From the NCBI RefSeq assembly GCF_026625605.1, contig NZ_CP113054.1, positions 806,001 to 870,000 of the forward strand: a stretch of 64,000 nucleotides of DNA, given 5' to 3'. This document shows, piece after piece, positions 1 to 64,000 of the stretch. The notes under the pieces were generated by a model. The model was not told the origin of the DNA. It saw only the letters and a program-made list of their open reading frames with translations, and did no database searches. Source of the DNA: Luteolibacter sp. SL250 (lineage in GTDB: Bacteria; Verrucomicrobiota; Verrucomicrobiia; Verrucomicrobiales; Akkermansiaceae). Both the position numbers and the translations under genes were made by a program. How positions within the stretch are numbered: the stretch's first letter is position 1; the number at the start of each line of letters is the position of its first letter.

Positions 1-407
1 AGGGAACCATCGTCTCCGCGCAGTCGAACATCGCCATTCAGGGCCGGGCCATCACCAGCGACGTGATCAAGGGCGGCACGGATACCGCGAAGGCCGCCGG
101 GGTGGACCGTGCGGTGCAGATCGGCACGGACATGGTGGCGGACCTTTCCGCGAAACTGCTGCGGGAGAAGATCGTCGAGGCCGGGCGGGTTTCCTTCCCC
201 TCGGTCCTGCGGCACAACTACAATCTCCTGTTCCAGTCGATCCGGACGGAGGAAATCGCGGCGGTGGCGGGAACTGACGCCGCCGCACCTGCCGCCGCAC
301 CTGCCCCCGCGGCGGTCGCCGCCGAGCCGAAGCCCACTGGCCCGAAGCTGGAGGTGAAGCCCTACGGTGATTCCCCGAAGCCGCCGGAAATCCCGGTCAA
401 ACCCTGA
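1..407 (+). CDS. C-terminal part of a hypothetical protein (5' truncated by the window edge)
   Basis: The reading frame is open from base 3 to the TGA at 405-407, giving about 134 residues with no start inside the window that must be used. The first 80 residues are polar and alpha/beta-like, with alternating Ala/Val/Asp. The last 50 are an Ala-Pro-rich low-complexity tail (AAPAAAPAPAAVAAEPKP) ending in a Pro-rich stretch, typical of an extended surface-exposed or periplasmic tail. I do not recognise a family. It converges on the recombinase gene with only 12 bases between the stops, and no terminator hairpin is visible there. Confidence 0.6.
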   Translation, partial: GTIVSAQSNIAIQGRAITSDVIKGGTDTAKAAGVDRAVQIGTDMVADLSAKLLREKIVEAGRVSFPSVLRHNYNLLFQSIRTEEIAAVAGTDAAAPAAAPAPAAVAAEPKPTGPKLEVKPYGDSPKPPEIPVKP

Positions 408-419
408 AGGATCTTCCTT

Positions 420-1304
420 TCACCCGCGCGGGTGGAACTTCCGGTGAATTGATTTCAGGCGCGCCCCGTCCACATGGGTGTAGATCTGTGTCGTGGAAAT
501 GTCGGCGTGGCCCAGCAGTTCCTGGATCACCCGCAGGTCCGCACCGCCCTCAAGCAGATGGGTGGCGAACGAGTGGCGCAGCAGGTGGGGATAGACATTC
601 TGCTCGATCCCGGCGGCGGCGCAGCGCTCCTTGACGATCTGGCGCACCCGGTCCGGTGACAACGGTCCGCCCCGCACGCTCAGAAACACATGGGAGGAGG
701 TGCGCTTCGTCACCAGGGACGGTCGCTCATTCCGCAGGTAGTCCAGCAGGGCGGCGAGCGCCTTGCGGCCGGTCCTGACGATCCGTGTCTTGTTGCCCTT
801 GCCGGTGATGCGGATGAAGCCCTCGTCGAAATCGATCAGCTCCAGCCGCAGCTTGCAGAGCTCCGAGAGCCGGAGTCCGGAGGAGTAGAAAAGTTCCAGC
901 ATCGCCTTGTCCCGGCGGCCCAGCGGTTGGTCCTGGGGAATGGAGTCCAGCAATAGGGTGATCTGGTCCGCGTGCAGGGTCTCCGGCAGGTGGCTTTCCC
1001 CCCGCGGGGCGACCAAAGGTTCCGCCGGGTCCATCGGCAGATGGTTCCGGGCAGCCAGCCAGCGGAAGAAAATCTTCAGGTGTACCGTGGAGACGCGCAG
1101 CGAGGCAGCGGTGAGGCCGTCGCTTTTCCGCTGAACGAGAAAGGCGGCCAGCTCATCCGTGCCGATCTCGGCCAGCGGCTTTCCGGACCGCCGCATCCAT
1201 TCCGCCAGCGCATCCAGCGTCTGGCGGACGGAAAGCTGGTAGGCTTCCGAAAGGCCGCGCTCGATCGCCAGAAAGCGGATGAAGGATTCGGCTGCGGAGT
1301 CCAT
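420..1304 (-). CDS. tyrosine recombinase XerC/XerD family
   Basis: Site-specific tyrosine recombinase of about 294 residues, the usual Xer length (295-300). Family role: resolving chromosome dimers at dif with a partner Xer protein at the septum. The N-terminal SAM-like core-binding domain (residues 1-90) is followed by the catalytic domain with the Arg in GLRLSELCKL, the Lys in GKGNKTRIV, the HLLRHSFATH box, the second His in LGHADISTTQ and the Tyr nucleophile in IYTHV. I chose the ATG at 1304 rather than the one at 1388 because the usual Xer N-terminus begins there and because the upstream one would leave only 9 bases to the divergent gene at 1398. XerC and XerD cannot be separated by eye. 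It looks like the housekeeping type rather than a phage integrase. Confidence 0.9.
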   Translation of the reverse strand: MDSAAESFIRFLAIERGLSEAYQLSVRQTLDALAEWMRRSGKPLAEIGTDELAAFLVQRKSDGLTAASLRVSTVHLKIFFRWLAARNHLPMDPAEPLVAPRGESHLPETLHADQITLLLDSIPQDQPLGRRDKAMLELFYSSGLRLSELCKLRLELIDFDEGFIRITGKGNKTRIVRTGRKALAALLDYLRNERPSLVTKRTSSHVFLSVRGGPLSPDRVRQIVKERCAAAGIEQNVYPHLLRHSFATHLLEGGADLRVIQELLGHADISTTQIYTHVDGARLKSIHRKFHPRG

Positions 1305-1397
1305 CGGTTGTCCGGGAGGGTGACGCCGGTTCGCGGCCGAGGCAAACGCATTCAGGACGCGGCTTGACTCGACGCGGGCGTCCCGCATTGTGCTGCC

Positions 1398-1550
1398 ATG
1401 AAACGCATCCTGCTTTTCGCCGCCCTCCTGGGAGGCGTTGCCGTGCTGCCGTCATGCAGCATGGCGGACGGGTTGGCGAAGACGGTCAGCCGCACGGGGA
1501 ACACGCTCACCCGCAGCGTCAGCAACCTGGGTGGTGCCGTCACCCGTTGA
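1398..1550 (+). CDS. very small lipoprotein (50 aa), entericidin-like
   Basis: A 50-codon gene starting at the ATG at 1398 and ending in TGA at 1548-1550. It has a short basic N-terminus (MKR), a hydrophobic core (ILLFAALLGGVAVL) and a lipobox-like LPSC with the Cys at residue 20, followed by a 30-residue amphipathic tail with spaced Ser/Thr/Leu. This organisation resembles entericidin-type small lipoproteins, which are exported and lipidated at the Cys. It is divergent from the recombinase and its last 11 bases overlap the 3' end of the convergent tsaE. The lipobox (P at -2) is not perfect. Function unknown; I infer envelope location only. Confidence 0.6.
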   Translation: MKRILLFAALLGGVAVLPSCSMADGLAKTVSRTGNTLTRSVSNLGGAVTR

Positions 1551-1953
1551 CGGGGGCGACCGTCCTGCCGCCGTCGGGATCGACGGAAAATGCCAGCCAG
1601 ACCGCGTCCGGTGGGATCAGGTCCGGGAACTTGTCCGCCCATTCGGCCACGATCACCCCACCGGCTTCCAGATACTCATCCCATCCCAGTGCGATGAGTT
1701 CGTCCTCCGAGTCCAGGCGGTAGAAGTCGAAGTGGAAGATGGGGAGGCGCGCCGGATACTCATGCACCAGTGAGAAGGTGGGGCTGGTGACCTCGCCACC
1801 TGCCTCCAGGGCGGCGGCGAAGCCCTTCGTCCAATGGGTCTTTCCGGCACCCAGCCCGCCGGTAAGGGCGAAGACCTTTCCCGCGGCCGCGCCCCCGGCG
1901 GCTGCCCTGCCGAGCTGTTCCATCCCGGCAGGGGAATTCGCCTTTCCGAACAT
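1540..1953 (-). CDS. tsaE: tRNA threonylcarbamoyladenosine biosynthesis ATPase TsaE
   Basis: P-loop ATPase of 137 residues, close to the usual 140-155, needed with TsaB and TsaD for t6A37 modification of ANN-decoding tRNAs in the cytoplasm. The Walker A motif is GGLGAGKTHWTKG (residues 32-44). The TsaE signature TSPTFSLVHEY and the FHFDFYRL segment (Walker B region) follow, then a WADKFPDLIP stretch. It lies 14 bases downstream of the pseudopilin gene on the same strand, so it may be co-transcribed. No other tsa genes are in the window. Its 3' end overlaps the small convergent lipoprotein gene. Confidence 0.93.
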   Translation of the reverse strand: MFGKANSPAGMEQLGRAAAGGAAAGKVFALTGGLGAGKTHWTKGFAAALEAGGEVTSPTFSLVHEYPARLPIFHFDFYRLDSEDELIALGWDEYLEAGGVIVAEWADKFPDLIPPDAVWLAFSVDPDGGRTVAPVNG

Positions 1954-1967
1954 GGAGCGGGAGGGAA

Positions 1968-2672
1968 TCAGTTGTCCTTCTCCACCTTCGGGACCTCGTG
2001 CAGGCCCTTGGTGGTGTAGGCCACCGGCGTCATCGTTTCAACGTGGCCGTCGAGGTACAGGACCGGAAGGGTTCCACCGGCAAGGTAGGGCAGGAGCTTC
2101 TTGTCGGATGCTTCCGCCTTGTCGCCCTTATAGGACCAGGTCCAGTGCGGGCGGATGATCGGGGTTCTCTCCGGATTGCGGACGGTCAGGAGGTTGACCG
2201 GGGTGGTCAGCGCCAGTTCGGGGTCGAGATCCTCACCGCGGTTCAGCGCGATGTTGGTGGCGAGCGCGCCGTTCATGGCATAGCCCACGGAGTCATGCTT
2301 CAGATCCTTTTTCGGGATCGTCGGGTTCACGAAGTCGCTGCTTTTCGTCTGCTTCCAGTAGCCATCCTTCAACAGCTCGTCGAGGGTCTTGCCGGACGTT
2401 TGCTCTTCGAGATACGTGAACCAGTAGATGTCGTCCTTCTCCTCGTTTTCGGAGGCAGGGGTCATTGGCGGCGGGATCCGGTTCGCGTGGTCGTTCGCGT
2501 AGAGCCGCAGGGAAGACGCCATCCGCTGCATGGACTGGACCGTCTTTGTCTGGGCACTTTTTTTCAGGATTTTCGGGGCCATCACCGCCGCCAGCGTGGA
2601 CAGCACGGCGACGATGGAAATGACCACGAGAAGTTCGATGAGCGTGAAGCCGCGACGATGGGTTTTGATCAT
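1968..2672 (-). CDS. type II secretion-type pseudopilin (prepilin-like N-terminal methylation)
   Basis: Protein of 234 residues with a class III prepilin leader: a short basic leader ending RRG, cleavage before FTLIELLVVISIVAVL, and Glu at +5 of the mature protein. The rest is a soluble pseudopilin head ending with LYLDGHVETMTPV, reminiscent of the H-x-DG element of planctomycete/verrucomicrobial pseudopilins. Such proteins are usually present in many copies per genome and are exported by a type II/type IV pilus-like assembly. No secretion ATPase or prepilin peptidase lies nearby. Start chosen at the ATG that gives the minimal leader (MIKTHRRG). Precise role unknown. Confidence 0.85.
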   Translation of the reverse strand: MIKTHRRGFTLIELLVVISIVAVLSTLAAVMAPKILKKSAQTKTVQSMQRMASSLRLYANDHANRIPPPMTPASENEEKDDIYWFTYLEEQTSGKTLDELLKDGYWKQTKSSDFVNPTIPKKDLKHDSVGYAMNGALATNIALNRGEDLDPELALTTPVNLLTVRNPERTPIIRPHWTWSYKGDKAEASDKKLLPYLAGGTLPVLYLDGHVETMTPVAYTTKGLHEVPKVEKDN

Positions 2673-2848
2673 AAAAGTCGTCCGGAACCTAGGGGTGCGT
2701 TGATTTCAGGGCAAACAAAAAGTTGCCGTCGCATGGTCCGCCTGCGTCCGCCGGCCCCACGCCATCCCCCGGGAAACCTCCTGCCTCCTTGGGGAAAATC
2801 CTTGCGCCGGGGCTCCACTCATGCCAGCCATAACGCGTCCGGATTTCC

Positions 2849-2924
2849 GGGGCATTAGCTCAGTTGGTAGAGCGCTTCGTTCGCAATGAAGAGGTCAGGA
2901 GTTCGAATCTCCTATGCTCCACCA
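2849..2924 (+). tRNA. tRNA-Ala (anticodon CGC), CCA encoded
   Basis: Cloverleaf of 76 nt including an encoded CCA. The acceptor pair is GGGGCAT with ATGCTCC, with a G3:U70 wobble, the classical alanine identity element. D-stem GCTC/GAGC; anticodon stem CTTCG/TGAAG with loop TTCGCAA giving anticodon CGC (reads GCG); T-stem AGGAG/CTCCT with loop TTCGAAT; discriminator A. The GCG-reading alanine isoacceptor fits the GC-rich codon use. It stands alone. No integrase or repeated 3' end that would mark an attachment site is seen next to it. Confidence 0.95.
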
Positions 2925-2944
2925 TCCCTTCCAAGGGTAATGGT

Positions 2945-3757
2945 TCAGCCGCGCCTGCGGCGTGCGAGGAGGCCGGTGCCACCGAGAAGCAGCGCGGTGG
3001 TGGATGGCTCAGGGATCTGCTGGATGCCATCCCAGACGCGGATGTCGTCGATCTCAGCGATGAGATCGTCCGGATTCTCAGCCTCCCTCGCGCCGATGCG
3101 GAAGCCGTTGACGGTGGAGACGCCGGAACGGAGGGAGAGGCCGCTGCCGATGAGGCTCCCGTTCGCATAGATGCTCATGGAGTTCGCGGCGACGCCGTCC
3201 ACGGCGGCGGCGGAGTTGTTGACCTGGATGAGGAATTCGTAGCTGACGCCATCCTGGACGGTGAAATCCGAAAATGTCGTCCAGGTGTTGGATCCGGTCG
3301 GCAGGTAGCGGATGCTGCCGTCCGTGTGGATCTTGATGTCCCAGAGCATGTGGGAGGTGTTGCGTCCGGTGTTGGTGGGATTGTTGCCGACGGTATTTCC
3401 ATTCCCCGCGAAGATCCCGAGGGTGCCGGAGACGGTGCTTTCCATCCGCACGGTGAAGCCCATGGACATGACGTTCATGGCTGCAAGCCCGCCCTTGACC
3501 ACATAGGCGCCGGATCCGCTGGAGGAAGATCCGTTGAATATCGCCGAACTTCCGTCTCCCACGGTGGAGACGATGGAGCCGATCGAACCATCGCCGGGGA
3601 GAACCCCGCTGAAGCCGGTGTTGGCCGTGGTGGGAGCGGCGGGCGCGGTCACACCATCGAAGCTCTCGGAGAAAACAAGGGTCGCCGCGTTGGCGGGAAT
3701 CATGGTTGCGACACCTGCAAGAAGAGAGAGCGGATAAAGGCGGGATGGGATGATCAT
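2945..3757 (-). CDS. PEP-CTERM sorting domain protein, LamG/concanavalin-like
   Basis: Secreted protein of about 270 residues. The ATG at 3757 gives an immediate signal peptide (MIIPSRLYPLSLLAGVATM, cleavage after ANA), whereas the longer frame to 3862 has no signal-like N-terminus. The body is beta-rich, with SMSIYANGSLIGSG and EIDDIRVWDGIQ segments typical of concanavalin-like jelly rolls. The C-terminus is a PEP-CTERM signal: IPEPST, a hydrophobic helix (TALLLGGTGLLA) and the basic cluster RRRRG. Such tails are recognised by an exosortase, linking the protein to exopolysaccharide/outer-surface sorting. The exosortase gene is not in this window. Ligand unknown. Confidence 0.85.
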   Translation of the reverse strand: MIIPSRLYPLSLLAGVATMIPANAATLVFSESFDGVTAPAAPTTANTGFSGVLPGDGSIGSIVSTVGDGSSAIFNGSSSSGSGAYVVKGGLAAMNVMSMGFTVRMESTVSGTLGIFAGNGNTVGNNPTNTGRNTSHMLWDIKIHTDGSIRYLPTGSNTWTTFSDFTVQDGVSYEFLIQVNNSAAAVDGVAANSMSIYANGSLIGSGLSLRSGVSTVNGFRIGAREAENPDDLIAEIDDIRVWDGIQQIPEPSTTALLLGGTGLLARRRRG

Positions 3758-4004
3758 ATGCGGATGGGTGTTGGATTTCTTCGGACGGGGGGCTCCGATG
3801 GGGGCTTGCATTGCCAGAATACAGCCCGTGGAAGTGTAGCGGGCCCCTTGAGCGTCATTCATACCTATTTCGGGGGATGCCCGTTGCGGTCCTCCAGCAG
3901 CGGGGATCTCCCCCGAAAAGGGGATGAGGCCGGGGTGGGGGGGACGTTAGTTTGTCATCCGGTCGTACTTCGGGATGCGGGAGCGGTCGGAAACTCAGAA
4001 GCAA

Positions 4005-6122
4005 ATGAAGGCTCTATTCGGAATTCAAATGACGATGCTTGCCTGCGCGCCGGCGCTTGTGGCGGAAAAGGTGCACGATCTGGTGATCTACGGTGGCTCC
4101 TCCGCGGCGATCGCGGCGGCGGTGCAGGTCAAAAAGATGGGTGGATCCGTGGTCATCATCGAGCCGACCGACCGGATCGGCGGTTTGACCACCGGGGGAC
4201 TTGGCCAGACGGACATCGGCAACAAGCAGGTCATCGGCGGTATTTCCCGGGACTTCTACAAGGATGTGAAGAAGTGGTAATCCCGCCCGGAGGCGTGGAC
4301 GGCGATGCCGCAACCAAAGGGAAATTTCAAGGGTGACGGACAGACCATCACCGACGCGAACGAGGATTCGCAATGGAGCTTCGAGCCGGGCGCGGCGCTG
4401 GGCATCTACCGGAACTGGGTGAAGGAACACGGCCTGGAGATCGTCCACAATGAGCGCCTCGACCGGACCGGGGAAGGCAGGGCCGTGAACCGTGGGGACG
4501 GATACTGGATCGCAAAGCCGGGCACCGTCGGCAAAGGTGTGCTCAAGGAGGGCAACAGGATCACGGCGATCATGATGGAGTCCGGAAGGAAGTTCGCGGG
4601 CAGGGCATTCATGGACGCGACCTATGAGGGTGACCTCATGGCGGCTGCCGGTGTTTCCTTCACCATCGGCCGCGAAGGAAAGGCGATCCATGGCGAGACG
4701 CTCAACGGCGTGCAGACGGTGCGTTCACGGTGGCACCAGATGGTGGACAAGGTGGACCCCTATGTGAAGCCGGGGGATGCAACGAGCGGTTTGCTCTTCG
4801 GCATCGACCCGGAAGGTCCCGGGGAGGAGTTCGCCAGCGACCACCGCAGCCAGGCGTTCTGCTTCCGCATGTGCCTGACCAACCACGAGCCGAACCGGAT
4901 TCCGTTCGCGAAGCCCGAAGGCTACAAGGAGGAATGGTATGAGCTGCTGTTCCGCAACTACGAGGCCGGCTACAAGGGGCTGCCGTGGATCAACTCCACG
5001 ATGCCGAACAAGAAGACGGACACCAACAACCGCAACGGCGTTTCCACCGACTTCATCGGCCAGAACTATGGCTGGCCGCAGGGATCCTACGAAGACCGGA
5101 AGGAGATCCGCGCGAAGCACCTGCTCTACCAGCAGGGGTTGATGTGGGCGCTGGCGAACCATCCGCGGGTGCCGGAGGAGACGCGGCAGGCGATTTCCAA
5201 CTGGGGGATGACCCGGGATGAGTTCACCGATGGCGGAGGGTGGCAGCAACAACTCTACATCCGTGAGGGCAGGCGGATGATTTCCGATGTGGTGATGACA
5301 CAGGATCACTGCCAGCAGGTCGTCGAGGCCAGGGACTCGGTGGGCATGGGGGCCTACAACATGGATTCCCACAACACCCAGCGCTACGTGACGAAGGAAG
5401 GTTTCGTGAAGAACGAAGGGGACGTCCAGACGCGGGTGAAGCCGTATCCCATCAGCTACCGGTCGATCGTCCCGAAGGAAGGGGAGTGCGCGAACCTGGT
5501 GGTGCCCATCGCCCTGAGTTCATCCCATATCGCGTTCGGCAGCATCCGGATGGAGCCCGTGTTCATGATCCTCGGGCAGAGCGGGGCGACGGCGGTGATG
5601 CATGCGCTGGAGCAAGGCGTCGCCCTGCAGAAGGTGGACTACGCGAAGCTGCGCGCCCGTCTGCTGGCTGACGGGCAGGTGCTCGAGCATGCCTCGAGCG
5701 GAGGGTCCGTACCGTCCAGGAACATGAAGGGCATCATCATGGATGACGAGGATGCGAAATTGGAAGGATCCTGGACCAAAGGCGGAACGGACGGTGGTGT
5801 CGATGCCGGCTACCGCCACGACCGTGGCGCGAAGGACGGCGCATCGAAGGCGACTTTCGTCCTGAAGGCCGACAAGCCGGGGAAATATCACGTCCAGATC
5901 TCCGCGGTTCCTGAGAAAAACCGGTCGAAGAACACCCTGGTGAAGGTGGATGGAACGGAGTTCCGGGTGAACCAGCGCGCGAATCCTTCCGTGGACGATG
6001 TCTGGTCTCCCGTGACGGAGATTTCCCTCGAGAAGGCGGGTGACGTCACGGTCGTGGTCAGCAATGAAGGCGCGGACGGCCATGTCGTCGCGGATGCCGT
6101 CCGGTTGCTGGCAGTGGAGTGA
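4005..6122 (+). pseudogene. FAD-dependent oxidoreductase with C-terminal golvesin/xanthan-lyase-like domain, interrupted by one in-frame TAA
   Basis: Both parts are in the same frame: a signal peptide plus Rossmann FAD-binding motif ([16 protein letters not shown], then [15 protein letters not shown]) in 4005-4280, and the rest of the oxidoreductase from 4305 to 6122, separated by TAA at 4278-4280. The reading DVKKW-stop-SRPEAW suggests a Tyr codon (TAC/TAT) changed to TAA, because relatives of this FAD family (PF12831-like) have an aromatic residue there. The second part contains SSSHIAFGSIRMEPVFMILG, a typical C-terminal FAD-domain element. It then has about 130 residues of beta-sandwich like the golvesin/xanthan lyase C-terminal domain (KYHVQIS, VWSPVTEISL, HVVADAVRLL). 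No other lesion is visible, so it may be a very recent pseudogene, a readthrough case or a base-call error. A sulfatase follows, suggesting polysaccharide use. Confidence 0.75.
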
Positions 6123-6254
6123 GGATGTCCGGAGGGCCCCTTCATGCTGGGACCCTCTACCTACAACGAGGGATGTTTCCTTTCCCCTGGATGTGGGATA
6201 AACTGCGGGCTCGTGGCCGGTCCGCCGGCGCGTCCGCAACCCTTCACCGAAACC

Positions 6255-7673
6255 ATGAGATTATTGAAGATCCTCGCCCCGATCTTTCTCGCCGCGCAGG
6301 TCCTCTGTGCCGCGGAGAAACCCAACATCCTGTTCATCTTCACCGATGACCTCGGTGCAGCCGATCTGGCCTGCACCGGATCCGACCTCTACCGGACGCC
6401 GAACCTCGACAAGCTCGCCGCACAGGGCGTGACCTTCACCCGGGGCTACGCGTCCGCGCACGTCTGCTCCCCCACCAGGGCGGCGTTGCAGAGCGGGAAG
6501 ACGCCCGCCCGCCTGCACATGACGGATTTCCTCCGCGGTCATGTGAAGCCGTATGCGAAGCTGTCGGTGCCGGACTGGACGATGGGGCTGCCCACCACGG
6601 AGAGCAGCTTTGCCAAGGTGGTGAAGCCCCAGGGCTACGTGGCCGCCTGGTTCGGCAAATGGCATGCCGGTGAAGGCGCGCAGCAACACGGCTACGACGC
6701 GGGCAACCAGAGCTGGAAGGAAAACACCAAGGACGAGCCTACCGACCCGAAAGGTGTCTACACGCTCAACAAGGAAGCGATGGAGTTCATCGAGAAGAAT
6801 CCCGGCAAGCCGTTCTTCATCGGCATGTCGCACTATTCCCCGCATGGTCCGGTACGCTTCGACCCGGCGGTGCGTGATGAATACCAGAAGATCGTCGATG
6901 CGAAACCGGATCTCAAACAGAAGAACGCCGGCTATGCGGCGATGATCGAGGCGCTGGACACCAGCATCGGCCAGATGCTCGATTTCCTCGACAAGAAAGA
7001 CCTGGCGAAGAACACCATCGTCGTCTTCACCTCGGACAACGGCGGCGAGCTGAACTTCACCAACAACGCGCCCCTCCGCATGGGCAAGGGCAGCCTTTAT
7101 GAAGGTGGGGTCCGCGTTCCGGTCATCGCCCGCTGGCCTGGCCATCTGAAACCGGGGACGACCAATGAAACCCGGGTGAGCAGCATCGACTTCCTGCCCA
7201 CCTTCGCCACGCTGGCCGGAGCGCCCGTTCCCGCCGGACTGGATGGCAAGGATCTCTCCGCAGCCTTTTCCAAGGGCGAGACCCTCGACCGCGGAAACCT
7301 TTACTGGCACTACCCGCACTATCATGCGACGAGGCCTTCCGGCTCGATCCTGAGCGGTGATTGGAAGCTCATCGAGTGGTTCGAGACGGGGAAAACCGAA
7401 CTCTACAACATCGCGGCAGACCCGAAGGAAGAAAAGGATCTGGCGGCGGAGAATCCGGAAAAGGCGGCGGAGCTTCTGGCGGATCTGAAGAAATGGCGCG
7501 GGGAAGTCGGAGCGCAGATGATGAAGGAAAACCCGCAGTATGATCCCGCCCGTGAGACCGAAGGGCCGCCGAAGAAGGAGAACAAGAAGAAGGAAGAGGC
7601 GAAGAAGAAGGCAGGCAACGCCGACAAGCCGAAGAAGGAAAAGAAACCGAAGGCTGAGAAAGCGCTGAAGTAA
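6255..7673 (+). CDS. secreted sulfatase (formylglycine type), Lys-rich tail
   Basis: Alkaline-phosphatase-fold sulfatase of 472 residues that would hydrolyse sulfate esters on polysaccharides after export. The start at 6255 (MRLLKILAPIFLAAQVLCA) gives a clean signal peptide; the longer frame does not. Metal-binding DD is in FIFTDDLGAADLA and the formylglycine Cys71 is in CSPTRAALQSGK (C-x-P-x-R), followed by the WFGKWHAG Lys/His segment and FTSDNGGE. The last 45 residues are an unusually Lys/Glu-rich tail (PKKENKKKEEAKKKAG), not part of the catalytic fold. Substrate cannot be named. No formylglycine-generating enzyme or anSME is in the window. It lies downstream of the broken FAD oxidoreductase. 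Confidence 0.93.
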   Translation: MRLLKILAPIFLAAQVLCAAEKPNILFIFTDDLGAADLACTGSDLYRTPNLDKLAAQGVTFTRGYASAHVCSPTRAALQSGKTPARLHMTDFLRGHVKPYAKLSVPDWTMGLPTTESSFAKVVKPQGYVAAWFGKWHAGEGAQQHGYDAGNQSWKENTKDEPTDPKGVYTLNKEAMEFIEKNPGKPFFIGMSHYSPHGPVRFDPAVRDEYQKIVDAKPDLKQKNAGYAAMIEALDTSIGQMLDFLDKKDLAKNTIVVFTSDNGGELNFTNNAPLRMGKGSLYEGGVRVPVIARWPGHLKPGTTNETRVSSIDFLPTFATLAGAPVPAGLDGKDLSAAFSKGETLDRGNLYWHYPHYHATRPSGSILSGDWKLIEWFETGKTELYNIAADPKEEKDLAAENPEKAAELLADLKKWRGEVGAQMMKENPQYDPARETEGPPKKENKKKEEAKKKAGNADKPKKEKKPKAEKALK

Positions 7674-7770
7674 GTTGTTGCGGGGAGATTCCCCTGGCGG
7701 GATGTGGAGATCATCCTCGTCATCCGTTTCACGGTGGTCCATCCTTTGCGGGGTGGGCCGCTTGCTTTTC

Positions 7771-9768
7771 ATGAGACCGGTAATGCTCCTTCGACTCGTG
7801 GTGGTGATGCTTTCGCTCACGGGCTTCTGCGGTGCGCAGAAGGCGGTGAAGGTCACCAACATCCCCAACGTGAGGGCCATCCCGTACTCGGAGGACCGGG
7901 CGGACGTTTCGGTGGCGACGGAGGGCGTTGTGGTTTGGGTGGATGCGTCCCCGGTGAGGTTTTTCTACATCCAGGACCGGAGCGCGGGGATCCGGGTGGA
8001 GCCGCCACCTGGGACGGAGCTGCCATCGGTGGGGGATTCGGTCCGGATCAGGGGCCGGTTGGCGTGGACGGACAACGGGGTGGAAATCCATCAGGCGGGC
8101 GTCGAGATCCTCGGGCATCCGGGTCTGCCGAAGACGCGGCGTGCGTCCTCCGCCAGCATGGCGACCGGTGCGGAGAACGGTTTGCGGGTGAATGTGCGCG
8201 GCTACCTCCGCCATGCGCAAATGGCGGATGGCCGCCTGCGGCTCACCCTTGATTCCGACGGTGTCCGCATTTCCGTGGTGGTCGCGGATGCCGATCAGGT
8301 GAATGCCGAGGATTTCATCGGCAGGTATGCCTACGCCAATGGAGTGGTCAGTCCAGGGGCGATGCCTGGATCGTTCGAGGTCCTCGTCCCCTCGTTCGAT
8401 CACATGTATTTCCGCAAACGTGAAGCGGGAAGCGGAGGGAAGCCCATCCCCATCTCCGACCTGTTCCGCTACCGGAAAGGATACAACTGGGGTGACCGGG
8501 TGATGGTCCGTGGGCGCGTCATCGGCGTGCTTGGAGGGGAGGTGCACATCAACGACGGCACGGGAGGCATCGTGGTCCGTGGGGATGATCCGGGGCGGTT
8601 CGCCGTCGGGGACTGGATCTCCGCGGTGGGATTCCCCGAGTTCGACGGCGGGGTGCGGGTTTTCTCCGATGCGGTGCTCACGGAAGCCGATCCTTTCGGG
8701 AAAGTGATGCCTGCTGAAGTGAAGGCGTCGGAGCTGTTGGATCCGGCGGCGAACCACCGTTACGTCTCCGTGACCGGAAAGCTGGTGGACTTCATGAACT
8801 CGTGGCCGGCGGGGGCTGGTGGCGAGGGCGGGGCGCCGCTGGTCCTGGTGCTGAACGCCGGAGGAACGGTCTTCGAAGCGATGGTCCCGTCGGCTCCGGA
8901 GGGTTTCTCCCCGGAAGTCGGTGCGCTTCTCCGGGTGACCGGGGTGTGCCAGATCTCACCGGACCAAGGAGGGCGGCCGGGAAGCTTCGCCGTGCTGGTG
9001 TTTCCTCCGAAGGGAGTGGAGGTGGTGCAGGGACCGGGCTTATTCAATGAACGGCGGCTGCTGATACTCCTCTGCGTGACGCTCCTCATTCTCGCCGTGA
9101 CGGCTTTGTGGGCGTACGGCGCGGCGCGGAAGAACGCGGAACTGCTGGCGGAGGTGAGGGAGAGAAAGGCCATCACCGCGGAGCGCGGGCGACTTGCAGG
9201 GGACCTCCATGACACCCTGGAGCAGATGTTGACGGCCATCCACCTGCAGGTCCATTCGCTGGGGATGGAAAAGAACATGCCTGCGGCGGCGCATGAGGGC
9301 GTATCGTCCATCCGTGACCTGGTCAGGCAGTGCCATGTGGAGATCCGCAACTTCGTGTGGGACCTGCGGCCCGCGGCGCTGGAGCACTACGATCTCCCGC
9401 GCGCACTCGAAAGGATGGCGAAGTCCCTTGTCCTGGGCACGCCCACACGCGTCTCCGTGATCCGTCCCGCTCTCCTTGCAAAGATACCCTCATCGGTGGA
9501 GGACAATCTGCTCCGCATCGGCCAGGAAGCGCTGACCAACGCGGTGAAGCATGGAAAGCCGGAGGAGATCACGATCCGGATCGAAACAGTCGGAGCGGAG
9601 CTGCTGCTGGAGATCGAGGACGATGGCGTTGGAACTCCAGGCGAACTGGTTGAAGGGTTCGGCCTGCGCGGGATGAGGGAAAGGATCGGGCGGATCCAGG
9701 GGACGCTGGAGATCCTTCCGGGCCGGGAAAAAGGGATGCTGGTGCGCGTGAAGGTTCCTCTTCCCTGA
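7771..9768 (+). CDS. sensor histidine kinase (NarL-partner, HisKA_3) with periplasmic OB-fold-like repeats
   Basis: Protein of about 665 residues. The start at 7771 (MRPVMLLRLVVVMLSL) supplies a signal sequence. Residues ~25-425 are periplasmic and contain repeated beta-barrel units: FFYIQDRSAGIRVEPPPG...GDSVRIRGRL, and later VHINDGTGGIVVRGDD...VGDWISAVGF. They read like OB-fold nucleotide-binding-type domains found in verrucomicrobial kinases. One TM helix (~429-450, RLLILLCVTLLILAVTALWA) precedes the HisKA_3 box GDLHDTLEQML (His480), then the ATPase N-box QEALTNAVKHG (Asn590) and the G boxes EDDGVGTPG and GFGLRGMRERI. It is convergent with a NarL-type response regulator 9 bases away, its probable partner. 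Signal unknown; the sulfatase neighbourhood suggests a glycan-related cue. Confidence 0.9.
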   Translation: MRPVMLLRLVVVMLSLTGFCGAQKAVKVTNIPNVRAIPYSEDRADVSVATEGVVVWVDASPVRFFYIQDRSAGIRVEPPPGTELPSVGDSVRIRGRLAWTDNGVEIHQAGVEILGHPGLPKTRRASSASMATGAENGLRVNVRGYLRHAQMADGRLRLTLDSDGVRISVVVADADQVNAEDFIGRYAYANGVVSPGAMPGSFEVLVPSFDHMYFRKREAGSGGKPIPISDLFRYRKGYNWGDRVMVRGRVIGVLGGEVHINDGTGGIVVRGDDPGRFAVGDWISAVGFPEFDGGVRVFSDAVLTEADPFGKVMPAEVKASELLDPAANHRYVSVTGKLVDFMNSWPAGAGGEGGAPLVLVLNAGGTVFEAMVPSAPEGFSPEVGALLRVTGVCQISPDQGGRPGSFAVLVFPPKGVEVVQGPGLFNERRLLILLCVTLLILAVTALWAYGAARKNAELLAEVRERKAITAERGRLAGDLHDTLEQMLTAIHLQVHSLGMEKNMPAAAHEGVSSIRDLVRQCHVEIRNFVWDLRPAALEHYDLPRALERMAKSLVLGTPTRVSVIRPALLAKIPSSVEDNLLRIGQEALTNAVKHGKPEEITIRIETVGAELLLEIEDDGVGTPGELVEGFGLRGMRERIGRIQGTLEILPGREKGMLVRVKVPLP

Positions 9769-9777
9769 TCGGGTGCG

Positions 9778-10410
9778 TCACTTCAGTCGGATGATCCCGC
9801 GGCGCAGGGCAACGGTGACGGCCTCCGTGCGGTCCCGCACCTGGAGTTTTCCGAGGATGTTGCGGACATGGGTTTTCACCGTTTCCTCGGACACACCGAG
9901 GATGCCGGCGATCTGTTTGTTCGCCTCCCCCTGTGCCAGCAGCAGGACCAGCTCCTTTTCCCGCGGTGTCAGGGTTTCCGTGCGGTTGCGTTCCTGGAGT
10001 TTTTTCTCGGCCTCGGGGCTCAGCCATTGGCGGCCATCCATCAACGCCGCGATGGCGGGCAGGATCTGGTCGCCGGAGCTGTGCTTGAGGAGATAGCCCA
10101 TCGCACCGGAGTTGAGGGCGGTGTGGATCTCCTCATCCCCGTCGTGGCTGCTGAGGACGAGGATGCGGGCTTCGGGAAATTCCGCGCGGATGCCGCGGAT
10201 CGCTTCCAGTCCGTCGCTGGCCGGCATGCGCAGATCGACCAAAGCGACGTCAGGGCGCGATTCACGGAAGGCACGGATGGCTTCCTCACCGTTTGATGCC
10301 TCCGCGCAGACCCGCAGTTCGGGCGTGCGGGAGATCAGGCTTTTGAGGCCCTCCCTTACGACGAAGTGATCATCGGCGATGAGGATGGTGACGGGACGGG
10401 AATCGTTCAC
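9778..10410 (-). CDS. NarL/FixJ-family response regulator
   Basis: Cytoplasmic response regulator of 210 residues. The receiver domain (1-125) has the acidic pair in ILIADDH, the phospho-acceptor Asp59 in VALVDLRMPASDG, Ser/Thr in LVLSSHDG and Lys in GYLLKHSS. A LuxR-type helix-turn-helix follows (TPREKELVLLLAQGEANK, then VSEETVKTHVRNILGKL). It converges tail to tail with the sensor kinase gene, a common arrangement for a cognate pair. It lies 92 bases downstream of the last gene of the four-sulfatase run on the same strand, so it may be transcribed with them and regulate them. No binding site could be identified. Confidence 0.93.
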   Translation of the reverse strand: MNDSRPVTILIADDHFVVREGLKSLISRTPELRVCAEASNGEEAIRAFRESRPDVALVDLRMPASDGLEAIRGIRAEFPEARILVLSSHDGDEEIHTALNSGAMGYLLKHSSGDQILPAIAALMDGRQWLSPEAEKKLQERNRTETLTPREKELVLLLAQGEANKQIAGILGVSEETVKTHVRNILGKLQVRDRTEAVTVALRRGIIRLK

Positions 10411-10502
10411 GGAGTTTTTGTGAAAGTGACCCGGGGCGGGGGAATCCGCAAACTTTTAGGCCGGTGGCCGGGCGATCTCCCGGCGCTGCCGTTCCGGGGT
10501 TC

Positions 10503-11927
10503 TCAGGGTTCCGGATCGCGCTTGCGCTTGCGCGTGGGTTTTTCCTTGCCGAACTCATCCGGATCCGCGGTGGACGGCACCTTGAAGCCGGTTTCCCGCT
10601 TCAGTTTCTCCAGCTCGCCTTCCAGCTCCAGGCGGAGTTCCGCCTTCTCCGGATTGTCGTAGTGGTTGGTGAGCTCGTAGGGATCCTTTTCGTTCTCGAA
10701 GAGTTGGTTCCACCGCGGGTTCCCCGGGTAGGTGATGATCTTCCCCTTGGTGGAGCGCAGGCCGAGGACGGTGGGGTTGCGGAAGTTCCGTTCGTAGAAG
10801 TATTCGTAGAGGAAGGACTCGCGCCAGCCGGTGGGCGGCTGGTCCTCCAGCAGCGGGCGCAGGCTGCGGCCCTGGAAGGACGCCGGCAGGTCGATGCCCG
10901 CGAGATCCACGATGGTGGGCGCGAGATCGATGTTGAGGACATGCGGGGTGATGTCCCTGCCCGTGATCTTGTGGAACGGGGAGCGGATCAGAAGGGGTAC
11001 CCGCAGGGACTCGTCATAGGCGGAGCGTTTGTCGCCCAGTCCGTGTTCGCCGAGGTAGTAGCCGTTATCGCTGGTGAAGATGACGATGGTGTTCTTGTCG
11101 AGGCCGAGCGCGTCCAGTTCATCGAGGATGCGGCCGAAGCTGCGGTCCGCGCTGGTGAGGGTGCGGAAGTAGTCCAGCATCTTCGGATTCCCCGGGGCGG
11201 AGTTGCGCGTGTCGTTGACGCCCTCCGGGCGGAAGGGGGCTGGTGACTTCAGGTTGGGGACGGGGTTTGCTTTTTCCCCGGCATACTTGTCCTTGAGGTC
11301 GGCATGAGGTTCGCGCGGGCCGTGTACGGACTTGAACCCTACGGTCAGCAGGAAAGGCCGGTCCTTGTTCTCCCGGAGGAAGCCGATGGCGTGGTCCGCG
11401 GAGGCGTCATCGACCCATTTAGGCTCGATGACCTGCCTCACTTCGCCGTCCTTGCGGATGGTGACGGGGCAATCGAAGAATTTCCCCTGGCCCTGGAAGC
11501 TGGCGGAGAAGTCAAAGCCCGGCCGTTCCGGCTGCGTGCCCATGTGCCACTTGCCGATATAGCCGGTGTGGTAGCCGTTCGCCTTGAGGACGGAGGCGTA
11601 GGTGACGCTGTCAGCCGGCAGCGGCGTGTGGTTGTTGGAGACGCCGTGGGTGTGGGCATACTGTCCGGTCAGCAGGCTGGCGCGGCCGGGGGAGCAGAGG
11701 GAGGTCGTGACGAATGAGTTCCGGAAGATGGCTCCCTGTGATTTCAGACGGTCGAGCGCCGGTGTCTCCAGCCAAGGGAAACGGGCCTTCTCTCCCTGCT
11801 CCTTCTGCACGGCGGCGATGGCGTCCCACCGCTGGTCATCGGTGAGGACGAAAAGGAAGTTCGGCTTCTTCGCTTCCGCGAATGCGGACAGGGATGAGGC
11901 GATGAGAAGAAGGAGCGGGAGTTTCAT
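10503..11927 (-). CDS. secreted sulfatase (formylglycine type)
   Basis: Sulfatase of 474 residues with signal peptide MKLPLLLLIASSLSAFAEA. Metal ligands DD in FVLTDDQRWDAI; formylglycine Cys78 in CSPGRASLLTGQYAHTHG; the GKWHMG box; FTSDNGYYLGEHGLGDK. The VLTDDQRWD and GEHG motifs resemble the choline-sulfatase/N-acetylglucosamine-6-sulfatase branch, but I cannot fix the substrate. The C-terminus ends in a short basic tail (KPTRKRKRDPEP). It is the fourth and last gene of a minus-strand run of sulfatases, starting 8 bases after the stop of the previous one, so translational coupling is likely. Confidence 0.93.
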   Translation of the reverse strand: MKLPLLLLIASSLSAFAEAKKPNFLFVLTDDQRWDAIAAVQKEQGEKARFPWLETPALDRLKSQGAIFRNSFVTTSLCSPGRASLLTGQYAHTHGVSNNHTPLPADSVTYASVLKANGYHTGYIGKWHMGTQPERPGFDFSASFQGQGKFFDCPVTIRKDGEVRQVIEPKWVDDASADHAIGFLRENKDRPFLLTVGFKSVHGPREPHADLKDKYAGEKANPVPNLKSPAPFRPEGVNDTRNSAPGNPKMLDYFRTLTSADRSFGRILDELDALGLDKNTIVIFTSDNGYYLGEHGLGDKRSAYDESLRVPLLIRSPFHKITGRDITPHVLNIDLAPTIVDLAGIDLPASFQGRSLRPLLEDQPPTGWRESFLYEYFYERNFRNPTVLGLRSTKGKIITYPGNPRWNQLFENEKDPYELTNHYDNPEKAELRLELEGELEKLKRETGFKVPSTADPDEFGKEKPTRKRKRDPEP

Positions 11928-11935
11928 CGGTGAGG

Positions 11936-14005
11936 CTATTGCTTGCCGAGATTGACGCGCACTCCGCGGATGTTTCCCTTGAACGGGGTGACGGTTTCGT
12001 AAGGTCCGACCGGTGCGCCGCTGTCGGTGCCCACGCTCAGTCCGTCACGCGGGTTGCTGCGGAATAGTCCGCTGAACTCCGCGGTCGCTTCCTTGCCGGC
12101 TGCGGAAAGAGTGACCTTGCCATCGGCGGCGAGCGCGGCTTTCACCTCGACGCCTTTCCCGAACGGACCGGGGATCTCCGCGGTGGCGGTCTGGCCGGCG
12201 CTGCGGATGAAGAAAACCAGCTTCCCTTCCTGGATGGAAAGGGAGATGCCGTGCAGCGTCCCGCCCTGCGCGAGGATGATGCCTTCCTGCCCGTCCTCCG
12301 CATCGATGGTGGCGGTCAGGGTGATCGCGCGCTTCGCCAGGTCCGGAGCCTGGTTGCCCTCCAGCTGGTCGCCCGCCTTCAGTTCGAAGTTCCGCTTGTT
12401 GCTTCCTTTCCCGCCTTTTCCGCCGGGGCCGCGCCAAGCACCAAGAGGCAGGACATCCGCCCGGGCGGCCCAGGCATCCCACTTGGCGGACAGATCCTTC
12501 ACCCTGTCCGGCTTCGAGGAAGCGAGGTCGTTCTGCTCGCTGCGGTCCGCGGCCAGGTCATAGAGCCGCCATGGCTGGTTCTCCAGGGCGACGAGCTTCA
12601 GGTCGCCCTCGCGGATGGCGCGGTTGCCTTCATGTTCCCAGAAGATCGGCTGGGTGCGGCCCAGCTTTTCGCCCTTGAAGGCGGGCAGCAGGCTGACGCC
12701 TTCCTTCGGCGTGATCTTGTTGCCCTTGAACTCCGCCGGATACTCCGCGCCGGCGATGTCGACGGCGGTGGCCAGGATGTCGATCAGGTGACCGGGCTGG
12801 CTTTCCAGCGCGCCTTTCCGCGCGTCCTTGATGACGGCGGGCCAGTGGGCGATGAGCGGGGTGGAGATGCCGCCTTCATCCGTGTAGTGCTTGTAGCGGA
12901 CGAACGGGGTGTTGTTCAGCGTGGCCCATGTCTGGCCGATGAAAACGTCCGACTCCGCATCACCGAGGTTCCTGCCATTGGCTCGTCCGCGGATGCCCGC
13001 CTCCGCGTTGCCGCCGTTGTCACTGAGGAAGAGGATCAGCGTGTTGTCGAGCTGGCCGCGCTCGCGCAGGCCATCCACCAGGATGCCCACGCCCTTGTCC
13101 ATGCGCTCCATCACGGCGGCGTAGATGGCCATCAGGTGGTCATAGTGGTCCTGGTCCTCCGCGGAGAGACTGTCCCAGGCGGGCACCTCCTCCGGGCGGG
13201 GGGAGAGCGGCCATTTGGGATCAATCAGCCCTTCGGCGATCTGCCGCTTGTAGCGTTCCTCGCGGAGTTTGTCCCAGCCCACCTTGAACTTGCCGCGCCA
13301 GCGGGCGATGTCCTCCGCCGGTGCCTGCAGCGGGAAGTGCGGCGCGTTGAACGCATTGTAGAGGAAGAACGGCTTCTTCTCCGCGAGCGCCTCGTCGATG
13401 AACTTCAGGCCGAAGGTCGGCCACAGGTCGCTGGCGTACCAATCCTTTGGCAGTGGGTCGCCGTCACGGCCGACGTCCTTCCCGTTGTAGAAGATTTTCG
13501 TGTTCTTTGAGTCGGGGAAAAAGAACCCGCCCGCCGCGGCGGTGAGCGTGCGGTGGAAGCCGCGCTCCTCCGGCTTCACACCGTGGTTCTGGCCCACGTG
13601 CCATTTCCCGGTCATGGCGGTGAAGTAGCCTGCCTGGCCCAGCACTTCCGGGATGGTGACGCAGGTGTTGTTCAGGCGTCCGGAGTAGCCGGGCCGGATG
13701 TTGCCATTCTCATCCCTGCGCTCTTCCGTCATGTGGCCGACCCCCGCCTGGTGCGCGTAGAGGCCGGTCAGCAGGGAGGCGCGCGTCGGGCAGCAGCGGG
13801 CGCCGTTGTAGAACTGGGTGAAACGCAGGCCGTTCTTCGCGAGCGCATCCAGGTTCGGCGTCTTCAGCTCGCTGCCATACGAACCGAGGTCCGACCAACC
13901 CATGTCATCCACCAGGAAGACGACGATGTTGGGCTTCGTTGGTTCCGCCGCATGAAGCGGCAGGGCGAGCGCGGAAAGGATCAGGAAAAGGCGTGTGGGT
14001 CTCAT
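11936..14005 (-). CDS. arylsulfatase with C-terminal beta-sandwich domain
   Basis: Arylsulfatase of 689 residues. The ATG at 14005 opens a signal peptide (MRPTRLFLILSALALPLHA); the longer frame to 14092 overlaps the preceding gene and has no leader. Motifs: VVFLVDDMGWSDLGSYG, formylglycine Cys71 in CCPTRASLLTGLYAHQAG, TGKWHVGQ and LFLSDNGGNAEAG. From about residue 545 an extra domain of ~145 residues follows (VTLSAAGKEATAEFSGL, GNIRGVRVNLGKQ), a beta-rich concanavalin-like module seen on many Planctomycetes/Verrucomicrobia arylsulfatases of the atsA type. It sits 28 bases after the third sulfatase of the run and 8 bases before the next. Confidence 0.93.
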   Translation of the reverse strand: MRPTRLFLILSALALPLHAAEPTKPNIVVFLVDDMGWSDLGSYGSELKTPNLDALAKNGLRFTQFYNGARCCPTRASLLTGLYAHQAGVGHMTEERRDENGNIRPGYSGRLNNTCVTIPEVLGQAGYFTAMTGKWHVGQNHGVKPEERGFHRTLTAAAGGFFFPDSKNTKIFYNGKDVGRDGDPLPKDWYASDLWPTFGLKFIDEALAEKKPFFLYNAFNAPHFPLQAPAEDIARWRGKFKVGWDKLREERYKRQIAEGLIDPKWPLSPRPEEVPAWDSLSAEDQDHYDHLMAIYAAVMERMDKGVGILVDGLRERGQLDNTLILFLSDNGGNAEAGIRGRANGRNLGDAESDVFIGQTWATLNNTPFVRYKHYTDEGGISTPLIAHWPAVIKDARKGALESQPGHLIDILATAVDIAGAEYPAEFKGNKITPKEGVSLLPAFKGEKLGRTQPIFWEHEGNRAIREGDLKLVALENQPWRLYDLAADRSEQNDLASSKPDRVKDLSAKWDAWAARADVLPLGAWRGPGGKGGKGSNKRNFELKAGDQLEGNQAPDLAKRAITLTATIDAEDGQEGIILAQGGTLHGISLSIQEGKLVFFIRSAGQTATAEIPGPFGKGVEVKAALAADGKVTLSAAGKEATAEFSGLFRSNPRDGLSVGTDSGAPVGPYETVTPFKGNIRGVRVNLGKQ

Positions 14006-14033
14006 GATGGATGGTGTGTGCGGGGCCGGGTTT

Positions 14034-15689
14034 TCACTTTCCGGCGGAGATGAATTCCTCTCTGGAGAGCGAACCATCCTTGTTCTTGTCAAAGCGGGTG
14101 AAGCGTTCCGTCTGGTCCTCCTGGTTGGCCAGGAACTCCTCGCGGCTCAGGATGCCGTCATGGTTCTTGTCCCGGTTGGCGAAAAGTTTCGCCCGGTCCC
14201 GGCCGGCGGCTGGTTTCTTCGTTGCGGTCTCTTTCTCCAGTTCGGTGACCTTGATCTGCTTCTTCGCCTCGGGCAGTGCGGCCAGCTTCGGCTTCAGTGC
14301 GGCCACCGTCTCCGGCTGATCCTTCACGAGGTTGCGGGTCTCCGCCGGATCCGTGCCGTAGTCGTAGAGTTCCCATTCCGCGGTCTCCGGAGCGGCTCCG
14401 GGAGCTTTCCACTCCACCAGGCGGTGGGTCGCGGTGCGCAGGGAGCGTCCGATGAGCGGGCCGCGCGGATAGACCTGATAGACCACCTCGTTCACCGTAG
14501 CGGCGGGGTCCTTCAGCACGGGGACCAGGCTTTTGCCTTCCAGCGCGGGCTTTGATCCTGGATGCGGCAATCCGGTCAGCTCCAGCAGCGTGGGATACAG
14601 GTCAATCGACTGGACGAGCGACTTGGTCTTGCCGCCCGGTGCGGTGACACCCGGTGCCGAGATGATGAAGGGGATGCGTGTCGCCTGCTCGAAGTTGCTG
14701 TGCTTCGCCCACAGTCCATGGTCGCCCAGGTGCCAGCCGTGGTCGCCCCAGAGCACAACGATGGTGTTCTCCGAAAGCCCGAGACGGTCGAGCGCGTCCA
14801 GCAGCTTGCCCACCTGGGCGTCGGTGTAGCTGGTGGCGGCGTAGTAGCCATGGATGAGCTCCAGTTGCTGGGCCTCCGAGAGGTTCCCGGAGTTCTCCGC
14901 GCCACGGTATTGGGAGAGTTCGCCATTCGGCCGCATGGCGGCATCCGGCGCTCCCTCTGGAGCTTTCTGGTATTCCGCCACCTTCAGGTCGGAGCGGGTG
15001 TAGAGATCCCAGTATTTTTTGGGCGCGACGAATGGCAGGTGCGGACGGATGAAGCCGGCGCCGATGAAGAACGGGGTGTCCGGGCGTTCCTTCGCGGCTT
15101 CCAGACGCTTGATGACTTCATTCGCGGTGAGGCCGTCGGCATACGTGTCATCCGGCACATCGGCGGACTCCACCGCCGCCCCACGCGGGGCCTTGCCGTT
15201 CTTCCGCCGGGGTGTGCCTTCCGGTGGCCCGCTGGTGTCCAGCGCGTAGGTTTTTCCGGACGGCTTTACGTGCGGGACGCTCCAGGATGCCGCATCATCC
15301 CCATTGCCGTGGCCGGAGTGGTAGAGTTTCCCCACCGCTTCCGCGCGGTATCCGTTCCTGATGAACTGCTGTGGCAGGGTGATCGCATCCGGAGCCGCCT
15401 TGCGGAAATTCGTCGCCAGATCATAGATGCCCAGTGTCCCCGGAGTGATGCCGGTGAGCAGCGAGTTCCGGGACGGGGCGCAGACCGCTTGGTTCGTGTA
15501 GGCGTGCTCGAAGAGGATGCCACGCGCGGCGAGACGGTCGATGTTCGGCGTCTTCGCGTGGGGATCCCCATACGCGCCGATGAGGGGTTTCAGGTCATCG
15601 ACGGCGATGAGAAGGACGTTCTTCTTCGCCTGCGCGGCAAGCGGGAGTACGGAGGAAAACAGCAGCAGCAGTGAGGTGGGTATTTTCAT
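14034..15689 (-). CDS. iduronate-2-sulfatase-like sulfatase with C-terminal EF-hand pair
   Basis: Sulfatase of 551 residues of the iduronate-2-sulfatase-like branch (VLLIAVDDLKPLIGAYGD, formylglycine Cys70 in CAPSRNSLLTG, YRAEAVGKLYHSGHG). The start at 15689 yields signal peptide MKIPTSLLLLFSSVLPLAAQA. The last ~60 residues carry two canonical EF-hand/dockerin-like calcium loops, DKNHDGILSREEF and DKNKDGSLSREEF, after a Lys/Glu-rich linker. These could bind calcium or mediate docking; no cohesin-like partner is seen here. Second gene of the sulfatase run. The iduronate-2-sulfatase name describes family resemblance, not a proven substrate. Confidence 0.92.
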   Translation of the reverse strand: MKIPTSLLLLFSSVLPLAAQAKKNVLLIAVDDLKPLIGAYGDPHAKTPNIDRLAARGILFEHAYTNQAVCAPSRNSLLTGITPGTLGIYDLATNFRKAAPDAITLPQQFIRNGYRAEAVGKLYHSGHGNGDDAASWSVPHVKPSGKTYALDTSGPPEGTPRRKNGKAPRGAAVESADVPDDTYADGLTANEVIKRLEAAKERPDTPFFIGAGFIRPHLPFVAPKKYWDLYTRSDLKVAEYQKAPEGAPDAAMRPNGELSQYRGAENSGNLSEAQQLELIHGYYAATSYTDAQVGKLLDALDRLGLSENTIVVLWGDHGWHLGDHGLWAKHSNFEQATRIPFIISAPGVTAPGGKTKSLVQSIDLYPTLLELTGLPHPGSKPALEGKSLVPVLKDPAATVNEVVYQVYPRGPLIGRSLRTATHRLVEWKAPGAAPETAEWELYDYGTDPAETRNLVKDQPETVAALKPKLAALPEAKKQIKVTELEKETATKKPAAGRDRAKLFANRDKNHDGILSREEFLANQEDQTERFTRFDKNKDGSLSREEFISAGK

Positions 15690-15763
15690 CTTGGTGGTAT
15701 CGTGGCGGTTCAACATGTCACCGACCCGGCGGGCGGGGCTGAAGTCACGGCGGTGGCAGCGGC

Positions 15764-17224
15764 TCATTCATCATCCGCCGCAGACTTCTTTTTCTTTTTG
15801 CCCTTCTTGCCGGCCTTCGCGGGTTCGGACGGATCGTTCTTGGTCGGGAACTTTGCGCCGACGTCTTTCCGCCAGTCGTTGAGCTTCGCCAGCAGGGACG
15901 CGGCCTTCTCCGGTTGCGCGGTGGCCAGGTTGTTCTTCTCGCTGAGGTCGGAGGAGAGGTCATAAAGCTCAAGCGAGCGGTCCTCCAGATTCTCGACGAG
16001 CTTCAGGTTCCCCTCCCGGACGACGCTCACCGGCTTCGTCCGCCAAGTGTCGTTCCCGGAGCCGAGATAGCCGGGGAAGTGCCAGAAAAGGGCGTCGCGC
16101 TTCAGGGTGGAAGAGGGGTCTTTCAGGGAAGCGACGTAGCTCACCCCGTCGAGCGGCTGGTTCTCCGGAGCCGGAGCGCCGGAAAGCTCCAGCAGCGACG
16201 GATGTAGATCGACCGAGATGATGGGCGTTTCCGAAACTGAGCCCGCAGGGATCACACCCTTCCAGCGGAAGACGTAGGGAACGCGGATGCCCCCTTCATG
16301 GAGGGTGCCTTTCCCGCCGCGCAACGGGGCGTTGTCCGTGGTGTCCTTTGCCTGGATGCCTTCGCGCTGGTAGCCGCCCACGCCGCCGTTGTCACTGGTG
16401 AAGACGATGAGGGTGTTCTCTGAAAGCCCCAGCTCGTCCAGCTTCGCGGCGATGCGGCCCACGCTTTCGTCCACGCTGGCGATCATCGCCGCATAGACCG
16501 GATCCTTGTGCCCGCCGCTCGCCGCCTTGTCCTTGAACTTCGCCACCAGCTCCGGCTTGGCCTGGAGAGGACTATGGACGCCGTAGTGCGGCAGGTAGAG
16601 GAAGAACGGCCCGTCCTTGTGCCGCTCGATGAAATCCACCGCCTTGTCCGTCAGGAAATCCGCGAGGTAGGTGCCCTTCGGGTAGGCCGTCTCCGGGGAG
16701 GTCTTGAAATTGAAATGCTTTCCGGACGCGACGATAGCCTCGTCAAACCCGCGCTTCGACGGATGGGCCTCTCCGGATTCGCCGAGGTGCCATTTGCCGA
16801 ACAGGGCGGTGGCATAGCCCGCTTTCTTGAGAGACTGGGCGATGGTCGTCTTCTCCAGCGGCAGCGAGGCCAGATTGTCCACCGGCCGCAGCGGGCGGCT
16901 CTGCCAGTTGAAGCGGTCGATGTTGCCCACGGTATAAACACCGGTGCGCGGGCCATATTGTCCGGAAAGCAGGGCCGCCCGGGTGGGCTGGCAGTTCGGT
17001 CCGGCGGTGTAGCCGCTGGTGAACTTCACCCCCTCCTTTGCCAGCCGGTCGATGTTCGGGGTTTCATAGTACTTGCTGCCGTAGGCGGATACATCCGTGT
17101 AGCCGAGGTCGTCGGCGAGGATGAACACGATGTTGGGCTTCTTCCCTTCGGCGAACGCCCCGTTGCCCAGCAGGGCGAAAAGAGCGGGCAGCAGGGAAAC
17201 ACGGCGGATCAGTGGATGGGTCAT
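15764..17224 (-). CDS. secreted arylsulfatase, Lys-rich C-terminus
   Basis: First gene of the four-sulfatase run, 486 residues from the ATG at 17224, which gives signal peptide MTHPLIRRVSLLPALFALLG. The longer upstream frame is not leader-like. Motifs: FILADDLGYTDVSAYGS, formylglycine Cys78 in CQPTRAALLSGQYGPRTG, FGKWHLGE and FTSDNGGVGGYQREG. The C-terminal 20 residues are Lys-rich (KAGKKGKKKKKSAADDE). A 334-base gap upstream separates it from queC, so the promoter of the sulfatase operon most likely lies there. Substrate not inferable. Confidence 0.93.
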   Translation of the reverse strand: MTHPLIRRVSLLPALFALLGNGAFAEGKKPNIVFILADDLGYTDVSAYGSKYYETPNIDRLAKEGVKFTSGYTAGPNCQPTRAALLSGQYGPRTGVYTVGNIDRFNWQSRPLRPVDNLASLPLEKTTIAQSLKKAGYATALFGKWHLGESGEAHPSKRGFDEAIVASGKHFNFKTSPETAYPKGTYLADFLTDKAVDFIERHKDGPFFLYLPHYGVHSPLQAKPELVAKFKDKAASGGHKDPVYAAMIASVDESVGRIAAKLDELGLSENTLIVFTSDNGGVGGYQREGIQAKDTTDNAPLRGGKGTLHEGGIRVPYVFRWKGVIPAGSVSETPIISVDLHPSLLELSGAPAPENQPLDGVSYVASLKDPSSTLKRDALFWHFPGYLGSGNDTWRTKPVSVVREGNLKLVENLEDRSLELYDLSSDLSEKNNLATAQPEKAASLLAKLNDWRKDVGAKFPTKNDPSEPAKAGKKGKKKKKSAADDE

Positions 17225-17558
17225 CGTTGGAAGGCGGGAAAAGATGGCCGATGAAACCTCGCCGGCGGGCGGAAGTTTCGTGACATCTGCCGTCACAAGG
17301 GCGGATTTCGGAATCAGGGATGATTTCATGGGGAATCGGTCGGGTGCCGGTTCATCCAGAAGTCTGGTCTTCCACCGAGTGTCGCAAGGCGGGGGAAAAG
17401 TTCCCGCCGGTAATGGGGTCCGGAGTGTTCCGTTGACCGGGACGCACGCGACCATCGCGGTCTTGCGCCTTCCGGGCAGAGTTTGGTTTCCGGACCACGA
17501 TCGGTCAAATCAAATCATACTAAATTGAGTATATTAGTATAATTTGCGCCGTGACTGA
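17225..17558. other. intergenic region upstream of the sulfatase operon
   Basis: 334 bases without a gene, between queC (ending at 17559) and the first sulfatase (starting at 17224), both on the minus strand. Most is GC-rich, but 17505-17548 is conspicuously AT-rich and carries an inverted repeat (listed separately). I found no convincing -35/-10 pair on the minus strand. The promoter of the four-sulfatase run is expected here. Confidence 0.5.
17517..17540. promoter_or_regulatory. AT-rich inverted repeat ATACTAA-N10-TTAGTAT
   Basis: Perfect 7-bp inverted repeat (17517-17523 and 17534-17540) with a 10-base spacer inside an AT-rich island of an otherwise GC-rich region. It lies just beyond the queC stop codon and about 290 bases upstream of the first sulfatase. 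It could be an operator for the sulfatase operon or part of the queC 3' end. It has no GC-rich stem, so it is not a convincing intrinsic terminator. Confidence 0.35.
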
Positions 17559-18245
17559 CTAAGTCTGCGGCCCAGCCGGAAGCGGCGGCGTGCTTTCGTA
17601 GATCGTCGGATCGGCGATCCCCGCCAGCAGGAACGCCTCGCGGCGCTCCACGCAGGTCCCGCATACGCCGCAGTGGATCTCCCGTCCCTTGTAGCACGAC
17701 CACGTTTCCGCGAAGTCGATCCCCAGGTCCCGCCCGATCCGGGCGATGCCCGTCTTGTCCGTGTCGATGAACGGGCGCAGCAGCTCCGTCCGGGCGTAAG
17801 TGCCCTCCTGGATCGCGGTGGCCATCCCCTGCATGAAACTTTCCCGGCAGTCCGGGTAGATGGCGTGGTCCCCGGAATGCGCCGCGATGACGAGGCCGTC
17901 CGCCTCCACGCTCTCCGCATACCCCGCCGCGATGGCCAGCATGATCCCGTTGCGGAACGGGACCACGGTCTTCTTCATGTTTTCCTCCGCGTAGTGCCCT
18001 TCCGGGATCTCGCCGCCGGACTGCAGCAGGTCGGACGTGAAAAGATCATCCATGAAACCCAGTGGCACCACATGGTGGGCCACGCCGTTCCGGTCCGCAT
18101 GGAGCTTCGCGAAGGGGATCTCCCGGTGGTTGTGCTTCGAGCCGTAGTCGAACGAAAGGCAGCCGATGACCTCATGGTGCGCCAGCGCGTGGTAAAACGC
18201 CGTCACCGAGTCCATGCCCCCGCTCAGCAGCACGCACACCTTCAT
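17559..18245 (-). CDS. queC: 7-cyano-7-deazaguanine synthase QueC
   Basis: ATP-dependent enzyme of 228 residues that converts 7-carboxy-7-deazaguanine plus ammonia to preQ0 in queuosine synthesis (cytoplasm). The PP-loop SGGMDSVTAF is at residues 8-17 and the C-terminal zinc site is C-x2-C-x2-C in HCGVCGTCVERR. Length matches the family (220-240). Its ATG overlaps the stop of queF by 4 bases (ATGA), so the two consecutive enzymes of preQ1 formation are translationally coupled. queD and queE are not in this window. Confidence 0.96.
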   Translation of the reverse strand: MKVCVLLSGGMDSVTAFYHALAHHEVIGCLSFDYGSKHNHREIPFAKLHADRNGVAHHVVPLGFMDDLFTSDLLQSGGEIPEGHYAEENMKKTVVPFRNGIMLAIAAGYAESVEADGLVIAAHSGDHAIYPDCRESFMQGMATAIQEGTYARTELLRPFIDTDKTGIARIGRDLGIDFAETWSCYKGREIHCGVCGTCVERREAFLLAGIADPTIYESTPPLPAGPQT

Positions 18246-18664
18246 CGTTCCGCCGTGTCAGGGTAGGTCGCTTCCGCCGTGAGCTGGATACCGCCCCGCG
18301 GCGCGAATTCCCCCCGCACGATCAGTTGCGCCGGGTTCATCACCTTCACCAGGTCATCCAGGATCCGGTTGACGATCTCCTCGTTGAAGGACGGCTGGTT
18401 GCGGAAGGAAGCCAGGTAGAATTTCAGGCTCTTCGTCTCCACGCAGGTCTGGGCCGGGACGTAGCGGATCAGGATCTTCGCGCTGTCCGGCTGACCGGTG
18501 ACGGGGCAGAGGGAGGAAAACTCCGGACAGTTCAGCGTGATCCAGTAGTTCCGCCCCGGACGATGGTTCGGGAACACCTCCAGCACCGCCTCATCGGGGG
18601 ACTGGGGTAGCCTCACGGATTTCCCCAACAGGGAAAGGTCATCGAGATCCTTGCGTTCTGCCAT
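18242..18664 (-). CDS. queF: NADPH-dependent 7-cyano-7-deazaguanine reductase QueF
   Basis: Short (type I) QueF of 140 residues, a tunnelling-fold enzyme that reduces preQ0 to preQ1 with NADPH. The catalytic Cys lies in FSSLCPVTGQPD, and the QueF signature ETKSLKFYLASFRNQ with the Glu for substrate binding follows. The start was set at the ATG at 18664 (MAERKDLDDL) because the frame upstream to 18790 has no family similarity and would run into the divergent galE promoter region. It is the first gene of a queF-queC operon, with a 4-base overlap to queC. Confidence 0.95.
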   Translation of the reverse strand: MAERKDLDDLSLLGKSVRLPQSPDEAVLEVFPNHRPGRNYWITLNCPEFSSLCPVTGQPDSAKILIRYVPAQTCVETKSLKFYLASFRNQPSFNEEIVNRILDDLVKVMNPAQLIVRGEFAPRGGIQLTAEATYPDTAER

Positions 18665-18801
18665 GCCCGGAATTTGTGGGATCACGCTACCCGGGTCCAC
18701 CGAAATTGTGGGGTCCGGCGAAACAGGGACGGAGCGGGTTTCCGGCTGGTGCTTGACAGGTCCGCGCGCGATGAGGCCTTGTTGGTCCAACGAAAAGATT
18801 T

Positions 18802-19821
18802 ATGTCGGAAGCGATTCTTGTAACAGGCGGGGCGGGATACATTGGATCCCATACGGTGAGGCAACTCGCGCGGCTGGGCCGCAAGGTCGTTGTTCTGGAC
18901 AGCTTGGTTTACGGCCACCGCGATGCGATCGTGGATCCTTCCGTCGACTTCGTCGAAGGGGAGGTGGGCGACCGCGCTCTCCTTCAGGCTCTTTTCGAGA
19001 AGCACCGGTTTGGTGCCGTCATCCATTTCGCGGCCTTCACCTACGTGGGGGAATCGGTAACGGATCCGCTGAAATACTACCGCAACAACACAGCGGAGCC
19101 CCTGACCCTTCTGGAAGTGATGCGGGACAGCGGCTGCAAGGCCTTCGTTTTCTCCTCCACCTGCGCCACCTACGGCGTGCCGGATGCCATCCCCATCACC
19201 GAAAGCAACCGCCAGCAGCCGATCAACCCCTACGGCCGCAGCAAGCTGATGATGGAGTGGATCCTGAAGGACTGCGACACGGCATGGGGGCTGAAAAGCG
19301 TCTGCCTGCGCTACTTCAACGCCAGTGGCTCATCCGCCGACGGCCTGATCGGTGAGGACCACAATCCGGAAACCCATCTCATTCCGCGCGTGCTGATGGC
19401 CCTGACCGGAGAGATCACGCATCTGGAGGTGTTCGGCACGGACTATGAGACACCGGACGGCACCTGCATCCGGGACTACATCCATGTGGAGGATCTGGCG
19501 GACGCGCACGGACGGGCGGTGGACCATCTCCTGTCCGGAGGGGCCTCCCTGCAGTGCAATCTGGGAACGGGGGTCGGTGTGTCCGTGAAGGAAATCATCG
19601 ATGCGGCGCAGGAAGTGACGGGCCTCGAGGTCCCGGTGAAATATGGGCCCCGCCGTGAGGGCGACCCGCCCCGCTTGGTGGCGGACCCATCGCTGGCCGC
19701 CGGAGTCCTGGGATGGACCGCAGCCCACAAGGACGTCCGCGACATGCTCCGTCCCGCCTGGGCATGGATGACGGGACCGCGGAAGGGCAGGTACGCGAAC
19801 ACCCCCGGCTCCGCGCCTTGA
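18802..19821 (+). CDS. galE: UDP-glucose 4-epimerase
   Basis: Extended short-chain dehydrogenase of 339 residues that interconverts UDP-glucose and UDP-galactose using bound NAD in the cytoplasm. The Rossmann motif is TGGAGYIGSH (residues 8-17). The catalytic Ser/Thr is in FSSTCATYG, the YxxxK pair in YGRSK, and the GalE-type ending contains PVKYGPRREGDPPRLVADP. It is divergent from queF, with 137 bases between. It may supply galactose units for exopolysaccharide or serve galactose catabolism alongside the hydrolase downstream. Confidence 0.95.
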   Translation: MSEAILVTGGAGYIGSHTVRQLARLGRKVVVLDSLVYGHRDAIVDPSVDFVEGEVGDRALLQALFEKHRFGAVIHFAAFTYVGESVTDPLKYYRNNTAEPLTLLEVMRDSGCKAFVFSSTCATYGVPDAIPITESNRQQPINPYGRSKLMMEWILKDCDTAWGLKSVCLRYFNASGSSADGLIGEDHNPETHLIPRVLMALTGEITHLEVFGTDYETPDGTCIRDYIHVEDLADAHGRAVDHLLSGGASLQCNLGTGVGVSVKEIIDAAQEVTGLEVPVKYGPRREGDPPRLVADPSLAAGVLGWTAAHKDVRDMLRPAWAWMTGPRKGRYANTPGSAP

Positions 19822-19888
19822 CGCGAAAACGTTGGTTTTTGGGCGAATAGGGAAAAAGCGCGGGGAGGCGGGGCCCGTAGCGATGGTA

Positions 19889-22804
19889 ATGAAAGGAGTC
19901 CTCTTTTTCCTGCTCCTGTTTCTCGTGGTCCCCGCAAGGGCGGGGGAGTACTTCATCGAGGCGGAGACATTCAAAGGCTGGCGGATCGTGGAGGGACCGC
20001 TGGCGAAGTCCGCGTCCGGTCTGAAGATGCTGGGAGGAAACCCCGGCGCGCCGGAAGCGGTGGCCACGGTGCCGGTCAAAGATGCCGGTCGCTACCATGT
20101 GTGGGTCCGCTACCTTTCCCGGGCGGACCGCCGGGCACCGTTCCGGCTGGACCTGTCGGCGGCTGGCAGGGTGATTGGCGGCGAGGTGTTTGACGAAAGC
20201 CATGATTCCTCCACGCCCAAGGACGAACTGGGGTGGAAATCCTTCGCCGTGGATCTGCCCGAAGGCGACGTGACGCTGAAGCTGGTCAGGCATCCGTCCA
20301 AGGATGGTGCCCCGTCGATGCGGCTCATCGACTGCGTGCTGCTGACGATGGACCCCGCCGCGAAGCCGAACCATCTTCACTACGGTGCGCAGACCTACGT
20401 CCGTGTGACCCTGGGGGAGGGATATGACAAGCCCGCCTATATCCACATCTTCGCGGACCACTATCGCGCCCCCTGGTATGCCCATTGGTCGTTGGGAAAG
20501 GACGGCGCGGTAGCCGCCACCAGCGTGAAAAAGGAGAGCATGCTGGTCTCCGGGCAGGCCACTCCATGGTGCAACATCACCCCAACCATCTACCAGGACA
20601 GCGGTGCGATGCTGTATTTCACCTCCCGGCACGGCTACACGGACACGGCGCCCCACTTGAAGGCCACCATTGAGTTCGCGACCTCCCCGGAGGAATCGGC
20701 GGTGGTCCGCCGCTACGAGATCGACAACGCTCCCGGCTCCATGGGCATCTACGTGCCGCCCAACCTGGAGACGGAGGAAAATCGCACTCTGCTGAAACGG
20801 GACATCGACCTGGCGATCGGGATCGGAGAAAAAGCCGACCGCCATCCTTGGCCGCAACACGGGCGGAAGGCTGTGAAATTCCCCCTCTTGGTCACCGCTC
20901 CCATGGAGCCGTATGGCATCGGCGGGCCGGACCGGCGGGTGCGGGAGCGGGAGTTGAAGACTCTGGACTACTTCGGCTTCAACGGCCCGCACACCCACAT
21001 CCGGGGGGCTTGGTTCTACAAGGACCGCTCCTATTGCTCTCCGGATCTCGACAAAATACGGACCGAGTTCCGGAAGGCCGCCGCCACGTTCAAGGAGAAA
21101 GGAAAGAATGCCGCGGACATCCTGTTCTGCGAACTGATGGATGAACCCACCGGGCAGCCTCTGGAACTCGCCGCCACCCTGCCGTCCTACACGGAGGCCT
21201 TCCGCGCATGGCTGCGGGGGAAAGGCCTGTCACCGGCGGATCTGCTCGTCACGGACTGGGAGAAGGTGAACATCATACTCCCGGAGCGGCGGGATGAATT
21301 TCCCGCGCTCTATTATTATTCGCAGCTCTTCCGCACCCGGGCGCTGGCGGACTTCATGGCCGTCCAGGGAAAGATCGCGAAGGAGGCGTATGGTGCGGAT
21401 TTTCCCGTTCTGGCGAATCTCAGCGACGGCGCGATCTATGGCGCGAACTTCTGCCTGCAAGGAGTGAACTATTTTGAAATGCTGGACTCCGACGACCAGA
21501 ACGCCATCTGGGGCGAGGACTGGGCGAACGGCGCGTCATCCTACCAATGCGCGATGTTCAACGTGGATCTCATGCGGGCGGCGGCGCGCGAGCGGGGGCA
21601 GAAGATAGCGCATCACCTCATCGCGCACTCGCGCCGGAAGCCATGGGATGTGAAGTTGAAGGGCACGGGCGGTGTCGCGAGAGGGGTGAAGATCCTCAAT
21701 AACTTCTGTTATGGTCCGCTGTGGGGATCCCACGAAGGCGGGCCGTGGTTCCGGAGCCATCTGTGGCAAGCCCAGCCGGATACCTGGACTGCCTACGCGG
21801 CCCTTTCGCGGGAGATCGGGGCGGTGGAGGATCTGCTGCTGCCGGCGATGCCCGCCCCCGCCGAGGTGGCCCTGCTTTACGGCAGTTCCAGCGATGTATG
21901 GTCCGCCGGGGAAAGCTCCGCGCATGGTTTCGAGCGGATGCACACCTGGATGGCCCTGACCCACGCGCAGGTGCCCGTCGATGTCCTGGAGGAACGCCAG
22001 ATCGAACGCGGGATGTTGGATGGCTACAAGGTGTGCTATCTGGCCGGGCCGAATCTCACCCGTGCCGCCGCCATCCGGTTGAAAGAATGGGTCCGCGCGG
22101 GCGGCGCCCTTTTCCTTTCCGCGGGAGCGGCCTCCCGGGACGAATTCAACCGGCCCATGGACATTCTGGAGGAAGTGCTGCCCGCAGTACGCGGTGAACC
22201 GTCAGAGACGCAGGTGTTCCGGAGCTCGGGCCGCTATCTTGATACTCTCCGCCCGACCGATACCGTCCGCTGGGGCGGCGGGCAGGCTGAAGTGCTTTGC
22301 GTGAAGCAATCGCTTTCGGCGAAGGCGGGAGCGGAAATTTCCGCCACGTTCCAGGACGGCACTCCGGCGATGGTCAGCGGAGGCCGTGTCACCGTCTGCG
22401 GATTCCTGCCCGCGCTCAGCTACATCAAGACCGCACTGGATTGCCGCAAGGAAGCGGAGAAAGCCGGGCATCCGCTCACGGAGCGCAGCTACAACCCGTG
22501 GGAATTTCCGCCCGCCCTGCGTGAGCTGATCGTGCGTCCGGCGGCATCGGTGCGGTGCCCCGTCGAGTGTTCGCATGCGCTGGTCGATGCCGTCTTCATG
22601 CCGGGGGAGCGGGGTGTGGTGGTCCCGCTGTCAAACTACACGCTGGAACCCATCCCGGAACTCACCCTGGGCATTGTTTCCCCGGAGAAGGTCAAGGCGG
22701 TGGAATCCGCCGTCCACGGCAAGCTGTCCTTCCACCAGGGTGAAAGGGTGGAGGTGAAGATGCCCCTCGGAAACAACGACTTCCTGATGCTGTGGTTCGA
22801 ATGA
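19889..22804 (+). CDS. large secreted glycoside hydrolase, GH42-like fold with N-terminal carbohydrate-binding module
   Basis: Exported protein of about 971 residues; the start at 19889 opens signal peptide MKGVLFFLLLFLVVPARAG. Residues ~20-155 form a golvesin/CBM-like beta-sandwich (YFIEAETFKGW, YHVWVRYLSR). The middle resembles a (beta/alpha)8 barrel with candidate acidic residues in ELMDEPTG (Glu415, Glu419) and IWGEDW (Glu543). Residues ~650-800 look like the GH42 beta-galactosidase trimerisation domain (VALLYGSSSDVW, GYKVCYLAGPNLT, LKEWVRAGGALFLSAGA). The short GTG/ATG options at 19832 and 19883 add only a few residues. The family assignment rests on fold impressions, so substrate and exact GH number are uncertain. 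galE lies 67 bases upstream. Confidence 0.7.
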   Translation: MKGVLFFLLLFLVVPARAGEYFIEAETFKGWRIVEGPLAKSASGLKMLGGNPGAPEAVATVPVKDAGRYHVWVRYLSRADRRAPFRLDLSAAGRVIGGEVFDESHDSSTPKDELGWKSFAVDLPEGDVTLKLVRHPSKDGAPSMRLIDCVLLTMDPAAKPNHLHYGAQTYVRVTLGEGYDKPAYIHIFADHYRAPWYAHWSLGKDGAVAATSVKKESMLVSGQATPWCNITPTIYQDSGAMLYFTSRHGYTDTAPHLKATIEFATSPEESAVVRRYEIDNAPGSMGIYVPPNLETEENRTLLKRDIDLAIGIGEKADRHPWPQHGRKAVKFPLLVTAPMEPYGIGGPDRRVRERELKTLDYFGFNGPHTHIRGAWFYKDRSYCSPDLDKIRTEFRKAAATFKEKGKNAADILFCELMDEPTGQPLELAATLPSYTEAFRAWLRGKGLSPADLLVTDWEKVNIILPERRDEFPALYYYSQLFRTRALADFMAVQGKIAKEAYGADFPVLANLSDGAIYGANFCLQGVNYFEMLDSDDQNAIWGEDWANGASSYQCAMFNVDLMRAAARERGQKIAHHLIAHSRRKPWDVKLKGTGGVARGVKILNNFCYGPLWGSHEGGPWFRSHLWQAQPDTWTAYAALSREIGAVEDLLLPAMPAPAEVALLYGSSSDVWSAGESSAHGFERMHTWMALTHAQVPVDVLEERQIERGMLDGYKVCYLAGPNLTRAAAIRLKEWVRAGGALFLSAGAASRDEFNRPMDILEEVLPAVRGEPSETQVFRSSGRYLDTLRPTDTVRWGGGQAEVLCVKQSLSAKAGAEISATFQDGTPAMVSGGRVTVCGFLPALSYIKTALDCRKEAEKAGHPLTERSYNPWEFPPALRELIVRPAASVRCPVECSHALVDAVFMPGERGVVVPLSNYTLEPIPELTLGIVSPEKVKAVESAVHGKLSFHQGERVEVKMPLGNNDFLMLWFE

Positions 22805-22876
22805 ATCCCGTATGAGGAGGAATCGGGATCCGCGGAAAGGCTGATACAGCGGCCAGGCCGCCCGGTGAGACCGCGT

Positions 22877-23683
22877 TCAGGAAAAATCCCCGTCGTGGAG
22901 AATGAAATCGAACGGGTAGGTCCGGCCATCGGACGAAGCCAGTATGGCATTTTCGGGCCGGACATCCGTGGCGATGGCGGAGTCTTTCCTCCAGGTTTGG
23001 GTCTGTAGCATCACCAGTTGCGATGGTGGGGAAAAGCGCTCCCAGCCTTCAGCGGCCATCCATTCGGACAAGGCTCCGTTGTCCGGGTTTTCACCAAGGA
23101 AGAAGGGCTGCGAAAGCACCAGGAAGTCGCCGTTCCCACCGATGAATTCCAATTCGAGGCCGGTCGGGAAATGACGCTCCGCCAGCCAGAAGCGGAACAG
23201 AGATTCGGCCAGTCTGCCGGGCCGCAGCATCCAGCGACGGTCGGCATCGCGATCAATTTTCCAGCCGAATCCGGCTTTCCCCGCAGAGCTGAGCAGCTTG
23301 ATCACCCGCTGGTTTTCCGGGTCGCCAAACACGACCGCTTCGCCACCACCACCGATCAATGAGAGCGGCCCGTCTGACTCCAGCTCGTGGAAGTCCGCCA
23401 GCCGCATCGCCAGGGATCTGCCGAACTCCGGCGTCTCGCGGAAAATGGCGCTCAGTTCGTCTTCGACCTGGCGACCCGCAAGCTTTTCGGCGAAGGCGCT
23501 TTGGTCAATGCATCTTCCGGCAGCACGGGCCCACTCCGTGATTCGAGCGTCGCCGAGCGCTGGCGGTTGCGGCGGGTTTGCTCCAGCATTCCCTCCGCCG
23601 AAACCCACGGCTGATTCTTCGGTGCCATGCGGAAAGGCTAGCACCCGAGACAGGTTTTTCAAAGTGAAATCCGGCCACGTCAT
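22877..23683 (-). CDS. orphan protein-kinase-fold protein, polyvalent-kinase-like
   Basis: Cytoplasmic protein of 268 residues without signal or TM. Residues ~110-135 read as a glycine-rich loop plus beta3 Lys (GGGGEAVVFGD, then RVIKLLSS). The C-terminus TDVRPENAILASSDGRTYPF has the D-x-x-P-x-N catalytic-loop pattern followed by a PFDFIL metal-binding-like element. This layout resembles the polyvalent-protein kinase domain (Kinase-PolyVal) found in phage and mobile-element proteins, here as a stand-alone unit after an unrelated ~100-residue N-terminus. It is on the minus strand between a hydrolase and DUF1501, with no toxin or phage partner nearby. Function unknown; it may be an unusual kinase or a degenerate one. 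Confidence 0.55.
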   Translation of the reverse strand: MTWPDFTLKNLSRVLAFPHGTEESAVGFGGGNAGANPPQPPALGDARITEWARAAGRCIDQSAFAEKLAGRQVEDELSAIFRETPEFGRSLAMRLADFHELESDGPLSLIGGGGEAVVFGDPENQRVIKLLSSAGKAGFGWKIDRDADRRWMLRPGRLAESLFRFWLAERHFPTGLELEFIGGNGDFLVLSQPFFLGENPDNGALSEWMAAEGWERFSPPSQLVMLQTQTWRKDSAIATDVRPENAILASSDGRTYPFDFILHDGDFS

Positions 23684-23753
23684 CGGACTTCCATGGTTGC
23701 GGGAAAGGTTGCGATTTCAACGCGAATCTCCGGGGAAGCGTCCGGCAGTCCCT

Positions 23754-25193
23754 TCACGCCAGCAGGTCCTTCACCACATGGCCATGCACGTCCGTCAGGC
23801 GGAAGTGGCGGCCGGAGTAGAGATAGGTGAGGCGTTCGTGGTCCAGACCCAGGCAGTGGAGGATGGTGGCCTGGACATCGTGGACGTGGACGGGGTTTTC
23901 CACGATGTGGTAGCCGAGTTCGTCGGTCTGGCCGTAGGTCTGTCCGCCCTTGATGCCGCCGCCCGCCATCCAGATGGTGAAGGCGGACGGATGGTGGTCC
24001 CGGCCGAGCGAGCGGCCAAGGGAGGGGTTGCTCTCGACCATCGGCGTGCGACCGAACTCGCCGCCCCAGACGACCAGCGTTTCATCGAGAAGACCGCGTT
24101 GCTTCAGGTCGGTGACCAGCGCGGAGCTCGCCTGGTCGGTCTCCTTGCAGAGCTTGCCGTGGTTTCCGGCGAGGTCGGAATGTGCGTCCCAGCCCTCGTG
24201 GTAGATGTTGATGAAGCGCACGCCGCGCTCGATCATGCGGCGCGCCAGCAGGCAGGCGCGGGCGTAGGTCGGCTTGTTGATGTCCTCGATGCCATAGAGC
24301 TCGAGGATATGCTTCGGCTCTCCGGACAAGTCGGTGAGTTCCGGCGCGCTCTGCTGGAGGCGGAACGCCATTTCATGGGAGGCGATGCGGGTGGCGATCT
24401 CCGGATCCCCGACCGCGTCGAGCTGGGCGCGGTTGAAGTCGCCGATGAGGTCCAGGGTGGCGCGCTGGAGCTGGCGGTCCACCCCCTTCGGGCTGGCGGT
24501 GTTGAGGATGGGATCGCCGGAGTTCCGGAAGCGGACGCCGGAGTGGACGGTGGGGAGGAAGCCGCTGGACCAGTTCGCTGCGCCGCCGCTGATGCCCGCG
24601 CCGGTGCTGAGCACGACGAAGGACGGCAGATCCTTGTTCATCGAGCCGAGGCCGTAGGTCACCCATGAGCCGATGCTGGGGCGGCCGGGCTGGAGGAAGC
24701 CCGTGTTGAAGAAAATCTGCGCGGGTGCGTGGTTGAACTGGTCCGTTTTGACGGAGCGGATGAAACAGAGGTCGTCCGCGATCTTCGCGGTGTGCGGCAA
24801 CAGCTCGCTCACCACCGCGCCGGATTGGCCATGTTGGGAGAATTTGAATTTCGACGCCATCACCCCCGCGTCCGGGCGGATGAAGGCCAGCCGCTGGCCG
24901 CCGATGACAGATGGTGGCAGGGGCTTGCCGTCGAGCTTCTCCAGCTCCGGCTTCGGGTCGAAGAGGTCGAGCTGCGAAGGGGCGCCCGCCATGAACAGGT
25001 GGATCACCGACTTTGCCTTTCCCTGGAAGTGGGGTTGGAGCGGCTGCGGGGCCATGGCGGAGGCGGCGCGGACCAGCGGATTCGCCATCAGGGAGGCGAG
25101 TCCGATCTTGCCAAGTCCCATCCCGCACTCGCGGAGAAACCAGCGGCGGCTGACGGACCCGTGCGGATCGAAATATCGGCTCTGGCAGTTCAT
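23754..25193 (-). CDS. DUF1501 family protein, Tat-exported (paired with PSCyt gene)
   Basis: Protein of 479 residues with a twin-arginine-like leader SRRWFLRECG. The DUF1501 body (sulfatase/alkaline-phosphatase-like fold) shows HLFMAGAPSQLDLFDPKP, HTAKIADDLCFIRSV, WDAHSDLAGN, WGGEFGRTP and GRDHHPSAFTIWMAGGG. Family function is not established. In Planctomycetes and Verrucomicrobia it is almost always coupled to a PSCyt/DUF1549/DUF1553 cytochrome gene, as here: it starts 4 bases after the stop of that gene. A second such pair lies at 40.1-44.7 kb, on the other side of the carboxylase cluster. Confidence 0.9.
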   Translation of the reverse strand: MNCQSRYFDPHGSVSRRWFLRECGMGLGKIGLASLMANPLVRAASAMAPQPLQPHFQGKAKSVIHLFMAGAPSQLDLFDPKPELEKLDGKPLPPSVIGGQRLAFIRPDAGVMASKFKFSQHGQSGAVVSELLPHTAKIADDLCFIRSVKTDQFNHAPAQIFFNTGFLQPGRPSIGSWVTYGLGSMNKDLPSFVVLSTGAGISGGAANWSSGFLPTVHSGVRFRNSGDPILNTASPKGVDRQLQRATLDLIGDFNRAQLDAVGDPEIATRIASHEMAFRLQQSAPELTDLSGEPKHILELYGIEDINKPTYARACLLARRMIERGVRFINIYHEGWDAHSDLAGNHGKLCKETDQASSALVTDLKQRGLLDETLVVWGGEFGRTPMVESNPSLGRSLGRDHHPSAFTIWMAGGGIKGGQTYGQTDELGYHIVENPVHVHDVQATILHCLGLDHERLTYLYSGRHFRLTDVHGHVVKDLLA

Positions 25194-25197
25194 GGGG

Positions 25198-28100
25198 TCA
25201 GTTCTTGGTGATGGTTTCGTCCAGATTGAGGAGCACGCGTGCGACGGTCATCCAGGCGGTCTCTTCCGGCGTGGCCTTGTCCGGCATCAGTTCGCCGGGC
25301 ATCAGTTCGCCCTTCCGGATGCGGTCGAGCTGGTCCGAGTAAAAGGTTGCGAGTTTCCTGGTCTCATCCGCTGTCGGCGGGCGGGTGAGGCAGCGTTGGA
25401 AGGCGTAGGCGGACTTCTCCTCCGGTGTCCCCGGATGTGCGGCGACCTTCTTCCCAAGTGCACGCGCGGTCTCGACAAAGACCTCGTCATTGAGGAGGAC
25501 GAGCGATTGGAGGGGCGTGTTCGAGACTTCGCGGCGGGCGACACAGGCTTCTCCGGTCGGTGCGTCGAAGGTCATGAACGAGGCGAAGGGTGCGGAGCGC
25601 TTGGCGAAGGTGTAGAGGCCGCGGCGGTAGCGGTCCTCTCCCTCGCTGACCTTCCAGCTCATGCCGCCGTAGGCACCCTCCGTGACGCTCGACGGTTGGG
25701 GGGGGCGCACGGACGGGCCGTAAAGTTTTCCGGAGAGGAGGCCGGACGCGCTGAGGGCCAGATCCCGGATCATCTCCGCCTCGATCCTGAGGCGCGGGCC
25801 ACGGGCGAGCAGGCGGTTCTGCGGATCCTTCTCCAGCAGCTCCGGCGTGATGCGGGAGTCCTGCCGGTAGGTGGAACTGGTGACGATGAGACGGTGCAGC
25901 TTTTTCATCGACCAGCCGTTCTCCACGAAGTTCACGGCCAGCCAGTCGAGCAATTCGGGATGGCTGGGAACTTCACCCTGGAAGCCGAAGTCATCCAGCG
26001 TCTTCACCAGTCCGGTGCCGAAGAACGCCTGCCACTGGCGGTTGACGGTCACCCGTGCGGTGAGCGGATTCTCGGGTGATACCAGCCACTTCGCGAATCC
26101 CAGCCGGTTCGCCGGTTGGCCCGGTGCCAGCGGAGGGAGGAAGGCGGGCACGTGAGGCTGGATTTCCTGGGCCGGCTGGGTGAATTCGCCGCGGTTGTGC
26201 AGGCGTGTCTTGCGGAAATGTTCGGTTCGTTCGCGCATGACAAGCGTGCGCTGCGGGGTGATTGGCTTGAACAGATCGCGGATCGGCTTGCCCGCTTCCG
26301 CGAGCTGCGGGGCATCCAGCAGGAACTGGCGGAAAAGCTTCGCCCGGTCGTCCGCGGTCAGTTCGGGTTTCGCGAGTGCCTCCTCCAGTTCCGGAGACAG
26401 GACGCGGGCGGTCGTTTTTTGTGATGCGCTGGTGGCGGAGATGCGGAACTTGCCGAGGGTGGAGGCGTAGTAGCGGCCCATCTTCAGCTCGATGACGAGA
26501 TCGCCCGCAGCAGGCAGTGGTTCCGCGAGCAGGATGACGGCGGTTTGGTTTTCACCCACCCTTTCCTTGATCGTCCAACCGGTGAGGTCGTTGCCATTGA
26601 TCGCGAGCCTGGCATCCCCGGTGGTCGAGCTGGCATCGGCCAGCTTGATGTCCTTGCCGTCCGCTTTCACGGTGAAACTGTAGAGGAAGAAATCCCCCGG
26701 GGTGCCCTCGTAGTACACCTTTCCAGGGCCGAAGCCGGGCAGGCGCTTGTCTGTCAGCGTTTCCAACCGCAGGGCGGTGATTCCCGCCGGAGCGTTTTTA
26801 TAGGTGAGGGTGAAGCGGTCATCCTTTGAGGTGTCGCCGGAAACGAACACAGAGCCGTCCGGCTCGTTGCTGAGGATGGGTTCGTTGGAATCGAGCGTCG
26901 TGGCAGTGAGGGTGGCCCACGGCACGGTTTCGGCGCGGCCTTTCTCCAGCCATTGGTTGAACGCGTGATCGATCGCCTGCTTGCGGCGCTCGTCGTCCGT
27001 GAGCTGCTGCGGTGGCGCGATGAGTTCCTTGCCGAACGAGACACGGACACGGCCGATGGTGTGATGGCCTCCGAAGTTCTGGACGAGGCGCACCTTGAAC
27101 TCCCGCTCGCCGGTGCCGGACGGCTTCTCCAGGTGGAACACGGCGGCGCGGTCCTTCTTGTGCGAGCCGCCCTCCACCTGCACCGCCCAACCGGTGTCCT
27201 CCTTGCCATCGATGGCGGCGGCCACCGGGTAACCGGACTGCTCCGCATCGGCGGACGCTTTGGAGAAGGTGATCCGTTCCCATTCTCCGGTGGCGCCTTT
27301 CGGGCGGGTGAAAAGCTCCAGCTCACTCAGTACGAAGTTCCCATGGCCGGTCCGGCCGGGGCCGCCGGACACGATCTTCTTGTCCGCCAGTGTTTCGATC
27401 CGCAGGCGGTCCGCATTTGCCGGATCCGCCGTGAGGAGCAGCTCGTAGGTTTCCTTTTCCGGACCTTGGGCGGTGAACAGCGCGGAGTGGTCGGCCTGGA
27501 TCTTTGGCAGTTCTCCGGACGCGGAGGTGACGGAAGAGAGGCGGGGAGTGGACCAGTCCGCATCCGCCGGTTTTTCCAGCGGCCACTTGGACGGCAGCGC
27601 GGTGATCATTTCCTCCGCCCGTTTCGCCCGCTTCGCCTCGCGCTCCGGCAGTGTGGCGTCCGGCAGATCATGGTTGATGTCATCGGCATTGTTCAGGAAT
27701 GCCATGATGCCGAAGTATTCCGTGTGCAGGATGGGATCGTATTTGTGCGTGTGGCACTGGGCGCAACCCAGGGTGAGGCCCAGCCAGGTGGTGCCGGTGG
27801 TGGCCACACGGTCCGCCATCGCATGGTAGCGGAACTCCAGCGGATCGTTTCCGCCCTCTTCGTTGAGCATGCTGTTGCGGTGGAAGCCGGTGGCGGTGAC
27901 GTCCTCTGTCGTGGCTCCCGGCAGCATGTCACCGGCGAGCTGCTTCACGGTGAACTGGTCGAAGGGCATGTCGCCGTTGAGCGCGCGGATCACCCAGTCC
28001 CGGTAGGGCCAGATCTGGCGTTCGCGGTCCTTCTCGTAACCATTGGTGTCGGCGTACCGGGCGAGGTCGAGCCAGCGGCGCGCCCAGCGTTCACCGTAGG

Positions 28101-28728
28101 CGGGGGATGCCAACAGGCGGTCCACCACCTTTTCATAGGCGTCCGGAGAGGCGTCCTTGGCGAATGCCTCCGCTTCCTCCGGGGAGGGCGGCAGGCCGGT
28201 GAGATCAAGCGTCACCCGCCGGATCAACTGGTATTTCCCGGCCTCCGCAGAGGGCTTCAGGTTCATCGCCGCGAGTTTCCTGCGGATGAATTCGTCGATG
28301 CCGTGCGGCTTGCCGTCCGACTCGGGGGCGACGAAAGACCAATGGGGCCGGTACTCCGCCCCGGAAGCGATCCATTGCTCCAGGATTTTCTTTTCCGCGT
28401 CCGTCAGTTCCATCTTCGCGCTGGCGGGCGGCATGCGGTCATCCGGGTCCGCGGCGTGCAGCCGTTTGATGAATTCACTTTCCGCAGGCTTGCCGGGAAC
28501 GATGGCGATTTCACCGGACTTCCCTTCGCCCAGCGCGGCGTTCCGCTCGTCCAGCCGCAGTTTCCCCTTGCGGGTGCCCTCGTCCGGACCGTGGCACTTG
28601 AAGCAGCGGTTGGACAGGATCGGCCGGACGTCACGCGCGAAGTCGGGCTTTTCCGCAGCATGGGCGGAGGCAGCGACGGCGAACGCGGCGAGGGCTCGTA
28701 AGGCAGGTTGGGTTTTACGGGACCGCAT
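25198..28728 (-). CDS. planctomycete-type cytochrome c protein (PSCyt1-DUF1549-DUF1553)
   Basis: Exported multidomain protein of 1,176 residues. The start at 28728 gives a signal peptide (MRSRKTQPALRALAAFAVAA); the longer frame to 28893 lacks one. The PSCyt1 haem c site CFKCH is at residues 42-46 and is followed by a cytochrome-like stretch with a possible axial Met in DDRMPP. DUF1549 ([21 protein letters not shown]) follows, containing a second CAQCH motif in CAQCHTHKYDP. A central beta-rich insertion comes next, and DUF1553 forms the C-terminus (VNRQWQAFFGTGLVKTLDDF, TPLQSLVLLNDEVFVETARA). Probably a periplasmic multi-haem redox protein of unknown substrate. Operon with the DUF1501 gene. 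Confidence 0.9.
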   Translation of the reverse strand: MRSRKTQPALRALAAFAVAASAHAAEKPDFARDVRPILSNRCFKCHGPDEGTRKGKLRLDERNAALGEGKSGEIAIVPGKPAESEFIKRLHAADPDDRMPPASAKMELTDAEKKILEQWIASGAEYRPHWSFVAPESDGKPHGIDEFIRRKLAAMNLKPSAEAGKYQLIRRVTLDLTGLPPSPEEAEAFAKDASPDAYEKVVDRLLASPAYGERWARRWLDLARYADTNGYEKDRERQIWPYRDWVIRALNGDMPFDQFTVKQLAGDMLPGATTEDVTATGFHRNSMLNEEGGNDPLEFRYHAMADRVATTGTTWLGLTLGCAQCHTHKYDPILHTEYFGIMAFLNNADDINHDLPDATLPEREAKRAKRAEEMITALPSKWPLEKPADADWSTPRLSSVTSASGELPKIQADHSALFTAQGPEKETYELLLTADPANADRLRIETLADKKIVSGGPGRTGHGNFVLSELELFTRPKGATGEWERITFSKASADAEQSGYPVAAAIDGKEDTGWAVQVEGGSHKKDRAAVFHLEKPSGTGEREFKVRLVQNFGGHHTIGRVRVSFGKELIAPPQQLTDDERRKQAIDHAFNQWLEKGRAETVPWATLTATTLDSNEPILSNEPDGSVFVSGDTSKDDRFTLTYKNAPAGITALRLETLTDKRLPGFGPGKVYYEGTPGDFFLYSFTVKADGKDIKLADASSTTGDARLAINGNDLTGWTIKERVGENQTAVILLAEPLPAAGDLVIELKMGRYYASTLGKFRISATSASQKTTARVLSPELEEALAKPELTADDRAKLFRQFLLDAPQLAEAGKPIRDLFKPITPQRTLVMRERTEHFRKTRLHNRGEFTQPAQEIQPHVPAFLPPLAPGQPANRLGFAKWLVSPENPLTARVTVNRQWQAFFGTGLVKTLDDFGFQGEVPSHPELLDWLAVNFVENGWSMKKLHRLIVTSSTYRQDSRITPELLEKDPQNRLLARGPRLRIEAEMIRDLALSASGLLSGKLYGPSVRPPQPSSVTEGAYGGMSWKVSEGEDRYRRGLYTFAKRSAPFASFMTFDAPTGEACVARREVSNTPLQSLVLLNDEVFVETARALGKKVAAHPGTPEEKSAYAFQRCLTRPPTADETRKLATFYSDQLDRIRKGELMPGELMPDKATPEETAWMTVARVLLNLDETITKN

Positions 28729-28873
28729 TTTGGGATTTACTATAATAAATGGATCGCGGCGGGTTGCTTTCATGAAACCAGGAATTTCCTCCGGCGGGCT
28801 CCCACCTGCGGGTGAGGGAACTGACACAAAGAAATCGCAGGATCGGGACGTTTTGGCTCCAATGGTCCGCATC

Positions 28874-29368
28874 ATGCACTCAGTCCGTTTCATCCGCCTT
28901 TTTCAGGCGACCGGTTTGGCCGTCATCCTGTCGTCTCCTGCAAGCGCGGAGCCGCTTGTCAAAAACAGTGGCTTCGACAAGGAGCTGGGGGCCTGGGAAT
29001 GCGATGAAGGAAAGATCGTCGCCGATCCCGATGAAAAGGGTAACTCGTTGTTGGAGGTGGAACTGGATGGTGGAGTCTTTGGACTCACCCAGGACTTCAA
29101 ATGGCCGGCCGGAAAAAAGTCGCTTGCACTTTCCTTCCGGGTGAAAGCCAGCACCGCTTCGAAGGATTCTCCGGTCCAGTGGAGGCTGCGGCTTTACGAT
29201 GCTGAGGGTAACTCCGGGATCATGGCGGGGGGAAAGATCACGGAGAGCGGCGGATGGATCATCGTGACGAAGACCATCCCACGTCCGGAAGGGGGCGTCA
29301 CTTCCCTGATGCTCGAAAGCAACCGTGGAGAAGGAAAACTGTGGATCGACGATCTGAAGGTCGAGTGA
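28874..29368 (+). CDS. small secreted protein, carbohydrate-binding-module-like
   Basis: Protein of 164 residues from the ATG at 28874 (or 168 from 28862 in the same frame). Signal peptide MHSVRFIRLFQATGLAVILS, cleavage after ASA. The mature part starts EPLVKNSGFDKELGAWEC and ends GEGKLWIDDLKVE, the usual beginning and end of a CBM4/9- or galactose-binding-like beta-sandwich. It is a single stand-alone domain with no enzyme attached. It is divergent from the PSCyt gene and convergent with allophanate hydrolase. Role probably polysaccharide binding at the cell surface; inferred from fold only. Confidence 0.65.
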   Translation: MHSVRFIRLFQATGLAVILSSPASAEPLVKNSGFDKELGAWECDEGKIVADPDEKGNSLLEVELDGGVFGLTQDFKWPAGKKSLALSFRVKASTASKDSPVQWRLRLYDAEGNSGIMAGGKITESGGWIIVTKTIPRPEGGVTSLMLESNRGEGKLWIDDLKVE

Positions 29369-29377
29369 GCGGATGGG

Positions 29378-31111
29378 TCAGCGGGCGAGATATGCGCGCC
29401 AACCACGGAGGTGGGTGATTTCCTCCGCCCCATCCAGTGCCCGGGGTTCCGCGATGAATCCGGGCAGCGACTCGCCTGATGCCAGCGTCACTTTTCCGAT
29501 GCCCAGCGGGGCGGGGATTTTCGAGACGAAATCACCGAATGCGGCGGGATCCAGCGACCAGACCTCCACTTTGATGGCCGCCCCATTTTCGGCGTCATGG
29601 ACCATCGCGGGTCGTGCCGGGATGCTTCCTCCGGCAGGCATGGCGAACAACCGGTAGTGTGGGGATGTCTCGGTCCGTTGGACGAAAACCGCACCACGGT
29701 CCGCCAGTTGGTGATGGAGGGCCAGTCCTTCCAGATGCGCGCCGCAGACCACGACGGGGATCCGGATTTCCTCTTCCGTGAGAGTTTCCGGAAGCGGCTG
29801 GTTGGTGAACTTTCCGGCGAGACGCAGTAGGTCCTCGTCCGTCCCGGCCGGTGCGGCGAGGGTCACGCCCCAAGGCAGCCTGCCATCCCGGGCGAACCCG
29901 GTGGGGACCGCGACTGCGGCCAGATCCAGCAGGTTCATGAAATTCGTGTAACGACCGAGCACGGAGTTCGTCCGGATGGGATCGGCCAGCACTTCCTCCA
30001 CCGTGTAGAGGCAGGGGGTGGTGGGCAGCAGCAGGAAATCCACGCCCTGCCAGATGCCCTCCGCATCGCGGGCGAATTCGCGGAGCTGGTATTGTGCCTT
30101 GAAGGTGGCGGCGGCATCCCAGCCGCGGGAGTTCTCCAGGATCTGCTTCGTCACCGGATGGATGGCATCCGGATGGGCTTCCACGAAATCACCGACTGCT
30201 GCCCAGCGTTCCGCCACCCACGGGCCTTCGTAGAGCAGCTTCGCGGCGTCCACGAATGGGGTGAGATCAACCTCCACGGCGGTGCCGCCCATTTCCTCCA
30301 GCTTGGCGACGGCCTCCGCATAGAGCGCGGGGGTGTCCGGATCACCCGCGAAATCGAGCGACGCGGGAACACCGAAAAGAAAGCCCTCCGTCTCCAGGGA
30401 GACCGGCTCGACGTCCCGTGAGAACGGATCGGCCGGATCGAACACGCCGATGATTTCTGAAATGATCGCCGCATCCTCCGGTGTGTTCGCAAAGACGGAG
30501 ACGCAGTCGAGCGAGCGGCAGGCGGGAACCATGCCGCGGTTGCTGACAAGGCCGCGTGTCGGCTTCCAGCCGATGAGGTTCTGGAATGCGGCGGGTACCC
30601 GGCCGGATCCGGCGGTGTCCGTACCGAGTGAGAAGGCGCAGAGTCCGGCGGCGAGCGCCGCGGCACTGCCGGAGCTGGAGCCTCCCGGCAAATAGGCCGC
30701 GTCGAAGACATTGCGCGGAATGCCGTAGGGTGAGCGGACCCCTACAAGGCCGGTGGCGAACTGGTCGAGGTTCGCCTTTCCCAGCGGGATCGCACCCGCG
30801 GCGCGCAGCAGCCTCACCACCTCGGCATCCTCCGCCGGGGTGTAGGAAAACTCCGCGCAACCGGCGGTGGTCGGCCAACCGGCGACGTCGATGTTGTCCT
30901 TCACCACGAAAGGGACGCCCCACAGCGGGAGATCGGCCGGCATCGACTCCACCGCCGCCGCCAGATCGAGCCATTCCTCCTCCGGTGGCAGGTGGATGAA
31001 GATGGCCGGGTCATTGTGGGCCTCGATCCGCTTCCGCAGCAGGGAGACCATGCCGGTGGGTGTCAGGGTCCCGTCGGCATAGCTCTGTTTCAGGGAAGGA
31101 ATGGTCAGCAT
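29378..31111 (-). CDS. atzF: allophanate hydrolase
   Basis: Amidase-signature enzyme of 577 residues, the AtzF/DUR1,2-hydrolase type: allophanate to two ammonia and two CO2 in the cytoplasm. The amidase core holds the catalytic Lys in PFVVKDNIDVAG and the Ser-rich motif GGSSSGSAAALAAG with the cis-Ser and nucleophile Ser (GTDTAGSGRVPAAF). The C-terminal ~120 residues form the allophanate-hydrolase-specific domain (VVCGAHLEGLALHHQL, GIGKVTLASGESLPGF). It is the last gene of the cluster, 6 bases after the carboxylase stop, so translational coupling is likely. It completes the release of ammonia from urea- or guanidine-derived allophanate. Confidence 0.93.
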   Translation of the reverse strand: MLTIPSLKQSYADGTLTPTGMVSLLRKRIEAHNDPAIFIHLPPEEEWLDLAAAVESMPADLPLWGVPFVVKDNIDVAGWPTTAGCAEFSYTPAEDAEVVRLLRAAGAIPLGKANLDQFATGLVGVRSPYGIPRNVFDAAYLPGGSSSGSAAALAAGLCAFSLGTDTAGSGRVPAAFQNLIGWKPTRGLVSNRGMVPACRSLDCVSVFANTPEDAAIISEIIGVFDPADPFSRDVEPVSLETEGFLFGVPASLDFAGDPDTPALYAEAVAKLEEMGGTAVEVDLTPFVDAAKLLYEGPWVAERWAAVGDFVEAHPDAIHPVTKQILENSRGWDAAATFKAQYQLREFARDAEGIWQGVDFLLLPTTPCLYTVEEVLADPIRTNSVLGRYTNFMNLLDLAAVAVPTGFARDGRLPWGVTLAAPAGTDEDLLRLAGKFTNQPLPETLTEEEIRIPVVVCGAHLEGLALHHQLADRGAVFVQRTETSPHYRLFAMPAGGSIPARPAMVHDAENGAAIKVEVWSLDPAAFGDFVSKIPAPLGIGKVTLASGESLPGFIAEPRALDGAEEITHLRGWRAYLAR

Positions 31112-31117
31112 GGGCGG

Positions 31118-34100
31118 TCAGAGGATTTTGGCGATGAGGAGCGGCTGGCCCGCTTTCACGGGATTACCTTCGGCGGTGAGGATTTCGATGATCTCCAGCG
31201 TCTCGTCGGACTCCACCGGAATCTCCATTTTCATCGCCTCCAGGACAATCGCCGGATCGCCCGCGGCCAGTTTGTCCCCGGGCTTCACCTCGATCTTCCA
31301 GACATTTCCCGTCACCGGGCTTTCGAGGACGATGGCACCTTCCGGGATCGTGATTTCCTGCTCGGCGGATGTCTCCGTTTCCGCAGGAGAGTCAAGGTGC
31401 AGTCCGGCGTCCTCCCATCGTTGGCGTTCGTCGGCGAAGGCCTGGCGCTGGGTGGCGCGGAAGGCATCGATCTCCCCGGAGTGGATCTCCAGGAACGTCT
31501 CGTAGTCGGCGTAGCGGAAGACCGTCGGCTCGATGCGGATGCGGTGGCGGCCGAGCGGGACTTCCTCACGGAGCTGGAGCAACTCTTCCGGTGAAACCTC
31601 GTAAAACCGGAGCTGATCGAAGAACCGGAGCAGCCACGGCTTTTCGAAATCCGGGGTCTGCCGCCAACGGTTCCACATCTGGATGGTGCGGCCGGTGAAC
31701 TGGTAGCCTCCCGGCCCCTCCATGCCATAGACGCAGAGGTAGGCACCACCGATGCCGACGGCGTTCTCCGGCGTCCACGTCCGGGCGGGGTTGTATTTCG
31801 TCGTGACCAGACGGTGCCGGGGATCCAGCGGGGTGGCGACGGGCGCGCCGAGATAGACATCGCCCAGACCCATGACCAGATAGCTGGCATCGAAGAAGAT
31901 CCGCTTCACATCGTCGATGGAATCCAGACCGTTGATGCGGCGGATGAACTCCAGGTTGCTGGGGCACCACGGGGCCTTCGGGTTCACGCCCACCATGTAG
32001 CGGCGGATCGCCTCCTTCGTGCTGGGGTCATCCCAACTGATCGGCAGGTGGACGATGCGGGCGGGCACCTCGATCTGTTCCAGCGGTGGCAGTGCGGCGA
32101 TGCCGTGGCGGATGGTTTCCCGGAGCGTGTCGCGGGAGATCACCGTGCCGTCGAAATGGATCTGCAGCGAGCGGATGCCGGGCGTGAGGTCAATGATGCC
32201 CTTCAGCTTCTGCTTCTGCAGCCATTGGTAGACGACGTGGGCCTTGAAGCGGAGCTTCAGGTCGAGCAGGTGCGGACCGAACTCGATGAGCAGGTAGCGG
32301 TCCCCGGCGCGGCGGATCACCACCTTGTCATCCCCTTCGCCGAAGGAGTCCAGGATCGCGGAGTGAAGATCCAACGGCGCGGGTTCCGGGTCAGGCAGGG
32401 TGTCGATGTCTCCGTCGAGAAAGCCGGAAAGAGCCTCCGCCTGGCGGTCCGCCCACGCCTCGTCCACCGGGATGAAGGTGATCTTGTCACCCGGCCGGAT
32501 CTGGCCGAGCTTCCACAGCTCCGCGTCCACCACCACCACCGGACAGACGAAGCCGCCGAGGCTGGGACCGTCCGGACCGAGGATCACCGGCATGTCCCCG
32601 GTGAAGTCCACCGCGCCGATGGCGTAGGCATTGTCGTGGAGGTTGGACGGATGAAGCCCCGCCTCGCCGCCATCCGTGCGCGCCCACTTCGGCTTCGGTC
32701 CGATGAGCCGGACCCCGGTCCGGGCGGAGTTGTAGTGGACCTCCCATGGGGTGGCGAAGAAGGTGGAGATGTCTTCCGGAAGGAAGAACTCCGGTGCGCC
32801 GTGCGGCCCGTAGAGCACGCCGATTTTCCATTCGCGGGTATAGGGTAAGCGGGAAGGGCACTCCTGTCCTTCCATCTCGGGATCGGCGGATCCGATCCCG
32901 ATCACATCCCCGGGCAGCAACGCCCTTCCGCCATGTCCTCCGAACCTCCCCAGTGTGAAGGTGGATTTGCTCCCGAGATAATCCGGTGCCTCGATGCCTC
33001 CGGCGATGGCCAGGTAGGCGCGCAGGCCGCTTTCCTCGATCTTGCCGATCTTGAGGGTGTCGCCCGGAGCTACGGTGAATGCCGTATTCGGAGCGACGGA
33101 TTCGCCGTTCTTCAGGATCAGGACGGGTGGTCCCGCGATGGCGATGGTAGCGGCGGTGTTGAAGCGGAGCGACGGCCCCGCCATGGTGATCTCCAGGGCG
33201 GCGGTGCCGACCGCATTTCCGACCATGCGGTTCGCGCGGCGGAAGGTGAGGGAATCCATCGGCCCGGATGGCGGCACGCCCACCTCCCACAGTCCGGTCC
33301 GGCCCGGCCAGTCCTGGATCGTGGTCATGGTGCCACCGGAAAGGACGTCGAAGGTGGTGGGATGGTAGCCGAAGGAGGCCATGTCCCGCATGGCGACGCC
33401 GCCATCGGTGAACGGCTGCCAGCGTGCCACCTGGCGGAGGTAGCGCAGGTTCGTCTCGATGCCCGAAACGCGGGAATCATCGAGGGCGGTCGCGAGGTCG
33501 CGGATGGCCGTGGCGCGGTCCGCGGAATGGACCATGATCTTTCCGAGCAGCGGGTCGTAGAACGGGCTGACCTCCGTTCCGGCGGAGATCCAGTGGTCGG
33601 TGCGGGTGTTGACGGGAAACTCCACCTCCGTGAGCAGCCCGGCGCTGGGGCGGAAGTTCTGGTTGGGGTCTTCCGCGTAGAGGCGGGCCTGGATGGCGTG
33701 GCCCTTCGGCTCCGGTGCCGTGGATGGCAGGGTGAAGGACGGATCGAGCGCGAGCCGCGCCATCCATTCCACCAGGTCGATGCCGGTGACCAGCTCGGTG
33801 ACGCCGTGCTCCACCTGGAGGCGGGTGTTCACCTCCAGGAAATAGAATTCGGTACGGTCCGCATCGTAGATGAATTCCACCGTTCCGGCGGAGCGGTAGC
33901 TCAGGCTTTTCCCCAGCTCCACGGCGGCATGGTGCAGCGCGGCCCGTGTTTCCTCCGAAAGGAGCGGGGCGGGCGTTTCCTCGAAGACCTTCTGGTTGCG
34001 CCGCTGGACGGAGCAGTCGCGCTCTCCCAGGGCCAGCACATGGCCGTTCCCATCGCCGAAGATCTGGACCTCCACATGGCGTCCGCGCTGGACGTAGCGT

Positions 34101-34696
34101 TCCAGGAATACAGCTCCGGAGCCGAAGCTGCGCTGGCTGAGGCGGACCACGGACTCGAACTCACGGCGGAGTTCCTCCTCCGAATGGCAGATCTTCATGC
34201 CGATGCCGCCACCGCCAGCGGTGGATTTCAGCATCAGCGGGAAGCCCAGCTTCTCCGCGGCGGCGATGGCCGCATCCACGTCCTCCAGCAGGTCGGTGCC
34301 CGGGACGAGCGGCACGCCCGCGTCTCCGGCGAGACGGCGCGCCTCATGTTTCAGGCCGAAGGCGATGATCTGCTCCGGCGTCGGTCCCAGCCAGCGGATG
34401 CCGTTGTCCTCACAGAGCTTCGCGAAGTCCGTGTTCTCACTGAGCAGGCCGTAGCCGGGAAAGACCGCGGAGGCCCCTGCCTCCTTGGCTATTTCCAGCA
34501 GCCTGTCCTTCAGCAGGTAGCTTTCCGAAACCGGGCCGGGTCCGAGCCGGTGGGCCTCGTCCGCCAGATCGACATGCGGGGAGGCGGCGTCGGGGTCCGA
34601 ATAGACGGCGATGCTCTGGTAGCCGAGTTTTTTGAAGGTGCGGATCGCGCGCGCGGCGATCTCCCCCCGGTTGGCGATGAGGATTTTCGGGGTCAT
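31118..34696 (-). CDS. biotin-dependent urea/guanidine carboxylase (long single-chain)
   Basis: Carboxylase of 1,192 residues with all domains in one chain. Biotin carboxylase is at residues 1-~450 ([54 protein letters not shown]). The carboxyltransferase domains follow (KipA/KipI-type, [20 protein letters not shown] at ~490). The BCCP domain at the C-terminus has biotinyl Lys1156 in [10 protein letters not shown]. The family was first called urea carboxylase. Members that travel with two DUF1989 proteins have been shown to carboxylate guanidine to carboxyguanidine. The adjacent DUF1989 pair here therefore points to guanidine; direct assay would be needed. Starts 1 base after the upstream gene stop (TGACATG). 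Confidence 0.93.
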   Translation of the reverse strand: [1192 protein letters not shown]

Positions 34697-34697
34697 G

Positions 34698-35297
34698 TCA
34701 GGAAATGGAAACTTCGACCGGAGTGGGGTTCCAACCGTTGCAAGGGTTGTTGAGCTGTGGGCAGTTCGAGATCAGGCAGACCACGTCCATGCGGGCGACC
34801 ATTTCGACGTAGCAGCCGGGGGCGGAGATGCCGTCGGCAAAGGTGAGCTGCCCGTCCCGGGTGACGGGGACGTTCATGAAGAAGTTGATGTTGCTGGTGA
34901 TGTCCCGCTTGGTGAGCTCCACCTTCCACTCCTGCGCGCCGCGGATGAAGCTGTCCCGGCAGGCATGCATGCACTCCTTGTCATGGGCGTAGCGCATCGT
35001 GTTCGCTTCGCGGGAGCATGCCCCGCCGAGGGTATCGTGGCGGCCGCAGGTATCCCCGGTGATCTCCAGCAGGACGTTGCCCTCCGTGCTCATGATCCGG
35101 GTGCCGGTGGTGAGGTAGAGGGACTTCTGGGTCTGGATGGTCTGGTCAGCGCTGTAGCGCTCCGTGGGATCCGCCGCGCTGAAGAACAGGGTGTCTGCGG
35201 CCTGGTTGCCCTCCAGATCTGTGATGCGGAGCGTCTGGCCTTTCTTGATTTCGTGGACCCACCAGTCGCCGGCGGGAATGACGTGCTTGTGGCTCAT
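34698..35297 (-). CDS. DUF1989 protein, urea-carboxylase-associated protein 2 (carboxyguanidine deiminase subunit)
   Basis: Cytoplasmic protein of 199 residues of the DUF1989 family (UAAP2). Characteristic parts are [34 protein letters not shown] and a Cys/His-rich [18 protein letters not shown]. In guanidine-degrading bacteria the two DUF1989 proteins form a heteromeric carboxyguanidine deiminase (CgdAB), which releases ammonia and leaves allophanate; this is family knowledge, not visible in the sequence. Its start overlaps the stop of the partner gene by 4 bases, and the carboxylase begins one base after its stop. Equal expression of the two subunits is therefore likely. Confidence 0.88.
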
Positions 35298-36025
35298 GGT
35301 TGGGAAAGGGTGAGGAAGGTTTCGTTGTTTTCGTGGGCGCGGAGATTCTCCGGGCGGATGGTGAGCGATGGATCATCCACGGATGGTGGCGACCCGGCGA
35401 ATACCTCCAGCTTCACCTCCGTGGGCCGGTAGGCCGGATGCGGATCGAACGGGTGCTGGCAGGTGTTGAGGACAACGAGGGTGTCCAGCTCGAAGCGCAG
35501 CTCGACATGGTCGCCGGGCTTCGAGTTGCCGGGCACGAAATCGAGTTTTCCTTCCTCATCCGCCACCACCTTGCTGAACAGGTTCAGGTTCGGGACGAGG
35601 TCCTTCTTGCCGAGTCCCCACTTGCAAAGCTCGATGAGAAAGCCGTCGTGTGCGTTGCGGTTCCAGTCGTTGCGGGCCTGCTGGTAGTTGTTCTCCCCAT
35701 ACTTCTCCAGCACCAGTGCGGAGTTGGAATGCCCGCAAACGGTGTCATGCCAGCCCACGCTGTCCGAGGTGATGGAGGCCAACAGGCGGCCCATATCCGA
35801 GTGGATGCAGTAGGGCGCGCGGAGGTAGAAGATGTGCTGCCCCTTCAGCGTGTCGGACATGTGGTAGCGCTCCTGCCGCTCGGTGGCGTGGTAGAGGAGC
35901 ATGCCTACGTTCGCGCCGCCGGAGAGGTCGGTCAGGCGGAGGCGCTTGCCGCGCGAGATGATGCCGGACCACATGCCGGCGCCGGTGAGCGTGCGCGTGA
36001 GGATGGGAGTCATGGTGGATGTCAT
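35294..36025 (-). CDS. DUF1989 protein, urea-carboxylase-associated protein 1 (carboxyguanidine deiminase subunit)
   Basis: Protein of 243 residues, the larger DUF1989 partner (UAAP1). Shared elements with the smaller one are [36 protein letters not shown] and [17 protein letters not shown]. It has no signal peptide. By analogy with characterised guanidine-degradation clusters it should assemble with the downstream DUF1989 protein into carboxyguanidine deiminase. It is the first intact enzyme gene after the damaged NikR-like regulator on the same strand. Translational overlap with the next gene is ATGA. A pure urea pathway would not need this protein, so it is the best sequence clue to the substrate. 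Confidence 0.88.
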
Positions 36026-36041
36026 GGGATGGGATAGGGTT

Positions 36042-36146
36042 TCACGTGTCCTTTTCGTCAGGCTCCGTCTGGATGGGCGGCAGCAGGGTGCGGGTGAGAT
36101 TGAGGCGGCCGGCGATCATGCCCTTTGCCGAGCAGCTTGTTCGCGA
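36042..36146 (-). pseudogene. out-of-frame remnant of the NikR-like regulator C-terminus
   Basis: Directly after the stop of the NikR-like frame, the minus strand continues with regulator-like sequence in two other frames: AKRLRMIANKLLGKG in one, then [17 protein letters not shown] in another, ending at a TGA at 36042-36044. These match the expected end of this NikR subfamily (helix, then GRLxL beta strand and a Pro-rich tail). About a dozen residues that should follow VFLD (the strand bearing the family MEV/CLEV segment) are missing. The change between the last two frames can be explained by one extra G in AAAGGGCATG. A deletion plus a one-base insertion is the simplest reading. Confidence 0.6.
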
Positions 36147-36473
36147 TCATCCGCAGCCGCTTGGCCGGTCCAGGAACACCTGGAGCGAGCTGATGACCTC
36201 GCGGATGTGCTCGTGCTGGATGTCGGTGATCTGCTGTTTGATGCCGGCCCGCTTGTGGTCGTAGAAAAGGGTGATGGTTCCGGCCATCAGCGAGTTGCCC
36301 TTCAGGCTGTAGTAGTCGGAGATGTGCTGGTTGAGGACCTCCGCGATGGCATGGGAGCGGTTGACGAAACCGCGTTCCTCCATCAGGTCCCCGAACTGGG
36401 TGTGCAGCTCGTCCGAGATCGAGATGGTGACCCTGTGGGCGAGTTTTTCCTTTGGTCGGCGGGTGATCGGCAT
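36147..36473 (-). CDS. NikR-like ribbon-helix-helix regulator, C-terminal domain disrupted
   Basis: 108 residues from the ATG at 36473, preferred over 36479 because GGAG lies 6 bases upstream of it. The N-terminal ribbon-helix-helix (HRVTISISDELHTQF, VNRSHAIAEVL) keeps the Arg/Thr strand residues and the Arg of NRS that read DNA in NikR. The C-terminal ACT-like domain begins normally (GTITLFYDHKRAG, DIQHEHIREVISSL) but then reads QVFLD where nickel-binding members have HVHLD, and stops at CG-TGA after a frameshift. So two of the four nickel ligands are replaced and the rest of the domain is out of frame. It probably controls this cluster through the TCATACGAT sites, or is a decaying gene. Confidence 0.7.
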   Translation of the reverse strand: MPITRRPKEKLAHRVTISISDELHTQFGDLMEERGFVNRSHAIAEVLNQHISDYYSLKGNSLMAGTITLFYDHKRAGIKQQITDIQHEHIREVISSLQVFLDRPSGCG

Positions 36474-36522
36474 GCGCATCTCCGCAAAGCACGAACCCTG
36501 CCGGATTCAGGATTTCCGGAGA

Positions 36523-36559
36523 AATCGTATGATGAATGTGAAATGATCATCATACGATT
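36523..36559. promoter_or_regulatory. perfect 13-bp inverted repeat, NikR-type operator (GTATGA-N17-TCATAC)
   Basis: Arms AATCGTATGATGA (36523-36535) and TCATCATACGATT (36547-36559) are exact reverse complements, with an 11-base spacer. The core half-sites GTATGA and TCATAC are those published for E. coli NikR (GTATGA-N16-TCATAC); here the spacing is 17. The site lies between the stop of the ABC ATPase and the NikR-like gene, 50-86 bases upstream of its start, so it probably mediates autoregulation of the regulator-DUF1989-carboxylase-hydrolase genes. Confidence 0.75.
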
Positions 36560-36568
36560 GCGGGGGCC

Positions 36569-37474
36569 TCATTCCACGTTGTCGTCCACGTTGGTCATCC
36601 GGCCGAAGGGCAGCTTGTCGAACACCGGCTCCGCATGGTCATCCTCCGGGTGGATGATGGTTTCGAGATGGCTCTTGGTGGCGAGGAATTCCGGCGAGCG
36701 GAGCTGCGAGTGGTCCCGCGGACGGGGCACGGGAACCTCCAGCACCTCCCGGACACGGCCCGGGCGGGGATCGAGGACGAGGATGCGGTCGGAAAGGAAG
36801 ATGGCCTCATCCAGATCATGCGTGATGAAGAAGATGGTGATGTCCACGTTCTTCCAGATCTGCAGGAGGTAGGCCTGCATCTGCTGGCGGGTCTGCGGGT
36901 CCAGCGCGCCGAACGGCTCGTCCATCAGCAGGATGCGCGGCTCGTTCGCAAGCGCGCGGGCGATCGCGGCGCGCTGCTTCATGCCGCCGCTGAGCTGGTG
37001 CGGGTAGGAGTTCTCGAACTTGTCGAGGCCGACGAGGGCCAGCCACTGGCGGGCCTCCGCCTCGTTGGTGAAGTCACTCTTTCCCGCCATGCGGGGGCCG
37101 TACATCACGTTCTGCTTCACCGTCAGCCAGGGGAAGAGGGTGTAGCTCTGGAAGACCATGCCACGGTCACGGCCGGGGCCGGTGATGGGGCTGCCATCGA
37201 CAAGCACCTCTCCGGAAGTCGGTGTTTCGAGTCCCGCGAGGATGCGGATGAGCGTGGATTTCCCGCAGCCCGACTGGCCGAGCACGCACATGAGTTCCCG
37301 CCGGTGGACCGTCAGGTTGATGTCCTGCAGCGCGGTCACTTCACCGGCCTTCGAGTCGAACTTCTTGTAAAGTCCGTTGATCTCCAGGATGGGCGGACGC
37401 TGGTAGATTTTCCCGAACCGGGCTTTCACCGCAGGGGACTGGTCGAGATGGGACAGGGTTTCCATCGTGCTCAT
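36569..37474 (-). CDS. ABC transporter ATPase, NitT/TauT (SsuB/NrtD-like) family
   Basis: ATPase of 301 residues. Walker A LGQSGCGKSTLIRI (residues 84-97 region), Q-loop VFQSYTLFPWLTV, signature LSGGMKQRAAIARAL, Walker B ILLMDEPFGALD and H-loop FFITHDLDEAIFL. It energises import with the permease whose gene it overlaps by 4 bases. The C-terminal ~70 residues (VPVPRPRDHSQLRS and onward) are the usual NitT/TauT extension. The transporter type is the one regularly found next to carboxylase/DUF1989 clusters, so the likely cargo is urea or guanidine; this is inferred from context. Confidence 0.93.
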   Translation of the reverse strand: MSTMETLSHLDQSPAVKARFGKIYQRPPILEINGLYKKFDSKAGEVTALQDINLTVHRRELMCVLGQSGCGKSTLIRILAGLETPTSGEVLVDGSPITGPGRDRGMVFQSYTLFPWLTVKQNVMYGPRMAGKSDFTNEAEARQWLALVGLDKFENSYPHQLSGGMKQRAAIARALANEPRILLMDEPFGALDPQTRQQMQAYLLQIWKNVDITIFFITHDLDEAIFLSDRILVLDPRPGRVREVLEVPVPRPRDHSQLRSPEFLATKSHLETIIHPEDDHAEPVFDKLPFGRMTNVDDNVE

Positions 37475-38865
37475 TGGGGCAGGTTTCCGGGAGCGGGTTC
37501 ACCGGCGACCGGCGTGGGCTTGGAAGGCTTGATCATCCGGATCATCGCCGGGATGCCGGAAAGGATCCTGTCCACGATGCCTTTCTTCGGCTGTTCCGCC
37601 CACGGAAAGAAGTAACGGGCGAGGTGGGCGAGGATCTGGTCCATGAGGAAGCCGGACAGCCCGATCATCAGGATGGCGGGATAGACGATGTCGAACTGGA
37701 AGCGGCGGCCGTGGGTGTCGATGATCTCCGCCAGTCCGCTCTTGAAGCCGAGGAGTTCCGCGATGACCAGCCAGGTCCAGGCGGTGCTTAGCAACAGGCG
37801 CAGATCCTTGTAGAGGTTCGGCAGGATGCCCGGGACGATCACCGTGCGGATGAGCTGGGCGCGGCTGGCACCGAGGGTCTGCGCGGCCTCCAGCAGGGAC
37901 GGGTCCAGTCCGCGGGTGGTCTTGGCGATGGTCAGGATCGCGCAGGGCAGGGTGCCGAGAAACACAAGCATCACCTTCGGTCCCATATCGAGGCCGAAGA
38001 TGGCCATCAGCACCACGCCGAACGCGGGGGCCGGCATGTAGCTGAAGAAGTTCACGAACGGCTCCGTGAGCTTCGAGATGAAATCAAATGTTCCGGCGAG
38101 GATGCCGATGGGAATGGCGACGGCGATGGCGAGCAGGAAGCCGCAGATGATGGTCCGCCATGATTCACCGTAGCGCTGCAGCAGCGTCTTCCGTTCGGCT
38201 CCGGCCTCGGCGCCATCGGCCTTCTTCGCCGTGATGCCTTTCCAGAAAGAGCGGGCGACGACATCCGGAGGGACGAGGAAGACAGGTCGCGAAACTTCCT
38301 CCGCCGCCTGTGGCAGCAGCTTCAGCATCGGCTCCGTCGGCCAGCCGGTTCCGGCAGCGGCGAGCATCTCTGCGTTCGCCTTCACGATGGCCAGGTTCCC
38401 ATCCGTGATGGGTTCCTTCTCCGCCTCCAGCTTTCCGGCGGCGAGGTCGATCCAGGTTTTCCGCAGCGCCTCGTCATCCATGTCCTGTTCGCGGGTGAGC
38501 CAGCCGTTGGTGACCGCGACGGGATGGATCTGGCGGACGATCTTCTTACCCTGTCTGGCAGTGGCCGTGGCGGTCCCGCCGGACTCCCGCGCCGCGAGGA
38601 TCTCCTGGTTGTCCTTTGACACGGCGTCCTGGAACTCCTTCCACGTCTCCGGGGTGAGGCGGTTGCCCGTGGTATAGACGCTCTGCAGCCGGGTGGTCTC
38701 CGCCGGAATGGTGATCTGGTAGGCGACCTTCCACCACGGACCGTAGGCGGCAACGCACCAGATGAGCAGCGGCAGGATGAAGGAGCACACCATCAGGACC
38801 GTGGCCCGGGTGTGCCCCAGATCTTTCCTCACCGCCCACCAGTTTCCGGAAGAAGGGAATTTCAT
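37471..38865 (-). CDS. ABC transporter permease, NitT/TauT family, with long N-terminal periplasmic insertion
   Basis: Permease of 464 residues. One N-terminal TM helix (VLMVCSFILPLLIWCVAAYG) is followed by ~170 soluble residues and then a normal binding-protein-dependent permease core of about six TM helices. The EAA loop is EAAQTLGASRAQLIRTVIVP. Ordinary SsuC/TauC permeases are about 260 residues, so the extra N-terminal TM plus soluble segment is an addition, probably periplasmic, that could contact the binding protein. The C-terminal 40 residues are a cytoplasmic Pro-rich tail. Operon: 19 bases after the binding-protein gene, 4-base overlap with the ATPase gene. Confidence 0.92.
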   Translation of the reverse strand: MKFPSSGNWWAVRKDLGHTRATVLMVCSFILPLLIWCVAAYGPWWKVAYQITIPAETTRLQSVYTTGNRLTPETWKEFQDAVSKDNQEILAARESGGTATATARQGKKIVRQIHPVAVTNGWLTREQDMDDEALRKTWIDLAAGKLEAEKEPITDGNLAIVKANAEMLAAAGTGWPTEPMLKLLPQAAEEVSRPVFLVPPDVVARSFWKGITAKKADGAEAGAERKTLLQRYGESWRTIICGFLLAIAVAIPIGILAGTFDFISKLTEPFVNFFSYMPAPAFGVVLMAIFGLDMGPKVMLVFLGTLPCAILTIAKTTRGLDPSLLEAAQTLGASRAQLIRTVIVPGILPNLYKDLRLLLSTAWTWLVIAELLGFKSGLAEIIDTHGRRFQFDIVYPAILMIGLSGFLMDQILAHLARYFFPWAEQPKKGIVDRILSGIPAMIRMIKPSKPTPVAGEPAPGNLPQ

Positions 38866-38884
38866 GTGGGGCCGGGATGGGGAA

Positions 38885-39865
38885 TCACTTCCCGAAGACT
38901 TCCTTTGAAAGCGATGGGTCGAAGTAGGAGTCGATGTCGCTCGGCTTCTCGTAGACTTTGAAGGTCACATTGAAGTCGTCCACGATCTTCGAGGAACCGT
39001 AGATGGACCCGAGTCCGTCCGCCTTTTCCCAGACCTTGAGGACTTCCGCCGGGCTGAGGATCTTCGTTCCGTCCAGCAGCGGCTCGTATTCGGCCGGTTT
39101 GACGCCCACCCGCTCCGCGAGGATGGCGAGCGCGTCGTCCAGGTTGTCCTCCTTGGAGAGGTATTCGGTGATGCGGCCCCAGACCTTCACCACCTTGAGC
39201 CAGTCGGCGCGGCGGGACTTCACGCTGTCACGGTCGCAGAAAAGTCCGTCGTAGATGAGACCGGGAACGTCCTTCGAGGTGAAGACCGGTTTCGATCCGG
39301 GGACCAGCTTGAGGGCCTGGCCGGAGTTCGGCTGCCACGCGGCGATGGCGTCCACCTCGCCGGAGGCGAAGACCTGCGGGGTGTTGTTGGTGGGTGTGTT
39401 CTTGATGGTGATGTCACCCTCCGCCATGCCGTTCAGCTCCAGGCCTTTCAGCAGCAGCAGGTGCTCCACGAAGCCTTCCTCAAGCGCGATGGTCTTGCCC
39501 TTCAGGTCCTTCAGGCTCTTGTATTCCTTCTTGGCGACGATCATGTCGTTGCCGTTGGAGTAGTCGTTGATGAGGACGCAGACGGAAGGCTTGCCGGTGG
39601 CTCCCGTGACGAGCGCGTCACCATTGGTCACGCACACCGCATCCAGTTTCCCGGCGGCATAGGCTTCCATGGATTTCACGTAGTCCATCCAGACAAAGTC
39701 CACCTCCACGCCTTCTTCCTTGAACCAGCCTTTCTTGATGCCGATCTCCCAGGCGACCCAGCCCGGCCAGTCCGAGTAGCCGATTTTCAGGGGTTCCGCG
39801 GCGAGGTTGGCGAGGGAAGTCAGCGCGGCGAGCGCCGTGGCGAGGATCGTTTTGCTCAGTTTCAT
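38885..39865 (-). CDS. ABC transporter substrate-binding protein of the urea-carboxylase-region type
   Basis: Periplasmic binding protein of 326 residues with signal peptide [19 protein letters not shown]. The NMT1/SsuA-like fold shows [20 protein letters not shown], then [35 protein letters not shown] and [14 protein letters not shown]. The [11 protein letters not shown] start is characteristic of the binding proteins annotated as belonging to urea carboxylase regions. Longer upstream frames lack a signal peptide. It is the first gene of the transporter operon. The upstream region carries two TCATACGAT sites and a sigma-54-type element. Ligand: guanidine or urea by context. Confidence 0.9.
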
Positions 39866-39924
39866 GGAGTATGGGGCGTGGAGTTCGCGGACTCCCGGAA
39901 GGGGGAGCGATACCGGCCCGATTA

Positions 39925-39940
39925 AGCATTGGGCATGCCA
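39925..39940 (-). promoter_or_regulatory. sigma-54-type -24/-12 promoter element upstream of the ABC transporter operon
   Basis: On the minus strand the sequence reads TGGCATGCCCAATGCT. Compared with the sigma-54 consensus TGGCACG-N4-TTGCW it differs at two of twelve defined positions and keeps the invariant GG and GC with exactly 10 bases between them. The predicted transcript start is near 39913, giving a leader of about 50 nt before the binding-protein ATG at 39865. Sigma-54 control fits a nitrogen-scavenging transporter. No enhancer-binding activator gene is in the window. Confidence 0.5.
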
Positions 39941-39960
39941 CCGGCTCCGGAGATGGCTCG

Positions 39961-39996
39961 GATCGTCATACGATCGCCTCCCCGGAGTCATACGAT
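39961..39996. promoter_or_regulatory. two TCATACGAT half-sites (NikR-type operator) upstream of the transporter genes
   Basis: GTCATACGAT occurs at 39965-39974 and again at 39987-39996, in the same orientation with a 22-base period (about two helical turns). The first copy is embedded in the palindrome GATCGT-CAT-ACGATC (39961-39975). The 9-mer TCATACGAT is identical to the half-sites of the inverted repeat at 36523-36559. The sites lie 25-56 bases upstream of the -24 element of the transporter promoter and also upstream of the divergent PSCyt gene at 40113. Confidence 0.6.
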
Positions 39997-40112
39997 GCCT
40001 TCCGCAACGGAACACCGCGGGAGCCGGGAAATCGGCCGCCGCCAGGAGTGAAAAGGGCGGGAAGCGAAAACTCGACAGGGCGTCCCACGTTTTAGGAGAA
40101 GTAGCGAACCCA

Positions 40113-43100
40113 ATGAGAGATCCCGCAAACCCCGGGGCATCGGAAACCCAGCTTGCCCGCGTGCTGCCGCCCGTCGTCTGGGCGCTTGTACTCGCGGCCT
40201 GTGGCCTTGCGGATGCGGCGGAGCCGAAGCCGGGCGGACCTCCGGCGGGGGAGGTGACCTTCAATTCCCACATCCGGCCGATCCTTTCCGACAAGTGCTT
40301 TTCCTGCCACGGATTTGACAAAACGACGCGTGAGGCCGGACTGCGGCTGGATACCGCGGAGGGGGGCTATGCGCCGCTGGAGGATGATTCTTCGCTGCGC
40401 GCGATCGTGCCGGGTGACCCGAAGGCGAGCGAAGTCTGGCGGCGGATCACCACCAAGGATGAGGACGACGTGATGCCGCCGACGGATTTCCACAAGCCGC
40501 TCTCGCAGGATGAAATCGGGCTGATCACTCGCTGGATCGAACAGGGGGCGAAGTACCAGGAGCATTGGTCATTCGCGCCACTGGTGAAACCCCAGGTCCC
40601 TGCAACCCGGCATGCGGACAAGGTCGCCAACCCGGTCGATTCATTCGTGCTGGCGAATCTGGACAGCCTGAAAGTCGAGCCGTCACCGGAGGCTGACAAG
40701 GCCACGCTGCTGCGGCGGCTGTCACTGGACCTGACCGGCCTGCCTCCGTCGCCGGAGGAGGTCGCCGCCTTTCTGGCGGACGCCCGGCCGGAAGCCTACG
40801 CCACCCAGGTGGACCGACTGCTGGCGTCCCCGCACTATGGTGAGCGGATGGCGGTGCCGTGGCTGGATGTCGTGCGGTTCGCGGACACGGTGGGATACCA
40901 CGGCGACCAGAACGCGCGCGTCTTTCCCTACCGCGACTATGTGATCGACGCGTTCAACACGAACAAGCGGTTCGATGCGTTCACCATCGAGCAACTGGCG
41001 GGCGACCTGCTGCCGGATGCGACGGATGAACAGAGGATCGCCACCGGTTTCCTGCGGCTGAACCTGATGACCCGCGAGGGCGGCGCGCAGCCGAAGGAAT
41101 ACATGGCCAAGTCCCTGGGCGACCGGGTGCGGGCGGTGGGTGCCGCGTGGCTGGGGCTGACGACCGGCTGCGCGGAGTGCCATGACCACAAGTTCGATCC
41201 CGTCACCGCGAAGGACTTCTATTCGCTGGGTGCTTTCTTCGCGGATGTGCGGCAGTGGGGCGTATATGCGGACTACGGCTACACGCCGAACCCGGATCTG
41301 CCGAAGGTGAACAACGACTGGCCTTTCCCTCCGGAAATCCAGGCGCGGAATACGGCGCTGGTGAAGCGGATGGGATCGCTGAGAACACAGGGGGCGATGA
41401 CGCTCGCGGCGACTCCGAAGAATGAATCTTTCGGACCGTGGCTTGCCGGAGCGGAGACGTTCATCGGTGAATTTCCCGATGGCTGGAAGTCGCTGGCGGG
41501 TGCCACGGTTTCATCGAAGCTGGCGACTCCGGTGGAGGTGCTGCCGGATCATTCGGTCCTGCTGACTGGTGAGGCGAAGAAGGATGAAGTGGTCATGGTG
41601 CGCTTCCCGCTGGGAGGGCAGGCATTTTCCGCCATCCGCCTTGAAGCACTACCCGATGAAAAGAACTCCGGAAAGGTCGGGCGCGGAGCGGATGGAAAAT
41701 TCTCCGTCACTCCCACTTTCGCCATCGGGGAGAAATCCCTGAAAGTCGCCTATGCCCAGGCGGACCGCAGAACGCCGCACAAGTATTCCAACGGCAGCCA
41801 TGACCCGAAGCTGGAGCCGGAGTGGCGCTCCGCCCCCGCACTGTGGGAGGAGCCGCAGGATGCCGCGTCCCATCCGCAGACGGCGATCTACCAGCTCGCG
41901 GAACCACTCACCGCGGGAGCGGATGATTTCCTGACCGTCACCCTGGCGACCGCGGATCTCGGGAGATTCAGGATCAGCATCACGCCCTTCGGCGATCCCA
42001 TTCCCGGTGAGGCGCAGGCCATGTCGCCGGAACTTGGCAAGGCGTTGAAGGCCGCCGCTCCCGGATCGGAGGATCAAAAGCTTCTGGTCGCCGCATGGGC
42101 GCGGGCAACGGCGAAGGACGCCGCATTGCCGGAGGATTTCCGGAAGTTGCGCGACGAGATCATCGCCTGCCGCGCGGGCTACGCGCACTCCGTTGTCGCG
42201 CAGACTTTGCCTGCGGACAAGACCCCGGCGGTCCACCTCCTGCCACGGGGTGACTGGATGACCCAGGGTGAGGAGGTGCAGCCGGCAGTGCCTGAGTTCC
42301 TTCCCCATGCCTCCGTGCGGAAAGACGGTGGCCGCCTGAACCGGCTGGACCTGGCGAAGTGGATGGTCGCCGACGAAAACCCGCTGCCAGCCCGCCACTT
42401 CGTGAACCGGCTGTGGAAGCAGTTTTTCGGCAAGGGCCTTTCCAACGTGCTGGATGACATCGGCAACCAGGGCGAGTGGCCCGCGAACCCGGCGTTGCTC
42501 GATTGGCTGGCCGTGGAGTTCCGCGAATCCGGCTGGGACGTGAAGCACCTCGTGAAACTCATGGTCATGAGTGGCACCTACCGGCAGGAGTCAGGAAAGC
42601 GGGCGGATCTCGCGGAACTGGATCCCGCGAACCGGTTGCTGGCGGCACAATCCCCGCGGCGGCTGGATGCTGAATTTGTCCGTGACAACATCCTCTCCAT
42701 TTCCGGGCTGCTTCCGGGTGATTTCGTCGGTGGGCCGAGTGTGAAGCCCTACCAACCCGCAGGCTACTACGCGAACCTCAACTTCCCCCAGCGGGATTAC
42801 GCGGCCAGCTCCAGCAGCGACCAATACCGCCGCGGCCTCTACACCCACTGGCAGCGGACGTTCATGCACCCGATGATGGCCGGATTCGACGCGCCCAGTC
42901 GTGAAGAATGCTCCGCGGACCGCCTGCAGTCGAACAGTCCCCAGCAGGCGTTGATCCTTCTGAATGACCCTTCCTTCGTGGAAGCGGCCCGTGCCTTCGC
43001 GGCCAGCCTCCTGGAGGAGGGTCCGACCGCCACTGACACTGACCGGATCAAGTCCGCCATCCTCCGCACACTCGGCCGCGAGCCACGCGCGGGGGAGGTG

Positions 43101-43286
43101 GAGGGGCTGGAGAAATTTCTCAATGGCCAGCGCGCCAAGCTGAAAACCGGTGACGACAACCCGGAGGAGTTCCTGAAAGTCGGCCAGTGGCAGGCCGATC
43201 CGAAACTGGATCCGCTGGAACTGGCCGCATGGACGCAGACCTGCCGCGTGTTGCTGAACCTCCATGAAACCCTGACCCGTTACTGA
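40113..43286 (+). CDS. planctomycete-type cytochrome c protein (PSCyt1-DUF1549-DUF1553), lipobox at N-terminus
   Basis: Exported protein of 1,057 residues, start at 40113. The leader ends [14 protein letters not shown], where LAAC would make Cys30 a lipidation site. The PSCyt1 haem motif CFSCH is at residues 62-66, with [11 protein letters not shown] as a possible axial Met. DUF1549 follows ([20 protein letters not shown]) with a second motif [12 protein letters not shown], then a central beta-rich region and DUF1553 ([39 protein letters not shown]). It is paired with a DUF1501 gene 3 bases downstream. AGGAG at 40094 lies 14 bases before the ATG, further than usual. Confidence 0.9.
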
Positions 43287-43289
43287 GCC

Positions 43290-44702
<1,413 letters not shown>

Positions 44703-44703
44703 A

Positions 44704-46146
44704 TCAGGGCAGGATCATGAAAAAGTGGCCGGCGTTCGCCCAGTCCGCCACCTGCAGCGGCACCCAGCGCAGCTCGAACCGCTGCCCCCACGAGTCGCTC
44801 ACCGCCAGCTCGTTGGTCTTCTCGTTGTAGCCGATGATCATGCAGATGTGGCGGTTATCTTCCGGCTTGCCCTTGCCCGTGAACGGGGCGGCATCGGTTG
44901 TGATCTCCGTGGTGTATGCGGTCCAGTCCGTGACGGAGCCGCGTTTCGCGGTGTTCTTGTCCGCCACTTCGTTGTAGGCGTCCATCGAGTGCATTGTCCA
45001 CATCACCGGGATCCCCAGGTCGATGTAGCGCTTCACATCGCGGATCTTGATGGATTTCACATCCTCATCCTTCGGGCGGCGGCCCTTCGTATAGACCTGG
45101 GAGCGGATGCCATCCAGGAGGTACTGCACCACCGTGCCTCCCCCCGCATTGCTCTGGCCCACCATGGCCAGCAGATACATGTCCGCGTCCATGCCCATGG
45201 TGCGCATCGCCCGTTCAAAGGTGGCGGGCACGCAGTAGCCTTTCGGTCCTTGGTCCACCATCGGGATCTCGGTGATATAGACATCCCCGTTCGGGTCCTT
45301 CTTCACGCTGTCCACCAGCCGTTTCTTGAGATCCTCATCCTTCATGCGGAGGGACTTTCCGCCCGCGTCCGCCGTTTCCGTGGAGACGATGGAAAGCCCG
45401 ACATACTCGCCCTCTTCGTTGGAAAGCAGGAACGAGTGGCCGTTCCAGTCCCAGCGGCGGATGGTGCGGCGGGTCTTTCCTTCGCCGAAGCGCTGTTCCT
45501 TCGGTGCGCCGAGAACGGAGGTGAGCGCCTTCGAGACGCTCTCCTCATCCATCTTCATCGCTTCCCCGAGGCTGGAAGCGGTGGCGGACGTGCCTCCCTT
45601 GAAGTGATCCTTGCCGAATCCGGCGGTGCTGCCGAAGTCGCCTTTGTTCGCATAGACGACGGAAACGCTGGTGACGTTCCCCTCTTCGTTGGAATACAGC
45701 GCGACGGAGTAAGGCATCGTGCCGAACAACTGGTAGTCCTTCACGAAGGCGGAGTAGAGCCGCCAGCTCCGGCCGTATTTCGACTGGGATTCCGGCTTGA
45801 GCTTCAAACCATTCGCCATGTCCTCCGCCTTGCGCGCGGCGAAAGACTCCGAGGTGACGATCTCATGCCCGGCGGCGGTGTTGAGTGATCCGGCCGCATT
45901 GCCGGCGGTGGCGGCCGCTTCCGTGACGAACGCTTGGTCCGCCGCGCTCAACTTGTCCTTCGGCAGCTCGAACACTTTTCCGTCGCTGCGGCGCAGCTTC
46001 ACCAGGTCACCCGCCATTCCTTCGAACTTCGCCTGGATCTCCTGGCCGGTGGCGCTGCGGAAGGTCCGGAACTCCTGACCCACGGACGGTGAGGCCGTAC
46101 AGACGAGCAGCAGCAGGGCGGAGAGCGGTGAATCCCAGCGTTTCAT
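44704..46146 (-). CDS. secreted SHD1-domain protein with C-terminal C39/papain-like peptidase domain
   Basis: Protein of 480 residues with signal peptide MKRWDSPLSALLLLVCTASP. Residues ~25-75 form an SHD1 (SLA1 homology 1) domain (RTFRSATGQEIQAKFEGM, DGKVFELPKDKLSAADQAFV), common in planctomycete/verrucomicrobial secreted proteins. Residues ~290-480 look like a C39-type papain-fold domain: candidate Cys305 in GYCVPATFERAMR, His433 in NRHICMIIGYN and Asp in AVSDSWGQRF. The fold and catalytic triad are inferred from motif order. It may be a peptidase or a substrate-binding relative. It stands alone, convergent with the DUF1501 gene. Confidence 0.75.
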   Translation of the reverse strand: MKRWDSPLSALLLLVCTASPSVGQEFRTFRSATGQEIQAKFEGMAGDLVKLRRSDGKVFELPKDKLSAADQAFVTEAAATAGNAAGSLNTAAGHEIVTSESFAARKAEDMANGLKLKPESQSKYGRSWRLYSAFVKDYQLFGTMPYSVALYSNEEGNVTSVSVVYANKGDFGSTAGFGKDHFKGGTSATASSLGEAMKMDEESVSKALTSVLGAPKEQRFGEGKTRRTIRRWDWNGHSFLLSNEEGEYVGLSIVSTETADAGGKSLRMKDEDLKKRLVDSVKKDPNGDVYITEIPMVDQGPKGYCVPATFERAMRTMGMDADMYLLAMVGQSNAGGGTVVQYLLDGIRSQVYTKGRRPKDEDVKSIKIRDVKRYIDLGIPVMWTMHSMDAYNEVADKNTAKRGSVTDWTAYTTEITTDAAPFTGKGKPEDNRHICMIIGYNEKTNELAVSDSWGQRFELRWVPLQVADWANAGHFFMILP

Positions 46147-46193
46147 GGACTTAGGAAAGCCGGGATTCCGTGCGGGTCAATCCTGGATTCCAC

Positions 46194-46898
46194 TTAACGA
46201 ACGTGTCTGCGCCGCAGCAAAGATATTGAACCAACCAGGCCAAGAAGTGCCACGGAAGGCTCCGGGACGGTATCCAGGGTCACATTGTCCATCCGCACGA
46301 TTTTACCGTTGTTGTTGGTGACCGAACTGTAGAGATAAAACCGGAATGTCACAGGATCGGTTACATTCTGCAACGCGCTGACCCCACTCAGGTCAATGAC
46401 AAGATTATCCGTGAGTTGCGGCTGGCTGTTGCCGCTTTGGTAGGGAACCAAGCGTGAAAATTCCGGTCCCACATCGAAAAACGCTCCGGACCCGACCTGG
46501 GCCTGGAGTGACATGAATGCGGTGTAGTTGTCCGCCTCTGATCCATTTGCCAGGTTGCTGCCACCGAAGGAGAAGCTCAACTGTCCCAGCAGACTGGTGA
46601 ATTCCGAGCCGGGCGTCCAGGTGAAGGAAAAGTAGTCCCCGCCTGTGATCGCGTCGGCTTTCGTGGTGGTGAGACTGGTGACCCTGATGAATGGTTGGTT
46701 GGTGCTGGAGGAGAAGCCGGACTGGTCCGATGCGCTTCCGCCTGAGATACTGAAAGCTCCGGCCGTACTCTGGGCGTGGACGTCGGTCGATGTGTTCGAA
46801 CCGCCGTTAAATGGGTAGTTCGCCACTACCACAGCGCCTGCGTGGGAGGTCAGAAAGGCGGACAACGCGGCAAGGAGGAGGGAGGGTTGGGCTTTCAT
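46194..46898 (-). CDS. PEP-CTERM sorting domain protein
   Basis: Secreted beta-rich protein of 234 residues. Signal peptide MKAQPSLLLAALSAFLTSHA with cleavage before VVVANYPF. The middle has repeated Ser/Asn/Gly-rich strands without a recognised enzyme motif. The C-terminus VPEPSVALLGLVGSISLL followed by RRRHVR is a PEP-CTERM sorting signal for an exosortase. It is located between the C39-like protein gene and a divergent coiled-coil protein gene. Probable surface or exopolysaccharide-matrix protein. Confidence 0.85.
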   Translation of the reverse strand: MKAQPSLLLAALSAFLTSHAGAVVVANYPFNGGSNTSTDVHAQSTAGAFSISGGSASDQSGFSSSTNQPFIRVTSLTTTKADAITGGDYFSFTWTPGSEFTSLLGQLSFSFGGSNLANGSEADNYTAFMSLQAQVGSGAFFDVGPEFSRLVPYQSGNSQPQLTDNLVIDLSGVSALQNVTDPVTFRFYLYSSVTNNNGKIVRMDNVTLDTVPEPSVALLGLVGSISLLRRRHVR

Positions 46899-46995
46899 CG
46901 AGGGTCACTGAAGCACCGCCCCGCCCCCTTTGCAAGTGGCCAAGCGTGGACCGCCGCGTTGACATCCGCCACCCAGCCAGTACACGGTGCCCCAC

Positions 46996-47655
46996 ATGGA
47001 CACGATGAAGATTCTCCTCGGCGCGACGATCGCCCTTCTGCTCGGCGCGGTGGGCCTGTCATGGCACGGCATGCGCGAAGGGACGAAAGAGGCCTCCTCC
47101 GACGAGATCTCCCGTCTCAAGAAGCAGGTCGAGGAGCTCCGCCTGGAACAGGATCGCCTGCAGCTTGAAAAGCAGATGCAGCAGGTCCGGGCCTCCGAGC
47201 CGGTTGCGCCGCCCGTCAGTTCCGCCGAAAGGGATGCGCTGAAGGCCGAGCTTGCCGCCAAGGAGGCTGAGATCGCCCGCATCGCCGAGGAAAAGGCGAA
47301 GGCGGAGCGCGACGCGAAGGTGGACCAGGATGAGGAAGGACTGCTCGGCCAGCGTGATCTGGAGAAAAGCGACAGGGAACTCCGCCGCGCCCGCCTGATC
47401 GGTGAGGCGCTGCTCATGGGCCGGGTGAAGGAACTGGCTGGAGATGCGGAAACCGGAATGTTCGTGGTCTTTGAGGTGTTGATGCCGGAGAACGTCCAGA
47501 CCGGATCGGTCCTGGCGATCCGCAGGAAGACCGGGATCATCGGCCAGATCAAGGTGTCGGAAATCACGGTTGAAGGTGGCATTGCGAACCTCATGCCCGG
47601 ATACGGTGACTTCAAACCGCAACCCGGGGACGAGCTGATCCTGCCTCCCCAGTAA
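46996..47655 (+). CDS. membrane-anchored coiled-coil protein of unknown function
   Basis: Protein of 219 residues from the ATG at 46996 (47005 is equally possible). An N-terminal TM/signal anchor (ILLGATIALLLGAVGLSW) is followed by a long heptad-rich coiled coil (residues ~35-110; EISRLKKQVEELRLEQDRLQ, AELAAKEAEIARIAEEKAKA). A compact C-terminal domain of about 75 residues follows (FVVFEVLMPENVQTGSVLAI, VEGGIANLMPGYGDFKPQPG). It sits 19 bases upstream of rimO on the same strand. A -35-like TTGACA lies at 46959-46964, but the matching -10 (TACACG, spacing 16) is weak. Confidence 0.75.
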   Translation: MDTMKILLGATIALLLGAVGLSWHGMREGTKEASSDEISRLKKQVEELRLEQDRLQLEKQMQQVRASEPVAPPVSSAERDALKAELAAKEAEIARIAEEKAKAERDAKVDQDEEGLLGQRDLEKSDRELRRARLIGEALLMGRVKELAGDAETGMFVVFEVLMPENVQTGSVLAIRRKTGIIGQIKVSEITVEGGIANLMPGYGDFKPQPGDELILPPQ

Positions 47656-47674
47656 TCATTTTCCCCCTTTCCCC

Positions 47675-49078
47675 ATGTCCACCACCGTTGGCCTCATCTC
47701 GCTCGGTTGCGCGAAGAACCTCATCGATTCGGAAGTCATGATCGGCCACCTCGCGCAGGCGGGCATGGCCCTGACCCCGGATCCCGAGCTTGCCGATGTC
47801 CTCATCGTCAATACCTGCTCGTTCATCGACATGGCGAAGAAGGAGTCCATCGACGCCGTCTTCGGCGCGGTGAACGCCCGCAAGGACAACCCGGAACTGG
47901 AGCGGCAGAAGATCATCGTCGCCGGTTGCCTTTCCCAGCGCTTCGCGAAGGACCTGCCCGGCATCATGCCTGAGGTGGACGCCTTCATCGGTCTTGACCA
48001 GATCACCAAGGTCGCGCCGATCATCGAGAATCTCCTCGGCAAGCAGAACCACGCGGAGGTCACGAAGGACGAAGGCCCCGCCGCCACGGATGATCCGCGC
48101 GACTTCGTCACGCTGAAGCCGCAGTATGTGCCGGACTACGCCACCCCGCGGATGCGCCTCACGCCGGACCACTTCGCCTATGTGAAGATCGCGGAAGGCT
48201 GCAACCACACCTGCACCTTCTGCATCATCCCGCAGATCCGCGGCCGCCACCGCTCCCGCACCCAGGATAGCGTCGTCCGCGAGGTCGAGGCACTGGTGAA
48301 GTCCGGGGTGAAGGAAATCAACCTCATCTCCCAGGACACCACCTACTTCGGCATGGACCAGTGGGAGGGCGACCGGCCGAAGCCGAACTCCCCGGTGGAC
48401 TCCACCCGCGGCGAATCCCTTTCCACCCTCCTGCGCGAGATCAACAAGATCGAGGGCGACTTCTGGGTGCGCCTCCTCTACACCCATCCGGCCCATTGGT
48501 CGGACGAGTTGATCGCCACCATCGCAGAGTGCGACAAGGTCGCGAAGTACGTGGACATCCCGCTCCAGCACATCTCCGACCGCATGCTCACCGCCATGAA
48601 GCGCGTGACCAGCGGCGACTACATCCGCGACCTGCTGCGCCGCATGCGCGCCGGTATTCCGAACCTCGGCATCCGCACCACCTTCATCGTCGGCTTCCCC
48701 GGCGAGACGGAGGAGGATTTCACCGAACTGCTCGAGTTCATCGAGGAGTTCCGCTTCGAGCGCGCCGGCGTCTTCCAATACTCAAAGGAAGAAGGCACCC
48801 GCGCCAACAAGATGGACGGCCACCTCCACCACGCCACCCGCAAGAGTCGCTGGTCCCGCGCCATGGCAAAGCTCCAGAAGATCGCCGGAGAAACGAACCA
48901 GGAGCAGGTCGGCAAGACCGTCCGCGTCCTGGTCGAGCAACCCGGCGTCGGCCGCACCGAGTGGGACGCCCCTGAAATCGACGGCTCCGTCCATGTCGAT
49001 GAGGACATCCCCGTCGGCGAGTTCGCCACCGTCACCATCAAGGACTGGCGCGGCTACGACCTGGTGGCGGCGCGGTAA
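47675..49078 (+). CDS. rimO: ribosomal protein S12 methylthiotransferase RimO
   Basis: Radical SAM methylthiotransferase of 467 residues that modifies the conserved Asp of ribosomal protein S12. The N-terminal UPF0004 domain has GLISLGCAKNLIDSE and LIVNTCSFIDMAKKES, whose Cys bind the auxiliary cluster. The radical SAM core has C-x3-C-x2-C in EGCNHTCTFCIIPQIRG. The C-terminal TRAM domain includes VLVEQPGVGRTEWDAPEIDG. The GCAKNLIDSE form separates RimO from MiaB. The codon choice is strongly C-ending, as in rpsO/pnp, suggesting good expression. Confidence 0.95.
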   Translation: MSTTVGLISLGCAKNLIDSEVMIGHLAQAGMALTPDPELADVLIVNTCSFIDMAKKESIDAVFGAVNARKDNPELERQKIIVAGCLSQRFAKDLPGIMPEVDAFIGLDQITKVAPIIENLLGKQNHAEVTKDEGPAATDDPRDFVTLKPQYVPDYATPRMRLTPDHFAYVKIAEGCNHTCTFCIIPQIRGRHRSRTQDSVVREVEALVKSGVKEINLISQDTTYFGMDQWEGDRPKPNSPVDSTRGESLSTLLREINKIEGDFWVRLLYTHPAHWSDELIATIAECDKVAKYVDIPLQHISDRMLTAMKRVTSGDYIRDLLRRMRAGIPNLGIRTTFIVGFPGETEEDFTELLEFIEEFRFERAGVFQYSKEEGTRANKMDGHLHHATRKSRWSRAMAKLQKIAGETNQEQVGKTVRVLVEQPGVGRTEWDAPEIDGSVHVDEDIPVGEFATVTIKDWRGYDLVAAR

Positions 49079-49087
49079 GTGCCGTCC

Positions 49088-49798
49088 TCAGACCGGCCCG
49101 CCCGATGCTCCACGGTCCCATCGCTTCCGGATCGTCCAGGCGATTCCTCCGGCGATGTAGATCACCCCGAGAACCAGCAGGAAACGTCCCGGCAGCCAGA
49201 GGTGTAGCAGCGTGCCGAACAAGGCTCCAAGAAAGAACGCTCCCAGCAGCATCACCGGAACTCCCAGTTTCCATGGTGCGATGTAGTGCCCCTTCAGCCG
49301 CATCCCCAGGTTCGTCCCCAGATCCGTCAGCAGGCCGGTGACATGCGTGGTTCTCAGGATCATACCCCGGTAGTGGGTTGCCAGCGCGTTCTGCATCCCG
49401 CAGGCGCAGCTCGCCAGAAATACCGAGAGCCAGGGGATGCCCGTGAAGGTTCCATGTGAAACCAGCAGCAGCCCCCCGATGGCGGCGATGGTGCGGCCGT
49501 AAGGGCGCGATATTTCCAACGTCGGATGGTGGACGAAGAAGCCCGAGACCATCGCCCCGAAGATGAATCCTACGGTCGCCACCGCCAGATAGAGGGCTCC
49601 GGATTTCTCCCATCCTTCGCCTCCCAGGGACTGCATCGCCACCTTGGACACATCTCCGGTCAGGTGGCTCACTGAGGTTCCGAGATCGATGAGGAATCCG
49701 GCGTTCACCGCCGCTGCCAGGAATGCGAGGCAGCATCCTCCGAATACAACCCATCCCGTCCGCGGCTCCGGTGTCATCCTGCGGAGACTTTGGAACAT
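49088..49798 (-). CDS. YoaK/DUF1275 family inner-membrane protein
   Basis: Integral membrane protein of 236 residues with about six hydrophobic helices (VVFGGCCLAFLAAAVNAGFL, LAVATVGFIFGAMVSGFFV, and others). The DUF1275 hallmarks are SHLTGDVSKVAMQ near the start and CGMQNALATHYRG then RTTHVTGLLTDLGTNLG in the middle. Family function is not known. It converges on rimO with 9 bases between the stops and lies downstream of the large beta-strand-repeat protein gene on the same strand. Confidence 0.9.
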   Translation of the reverse strand: MFQSLRRMTPEPRTGWVVFGGCCLAFLAAAVNAGFLIDLGTSVSHLTGDVSKVAMQSLGGEGWEKSGALYLAVATVGFIFGAMVSGFFVHHPTLEISRPYGRTIAAIGGLLLVSHGTFTGIPWLSVFLASCACGMQNALATHYRGMILRTTHVTGLLTDLGTNLGMRLKGHYIAPWKLGVPVMLLGAFFLGALFGTLLHLWLPGRFLLVLGVIYIAGGIAWTIRKRWDRGASGGPV

Positions 49799-49834
49799 CT
49801 CCGCACGGGAACCAATCCGAATCCGGATTCGCCA

Positions 49835-50290
49835 TCAGAACTTGATCGAAATATCCGCTGCCGTCGCAGGGCTGGAAAGGTTGATGCTGGAGTGGCTGTT
49901 GTAGCGCAGCGTTCCGGTCTTGCCCTTGATGGTGATGGCGGAGCCTTGCGCTCCGGGTTGGTCCGGCATGGTGGTGGAGCCTTCGACCACCACCACCTTG
50001 TCAAATGCGCCGGAGCCGCCGTTGCGCAGCATCACGAAGATCTCATCCCCGGTGGCTGGGGTGTATCCGGCGGCGATGACCAGCTTCAGCGTGCCCCCGA
50101 CAACGCCTGAGCCGGTCACCAGAACCTGGCCGTGCTGGCTGCCCGCGCCATCACTGCCCGCGCCGACGGGGCCTTTGACATAGGCATGGTAGGTAGCTCC
50201 CTCCTGGAGGGTGAGGTCGCCGTCGATGGTGAACAGGTCAGGCGTGTCAACGAGGCCGCCCGCGAGGGTTCCTCCGGAAACGATGGTCAC
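49835..50290 (-). pseudogene. out-of-frame 3' end of the beta-strand-repeat protein
   Basis: This frame encodes 151 residues from a chance ATG, but the frame is open further upstream to about 50378. There it joins the preceding large gene if one base is restored (GCCTTTCG on the plus strand to GCCTTTTCG). The content is the expected end of an autotransporter-associated beta-strand protein: VTIVSGGTLAGGLVDT, LTLQEGATYHAYVKGP, VLVTGSGVVGGTLKLVIAAG. It ends ADISIKF without a PEP-CTERM tail or autotransporter barrel. Confidence 0.7.
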
Positions 50291-53200
50291 GCCGCCTGTG
50301 GATGCCAGCCTGCCTTTCTGGCCGCACAGGCGACCGCCGATGGTCGCGGAGTTGATGCGCGTGTTCCGCGTGGCCTTTCGAAAATACTGCCCGCCGCGGT
50401 GGTGAGGTTTTCGCAGATCACCGAGGAGGTCGCCTTGATGCTGAGGTAGGGCGTCTGCGACGCGCTGAGGTCCGCACCGTCCACGTCGATCGCGCCATGG
50501 ATGCCGAACCGGCCCGTCCCGCTGAAGTTGAGCGCGTGTCCTTGGCCGAGGATGGGGCCGTGCATGGCGAAGGTCGCCCCGTTGAGCGCCTGGATCCTCG
50601 CATCATCCGTCAGGGTGATGCTGCTCGCGGTGTTACCGCTGCCGCCGACGGACAGCGCTCCCTCCCCGTTCGGTCCGTGGCCGGCGATCCGGAGATCATG
50701 CGAGAACGCCACTCCGTGGGCGGTGTAGGAAATGTTCACGCGTGCTCCCGCCGCGACGCTGATCGGTCCGGTGCTGCCCTGGATGGCGGTGGAAATATAC
50801 TCCAGCGTGCCTTCATCGACCGTCACCGCGCCGGTGGAGCTTCCCGCGCCGTTGAGCTTCAGGTAGCCGGGGCCGGATTTGCGGAACGGACCGGATCCGC
50901 AGAAGGTGCCGCTGCTGGTGACGGTCTTGCCCGCCGCCACTTCCATGCCCGCGCCGCCGCTGCCGAAGGTCAGCTCGCGGGTGAAGTTGATGGAATTCGG
51001 GAAAGCCAGCGTGCCACCTCCGTCGAGCGTGATGGGGGTTCCGCTTTCGCCCATCACCGCCAAGCTCGGCAGTTCGAGCGTGGTGCCGGCAACCGTCAGT
51101 CGTGTCGAGTAGGTGGTTTGCGTTCCGGTGAGATTCACCTTCGTGCCGGGCAGGCCGGTGAAGATGACACCCGCGCTGCCGCGGATGGCGCTGCTGATCG
51201 TGGCATCCGGACCGGAGGCATAGATGTAGCCTTTGTTCGTGCCGAAATCGATCGCCCCGCCGGTGAGGGAGCCATTGTTGAGGATCAGGCCCGCCTTGCC
51301 GTCGGCACCGCTGAAGCCGAGCACGCGGCTGGTCAGGATCAGGTTGTTCGTGTCCTGCACGCGCAGTCCTGTGACCGTCGCGTCGGCTGCCAGGGTGGTC
51401 GCCGCGGTGATGTTGGGGATCTCCCCGCTGTCTGCCGTCCACGCGCCCGACCGCTGGACGTAGCCGGTGAAAGGTGTGAAGCCGCCGGTGGAATCGTAGG
51501 CGGCGAAGTCACCGGTGCGGTCACCCGCCGCCAGCAGGAACGAGGGCGGGTAGGTGGCATTGGCGGGTGTGTCCGGCTGGCCATCCAGCTTCAGCACGGT
51601 GTCCTGGCCCAGCGTGGTGAGGAAGGTTGAGCCTTCCCCGATCACAAAGGCGTCGGCGTTCGTCCCGGAGCCGATGGTGGCGGTCAGCGTGTCCGCCGTG
51701 CCTTTGTCGAGGATCAGCCGGGCCGCGCCGTTGACCGTGAGTTTCGTTCCGAGGTTGCGGGCGATGGAAAATTCCGCGTTGCCCGTGGCGGAGGAGTGCA
51801 GCGAGAGGGTTGCGCCGTTGAGGGTGATGTCGCCGTGGGTCACATCCCCGCCGCCCGTCGTGCGGAAGGTGCCGCCGTTCACCACCAGGCCACCGTTGAA
51901 TTCCGCCGCGCTGCCAGTCCAGTCCAGCGTCCCGGCGCCGGCCTTCACCAGCGCCTTCCCCGCCGCCACTCGGATGGGTCCATTCACGGTCAGGGTGAAC
52001 GCGCCGGTATCAACCACCGGAGCGTCCGCCGTCACCGTTAGGCCGCCAACGGTCTGGTCTGCCCCCAGCGTGATCCGTCCGCCCACATTGAGCACCCCGT
52101 TGCCAAACGCGCCGGAGACATTGGCCCGGATCTCTCCGGATGAGGAAAGCGTGCCGGTGTAGGTGCCAGGCGCATTGAGGATCACGGAGCCGGTGCCTGC
52201 CACAGTCAGTGGCCCGGAGCCGGACAACGCGCCGTTGAGAATGACCGTGCGCCCGCCGGTATCGAGCGTGCCTCCGCCGGAGGAAACGACGACCGGATTG
52301 TCCGCCGCCACGGTGCCCGCCGCGCGGAGCGTCCCACCGTCGAACTCAATGGCCCCGCTGCCGAAGGCGGTCCGCGAGCTGCCCGGCACCTCCAGGATGC
52401 CACCTTTCAGGATGGTGCCTCCGGTGTGCAGGTTGACCGCGCCGAGGCGCTGGGTGTTCGTGTCGATTTTGGTGATGGAGCCGTCACCCCGGATCACGCC
52501 GGTATGGTTCGTCGTGTAGCAGTCGGGCCGGTTGTGGTTGCCCAGCGTGAGATGATGCCCTGCCAGGTCGATGTTGCCCCAGCCATCCAGACCGCCGAGT
52601 TTGAAGTCGGTGACGGGCGCAAGCGCGTCATGCTTCTTCAGCGTGACGATGCTGTTCCGGAGCGCGCCCGCAGACTCCACCCGGACGGTTCCATGTTTGA
52701 TTTCCGTGCGGCCGTTGAAGGTGTTGTCGCCCGCCAGCGAAAGGGTGCCGTCCCCGGCCATGATCAGCCGTCCCATGTTCACACCTGCCACCAGTCCCGG
52801 CAGGCCGCTGGAAAAGTCCCGGTAGCCGGTGTCCACCAGATCGCCGTTGAGCGCGACATCCCCAGGACCGGAGACCACCACGCCGCCGGTGCCCAGCATG
52901 TCGGTCTTTCCATTGATGACGATCTTTCCGCCCGCCTGCCACGGACGCAGGTAGAGTGCGGCGGAGCGGGTGTTGATGTCCGTGTTGAAGGTCGCGGTGG
53001 CAGCGGAGTACTGGTTGATGCCGTACATCGCGTAGCCGGTGGACAGCCATTTGTTCACCGCCTCCAGTTCGATGGGGTTGCCATTGATCTCGTGATCTCC
53101 GGACCCCGCCCCGAAGTTGATGCTGCGCACCCGCTTGGTCACCGGGATGTCGTTCTGGAACGTCCCGCCCGCGGTGGAGTTGAAGTCGAGCGTGTGCGTC

Positions 53201-55104
53201 TCATCCACGATGCCGGAAAATCCTCCCCCGCTCTGGTTCCAGTTGCCGGTCCCCGCCAGATGGAGCGTTCCGGGGGCGCTGACGGTGATGCTTTTCCCTG
53301 CTCCGGAGGTGGCGGTCGTGGTGAAGCTGGCGCTGGCCTGCCCGGCCGGAATGACGAGCGTCCCGGTCGATCCGTCGAAGGATGGTGCCCCCGCGAGCTG
53401 GTAGTCCGCGGAGAATGAAGCGTTGCCGGTGACGCCAAACGACAGGTTCAGGGCATCCGTGGTCGGGCCGGAGCGGGTGAACGTCCACGTGGCGGTTCCG
53501 CCGGATGATGGGATCTCCGTGTGATCCAGCGTGAGCGTCACCCCATTGCCGAAATCGACCGGCGCGGAGGGCATGCCATTTCCGGAAGCGGGGGATGCCA
53601 GGGCGCGGTTGGCCCGCAGGCGGAAGAAACGGCGAGTGGTGTCCGACTGCGGGAGCGAGGCGCGGACGGTTTCCACGCTGCCGGAGGTGGAGAGGATCTG
53701 CTCGGAAATGCGATCCGTCCTCCAGTCGTTGTCGCGCAGTGTTTCCGACCATTCCACCACCGGCAATGCAGCCGCCGCCGTGTCACGGGTGTAGGTGAAA
53801 TGGAACCCCTCCGCTTCCCGGGAGAGGATGCCGGGCACCTTGTTTCCGGCTCCGATCGGGCTGCCGGTGGCGTATTCCATCAGATTCACAACGCCATCCC
53901 CGTCCTCATCGTCCAGGTCGGCCACCTCCTTGCCCTTGTGGCGGAGGGCGGAAAAGGATGCGGCCCCGGGCCCGATGCGGAGTGTGGCGGCGCGGGAGGC
54001 GTCCGCCCCCTGCCAGGTGATGCGCTTCTCCACCGGCGCGATGAAGTGAATCGCCCGCCCGCTGAGGCCGTTGTGCTTGTTGTAGATCCAGCCGAGCTGC
54101 CCCACCTCTTTGTTGAACGGCATCGGATAGGCGGCGGCGTGGGGGAAGCCGCCGAGCAAAGTGGGATAGTCCCCCGATCCCGCGACGGTGCCCCGGCCGG
54201 GAACCTCATTTCTCTCGATGCTGACGCTGGGCTCCCAGGAGTAGGTCTCGAACGAGTCCGTCGTCACGAACTGGAGGTCCTTTCCATGGCTGCCGTTGAG
54301 GCCGAACATGACCAGCCACTTGTTCAGGTAGCGGCTCCACAACATGCCGGTGACGCCATACATGTTCCCATGGGTGAACGTCTCGACGTTCGGTGCGCCC
54401 ATGGCATAGCCATCGACACCTGTCGCGATGTCGTAGGTGACGGTCTTCCTGCCGTTGTATTTCCCATGGTCGATCCAGTGATGGGAAATCCTCACCAACC
54501 GGGGCTGGGAGGGATCCGTGCGGGTATCGATCGCGCAGATGCTCATCGCCCGCAGCGGGCCTTTCTTCCAGTTCTTCCCGTTGTCGATGGAGTAGATGGT
54601 CCGCGAGCCGTTCACCTCCCGGCCCGCCCAGTCCTCGATGTGGGTGAATCCGACCAGGTAGTTGTCATCGATGACGTGTTCCTCCGTGGCGGACGGCGTG
54701 CTGTAGGTGGCGTCGTTCGGGTAGATCTCCAGGGTGACGGTCCGTCCGCGCAACGTCGGGTCGATGTCCACGGGCCGGTACACATCCTGGATCCAGTAGC
54801 CGCGTTCGTCAGGGGCGTCCGCCGGTCCCCCGGGGATCCACTGGCCATCCTTGCGGGTGTAGTCCAGGAGGTATCCACCGCTGTGGCGGGACATCCACCA
54901 GCTCAGGTTCGTGTCCGGCTCGTTCGCCCCACCCCACACCAGGGGGAATTGTGCGTCCGGGAACCAGCCGGGTTTCGTGAACTTCGTGCCCGTTTCATCC
55001 CCCTCATAGACCGGGGTGATGGGGCCGAGGATGCCGGACAGGTTGGCGGCTCCGGCGATTGCCGGAAAAGCGGTCGCGGCAAGGATGAGGTGGCTCGGGG
55101 ACAT
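50287..55104 (-). CDS. giant secreted protein: beta-propeller-like N-terminus, EF-hand-like linker, autotransporter-associated beta-strand repeats; 3' frameshift
   Basis: About 1,605 residues as read; about 1,755 if the 3' frameshift near 50378 is repaired. The ATG at 55104 gives signal peptide MSPSHLILAATAFPAIAG. Residues ~20-370 look like a sialidase/GH-like beta-propeller (YSIDNGKNWKKGPLRAM, NKWLVMFGLNGSHG). Then comes a calcium-loop element (DLDDEDGDGVVNLMEYATG) and a Calx-beta-like segment. More than 1,000 residues of passenger-type beta-helix repeats follow (LSLAGDNTFNGRTEIKHGTV, GGTILKGGILEVPGSSRT, TVTSSGTFCGSGPFRKSGPG). Beyond the frameshift the frame encodes about 30 nonsense residues. 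Probably a surface adhesin or glycan-active protein; catalytic activity unproven. Confidence 0.75.
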   Translation of the reverse strand: MSPSHLILAATAFPAIAGAANLSGILGPITPVYEGDETGTKFTKPGWFPDAQFPLVWGGANEPDTNLSWWMSRHSGGYLLDYTRKDGQWIPGGPADAPDERGYWIQDVYRPVDIDPTLRGRTVTLEIYPNDATYSTPSATEEHVIDDNYLVGFTHIEDWAGREVNGSRTIYSIDNGKNWKKGPLRAMSICAIDTRTDPSQPRLVRISHHWIDHGKYNGRKTVTYDIATGVDGYAMGAPNVETFTHGNMYGVTGMLWSRYLNKWLVMFGLNGSHGKDLQFVTTDSFETYSWEPSVSIERNEVPGRGTVAGSGDYPTLLGGFPHAAAYPMPFNKEVGQLGWIYNKHNGLSGRAIHFIAPVEKRITWQGADASRAATLRIGPGAASFSALRHKGKEVADLDDEDGDGVVNLMEYATGSPIGAGNKVPGILSREAEGFHFTYTRDTAAAALPVVEWSETLRDNDWRTDRISEQILSTSGSVETVRASLPQSDTTRRFFRLRANRALASPASGNGMPSAPVDFGNGVTLTLDHTEIPSSGGTATWTFTRSGPTTDALNLSFGVTGNASFSADYQLAGAPSFDGSTGTLVIPAGQASASFTTTATSGAGKSITVSAPGTLHLAGTGNWNQSGGGFSGIVDETHTLDFNSTAGGTFQNDIPVTKRVRSINFGAGSGDHEINGNPIELEAVNKWLSTGYAMYGINQYSAATATFNTDINTRSAALYLRPWQAGGKIVINGKTDMLGTGGVVVSGPGDVALNGDLVDTGYRDFSSGLPGLVAGVNMGRLIMAGDGTLSLAGDNTFNGRTEIKHGTVRVESAGALRNSIVTLKKHDALAPVTDFKLGGLDGWGNIDLAGHHLTLGNHNRPDCYTTNHTGVIRGDGSITKIDTNTQRLGAVNLHTGGTILKGGILEVPGSSRTAFGSGAIEFDGGTLRAAGTVAADNPVVVSSGGGTLDTGGRTVILNGALSGSGPLTVAGTGSVILNAPGTYTGTLSSSGEIRANVSGAFGNGVLNVGGRITLGADQTVGGLTVTADAPVVDTGAFTLTVNGPIRVAAGKALVKAGAGTLDWTGSAAEFNGGLVVNGGTFRTTGGGDVTHGDITLNGATLSLHSSATGNAEFSIARNLGTKLTVNGAARLILDKGTADTLTATIGSGTNADAFVIGEGSTFLTTLGQDTVLKLDGQPDTPANATYPPSFLLAAGDRTGDFAAYDSTGGFTPFTGYVQRSGAWTADSGEIPNITAATTLAADATVTGLRVQDTNNLILTSRVLGFSGADGKAGLILNNGSLTGGAIDFGTNKGYIYASGPDATISSAIRGSAGVIFTGLPGTKVNLTGTQTTYSTRLTVAGTTLELPSLAVMGESGTPITLDGGGTLAFPNSINFTRELTFGSGGAGMEVAAGKTVTSSGTFCGSGPFRKSGPGYLKLNGAGSSTGAVTVDEGTLEYISTAIQGSTGPISVAAGARVNISYTAHGVAFSHDLRIAGHGPNGEGALSVGGSGNTASSITLTDDARIQALNGATFAMHGPILGQGHALNFSGTGRFGIHGAIDVDGADLSASQTPYLSIKATSSVICENLTTAAGSIFERPRGTRASTPRPSAVACAARKAGWHPQAA

Positions 55105-55275
55105 GGTGGGTTTTCCGGGATGGGTGTCTCCGGTAAGAACTGATTTCCCGAACCGAGGTGGTGTGACAGGGGAGAGATGTCCGTACGTAAGGATCCATTC
55201 CGGCTTCCGCCGCGCCGGGTGGTCCCGGATGCCTCCGGTCCCGGGGGGAGGAGGGGAGTCCACCGAAACTTTACC

Positions 55276-55304
55276 TTGCCAAAAGGCCGGGCAGCCGCTT
55301 GATT
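55276..55304 (+). promoter_or_regulatory. candidate promoter for rpsO
   Basis: TTGCCA (55276-55281) and TTGATT (55299-55304) are separated by 17 bases, with a predicted start near 55311 and a leader of about 50 nt before the rpsO ATG. The -35 is good (5 of 6), the -10 poor (3 of 6). It is the best-spaced pair in the 258-base gap between the divergent repeat-protein gene and rpsO. The rest of the gap shows nothing recognisable. Confidence 0.3.
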
Positions 55305-55362
55305 TCCCGCCCAACCTCAACCAAGGACGGTCTGGCTCCGGCTGGATCCACCCTTCAAGACC

Positions 55363-55617
55363 ATGGCCAAAGAAATCAACCTCGCCGAATACAAGCAACA
55401 CGAAGGAGACACCGGCAGCTCCCCATATCAAGTCGCGCTCCTCACCAAGCGCATCGTCGAACTGACCGACCACCTCAACATCCACACCAAGGACTTCTCG
55501 TCCCGCCGTGGTCTCCTGAAGATGGTCGCTGTCCGCCGCAAGCACCTTGACTACATCAAGGCGCACAATGAAGAGGGCTACCAGAAGCTGATCGAAAGCC
55601 TGGGTCTCCGCCGCTGA
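55363..55617 (+). CDS. rpsO: 30S ribosomal protein S15
   Basis: Protein of 84 residues, a few residues shorter at the N-terminus than the usual 88-89. Conserved S15 features: GDTGSSPYQVALLTKRI, HLNIHTKDFSSRRGLL, MVAVRRKHLDYI and LIESLGLRR at the C-terminus. It binds the 16S rRNA central domain early in 30S assembly. It is followed by a strong intrinsic terminator and then pnp, the common rpsO-pnp order. In E. coli S15 also regulates its own mRNA; no such structure was identified here. Confidence 0.97.
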   Translation: MAKEINLAEYKQHEGDTGSSPYQVALLTKRIVELTDHLNIHTKDFSSRRGLLKMVAVRRKHLDYIKAHNEEGYQKLIESLGLRR

Positions 55618-55641
55618 GGCAAAATCCACTCTCCGCAACGC

Positions 55642-55668
55642 AGCCACGGGAAATCCCGTGGCTGTTTT
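55642..55668 (+). terminator. intrinsic terminator after rpsO
   Basis: Perfect 10-bp stem AGCCACGGGA / TCCCGTGGCT (55642-55651 and 55654-55663), probably with the inner A-T pairs open to form the loop, followed directly by GTTTTG. It sits 25 bases after the rpsO stop and before pnp, so at least part of transcription should end here and pnp may have its own start. Confidence 0.75.
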
Positions 55669-55821
55669 GCAAAAACGGTTCCGCTTCCGTCACGGATGGG
55701 GGATCGTCAGACAAACCCTCCTCCGCCGACTGTTTCGGCCGCGGAATCCCGTCTGGAACCTGAAATCGCCCGCCTGGCATCCGGCCATGCGGGCCGTACG
55801 CATAAGAAAAGAAGAACGAAA

Positions 55822-57984
55822 ATGAGTATTCATACCATCACGAGCCAAGTCGGCTCGAACCCGATCACGATTGAAACCGGCAAGCTTGCCAAACTCGCCG
55901 ACGGTGCTGTGACCGTCCGCAGTGGTGACACCATCATCCTCGTCACCGCCGTCTCCGCCACCAAAGTCAAGGATGGCCAGACCTGGTTCCCACTCTCCGT
56001 GGAGTATAAGGAGAAAGCCTCCGCAGCCGGTGTTTTCCCCGGTGGCTACTTCAAGCGCGAAGGCCGCCCGACCGAAAAGGAAATCCTCACCTGCCGGATG
56101 ACGGACCGCCCGCTGCGCCCGCTGTTCCCGAAGGGTTACTTCTACGACACCCAGATCATCGCCATCCTGCTCAGCGCCGACGGTGAGAACGACGCCGACA
56201 TCCTCTCGATGAACGGTGCCTCCGCCGCCCTCTGTCTTTCCGACATCCCGTTCGCAGGCCCCATCGGTGCCGTGCGCGTCGGTCGTGTCGATGGCCAGTT
56301 CGTCATCAACCCGACCCATGACGAGCGCGCCGAGAGCGACCTCGACCTGGTCTATGTCGGCAACAAGACCGACGTCATCATGATCGAAGGCCAGGCCGAC
56401 GAGCTCCCGGAAGACGAGTTCATCGCCGCCCTGCACCACGCCCAGGCCGCCGTCGTGAAGCTCATCGAAGCCCAGGAAGAACTCGTCCGCCTCGCCGGCA
56501 AGGCCAAGCGCGACTTCACCCCGGTCCTCGCCAAGGAGAACCTCCTCGAGATCGCCTACGAAATCGCCGGTGACCGCATCGAAGGTGCCATCTACGCCCC
56601 GACCAAGACCGAGCGTGCCAAAAAAGTCGGCGCCCTCCGCGACGAAGTGGAAGCCGCCATCAAGGAGCGCGCTCCGGATGCGACCGCCTTCGACGTCGAG
56701 CAGGCCTTCGAATACCTCCAGAAGAAAGCCTTCCGGATCTCCATCATGGACAAGGGCGTCCGCGCCGACGGCCGCTCCATCGGTGATCTCCGCACCCTCT
56801 ACGGGGAAGTCAGCACCCTGCCACGCGTCCACGGCTCCGCCATCTTCTCCCGCGGAGAGACCCAGGCGCTCGCCATCACCACGCTGGCTCCGGCCGACGA
56901 GAAGCAGAACTTCGACAACTACTCCGGTGGTGAGTCCGAGAAGCGCTTCATCCTCCACTACAACTTCCCTCCCTTCTCCGTCGGTGAAACCGGCCGGATG
57001 GGTGGCATCAACCGCCGCGAGATCGGCCACGGCTCCCTCGCCGAGCGCTCCATCGAGCCGGTCATCCCTGACGAAGCCGTCTTCCCGTACGCCATCCGCG
57101 TTTCCTCCGAGGTCACCGAGTCCAATGGTTCCACCTCCATGGCGACCGTCTGCGCTGGCACCATGGCCCTCCTTGACGCCGGTGTCCCGCTGATCCGCCC
57201 GGTGGGTGGTATCTCCGTCGGCCTCGTCACCGAGAACAACGAAGATGGTTCCCTCAAGTCCCACAAGATGCTCCTCGACATCATCGGTTCCGAGGACTTC
57301 TACGGCGATATGGACTTCAAGCTCTGCGGCACCAGCGAAGGTGTCACCGGCTACCAGCTCGACCTCAAGCTTCCGGGCCTCCCGCTCAGCATGCTTGAAG
57401 AAGCGATCCGCATCGCCAAGGACGGCCGCACCAAGGTGCTCGCCAAGATGGCCGAGTCCATCACCACCGCCGGCGAACTCAGCCCGCACGCACCGCGCAT
57501 CGTTTCCGTGAAGATCCCCGCCGACCGCATCGGCGAGCTCATCGGACCAGGCGGCAAGAACATCAAGGGCATCCAGGCGGAGTCCGGAGCCGAGATCAAC
57601 ATCGAGGACGACGGCACCGTTCATATCTATGCTTCCAAGCAGCAGGGTCTCGACCGTGCGAAGGAGATGATCGACCGCATGTTCCAGGAGATCGAGGTGG
57701 GCAAGACCTACACCGGCAAGGTTGTTTCCATCACCGCCTTCGGCGCGTTCATGGAAGTGCTTCCGGGCAAGGACGGCCTCATCCACGTCTCCGAGCTGGC
57801 CGAAGGCCGCACCGAGAAGGTCGAGGACGTCGTCAAGAAGGGCGATGTCGTCACCGCCAAGTGCCTGGGCGTCGATGAGAAGGGCCGCGTGAAGATGTCA
57901 CGCCGTGCCTGGCTCCGCGACCAGAAGGCCGCCGAAGCCGAGGCCAACGCCCCGGCCGAAGCAGCTCCTGCCTCCGCTGAATAA
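55822..57984 (+). CDS. pnp: polyribonucleotide nucleotidyltransferase (PNPase)
   Basis: Phosphorolytic 3'-5' exoribonuclease of 720 residues, acting as a trimer and in the degradosome. Two RNase PH domains (FPLSVEYKEKASAAGVFPGG near the start; FILHYNFPPFSVGETGRMGG and ESNGSTSMATVCAGTMALLD in the second) flank the helical domain. The KH domain has IGPGGKNIKGIQAESGA, and the C-terminal S1 domain has YTGKVVSITAFGAFMEVLPG. The start at 55822 (MSIHTITSQVGSN) fits the family; upstream residues in the same frame are unrelated. Synonymous codons are strongly C-ending, as expected for high expression. Confidence 0.97.
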   Translation: MSIHTITSQVGSNPITIETGKLAKLADGAVTVRSGDTIILVTAVSATKVKDGQTWFPLSVEYKEKASAAGVFPGGYFKREGRPTEKEILTCRMTDRPLRPLFPKGYFYDTQIIAILLSADGENDADILSMNGASAALCLSDIPFAGPIGAVRVGRVDGQFVINPTHDERAESDLDLVYVGNKTDVIMIEGQADELPEDEFIAALHHAQAAVVKLIEAQEELVRLAGKAKRDFTPVLAKENLLEIAYEIAGDRIEGAIYAPTKTERAKKVGALRDEVEAAIKERAPDATAFDVEQAFEYLQKKAFRISIMDKGVRADGRSIGDLRTLYGEVSTLPRVHGSAIFSRGETQALAITTLAPADEKQNFDNYSGGESEKRFILHYNFPPFSVGETGRMGGINRREIGHGSLAERSIEPVIPDEAVFPYAIRVSSEVTESNGSTSMATVCAGTMALLDAGVPLIRPVGGISVGLVTENNEDGSLKSHKMLLDIIGSEDFYGDMDFKLCGTSEGVTGYQLDLKLPGLPLSMLEEAIRIAKDGRTKVLAKMAESITTAGELSPHAPRIVSVKIPADRIGELIGPGGKNIKGIQAESGAEINIEDDGTVHIYASKQQGLDRAKEMIDRMFQEIEVGKTYTGKVVSITAFGAFMEVLPGKDGLIHVSELAEGRTEKVEDVVKKGDVVTAKCLGVDEKGRVKMSRRAWLRDQKAAEAEANAPAEAAPASAE

Positions 57985-58029
57985 TCCCGCTGGGAGCGCC
58001 GGTCTCCGGACCGGCTCTCTTCCGCTCTC

Positions 58030-58065
58030 AAAAGCCGGCATCCGTGAGGGTGCCGGCTTTTCCTT
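58030..58065 (+). terminator. intrinsic terminator after pnp
   Basis: An 11-bp perfect stem AAAAGCCGGCA (58030-58040) / TGCCGGCTTTT (58051-58061) with a 10-base loop, continuing into CCTTTTC. The A-run before and T-run after the stem could make it work in both directions. A second GC-rich hairpin (GCCGGTC-TCCG-GACCGGC, within 57998-58016) lies just upstream, so the two may act in tandem 45 bases after the pnp stop. Confidence 0.85.
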
Positions 58066-58104
58066 TTCTTGCCCGCGGGATCCAGTGCGGAATAGGGTCC
58101 GCGG

Positions 58105-60120
58105 GTGTGTACCGACCGTGACAGAGTGATTGAATCCGCCGTCCGCATCTATGCCGATGATTTGGCGGCGAGCGCGGGCGCGCGCGCATGGATGGAGCAG
58201 GTGGTACCCGCTTCGGATCATCCTGGGATGCCGGAACTTGCGCGGAGATTCGACGCACTCGACCGACGCGGAAAGTCCATCCCATGGCGACGGATCTATC
58301 TCATCCTTTCGCTGATGGTCTGTGGGGGGCTGGCATTTTGGATCGACCGGTTGATCGAAACCGAGAGGGAATCCCTCAACTCGGTGAAAGGCATGGGGGC
58401 GGGTTTGACCCTGTTTCCGGAGTCCTCGCTTGCCGACCTCACCCCGGAGGAATGGCTTTTGCTGGGGGATGGCTCCAAGCCACTGTTGGAGCAAAAGAAG
58501 GAACTGTGGGACAGCGCGCCTGAGAATCCCGCCTTCTTCGCGGAGTATGCCGTAGCCTATCATTCCCAGCACAAGACCCTGCCTCCGGACTACTTCGAAA
58601 CCGCGACCAGGCTCGATCCCGACAATGCGTGGTTCGACTACTACGGTGCGGCGGTGACCGGCTACAAGTCGGTGAAGAAGCTCCCCAATGATGAGGAGGA
58701 CAAGAAGCGCAAGAGGGCGCACCGCTATGAAATCAGGAACCGAGAAACCTATGGGCAGGCGCTTGAGATCATCCGTAGGGCGGGGGATAAGCCTAACTAC
58801 AACAGCTATGAGCGTGAAATGATCTCACGCCGGGTGGCTCTGCTCCCGCAGTCCACCCTCCAGGAAAAGCTGGCATCCACCGCCTATCTTGTGGGGATGA
58901 AGCACGCGTCCATTGTCATTCTGCTGGACCTTTCCGGAACCTTTTGCGCCCGGCTCGATGAGCTTGAGCAAGCGGGCGATGCCGACGGATTTCGCGAGTT
59001 CGCGGGAGAGGGTAGGGCATACATCCTGAAACTGGTCCGGGATGGGGAGTTCAACATGGTGAATGAACTGACCGTCCATGTCTCGGTTGCCGCCATTTCC
59101 CGCCATGTGACGGAACGCGCGGTGGATATGAGCATCGCCGGAGAGTTTCCATGGGCGGCGGAATGGTATGAGGTTCTGGAGAAGCAGAGGCTCGAGAGGA
59201 GCGACAGGTCGGAAGAACGTAAGGGCAAGGTCTCGGTGGCCGACCGGAAAGGCGGGTTTCTGGCGATGTTGTATGTCCCGTCCGCGTTGGAGCGCTTTCC
59301 GGATTCCCAGCCGATAAAGGAAGAGGAGTTCAAGCCGAGCAGACTGCATGACTACTCATGGCTTTCCATGATCGGTTCCGGAGGTCTCCGGTTGTTCATC
59401 GCTGGGGTAGGCGTCGGGTTCCTGCTCTACCGGTTCCGGGCATCGTCGTTGGTCCGGGTGATGTCGCGTCGGGTCGAGTGGTTGTTGTCCCCTATGGATT
59501 GGCTGTGGATCATCGCCGGAGGAGTGGTGCTGCCGGTGGGGTTGGTATATTCGCTGATGTTCTTCACACCGCTGGGAAGCTGGGATACCAGCGTCAGGAG
59601 GACGGCGAGCGTCCTGTATCTCGTCCAGCCCATCCCCGCTTTCCTGGCGCTTGGATCTTTGATGATCATTGTTCCGGTGCTGGTTGTCCGCTGGCGGCTT
59701 CGGAGAAAGGCGGGGGCGCTGGGCTTTCGCGGCGGGGATGGCGCTGGCTGGCTGGCCGTTGGCGGCCTTCTGATCTTCGCCACTTCCTACAAGCACGTGT
59801 GGCCCTACCAGGTATCCTATGGAGCGGGTGCCCTGGCTTTGCTCTGGCTGCTGCTGGTAGCGGGCCGCGCCGTGTTCAGCGGCCCTCCGCGCCTTCTCTC
59901 CCGGGTCGTGATCTCCCGCGTCATGCTGCCGGTCTGCGCGACCGGCGTGCTGGTTGCCCATGTCTCCATTTTCGGCTTCCAGAAGGCACGACAATACTGG
60001 TTGGAACGGGACGAACTGATGAAATTCAGCGCGGATGAACCGGGTCTGTCGAAACACGAATACCGGCTCGCGCACCAGATGCGCACCGGGCTGAGGCAGT
60101 TGGTCGACAAGCACCGCTGA
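58105..60120 (+). CDS. large multi-pass membrane protein of unknown function (paralogue of the gene at 63608)
   Basis: Protein of 671 residues starting at GTG 58105. This start is supported by ungapped alignment of its first 60 residues with the paralogue (VIESAVRIYADDLAASAGAR against FIDSAVADFGDDMEKKLAAK). A cytoplasmic ~65-residue N-terminal domain is followed by TM1 (IYLILSLMVCGGLAFWI), a soluble segment of ~340 residues with helical, TPR-like character (AENPAFFAEYAVAYHSQHK, NAWFDYYGAAVTGYKS), then about six TM helices between residues 420 and 640. I do not recognise the family. It follows the pnp terminators, so it is a separate transcription unit. Confidence 0.7.
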   Translation: MCTDRDRVIESAVRIYADDLAASAGARAWMEQVVPASDHPGMPELARRFDALDRRGKSIPWRRIYLILSLMVCGGLAFWIDRLIETERESLNSVKGMGAGLTLFPESSLADLTPEEWLLLGDGSKPLLEQKKELWDSAPENPAFFAEYAVAYHSQHKTLPPDYFETATRLDPDNAWFDYYGAAVTGYKSVKKLPNDEEDKKRKRAHRYEIRNRETYGQALEIIRRAGDKPNYNSYEREMISRRVALLPQSTLQEKLASTAYLVGMKHASIVILLDLSGTFCARLDELEQAGDADGFREFAGEGRAYILKLVRDGEFNMVNELTVHVSVAAISRHVTERAVDMSIAGEFPWAAEWYEVLEKQRLERSDRSEERKGKVSVADRKGGFLAMLYVPSALERFPDSQPIKEEEFKPSRLHDYSWLSMIGSGGLRLFIAGVGVGFLLYRFRASSLVRVMSRRVEWLLSPMDWLWIIAGGVVLPVGLVYSLMFFTPLGSWDTSVRRTASVLYLVQPIPAFLALGSLMIIVPVLVVRWRLRRKAGALGFRGGDGAGWLAVGGLLIFATSYKHVWPYQVSYGAGALALLWLLLVAGRAVFSGPPRLLSRVVISRVMLPVCATGVLVAHVSIFGFQKARQYWLERDELMKFSADEPGLSKHEYRLAHQMRTGLRQLVDKHR

Positions 60121-60135
60121 CCGGCTGCGGCGGGT

Positions 60136-60951
60136 TCAGCATCTCCTCCGCCGCCGTGAAAGGAAGCAAGCACCCGCCGCGGCGAGCAGGACGGCCGACG
60201 GCTCCGGCACCGGAGTGAAGTGAAGCTCGAACTGCCCGACGGAGGAGGTCTGCGACGAAGCCGAGCCCGCGTCGGGGAAGCCCATGGAAAACAGGACATA
60301 TCTCGGGACCGTGCTTGTCCCGTAGGTGTAGGTATTGCCCGCCGTGGCACCGTTCAGATCGAACTCATAGCTGTCAACGAAGGCGCGGAACGTGAGGGCG
60401 GTGGGGATGGTGGCGTCCAACACCAGCCGCAGGGTATGGGGCGCTCCGGTGGTGGCTCCCGTTGTTCCCGCGCCGATGTTATTGGCCGGGATGGTCGAGG
60501 TGGCGTTCGCGGAAACGGAGATGTTCCCGTTCTGGCGGTAGTAGATCCATGGCCGGCCGTTGCCGGAGGGGGTGGATGCGGTGTTCAAAGTGGTGCTGAA
60601 AGCCAGCGCCGCCCATGATTGGTTGTTGAACACCGGGTGGGTCACGGTCAGCCGGATGTCGTAGATGCCGGGATTGCTCGTGATGTAGGAGCTACCGAGA
60701 TCAAAGCCCGCCGAACTGCCGGAGGAATAGTCCAGGATGATGCCTCCAGCTCCATCCCCCTGCAGGCCCGCACCGGTGCCTGGGGCGATCCAGTTTCCCC
60801 CGGCGACGCTGGTTTCCGGAGTCCTCCCGTCGAGGCCCGCCCCGCTTGCCAGATTGTCGAACGAGTCGCTGATCAGCACCACACCCGGAGCCAGTCCGGA
60901 CAATGCCAGAAGGCAGGACGGCATCAGGACGATGAACCGGGGGGGATGCAT
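60136..60951 (-). CDS. PEP-CTERM sorting domain protein
   Basis: Secreted protein of 271 residues. The N-terminal signal is MHPPRFIVLMPSCLLALSGL, with PGVVLISDSFDNLASGAGLD at the mature start, a beta-sandwich beginning seen in many verrucomicrobial PEP-CTERM proteins. The C-terminus VPEPSAVLLAAAGACFL followed by SRRRRRC is a PEP-CTERM sorting signal. It converges on the membrane-protein gene with 15 bases between the stops and is divergent from the secreted three-gene cassette. Function unknown, probably exopolysaccharide-associated. Confidence 0.85.
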   Translation of the reverse strand: MHPPRFIVLMPSCLLALSGLAPGVVLISDSFDNLASGAGLDGRTPETSVAGGNWIAPGTGAGLQGDGAGGIILDYSSGSSAGFDLGSSYITSNPGIYDIRLTVTHPVFNNQSWAALAFSTTLNTASTPSGNGRPWIYYRQNGNISVSANATSTIPANNIGAGTTGATTGAPHTLRLVLDATIPTALTFRAFVDSYEFDLNGATAGNTYTYGTSTVPRYVLFSMGFPDAGSASSQTSSVGQFELHFTPVPEPSAVLLAAAGACFLSRRRRRC

Positions 60952-61255
60952 GCTTTTTCAGAGCTATTGATCGATGAACGGGCCGTCAAACGAAAAACCT
61001 GCTGGCCCCCCTCACGGAACCGCGCTCCGGACAACACCGGATCCGTGGCGCCCACGGACGGTCGGATGCCGGATTTTCCGCTTGGAAAGCGGGATTCCGG
61101 CGATTTTGTCCCGATTTCTACCGTCATCGCGTTATGCCGGAATGGCCGGAATTGGGTATAAGTGAGGGCGTCCGGACGACAACTCCTGACACCCGCAGAT
61201 CACGATGGCCGACTGGCCGGAACGGATCATCGAACTCCCCCCACTCGATATTGAA
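60952..61255. other. divergent intergenic region before the secreted cassette
   Basis: 304 bases without a gene between two divergent genes. It contains an imperfect inverted repeat at 61069-61100 (CCGGATTTTCCGCTT against AAGCGGGATTCCGG, 3-base loop) and an isolated -10-like TATAAG at 61157-61162 facing the cassette. No good -35 lies at the right distance, so neither can be called a promoter with confidence. Confidence 0.4.
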
Positions 61256-61972
61256 ATGAAATCACTCCTTGCCTGCCTGGCAACCTTGCTTCTCGCCCTG
61301 ACCGGATCCGTGTCCGGCAACACGGGAGCAAACGTCAAGTGCTGGGCCCCCGGCATGACCGCCCCGATCACGCTCAACTCCCACGGACAGGGCGTCGGCG
61401 TCTATTGCGGCCGTCCTGAGAACTACGTCATCTACGGCGTTGCCGGCAGCCTCACTCTCGGCAACCAGTGCGATGGCGCTTTCCCGGACCCGAATTCCTC
61501 CGACAACCGTTTCCGCCAAGGATGGTGGATCGGCGGCCTTGGCGCCTACACCAATATTTCCTCCCACGTGAAGCTCCAGGTGAACGGGGCGCAATACTAC
61601 CCGAAGCGGGTGGAAGTCACCGGCGACCGCCCGGGCGTCAGCAGCGGCCCGGTGCGCCTCTACGGTGAAACCTGGGAAAGCATGAAAAAGTTCGGTTACC
61701 GCGAGACGACCGTCGTCTTCCACCTCGCCGGCTCCGGAGACTACGCGATCCCGAATCGCAACCCTTCCGGCTTCTTCTACGTGGTCGGAGAGATCAACCC
61801 GACCGCCGGCGAACCGACCGGAAAGCTCACCATCGACTGCAACTACCTGCTCCGCGGAAACATCACGCCCGTCGGCTACAGCATCACCCGCGGCAGCAGC
61901 ACCACGGGCCAGACCCCTCCCTTCACCGGCTACACTCCGGGGAACGAAGTGGTTTTCGCAAAGACCAACTGA
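61256..61972 (+). CDS. secreted protein of unknown function, first gene of a three-gene cassette
   Basis: Protein of 238 residues starting at 61256 with signal peptide MKSLLACLATLLLALTGSVS. The mature part has four Cys (KCWAPG, VYCGRP, NQCDGA, IDCNYL), which could form two disulfides, and many Gly/Tyr/Asn-rich strands (GWWIGGLGAYTNISSHVKLQ, TTVVFHLAGSGDYAIPN). No lipobox, sorting signal or TM. No family recognised; the composition is that of an extracellular beta-sandwich. The next gene starts 12 bases after its stop and the third overlaps the second, so the three form one operon. Confidence 0.7.
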   Translation: MKSLLACLATLLLALTGSVSGNTGANVKCWAPGMTAPITLNSHGQGVGVYCGRPENYVIYGVAGSLTLGNQCDGAFPDPNSSDNRFRQGWWIGGLGAYTNISSHVKLQVNGAQYYPKRVEVTGDRPGVSSGPVRLYGETWESMKKFGYRETTVVFHLAGSGDYAIPNRNPSGFFYVVGEINPTAGEPTGKLTIDCNYLLRGNITPVGYSITRGSSTTGQTPPFTGYTPGNEVVFAKTN

Positions 61973-61984
61973 TCTCAAGCAAAC

Positions 61985-62530
61985 ATGAAAAGCGCTCTCC
62001 CTCTTCTCGCAATCCTCGCTCTGCCAGCCTTGGCATCCGCCCAGCAGCGTCCCGGAGGCGGAGGGATGGGCGAAGAGGTCATCCCGAAGAACCGTCCGGC
62101 TCCGGCTTCGGTTGTGGCAACGGATGCGCAGCTTCTCGCGGCGCAGAAGGCCCAGAAATTCGGCGGCCTGGCCCCGAAGGGCCAGAAGCAGGAAACCTGG
62201 GATCTGGATGCCAACTCCTCTTTCATCAAGTATGATGGAGCCGTCACCTTGGTTCCGAAAGGTGCCATCCTCTTTGTCCCTGACCGCTTCAAGGACGCGG
62301 TTGTCACCGGAATCTCCGGAAAATTCAGCCTGTGGAACGAGTTCTCCACGAAATACCGCGGCCTGGTGACTCCGTTTGAGGTCACCGTCGAACAGGCATC
62401 CGGAGCGAAGCCCATCGAGGAGGAACGCCTTGCCGCCGCCCGCCGTTCGGGCCTGATCCTCGTCGCCGTTTTCAATGGGAATCCCATCTCCGTCCAGTCC
62501 ATCGCCCCCGCTGCCACCACCGCACCATGA
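61985..62530 (+). CDS. secreted protein of unknown function, second gene of the cassette
   Basis: Protein of 181 residues with signal peptide MKSALPLLAILALPALASA, mature start QQRPGGGGMGEEV. A flexible Gly/Pro N-terminus is followed by a compact alpha/beta part (SSFIKYDGAVTLVPKGAILF, VTGISGKFSLWNEFSTKYRG, LILVAVFNGNPISVQSI). No Cys, TM or sorting signal. No family recognised. Its last 4 bases overlap the ATG of the third gene (ATGA), indicating translational coupling. Confidence 0.7.
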   Translation: MKSALPLLAILALPALASAQQRPGGGGMGEEVIPKNRPAPASVVATDAQLLAAQKAQKFGGLAPKGQKQETWDLDANSSFIKYDGAVTLVPKGAILFVPDRFKDAVVTGISGKFSLWNEFSTKYRGLVTPFEVTVEQASGAKPIEEERLAAARRSGLILVAVFNGNPISVQSIAPAATTAP

Positions 62531-63549
62531 AGAGTCTTGCATTCACCGCAGCCATCGCCCTGTTGCTCGCCGCCCGCGGCGGGTGCGCGGATTTCATCCG
62601 CCAGATCCAGACCGTCAACGGGGCGACCGTCATCTATGACATCCCTATTGCCAATGACAGCGGCACGGTGAATTCCCAGCCGATCACGTCCGCCACCGCG
62701 ACGTTCCAGCTCTACACCACTGTCGCTGGCGCCAACAACACCACCAAGCTGCTGAAGCTGGATGAAAAGGCGACCGGCACCTACCTGCCGACCATCACCC
62801 TGCAGGCCACCTCGGAGGATCCGCACGTCCCCGCCCGCACCCGTGCGGACCGACCCTACGGCATGAGGCTGAAAGTGGAGGGCATGCAGACGGATCCCGC
62901 CGTCCCGGACTACGCGAAGAGCGTGCGGATGAACCGCAGCTACGCGCTCTATGACGCCGTGAGCTACCAGCCCAACGGCACCGCCGGGGAGTATGCGGAC
63001 GCCTTCAACTTCTATCAGAACGGCGAATACCAGAGCTCCATCACCCAGCGGCTGCCCGTCGCCAGCCCGACCAAAGCGGTGGGCGAGGAGTCCTTCACCG
63101 TCTACACCCGCACCAGCAGCGGTGCGGTGCAGAGCCAGTTGGCGAAGGCGACCATCAAGATCTGGCCCGTGGCCACCGCGGAGATCTCCGGCATCGAGCC
63201 CGACCAGCTTTTCACGTCGGCACCAAAGAATGCCACCGTGATGGTGAAGGACATCTACCCTGGTGCGAAGATCTACGCCCAGATCTACAAAGGCACGGAG
63301 CTGCTGGGAACCGTCGGCAAGATCCTGCCGTCCACCGCCGTCGCCTACTCGGACTCGGTGGAGGTGCCGCAGAACCAGGCGCTGGTGATCGGGGATCTGG
63401 AGAGCTTTGTCAGCACGGATGGTGACTACACCATCGAGATGCTCACCATCACCCCCTTCAACAACGGCGCGCCGGAGCGTCTGGCCCATGTCACCTTCAG
63501 GCTGAAGCGTGCGATGGCCGTGAGGGCCATGATGGGCACGATGGAGTGA
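62527..63549 (+). CDS. secreted protein of unknown function, third gene of the cassette
   Basis: Protein of 340 residues with signal peptide MKSLAFTAAIALLLAARGGC (cleavage before DFIRQ). The body is Thr/Val/Asn-rich beta sequence with two probable Ig-like halves: GTVNSQPITSATATFQLYTT to SYALYDAVSYQPNGTAGEY, and ISGIEPDQLFTSAPKNATVM to HVTFRLKRAM. The alternating pattern and absence of catalytic motifs suggest a structural or binding protein. All three cassette proteins carry independent signal peptides, which suggests an extracytoplasmic complex. No family recognised. Confidence 0.7.
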   Translation: MKSLAFTAAIALLLAARGGCADFIRQIQTVNGATVIYDIPIANDSGTVNSQPITSATATFQLYTTVAGANNTTKLLKLDEKATGTYLPTITLQATSEDPHVPARTRADRPYGMRLKVEGMQTDPAVPDYAKSVRMNRSYALYDAVSYQPNGTAGEYADAFNFYQNGEYQSSITQRLPVASPTKAVGEESFTVYTRTSSGAVQSQLAKATIKIWPVATAEISGIEPDQLFTSAPKNATVMVKDIYPGAKIYAQIYKGTELLGTVGKILPSTAVAYSDSVEVPQNQALVIGDLESFVSTDGDYTIEMLTITPFNNGAPERLAHVTFRLKRAMAVRAMMGTME

Positions 63550-63607
63550 GTCGGTTCAGTGCTCCTCACCGCTTGAATTTCTCCGGACCATCCTTCTGAA
63601 TCCGGAG

Positions 63608-64000
63608 ATGCCGGATGCCCGCGAGCAATTCATCGATTCCGCTGTCGCGGACTTCGGTGACGACATGGAGAAGAAGCTCGCCGCGAAGTCATGGATGGCG
63701 GAGACGGTCTCAGTTGCGGATGAGAAAGGACTTTCCGGCGCGATCCGTCGCTGGAAGGCGGTAGATGCAAGGGTAAGGCGGAAGCACCGGGAGCCGGTGT
63801 TGCTGATGATCTGGGGATCGATCTGTATTCTGCTGCTGTTCCCCTTTTACCTGCTTCTCCGGGATACGGCTGAATTCTCCCGGTTGCTCGACGTCGAATT
63901 TATCCCAGGCTTGGCGAGAGACTTGAGGAAATGGGTTCCGGAATACATACCACAAAACGCGAAGCCCCATTTGTTCGTCCGGGAAGGAGAGGAATCCGTC
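63608..64000 (+). CDS. N-terminal part of a membrane protein paralogous to the gene at 58105 (3' truncated by the window edge)
   Basis: 131 residues from the ATG at 63608, open to the last base. The first ~60 residues align without gaps with the N-terminus of the 671-residue membrane protein (FIDSAVADFGDDMEKKLAAK; KSWMAETVSVADEKG; IRRWKAVDAR). A TM helix follows (LLMIWGSICILLLFPFYLLL) at the same position. The shared cytoplasmic domain plus TM suggests a common partner or regulator. It lies 58 bases downstream of the secreted cassette on the same strand and may be transcribed with it. Function unknown. Confidence 0.7.
   Translation, partial: MPDAREQFIDSAVADFGDDMEKKLAAKSWMAETVSVADEKGLSGAIRRWKAVDARVRRKHREPVLLMIWGSICILLLFPFYLLLRDTAEFSRLLDVEFIPGLARDLRKWVPEYIPQNAKPHLFVREGEESV

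Follow-up and report, generated by a model that had tools for sequence, protein, structure and literature searches.

The gene cluster at positions 29378-39865 of the window (the whole stretch of DNA that was analysed, 64,000 nucleotides) is probably an operon for guanidine import and degradation, whose counterparts in related genomes would be controlled by a NikR-family regulator that lacks the nickel site and most likely has guanidine or a pathway intermediate as its signal, and whose own regulator gene is broken. The gene content and the signature residues support its assignment as a further member of the known guanidine carboxylase pathway, here in a verrucomicrobial genome (one contig of 4.9 Mb).

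Gene content and substrate of the carboxylase

Eight genes, all encoded on the minus strand, span positions 29378-39865. The coordinates agree with the sequence-only reading, which had placed the eight genes in this order on one strand with gaps or overlaps of at most 20 bases except around the regulator. The same reading had called the cluster probably complete; the genes are real but the regulator gene is not intact (the open frame ends after 110 codons). The following features were identified:

38885..39865, minus strand: periplasmic substrate-binding protein of an ABC importer, NMT1/SsuA-like (ATG start at 39865)
37471..38865, minus strand: ABC permease (BPD_transp_1 at residues 250-417 of 464)
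36569..37474, minus strand: ABC ATPase of the nitrate/taurine type
36524..36558, no strand assigned: putative operator, an inverted repeat 5' of the regulator gene
36042..36479, minus strand: NikR-family regulator gene, broken (ribbon-helix-helix and NikR_C; open frame 36147-36479)
35294..36025, minus strand: DUF1989 protein UAAP1, predicted carboxyguanidine deiminase subunit (TIGR03425, over cut-off)
34698..35297, minus strand: DUF1989 protein UAAP2, predicted carboxyguanidine deiminase subunit (TIGR03424, over cut-off)
31118..34696, minus strand: predicted guanidine carboxylase with biotin carboxylase, carboxyltransferase and biotin domain (TIGR02712)
29378..31111, minus strand: allophanate hydrolase, amidase and C-terminal domain (TIGR02713)

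The gaps amount to 19 bases between the binding protein and permease genes, 89 bases between ATPase and regulator, 1 base between the second DUF1989 gene and the carboxylase, and 6 bases between carboxylase and hydrolase, while the permease and ATPase genes and the two DUF1989 genes each overlap by 4 bases. The same gene order was found again in dozens of genomes and the arrangement is therefore far beyond chance. The carboxylase scored 1762 bits against TIGR02712 (cut-off 1304) and contains the full domain set including the biotin site, the allophanate hydrolase scored 732 against TIGR02713 (cut-off 511), and the nearest named family of the binding protein was TIGR03427 (urea-carboxylase-associated), with a score under the cut-off. 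The permease (37471-38865) carries an N-terminal extension of approximately 200 residues ahead of the permease core. The operon is flanked by two PSCyt1-DUF1549-DUF1553 genes (25198-28893 and 39807-43286 of the window), and a DUF1501 gene (43290-44702) comes after the second of these.

Asp at position 1330 (K. lactis numbering) is characteristic of guanidine carboxylases and Asn of urea carboxylases, and Asp1584 is conserved (PMC11410670). Asp697 of the window carboxylase aligns with position 1330 and Asp946 with position 1584. Every readable carboxylase copy that adjoins DUF1989 genes in the samples of the order and the phylum has Asp at position 1330. The only Asn1330 copy in the order (G076) lies in a locus that contains neither DUF1989 genes nor a NikR-like regulator. 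A second Asn1330 copy (G247, phylum sample) lies in a locus without deiminase and regulator genes, on a different contig from the other copy of that genome, which adjoins DUF1989 genes and the regulator. In a quick carboxylase tree that included two Asn-type references only and no characterised enzyme, the window carboxylase falls among Asp-type enzymes, including some located directly behind guanidine-II riboswitches, and the two Asn copies are split from the Asp copies (SH-aLRT 98). Finally, the host genome encodes a separate urease elsewhere and would therefore have no need of a urea carboxylase.

These observations bear on the possibility that the cluster is a urea amidolyase operon, with urea as the substrate of the carboxylase and an accessory role for the DUF1989 genes. 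The carboxylase and hydrolase of urea amidolyase, or of urea carboxylase plus allophanate hydrolase systems, are homologous to those of the window, and NCBIfam names the parts after urea (TIGR02712, TIGR03424, TIGR03425, and TIGR03427). The two urea-type examples (G076 and the second copy of G247), however, have Asn1330 and lack both the DUF1989 pair and a NikR-like gene, whereas the window carboxylase has Asp and lies beside a DUF1989 pair, and together with the tree position and the urease already present this makes a urea operon highly improbable. Guanidine, which had been proposed as the better substrate call, is thus supported by Asp697, the DUF1989 pair beside the carboxylase, the allophanate hydrolase, the tree position, and the separate urease. 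The prediction that the carboxylase should not group with true urea carboxylases held at the sequence level, the enzyme having Asp at the 1330-equivalent position and grouping apart from both Asn-type enzymes.

Based on family membership and signature residues, the ABC importer would bring guanidine into the cell and the carboxylase would convert guanidine, ATP, and bicarbonate into carboxyguanidine, which the DUF1989 pair would deiminate to allophanate for conversion to ammonia and CO2 by the allophanate hydrolase. The same enzymes, Asp signature, and kind of importer are found in the operons of gca, cgdA, cgdB, atzF, and an ABC importer described in Pseudomonas, Klebsiella, Raoultella, and Vreelandella (PMC12186494, PMC12508155, PMC11410670). 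Those operons are controlled by guanidine riboswitches, whereas none was found for the window operon and its relatives carry the NikR-like regulator. A search of the open-access literature returned no paper on a guanidine carboxylase pathway in Verrucomicrobiota, and nothing relevant on a NikR-type or ribbon-helix-helix regulator associated with guanidine or urea carboxylase or amidolyase.

The broken regulator gene and its counterparts in relatives

The gene located between the ATPase and the DUF1989 genes is a NikR homologue (PF08753). The sequence-only reading had correctly placed a regulator at this position but had recognised neither its NikR identity nor its broken frame. The open frame (36147-36479) encodes 110 amino acids that retain the DNA-binding part and half of the ligand domain, and the rest of the gene lies in shifted frames. 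Compared with the intact copy of the nearest relative (L076, with a carboxylase 96% identical to that of the window), the gene shows a 37-bp deletion after ...VFL and a net 2-bp deletion further downstream, with a stop in between; the operator is identical in both and the remaining operon genes are open throughout. A single sequencing slip as the cause of the early stop was rejected in view of the 37-bp deletion and the separate net 2-bp deletion. An assembly fault may lie behind the frame break, but the two separate deletions make real decay likely and the gene looks like a recent pseudogene. With its gene disrupted, the NikR-like regulator has probably lost control of the operon in this genome, where the role of the protein would be historical.

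A NikR_C gene occurs in 39 of 118 relatives and is almost always found immediately before the DUF1989 genes, within approximately 2 kb of the carboxylase; nearly every genome of the order that carries the pathway has such a gene beside it. The importer varies or sits elsewhere in these relatives, while the regulator, the deiminase, and the carboxylase remain together. A single genome (G046) has the pathway split into two clusters (L088 and L089), each with a separate NikR-like gene. Within a phylum sample of 288 genomes, the pathway, defined as a DUF1989 subunit plus a carboxylase over the cut-off, was present in 35 Verrucomicrobiota genomes, 28 of which contain a NikR_C gene within approximately 6.5 kb (counting the broken copy of the window). 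The seven pathway-bearing genomes that lack the regulator are G205, G323, and five members of a single genus. In G119, G126, G128, G186, G228, and G205, the carboxylase (of the Asp type wherever the residue was read) has three DUF1989 copies beside it, and a NikR-like gene is missing.

An alignment of the intact proteins served as query for a genome-wide scan, which identified 494 candidate stretches, and 80 loci were kept. DUF1989 or carboxylase genes are present in 76 of the 80 loci, which belong to Verrucomicrobiota and Gammaproteobacteria, with the organism assigned according to record titles that are in some cases loose (MAGs titled Akkermansia muciniphila). In the sampled genomes only Asp-type loci are linked to the regulator, both Asn copies being without it. 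Very diverged NikR-like proteins beside DUF1989 genes (approximately 40 bits to NikR_C) were observed in G152, G275, G338, G356, and G246 (L243, L236, L226); their nickel ligands are almost all gone and they represent the extreme end of the subfamily.

Operator sites and riboswitches

A perfect inverted repeat, ATCGTATGATGA-N11-TCATCATACGAT, is located upstream of the regulator gene (36524-36558; 0 expected in shuffles). Its core, GTATGA-N17-TCATAC (36527-36555), is conserved in relatives and resembles the NikR operator or its variants with a spacing of 16 or 17, the E. coli operator being GTATGA-N16-TCATAC (PMC7055735, PMC545781). A site with at least 11 of the 12 consensus bases was found upstream of the regulator in 28 out of 105 loci (0.2 expected from shuffles) and one with at least 10 of 12 in 56 out of 105 (3.8 expected), many of the 105 loci being related and the counts not independent. 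The spacing at high scores was always 16 or 17. An operator variant, GTATTAC...GTAATAC, is common in other lineages, and weaker sites were also found ahead of the binding-protein gene, including forms of this variant in Gammaproteobacteria. The exact operator pattern occurs twice in the host genome, here and at one GC-rich, chance-like site, a count near chance; the genome-wide scan found none at the urease, and three genomes of the same genus that yielded no full-length carboxylase did not contain the pattern. Scanning the neighbourhood of the operator for sigma-70 promoters returned nothing. True NikRs bind an operator of this kind too, so its presence is not enough to identify the ligand.

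Searches for guanidine riboswitches found none in the window (Rfam, gathering score) and none in eight verrucomicrobial loci compared with all of Rfam; a search of the 118 relatives for guanidine-I was likewise negative. Among the Gammaproteobacteria, a guanidine-II riboswitch precedes the carboxylase in eight loci that contain the same regulator (L132, L136, L139, L148, L151, L157, L165, and L174), and two further loci with this regulator have a guanidine-I riboswitch in front of the DUF1989 genes. These riboswitches independently place the NikR-like regulator in guanidine loci. The idea that the gammaproteobacterial loci are riboswitch-free was rejected, several of them carrying guanidine-I or guanidine-II, and a replacement of the riboswitch by the protein therefore holds for the Verrucomicrobiota only; in the Gammaproteobacteria the regulator, from the content of its loci, works beside a riboswitch and not in its place. 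The combination of guanidine-II riboswitch and NikR-like regulator in the eight gammaproteobacterial loci would amount to double control.

Loss of the nickel site and the candidate signal

Residue positions were counted along an E. coli NikR sequence that we take to be correct: the ligands fall on His, His, His, and Cys as published, and the sequence agrees with the printed chain. The nickel ligands of NikR are His76, His87, His89, and Cys95 (PMC7055735). Cys95 is present in none of the 121 distinct pathway-linked proteins (mostly Thr or Val; four of the 121 come from loci without pathway genes in view) compared with 33 out of 33 canonical NikRs (30 sampled verrucomicrobial proteins that are not pathway-linked, E. 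coli NikR, and two same-genus copies). Position 102 is Gln in all 121 pathway-linked proteins and Arg or Lys in all 33 canonical NikRs. The 30 non-linked verrucomicrobial NikRs without exception keep all four ligands, with Arg/Lys-Gly after the last strand, and nearly all pathway-linked proteins have a common C-terminal PP[LI] tail. Position 89 is Leu in most members from the Verrucomicrobiota; His is kept in many Gammaproteobacteria, whose members with three His ligands (HHHT) might therefore bind some metal. In a quick NikR tree, a single branch (SH-aLRT 99) separates the pathway-linked proteins from the others, with E. coli on a long branch.

The NikRs of E. coli, H. pylori, and P. horikoshii likewise consist of a ribbon-helix-helix and a NikR_C domain and bind a 28-29-bp operator, GTATGA-N16/17-TCATAC (PMC7055735, PMC545781). 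The intact relatives have both domains, which are truncated in the window, but the pathway-linked group differs from NikR by the absence of Cys95, and with it of the high-affinity nickel site, by the change of Arg/Lys102 to Gln, by the PP[LI] tail, and by the linkage to guanidine genes. A protein that has lost the nickel-binding Cys and travels with the pathway is thus a candidate guanidine-pathway regulator. In relatives of the window operon, the conserved linkage and operator suggest that it would bind the NikR-type operator 5' of its own gene and of the deiminase, carboxylase, and hydrolase genes, and its ACT-like domain would most likely answer to guanidine or a pathway intermediate and not to nickel. 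Induction by the substrate is expected for a catabolic operon, whereas NikR binds DNA when it carries its ligand; the response would therefore have to be of opposite sign, or else the protein would be an activator.

Three readings of the signal were weighed. It is unlikely that the protein is a genuine nickel regulator, for example one that favours a nickel-free nitrogen pathway under nickel scarcity. NCBIfam labels several intact pathway-linked members nickel-responsive NikR with scores over the cut-off, the operator is NikR-like, the genome encodes a nickel enzyme (urease), and three His ligands are kept in Gammaproteobacteria; against this, no member has Cys95 and most verrucomicrobial ones lack His89, the genes accompany those for the deiminase and carboxylase, the canonical NikRs found in this phylum have all four ligands and lie elsewhere, and the exact operator sites of the genome are the one described here and a chance-like one, with none at the urease. 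A response to general nitrogen status or to another metal (e.g., for the DUF1989 enzymes), with guanidine specificity provided by the riboswitch in Gammaproteobacteria, is a doubtful but more serious possibility. The co-occurrence with guanidine-II favours it, since a protein that sensed guanidine as well would duplicate the riboswitch, but the exclusive linkage to Asp-type loci in the sample argues for a pathway-specific signal, as does the situation in Verrucomicrobiota, where no guanidine riboswitch was found and the protein is the only visible pathway-specific regulator. We tentatively propose, as an idea that may well prove wrong, that the NikR-derived subfamily without the nickel site serves as a dedicated sensor protein for guanidine (or for carboxyguanidine or allophanate) and controls guanidine degradation in the Verrucomicrobiota and some Gammaproteobacteria.

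The analysis documents the occurrence of the pathway in Verrucomicrobiota, where it was found without a riboswitch and the NikR-like protein is the specific candidate regulator. Automatic annotation calls this family nickel-responsive despite the lost nickel ligand, and the family would represent a metalloregulator whose signal has probably changed while the operator was kept. If a guanidine sensor, the protein would be a counterpart to the guanidine riboswitches that arose through a ligand swap in the ACT-like domain of a metalloregulator.

Follow-up and report, generated by a model that had tools for sequence, protein, structure and literature searches.

Predicted operators of a NikR-derived regulator in a putative guanidine cluster of Luteolibacter sp. 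SL250

NikR is a nickel-responsive ribbon-helix-helix/ACT regulator, with structures from E. coli and P. horikoshii. Why should a gene resembling it, together with repeats resembling its half-site, lie among genes for guanidine or urea breakdown? The question arises in a 64,000-nt stretch of Luteolibacter sp. SL250 (GCF_026625605.1, NZ_CP113054.1, 806,001-870,000, forward strand), hereafter the window (Table 1). With a probability of about 0.7, we consider the regulator to be a local, NikR-descended repressor of nitrogen-controlled guanidine genes that no longer senses nickel and has two predicted operators; its DNA binding, repression and ligand are what we infer. Linkage, operators, recognition covariation, nickel-site loss, sigma-54 elements and the truncation of the regulator support this reading from sequence and comparison.

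Table 1. Features of the window discussed in the text
Feature	Position	Strand	Remark
Allophanate hydrolase	29378..31111	-	TIGR02713 above cut-off
Guanidine carboxylase (annotated urea carboxylase)	31118..34696	-	TIGR02712 above cut-off; Asp at yeast-Asn position
UAAP2 (cgdB-type, DUF1989), carboxyguanidine deiminase subunit	34698..35297	-	TIGR03424 above cut-off
UAAP1 (cgdA-type, DUF1989), carboxyguanidine deiminase subunit	35294..36025	-	TIGR03425 above cut-off
Out-of-frame remnant of regulator C-terminal domain	36042..36146	-	DNA-level comparison with intact relatives
NikR-like ribbon-helix-helix regulator, truncated open frame, 110 aa	36147..36479	-	start possibly 36473
Probable sigma-54 -24/-12 element	36489..36503	-	CGGCAGGGTTCGTGC, 8/11 consensus; 29 bp from operator 1's nearer half-site
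Operator 1 (predicted)	36523..36559	.	upstream of regulator/degradation operon
ABC transporter ATPase	36569..37474	-	
ABC transporter permease	37471..38865	-	
ABC transporter substrate-binding protein, NMT1/SsuA type	38885..39865	-	
Sigma-54 -24/-12 element, transporter operon	39926..39940	-	TGGCATGCCCAATGC, 9/11 consensus; 31 bp from operator 2's nearer half-site
Operator 2 (predicted)	39966..39996	-	upstream of transporter operon

Paired repeats in the guanidine cluster

The motif TCATACGAT or its complement occurs at 36524-36532, 36550-36558, 39966-39974 and 39988-39996, in the sole substantial intergenic gaps of the cluster, just as the original prediction had it. A mean of 0.10 copies is expected in the window, and none of 100 dinucleotide shuffles reached four. 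Operator 1 is a perfect 13-bp inverted repeat, AATCGTATGATGA-N11-TCATCATACGATT (arms 36523-36535 and 36547-36559, 11-nt loop), and operator 2 is a direct repeat, ATCGTATGA-N13-ATCGTATGA, with a 22-bp period; both descriptions had been given beforehand and hold. The core GTATGA/TCATAC had also been rightly equated with the half-site of E. coli NikR, whose operator is GTATGA-N16-TCATAC (PMC7055735). Read as half-sites, operator 1 is GTATGA-N17-TCATAC, with one more spacer base than in E. coli.

The repeats could be a chance motif or the site of an unrelated factor. Among the 14 copies of TCATACGAT in the 4.9-Mb genome, 10 lie outside the cluster, which would suit a chance motif, but all 10 are singletons within long open frames, and their number is near the ~8 predicted for 4.9 Mb from the window shuffle rate. 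Pairs of TCATACGAT are unique to the cluster. GTATGA-N15..17-TCATAC has a single further site, isolated at 2,006,347 with a G+C-rich spacer and inside open frames; the direct repeat of operator 2 is unique in the genome, the next-best site having three mismatches. Matching, conserved operators were found in the intergenic regions of related genomes, a comparison that the original prediction had called for. Since the paired sites are unique, conserved between genomes and shift with the recognition residue, we rejected a chance origin, and either a chance motif or an unrelated factor is extremely improbable.

The carboxylase points to the substrate. It has an Asp, the residue typical of guanidine carboxylases, where yeast urea carboxylase has an Asn, which we take to be Asn1330. 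This Asp is present in all 62 readable carboxylases. The Asp/Asn rule separates guanidine carboxylases from urea carboxylase (PMC12186494), and the window contains the whole set expected of the guanidine carboxylase pathway (the Asp, cgdA, cgdB and allophanate hydrolase). Because the carboxylase carries the guanidine-type Asp, the cluster is predicted to be a guanidine cluster specifically. The top NCBIfam model of the substrate-binding protein is the urea-carboxylase-linked TIGR03427, with a score under its cut-off.

Linkage to guanidine genes and the nickel site

We collected 80 related regulators from Verrucomicrobiota and Pseudomonadota. Of these, 74 adjoin cgdA/cgdB or the carboxylase; in the remaining six, the contig is cut or the neighbour is the ABC transporter. 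UAAP1 occurs in 30 of 241 genomes of the phylum; a NikR_C gene lies within about 6.3 kb in 24 of the 30, and no NikR-like gene is near UAAP1 in the other six. The family occurs in named strains of Haloferula, Luteolibacter, Pelagicoccus, Roseibacillus and Parvibaculum. By sequence, the regulator gene is assigned to a NikR-derived subfamily. An intact relative (L035) exceeds the cut-offs of two NCBIfam NikR equivalog models; the truncated window protein is under all NCBIfam NikR cut-offs and matches Pfam NikR_C above cut-off over positions 1-40 of 77.

The square-planar nickel site of NikR is formed by His76', His87, His89 and Cys95 (PMC7055735). Cys95 is present in none of the 80 relatives and none of 19 further guanidine-linked genes (0/99 together), whereas all 30 NikRs of the phylum that do not adjoin guanidine genes are His-His-His-Cys (HHHC). 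The window regulator has Gln at 87 and Phe at 89, and position 95 is missing. One genome (G187) holds both kinds, a guanidine-linked gene and an HHHC NikR. The subfamily has lost the square-planar nickel site.

A nickel-sparing switch would be a different explanation. Nickel or another metal would still be the signal, and the regulator would shut off the biotin-dependent guanidine/urea route, which needs no nickel, whenever the nickel-dependent urease can work. In favour of it, the genome has a urease, three of the histidines persist in some linked members (HHHT in Pseudomonadota, HHHY in Opitutales), NCBIfam would name the intact relatives NikR, and a comparable control of the Fe-only hydrogenase by NikR has been predicted in Desulfovibrio (PMC545781). 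However, no linked member has Cys95, and most also lack His76, His89 or both; a [NiFe] hydrogenase was looked for in the genome and not found, and the HHHC copy of the genome with both paralogs is on another contig than the guanidine genes. Control of nickel uptake or nickel enzymes, as in NikR, was not seen: the neighbours are guanidine genes, and a search of the SL250 urease region found no paired operator. We regard the nickel-sparing switch as improbable.

Operators, recognition residue and sigma-54 promoters

The half-sites vary with the recognition residue of the regulator. All 21 loci with a Thr5 regulator carry GTATGA upstream of it (37 copies, 1.5 expected), and all 6 Thr5-type sequences that reach the binding-protein gene carry GTATGA upstream of that gene; both counts include the window. 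A separate Thr5 lineage (L201) has GTATGA-N16-TCATAC, found on targeted search. With Ser5, GTAATAC is upstream of the regulator in 29 of 59 loci and upstream of the transporter in 29 of 31. In Pseudomonadota the regulator gene has neither motif upstream, because the operator there precedes the transporter gene. The two half-sites are about two turns apart, with N16 in many relatives and N17 and the 22-bp direct repeat in the window. The Thr5-GTATGA association comprises few independent events, because the tree shows just two to three joint changes, and one origin within the family was not rejected (p-AU 0.366); a tree test of independent changes had too few independent pairs for significance.

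Sigma-54-type elements adjoin both repeat sites; the original prediction had overlooked these, as well as the interrupted frame of the regulator. Scored as GG-N10-GC in a TGGCAC/TTGC context (11 consensus positions), both window promoters look sigma-54 dependent, and the genome has a sigma-54 gene. The regulator promoter matches moderately, less well than the transporter promoter, and would leave almost no leader. Among transporter promoters, 31 of 37 match at least 9 of the 11 positions, against about 0.2 expected. Both elements are present in 19 Pseudomonadota; in 18 of these, the first half-site begins 21-24 bp downstream of where the -24 element starts, and the operator would cover the predicted start site. 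Operators of Opitutales are downstream of the -24 element. In Verrucomicrobiales the half-sites precede the -24 element by 6-31 bp, which makes repression less obvious than in Pseudomonadota. This position would also suit a regulator that co-activates the sigma-54 promoters rather than represses them. Alternatively, the regulator may respond to some general nitrogen or metabolic cue instead of guanidine. The Pseudomonadota and Opitutales arrangements speak against such readings, and a regulator found almost exclusively beside guanidine genes is more likely to respond to a signal of that pathway; we consider the two variants together rather unlikely.

We propose instead that the four repeats form two operators of a NikR-descended local transcription factor, which would bind GTATGA half-sites in pairs, spaced by two helical turns, at two promoters. 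The pair at 39966-39996 would serve the promoter of the guanidine ABC transporter operon; the pair at 36523-36559 would serve the regulator's own promoter, which would also drive cgdA-cgdB-guanidine carboxylase-allophanate hydrolase. Nitrogen limitation would turn both promoters on via sigma-54 and an activator, and the NikR-like protein would hold both off until guanidine is present. The signal is most likely guanidine or a breakdown intermediate, which may be bound in the remodelled C-terminal domain.

Comparison over about 100 related genomes lends strong support to the original idea that a NikR relative governs a local nitrogen-scavenging regulon instead of nickel uptake; the support comes from the linkage, the nickel-site loss, the conserved operators and the co-change of recognition residue and operator. 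The idea needs amendment in that the SL250 regulator is truncated and the nitrogen source is predicted to be guanidine specifically.

The truncated regulator and known systems

Compared with intact relatives, the SL250 regulator gene has lost 37 nt between 36172 and 36171 and 2 nt between 36129 and 36128. These deletions remove half of the C-terminal (effector) domain and leave the DNA-binding domain intact. The truncation appears recent. Because of the two deletions, control in SL250 may not work normally; it is probably relaxed or altered, both operators being intact. The SL250 system might even be a relic, with an inactive regulator, unoccupied leftover operators and a cluster under nitrogen (sigma-54) control alone. 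Only 110 aa remain, and a search of the same genome found no second or intact copy. On the other hand, the DNA-binding domain and both perfect operators persist, the truncated protein could still bind DNA as a dimer, and an assembly error is a possible source of the truncation, although the adjoining genes are intact. We hold the relic to be quite conceivable, if short of an even chance.

According to a 2025 review, no guanidine receptors are known other than riboswitches, transporters and enzymes, and guanidine-binding transcription factors are yet to be found (PMC12186494). In the open-licence literature, we found no description of a guanidine or urea carboxylase with NikR, CopG or ribbon-helix-helix regulators. 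The widespread NikR-derived family, annotated as nickel-responsive, could tentatively be the first guanidine-sensing transcription factor, a proposal to which we give close to even odds. Its nickel site would have been exchanged for a guanidinium/carboxyguanidine pocket and its DNA-binding module kept, and it would act beside or instead of guanidine riboswitches at sigma-54 promoters. The family is a concrete candidate for a guanidine protein switch with predicted operators in Verrucomicrobiota and Pseudomonadota, and suggests that a gene inside a guanidine cluster is not a nickel sensor even where current annotation models call it NikR. It also gives a natural series of a metal sensor changing its ligand and of a ribbon-helix-helix protein changing its operator (Thr5/GTATGA, Ser5/GTAATAC).

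The subfamily shares with NikR the two-domain architecture of ribbon-helix-helix and NikR_C (ACT-like), with PDB matches 2bj1 and 1q5v, and its Thr5 members share the operator GTATGA-N16-TCATAC. Unlike NikR, it always replaces Cys95 and often His89 and His76, has an invariant Gln at position 102 (Arg/Lys in NikR) and a conserved proline near the C-terminus, and its neighbours and predicted regulon concern guanidine uptake and degradation instead of nickel. The NikR regulons of delta-proteobacteria likewise have two half-sites about two turns apart, whose orientation may flip. Their operator, GTGTTAC-N13/14-GTAACAC (PMC545781), is similar to the GTATTAC/GTAATAC of Ser5 members, but their targets are nickel transporters and hydrogenase, unlike those of the guanidine-linked family.

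As for riboswitches, an Rfam scan of the window found just a tRNA, and guanidine-I riboswitches were found neither in 59 relatives nor in 241 genomes of the phylum; riboswitch control of the window cluster was rejected, no aptamer being present in the window or close relatives. Of 9 gammaproteobacterial loci scanned, 7 contain guanidine-I or -II riboswitches. Guanidine-I/II riboswitches (ykkC, mini-ykkC) have the same targets, the carboxylase and cgdAB genes, and co-occur with the NikR-like gene in several gammaproteobacterial clusters, but they are RNA sensors, unlike the NikR-like protein.

Paired half-sites at the two cluster promoters

The original prediction placed copies of a NikR-type half-site at both promoters of the cluster, and this observation holds. 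All four copies of TCATACGAT were found where predicted, far above chance (4 vs 0.10 expected from shuffles of the window). Read along the minus strand, which is the coding strand, GTATGA-N17-TCATAC of the first pair lies within a perfect 13-bp inverted repeat; the second pair is a direct GTATGA repeat with a 22-bp period. The genome (4.9 Mb) contains 14 copies of the 9-mer; the ten outside the cluster are all singletons within open frames, near the roughly 8 predicted from the window's shuffle rate. A whole-genome motif scan, suggested along with the prediction, gave one further, isolated site for GTATGA-N15-17-TCATAC and no other site for the 22-bp direct repeat. Since the paired sites are unique or nearly so and single 9-mers occur at a chance rate, the signal lies in the pairs, which stand out genome-wide.

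Coordinates of the features discussed
Feature	Source	Position
Operator 1	window	36523-36559
TCATACGAT copies, operator 1	window	36524-36532, 36550-36558
Operator 2	window	39966-39996
TCATACGAT copies, operator 2	window	39966-39974, 39988-39996
Regulator gene, with C-terminal remnant	window	36042-36479
Regulator open frame (-)	window	36147-36479
Urease alpha subunit	window's genome	G000:C1:154045-154410
Creatininase-like and glutamine-synthetase-like genes	locus L093	5838-7983
Creatininase-like and glutamine-synthetase-like genes	locus L110	5646-7908
Carboxylase and cgdA pieces	genome G010, locus L043	12607-16168, 10828-11546

A NikR-derived family beside guanidine genes

The minus-strand cluster runs from the substrate-binding protein, permease, and ATPase to the regulator, cgdA-type, cgdB-type, carboxylase, and allophanate hydrolase genes. 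The window carboxylase (HPSNLHDNAYAIGAVDFTG) has Asp at the position of an Asn, Asn1330, in yeast urea carboxylase. The same Asp is present in 62/62 readable carboxylases of the relatives. Asp at this position marks guanidine carboxylases (PMC12186494), and its occurrence in the window and in all readable relatives identifies, at the sequence level, a cluster that serves guanidine. Two urea/guanidine nitrogen routes coexist in the window's genome, one of them the nickel-dependent urease, near which no paired operator was found. In Pseudomonadota and Pelagicoccus-type clusters, one creatininase-like gene and one glutamine-synthetase-like gene (labelled by eye from translations) separate the transporter ATPase from the regulator. 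The carboxylase and cgdA matches of genome G010 are broken into several pieces with frame shifts between them, which points to decay of that cluster or to sequencing error.

A regulator match was found in 18 of 59 related genomes, the window's own included. At 15 of the 17 other fetched loci, cgdA/cgdB, carboxylase, or transporter genes lie near the regulator; the exceptions are L041, whose contig is short, and L049, the weakest match, which lies outside such a cluster. A wider scan, limited to a single genome for each species, gave 170 relatives; the 80 kept belong to Verrucomicrobiota, Gammaproteobacteria, Alphaproteobacteria, and Burkholderiales. Seventy-four adjoin cgdA/cgdB or carboxylase, and the other six lie next to the transporter or on contigs that are cut short. 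Among 241 phylum genomes, 24 of the 30 with UAAP1 (cgdA-type) over the cut-off have a NikR_C gene within ~6.3 kb, as judged by joining the coordinates of two scans by hand.

NikR binds nickel through His87, His89, and Cys95 with His76 of the neighbour (PMC7055735). At positions 76, 87, 89, and 95 the 80 relatives have RHLT, HHHT, RHLV, HHLT, etc., with Cys95 in none, and Cys95 is absent from all 19 further linked genes of the phylum (L172, HHHY beside UAAP1, counted as linked; L206 repeats L146). NikRs away from such genes have HHHC in 30/30 cases in the phylum. Position 102 is Gln in all 19 linked genes and Arg or Lys in unlinked ones, and genome G187 carries one linked-type and one HHHC-type gene. 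Judged by sequence, these proteins are a NikR-derived regulator family of guanidine use that has no nickel site, a description of which was not found in the literature searched. An intact relative nevertheless scores above the NCBIfam NikR cut-offs, so annotation probably labels such genes nickel regulators. Linked regulators L189, L191, L194, and L195, a branch within the same class, keep the three histidines but have Tyr in place of Cys95 (HHHY); this branch may be a step from the nickel sensors to the derived family.

Truncated regulator and promoter architecture

By its best PDB match (2bj1) and a Pfam NikR_C hit over the cut-off, the 110-aa open frame of the window regulator encodes a NikR relative; intact relatives have ~140-180 aa. 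Two stretches present in all intact relatives compared are missing from the window gene, one of 37 nt and a later one of 2 nt. The 37-nt loss causes a frameshift that terminates the protein, and a C-terminal domain remnant is readable downstream in shifted frames. A general sequence error here is unlikely because the large neighbouring genes are intact. No second regulator copy was found elsewhere in the genome, and both operators are intact despite the interrupted gene. The truncation probably relaxes or changes control in this genome. The proposal that a NikR relative locally regulates guanidine nitrogen stands for the family and is amended for this strain, whose truncated regulator had been missed.

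Predicted sigma-54 elements (-24/-12) adjoin the operators, and the window's genome encodes sigma-54. The transporter-gene promoters of 31/37 loci match 9 or more of the 11 consensus positions (about 0.2 in shuffles), with no match on the reverse strand; Thr5 regulator promoters reach 8 positions in 13/21 (0.9 expected). Among the 19 Pseudomonadota that have both elements, 18 place the first half-site on the predicted start site, beginning 21-24 bp past the -24 element start, a position that fits a repressor. The distance is about 31-35 bp in Opitutales. In Verrucomicrobiales, window included, a half-site lies 6-31 bp before the -24 element; at both window promoters the nearer is 29-31 bp and the farther 52-53 bp from it. 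These arrangements suggest an AND gate, in which sigma-54 would convey nitrogen limitation, and the NikR-like protein would add a pathway-specific repression that guanidine or an intermediate may relieve. We infer the binding, repression, and ligand of this protein. The direct repeat fits, given the two-fold symmetry of a ribbon-helix-helix dimer and the variable orientation of half-sites in NikR regulons (PMC545781).

No guanidine riboswitch was found in the window, and no guanidine-I element in the relatives searched or the phylum genomes. At 7/9 gammaproteobacterial loci searched, guanidine-I or guanidine-II elements lie in the same stretch (L087, L090, L093, L100, and L102, between cgdB and carboxylase; L099 and L108), supporting guanidine as the relevant compound. 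The guanidine-II elements sit upstream of carboxylase. Both kinds of element occur in clusters with a NikR-like regulator, where RNA and protein control of one pathway probably coexist.

Operator sequence and residue 5

Operator sequence varies with the residue at DNA-contacting position 5. Thr5 regulators have GTATGA upstream in 21/21 loci (37 copies vs 1.5 expected) and GTAATAC in none; with Ser5, GTAATAC lies upstream of the regulator in 29/59 loci and of the transporter gene in 29/31. Half-sites are spaced 22-23 bp when inverted or 21-22 bp when direct. The tree needs two changes for the Thr5 state within 79 relatives; since the AU test does not reject one origin (p-AU 0.366), the association lacks formal significance. 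GTATGA-N16-TCATAC is also present at L201, a divergent further Thr5 gene examined afterwards. Its sister L197 combines a GTATGA with a GTAATA half-site, and L194, the third of that set, has no half-site upstream of the regulator. E. coli NikR likewise has Thr5 and likewise a GTATGA operator.
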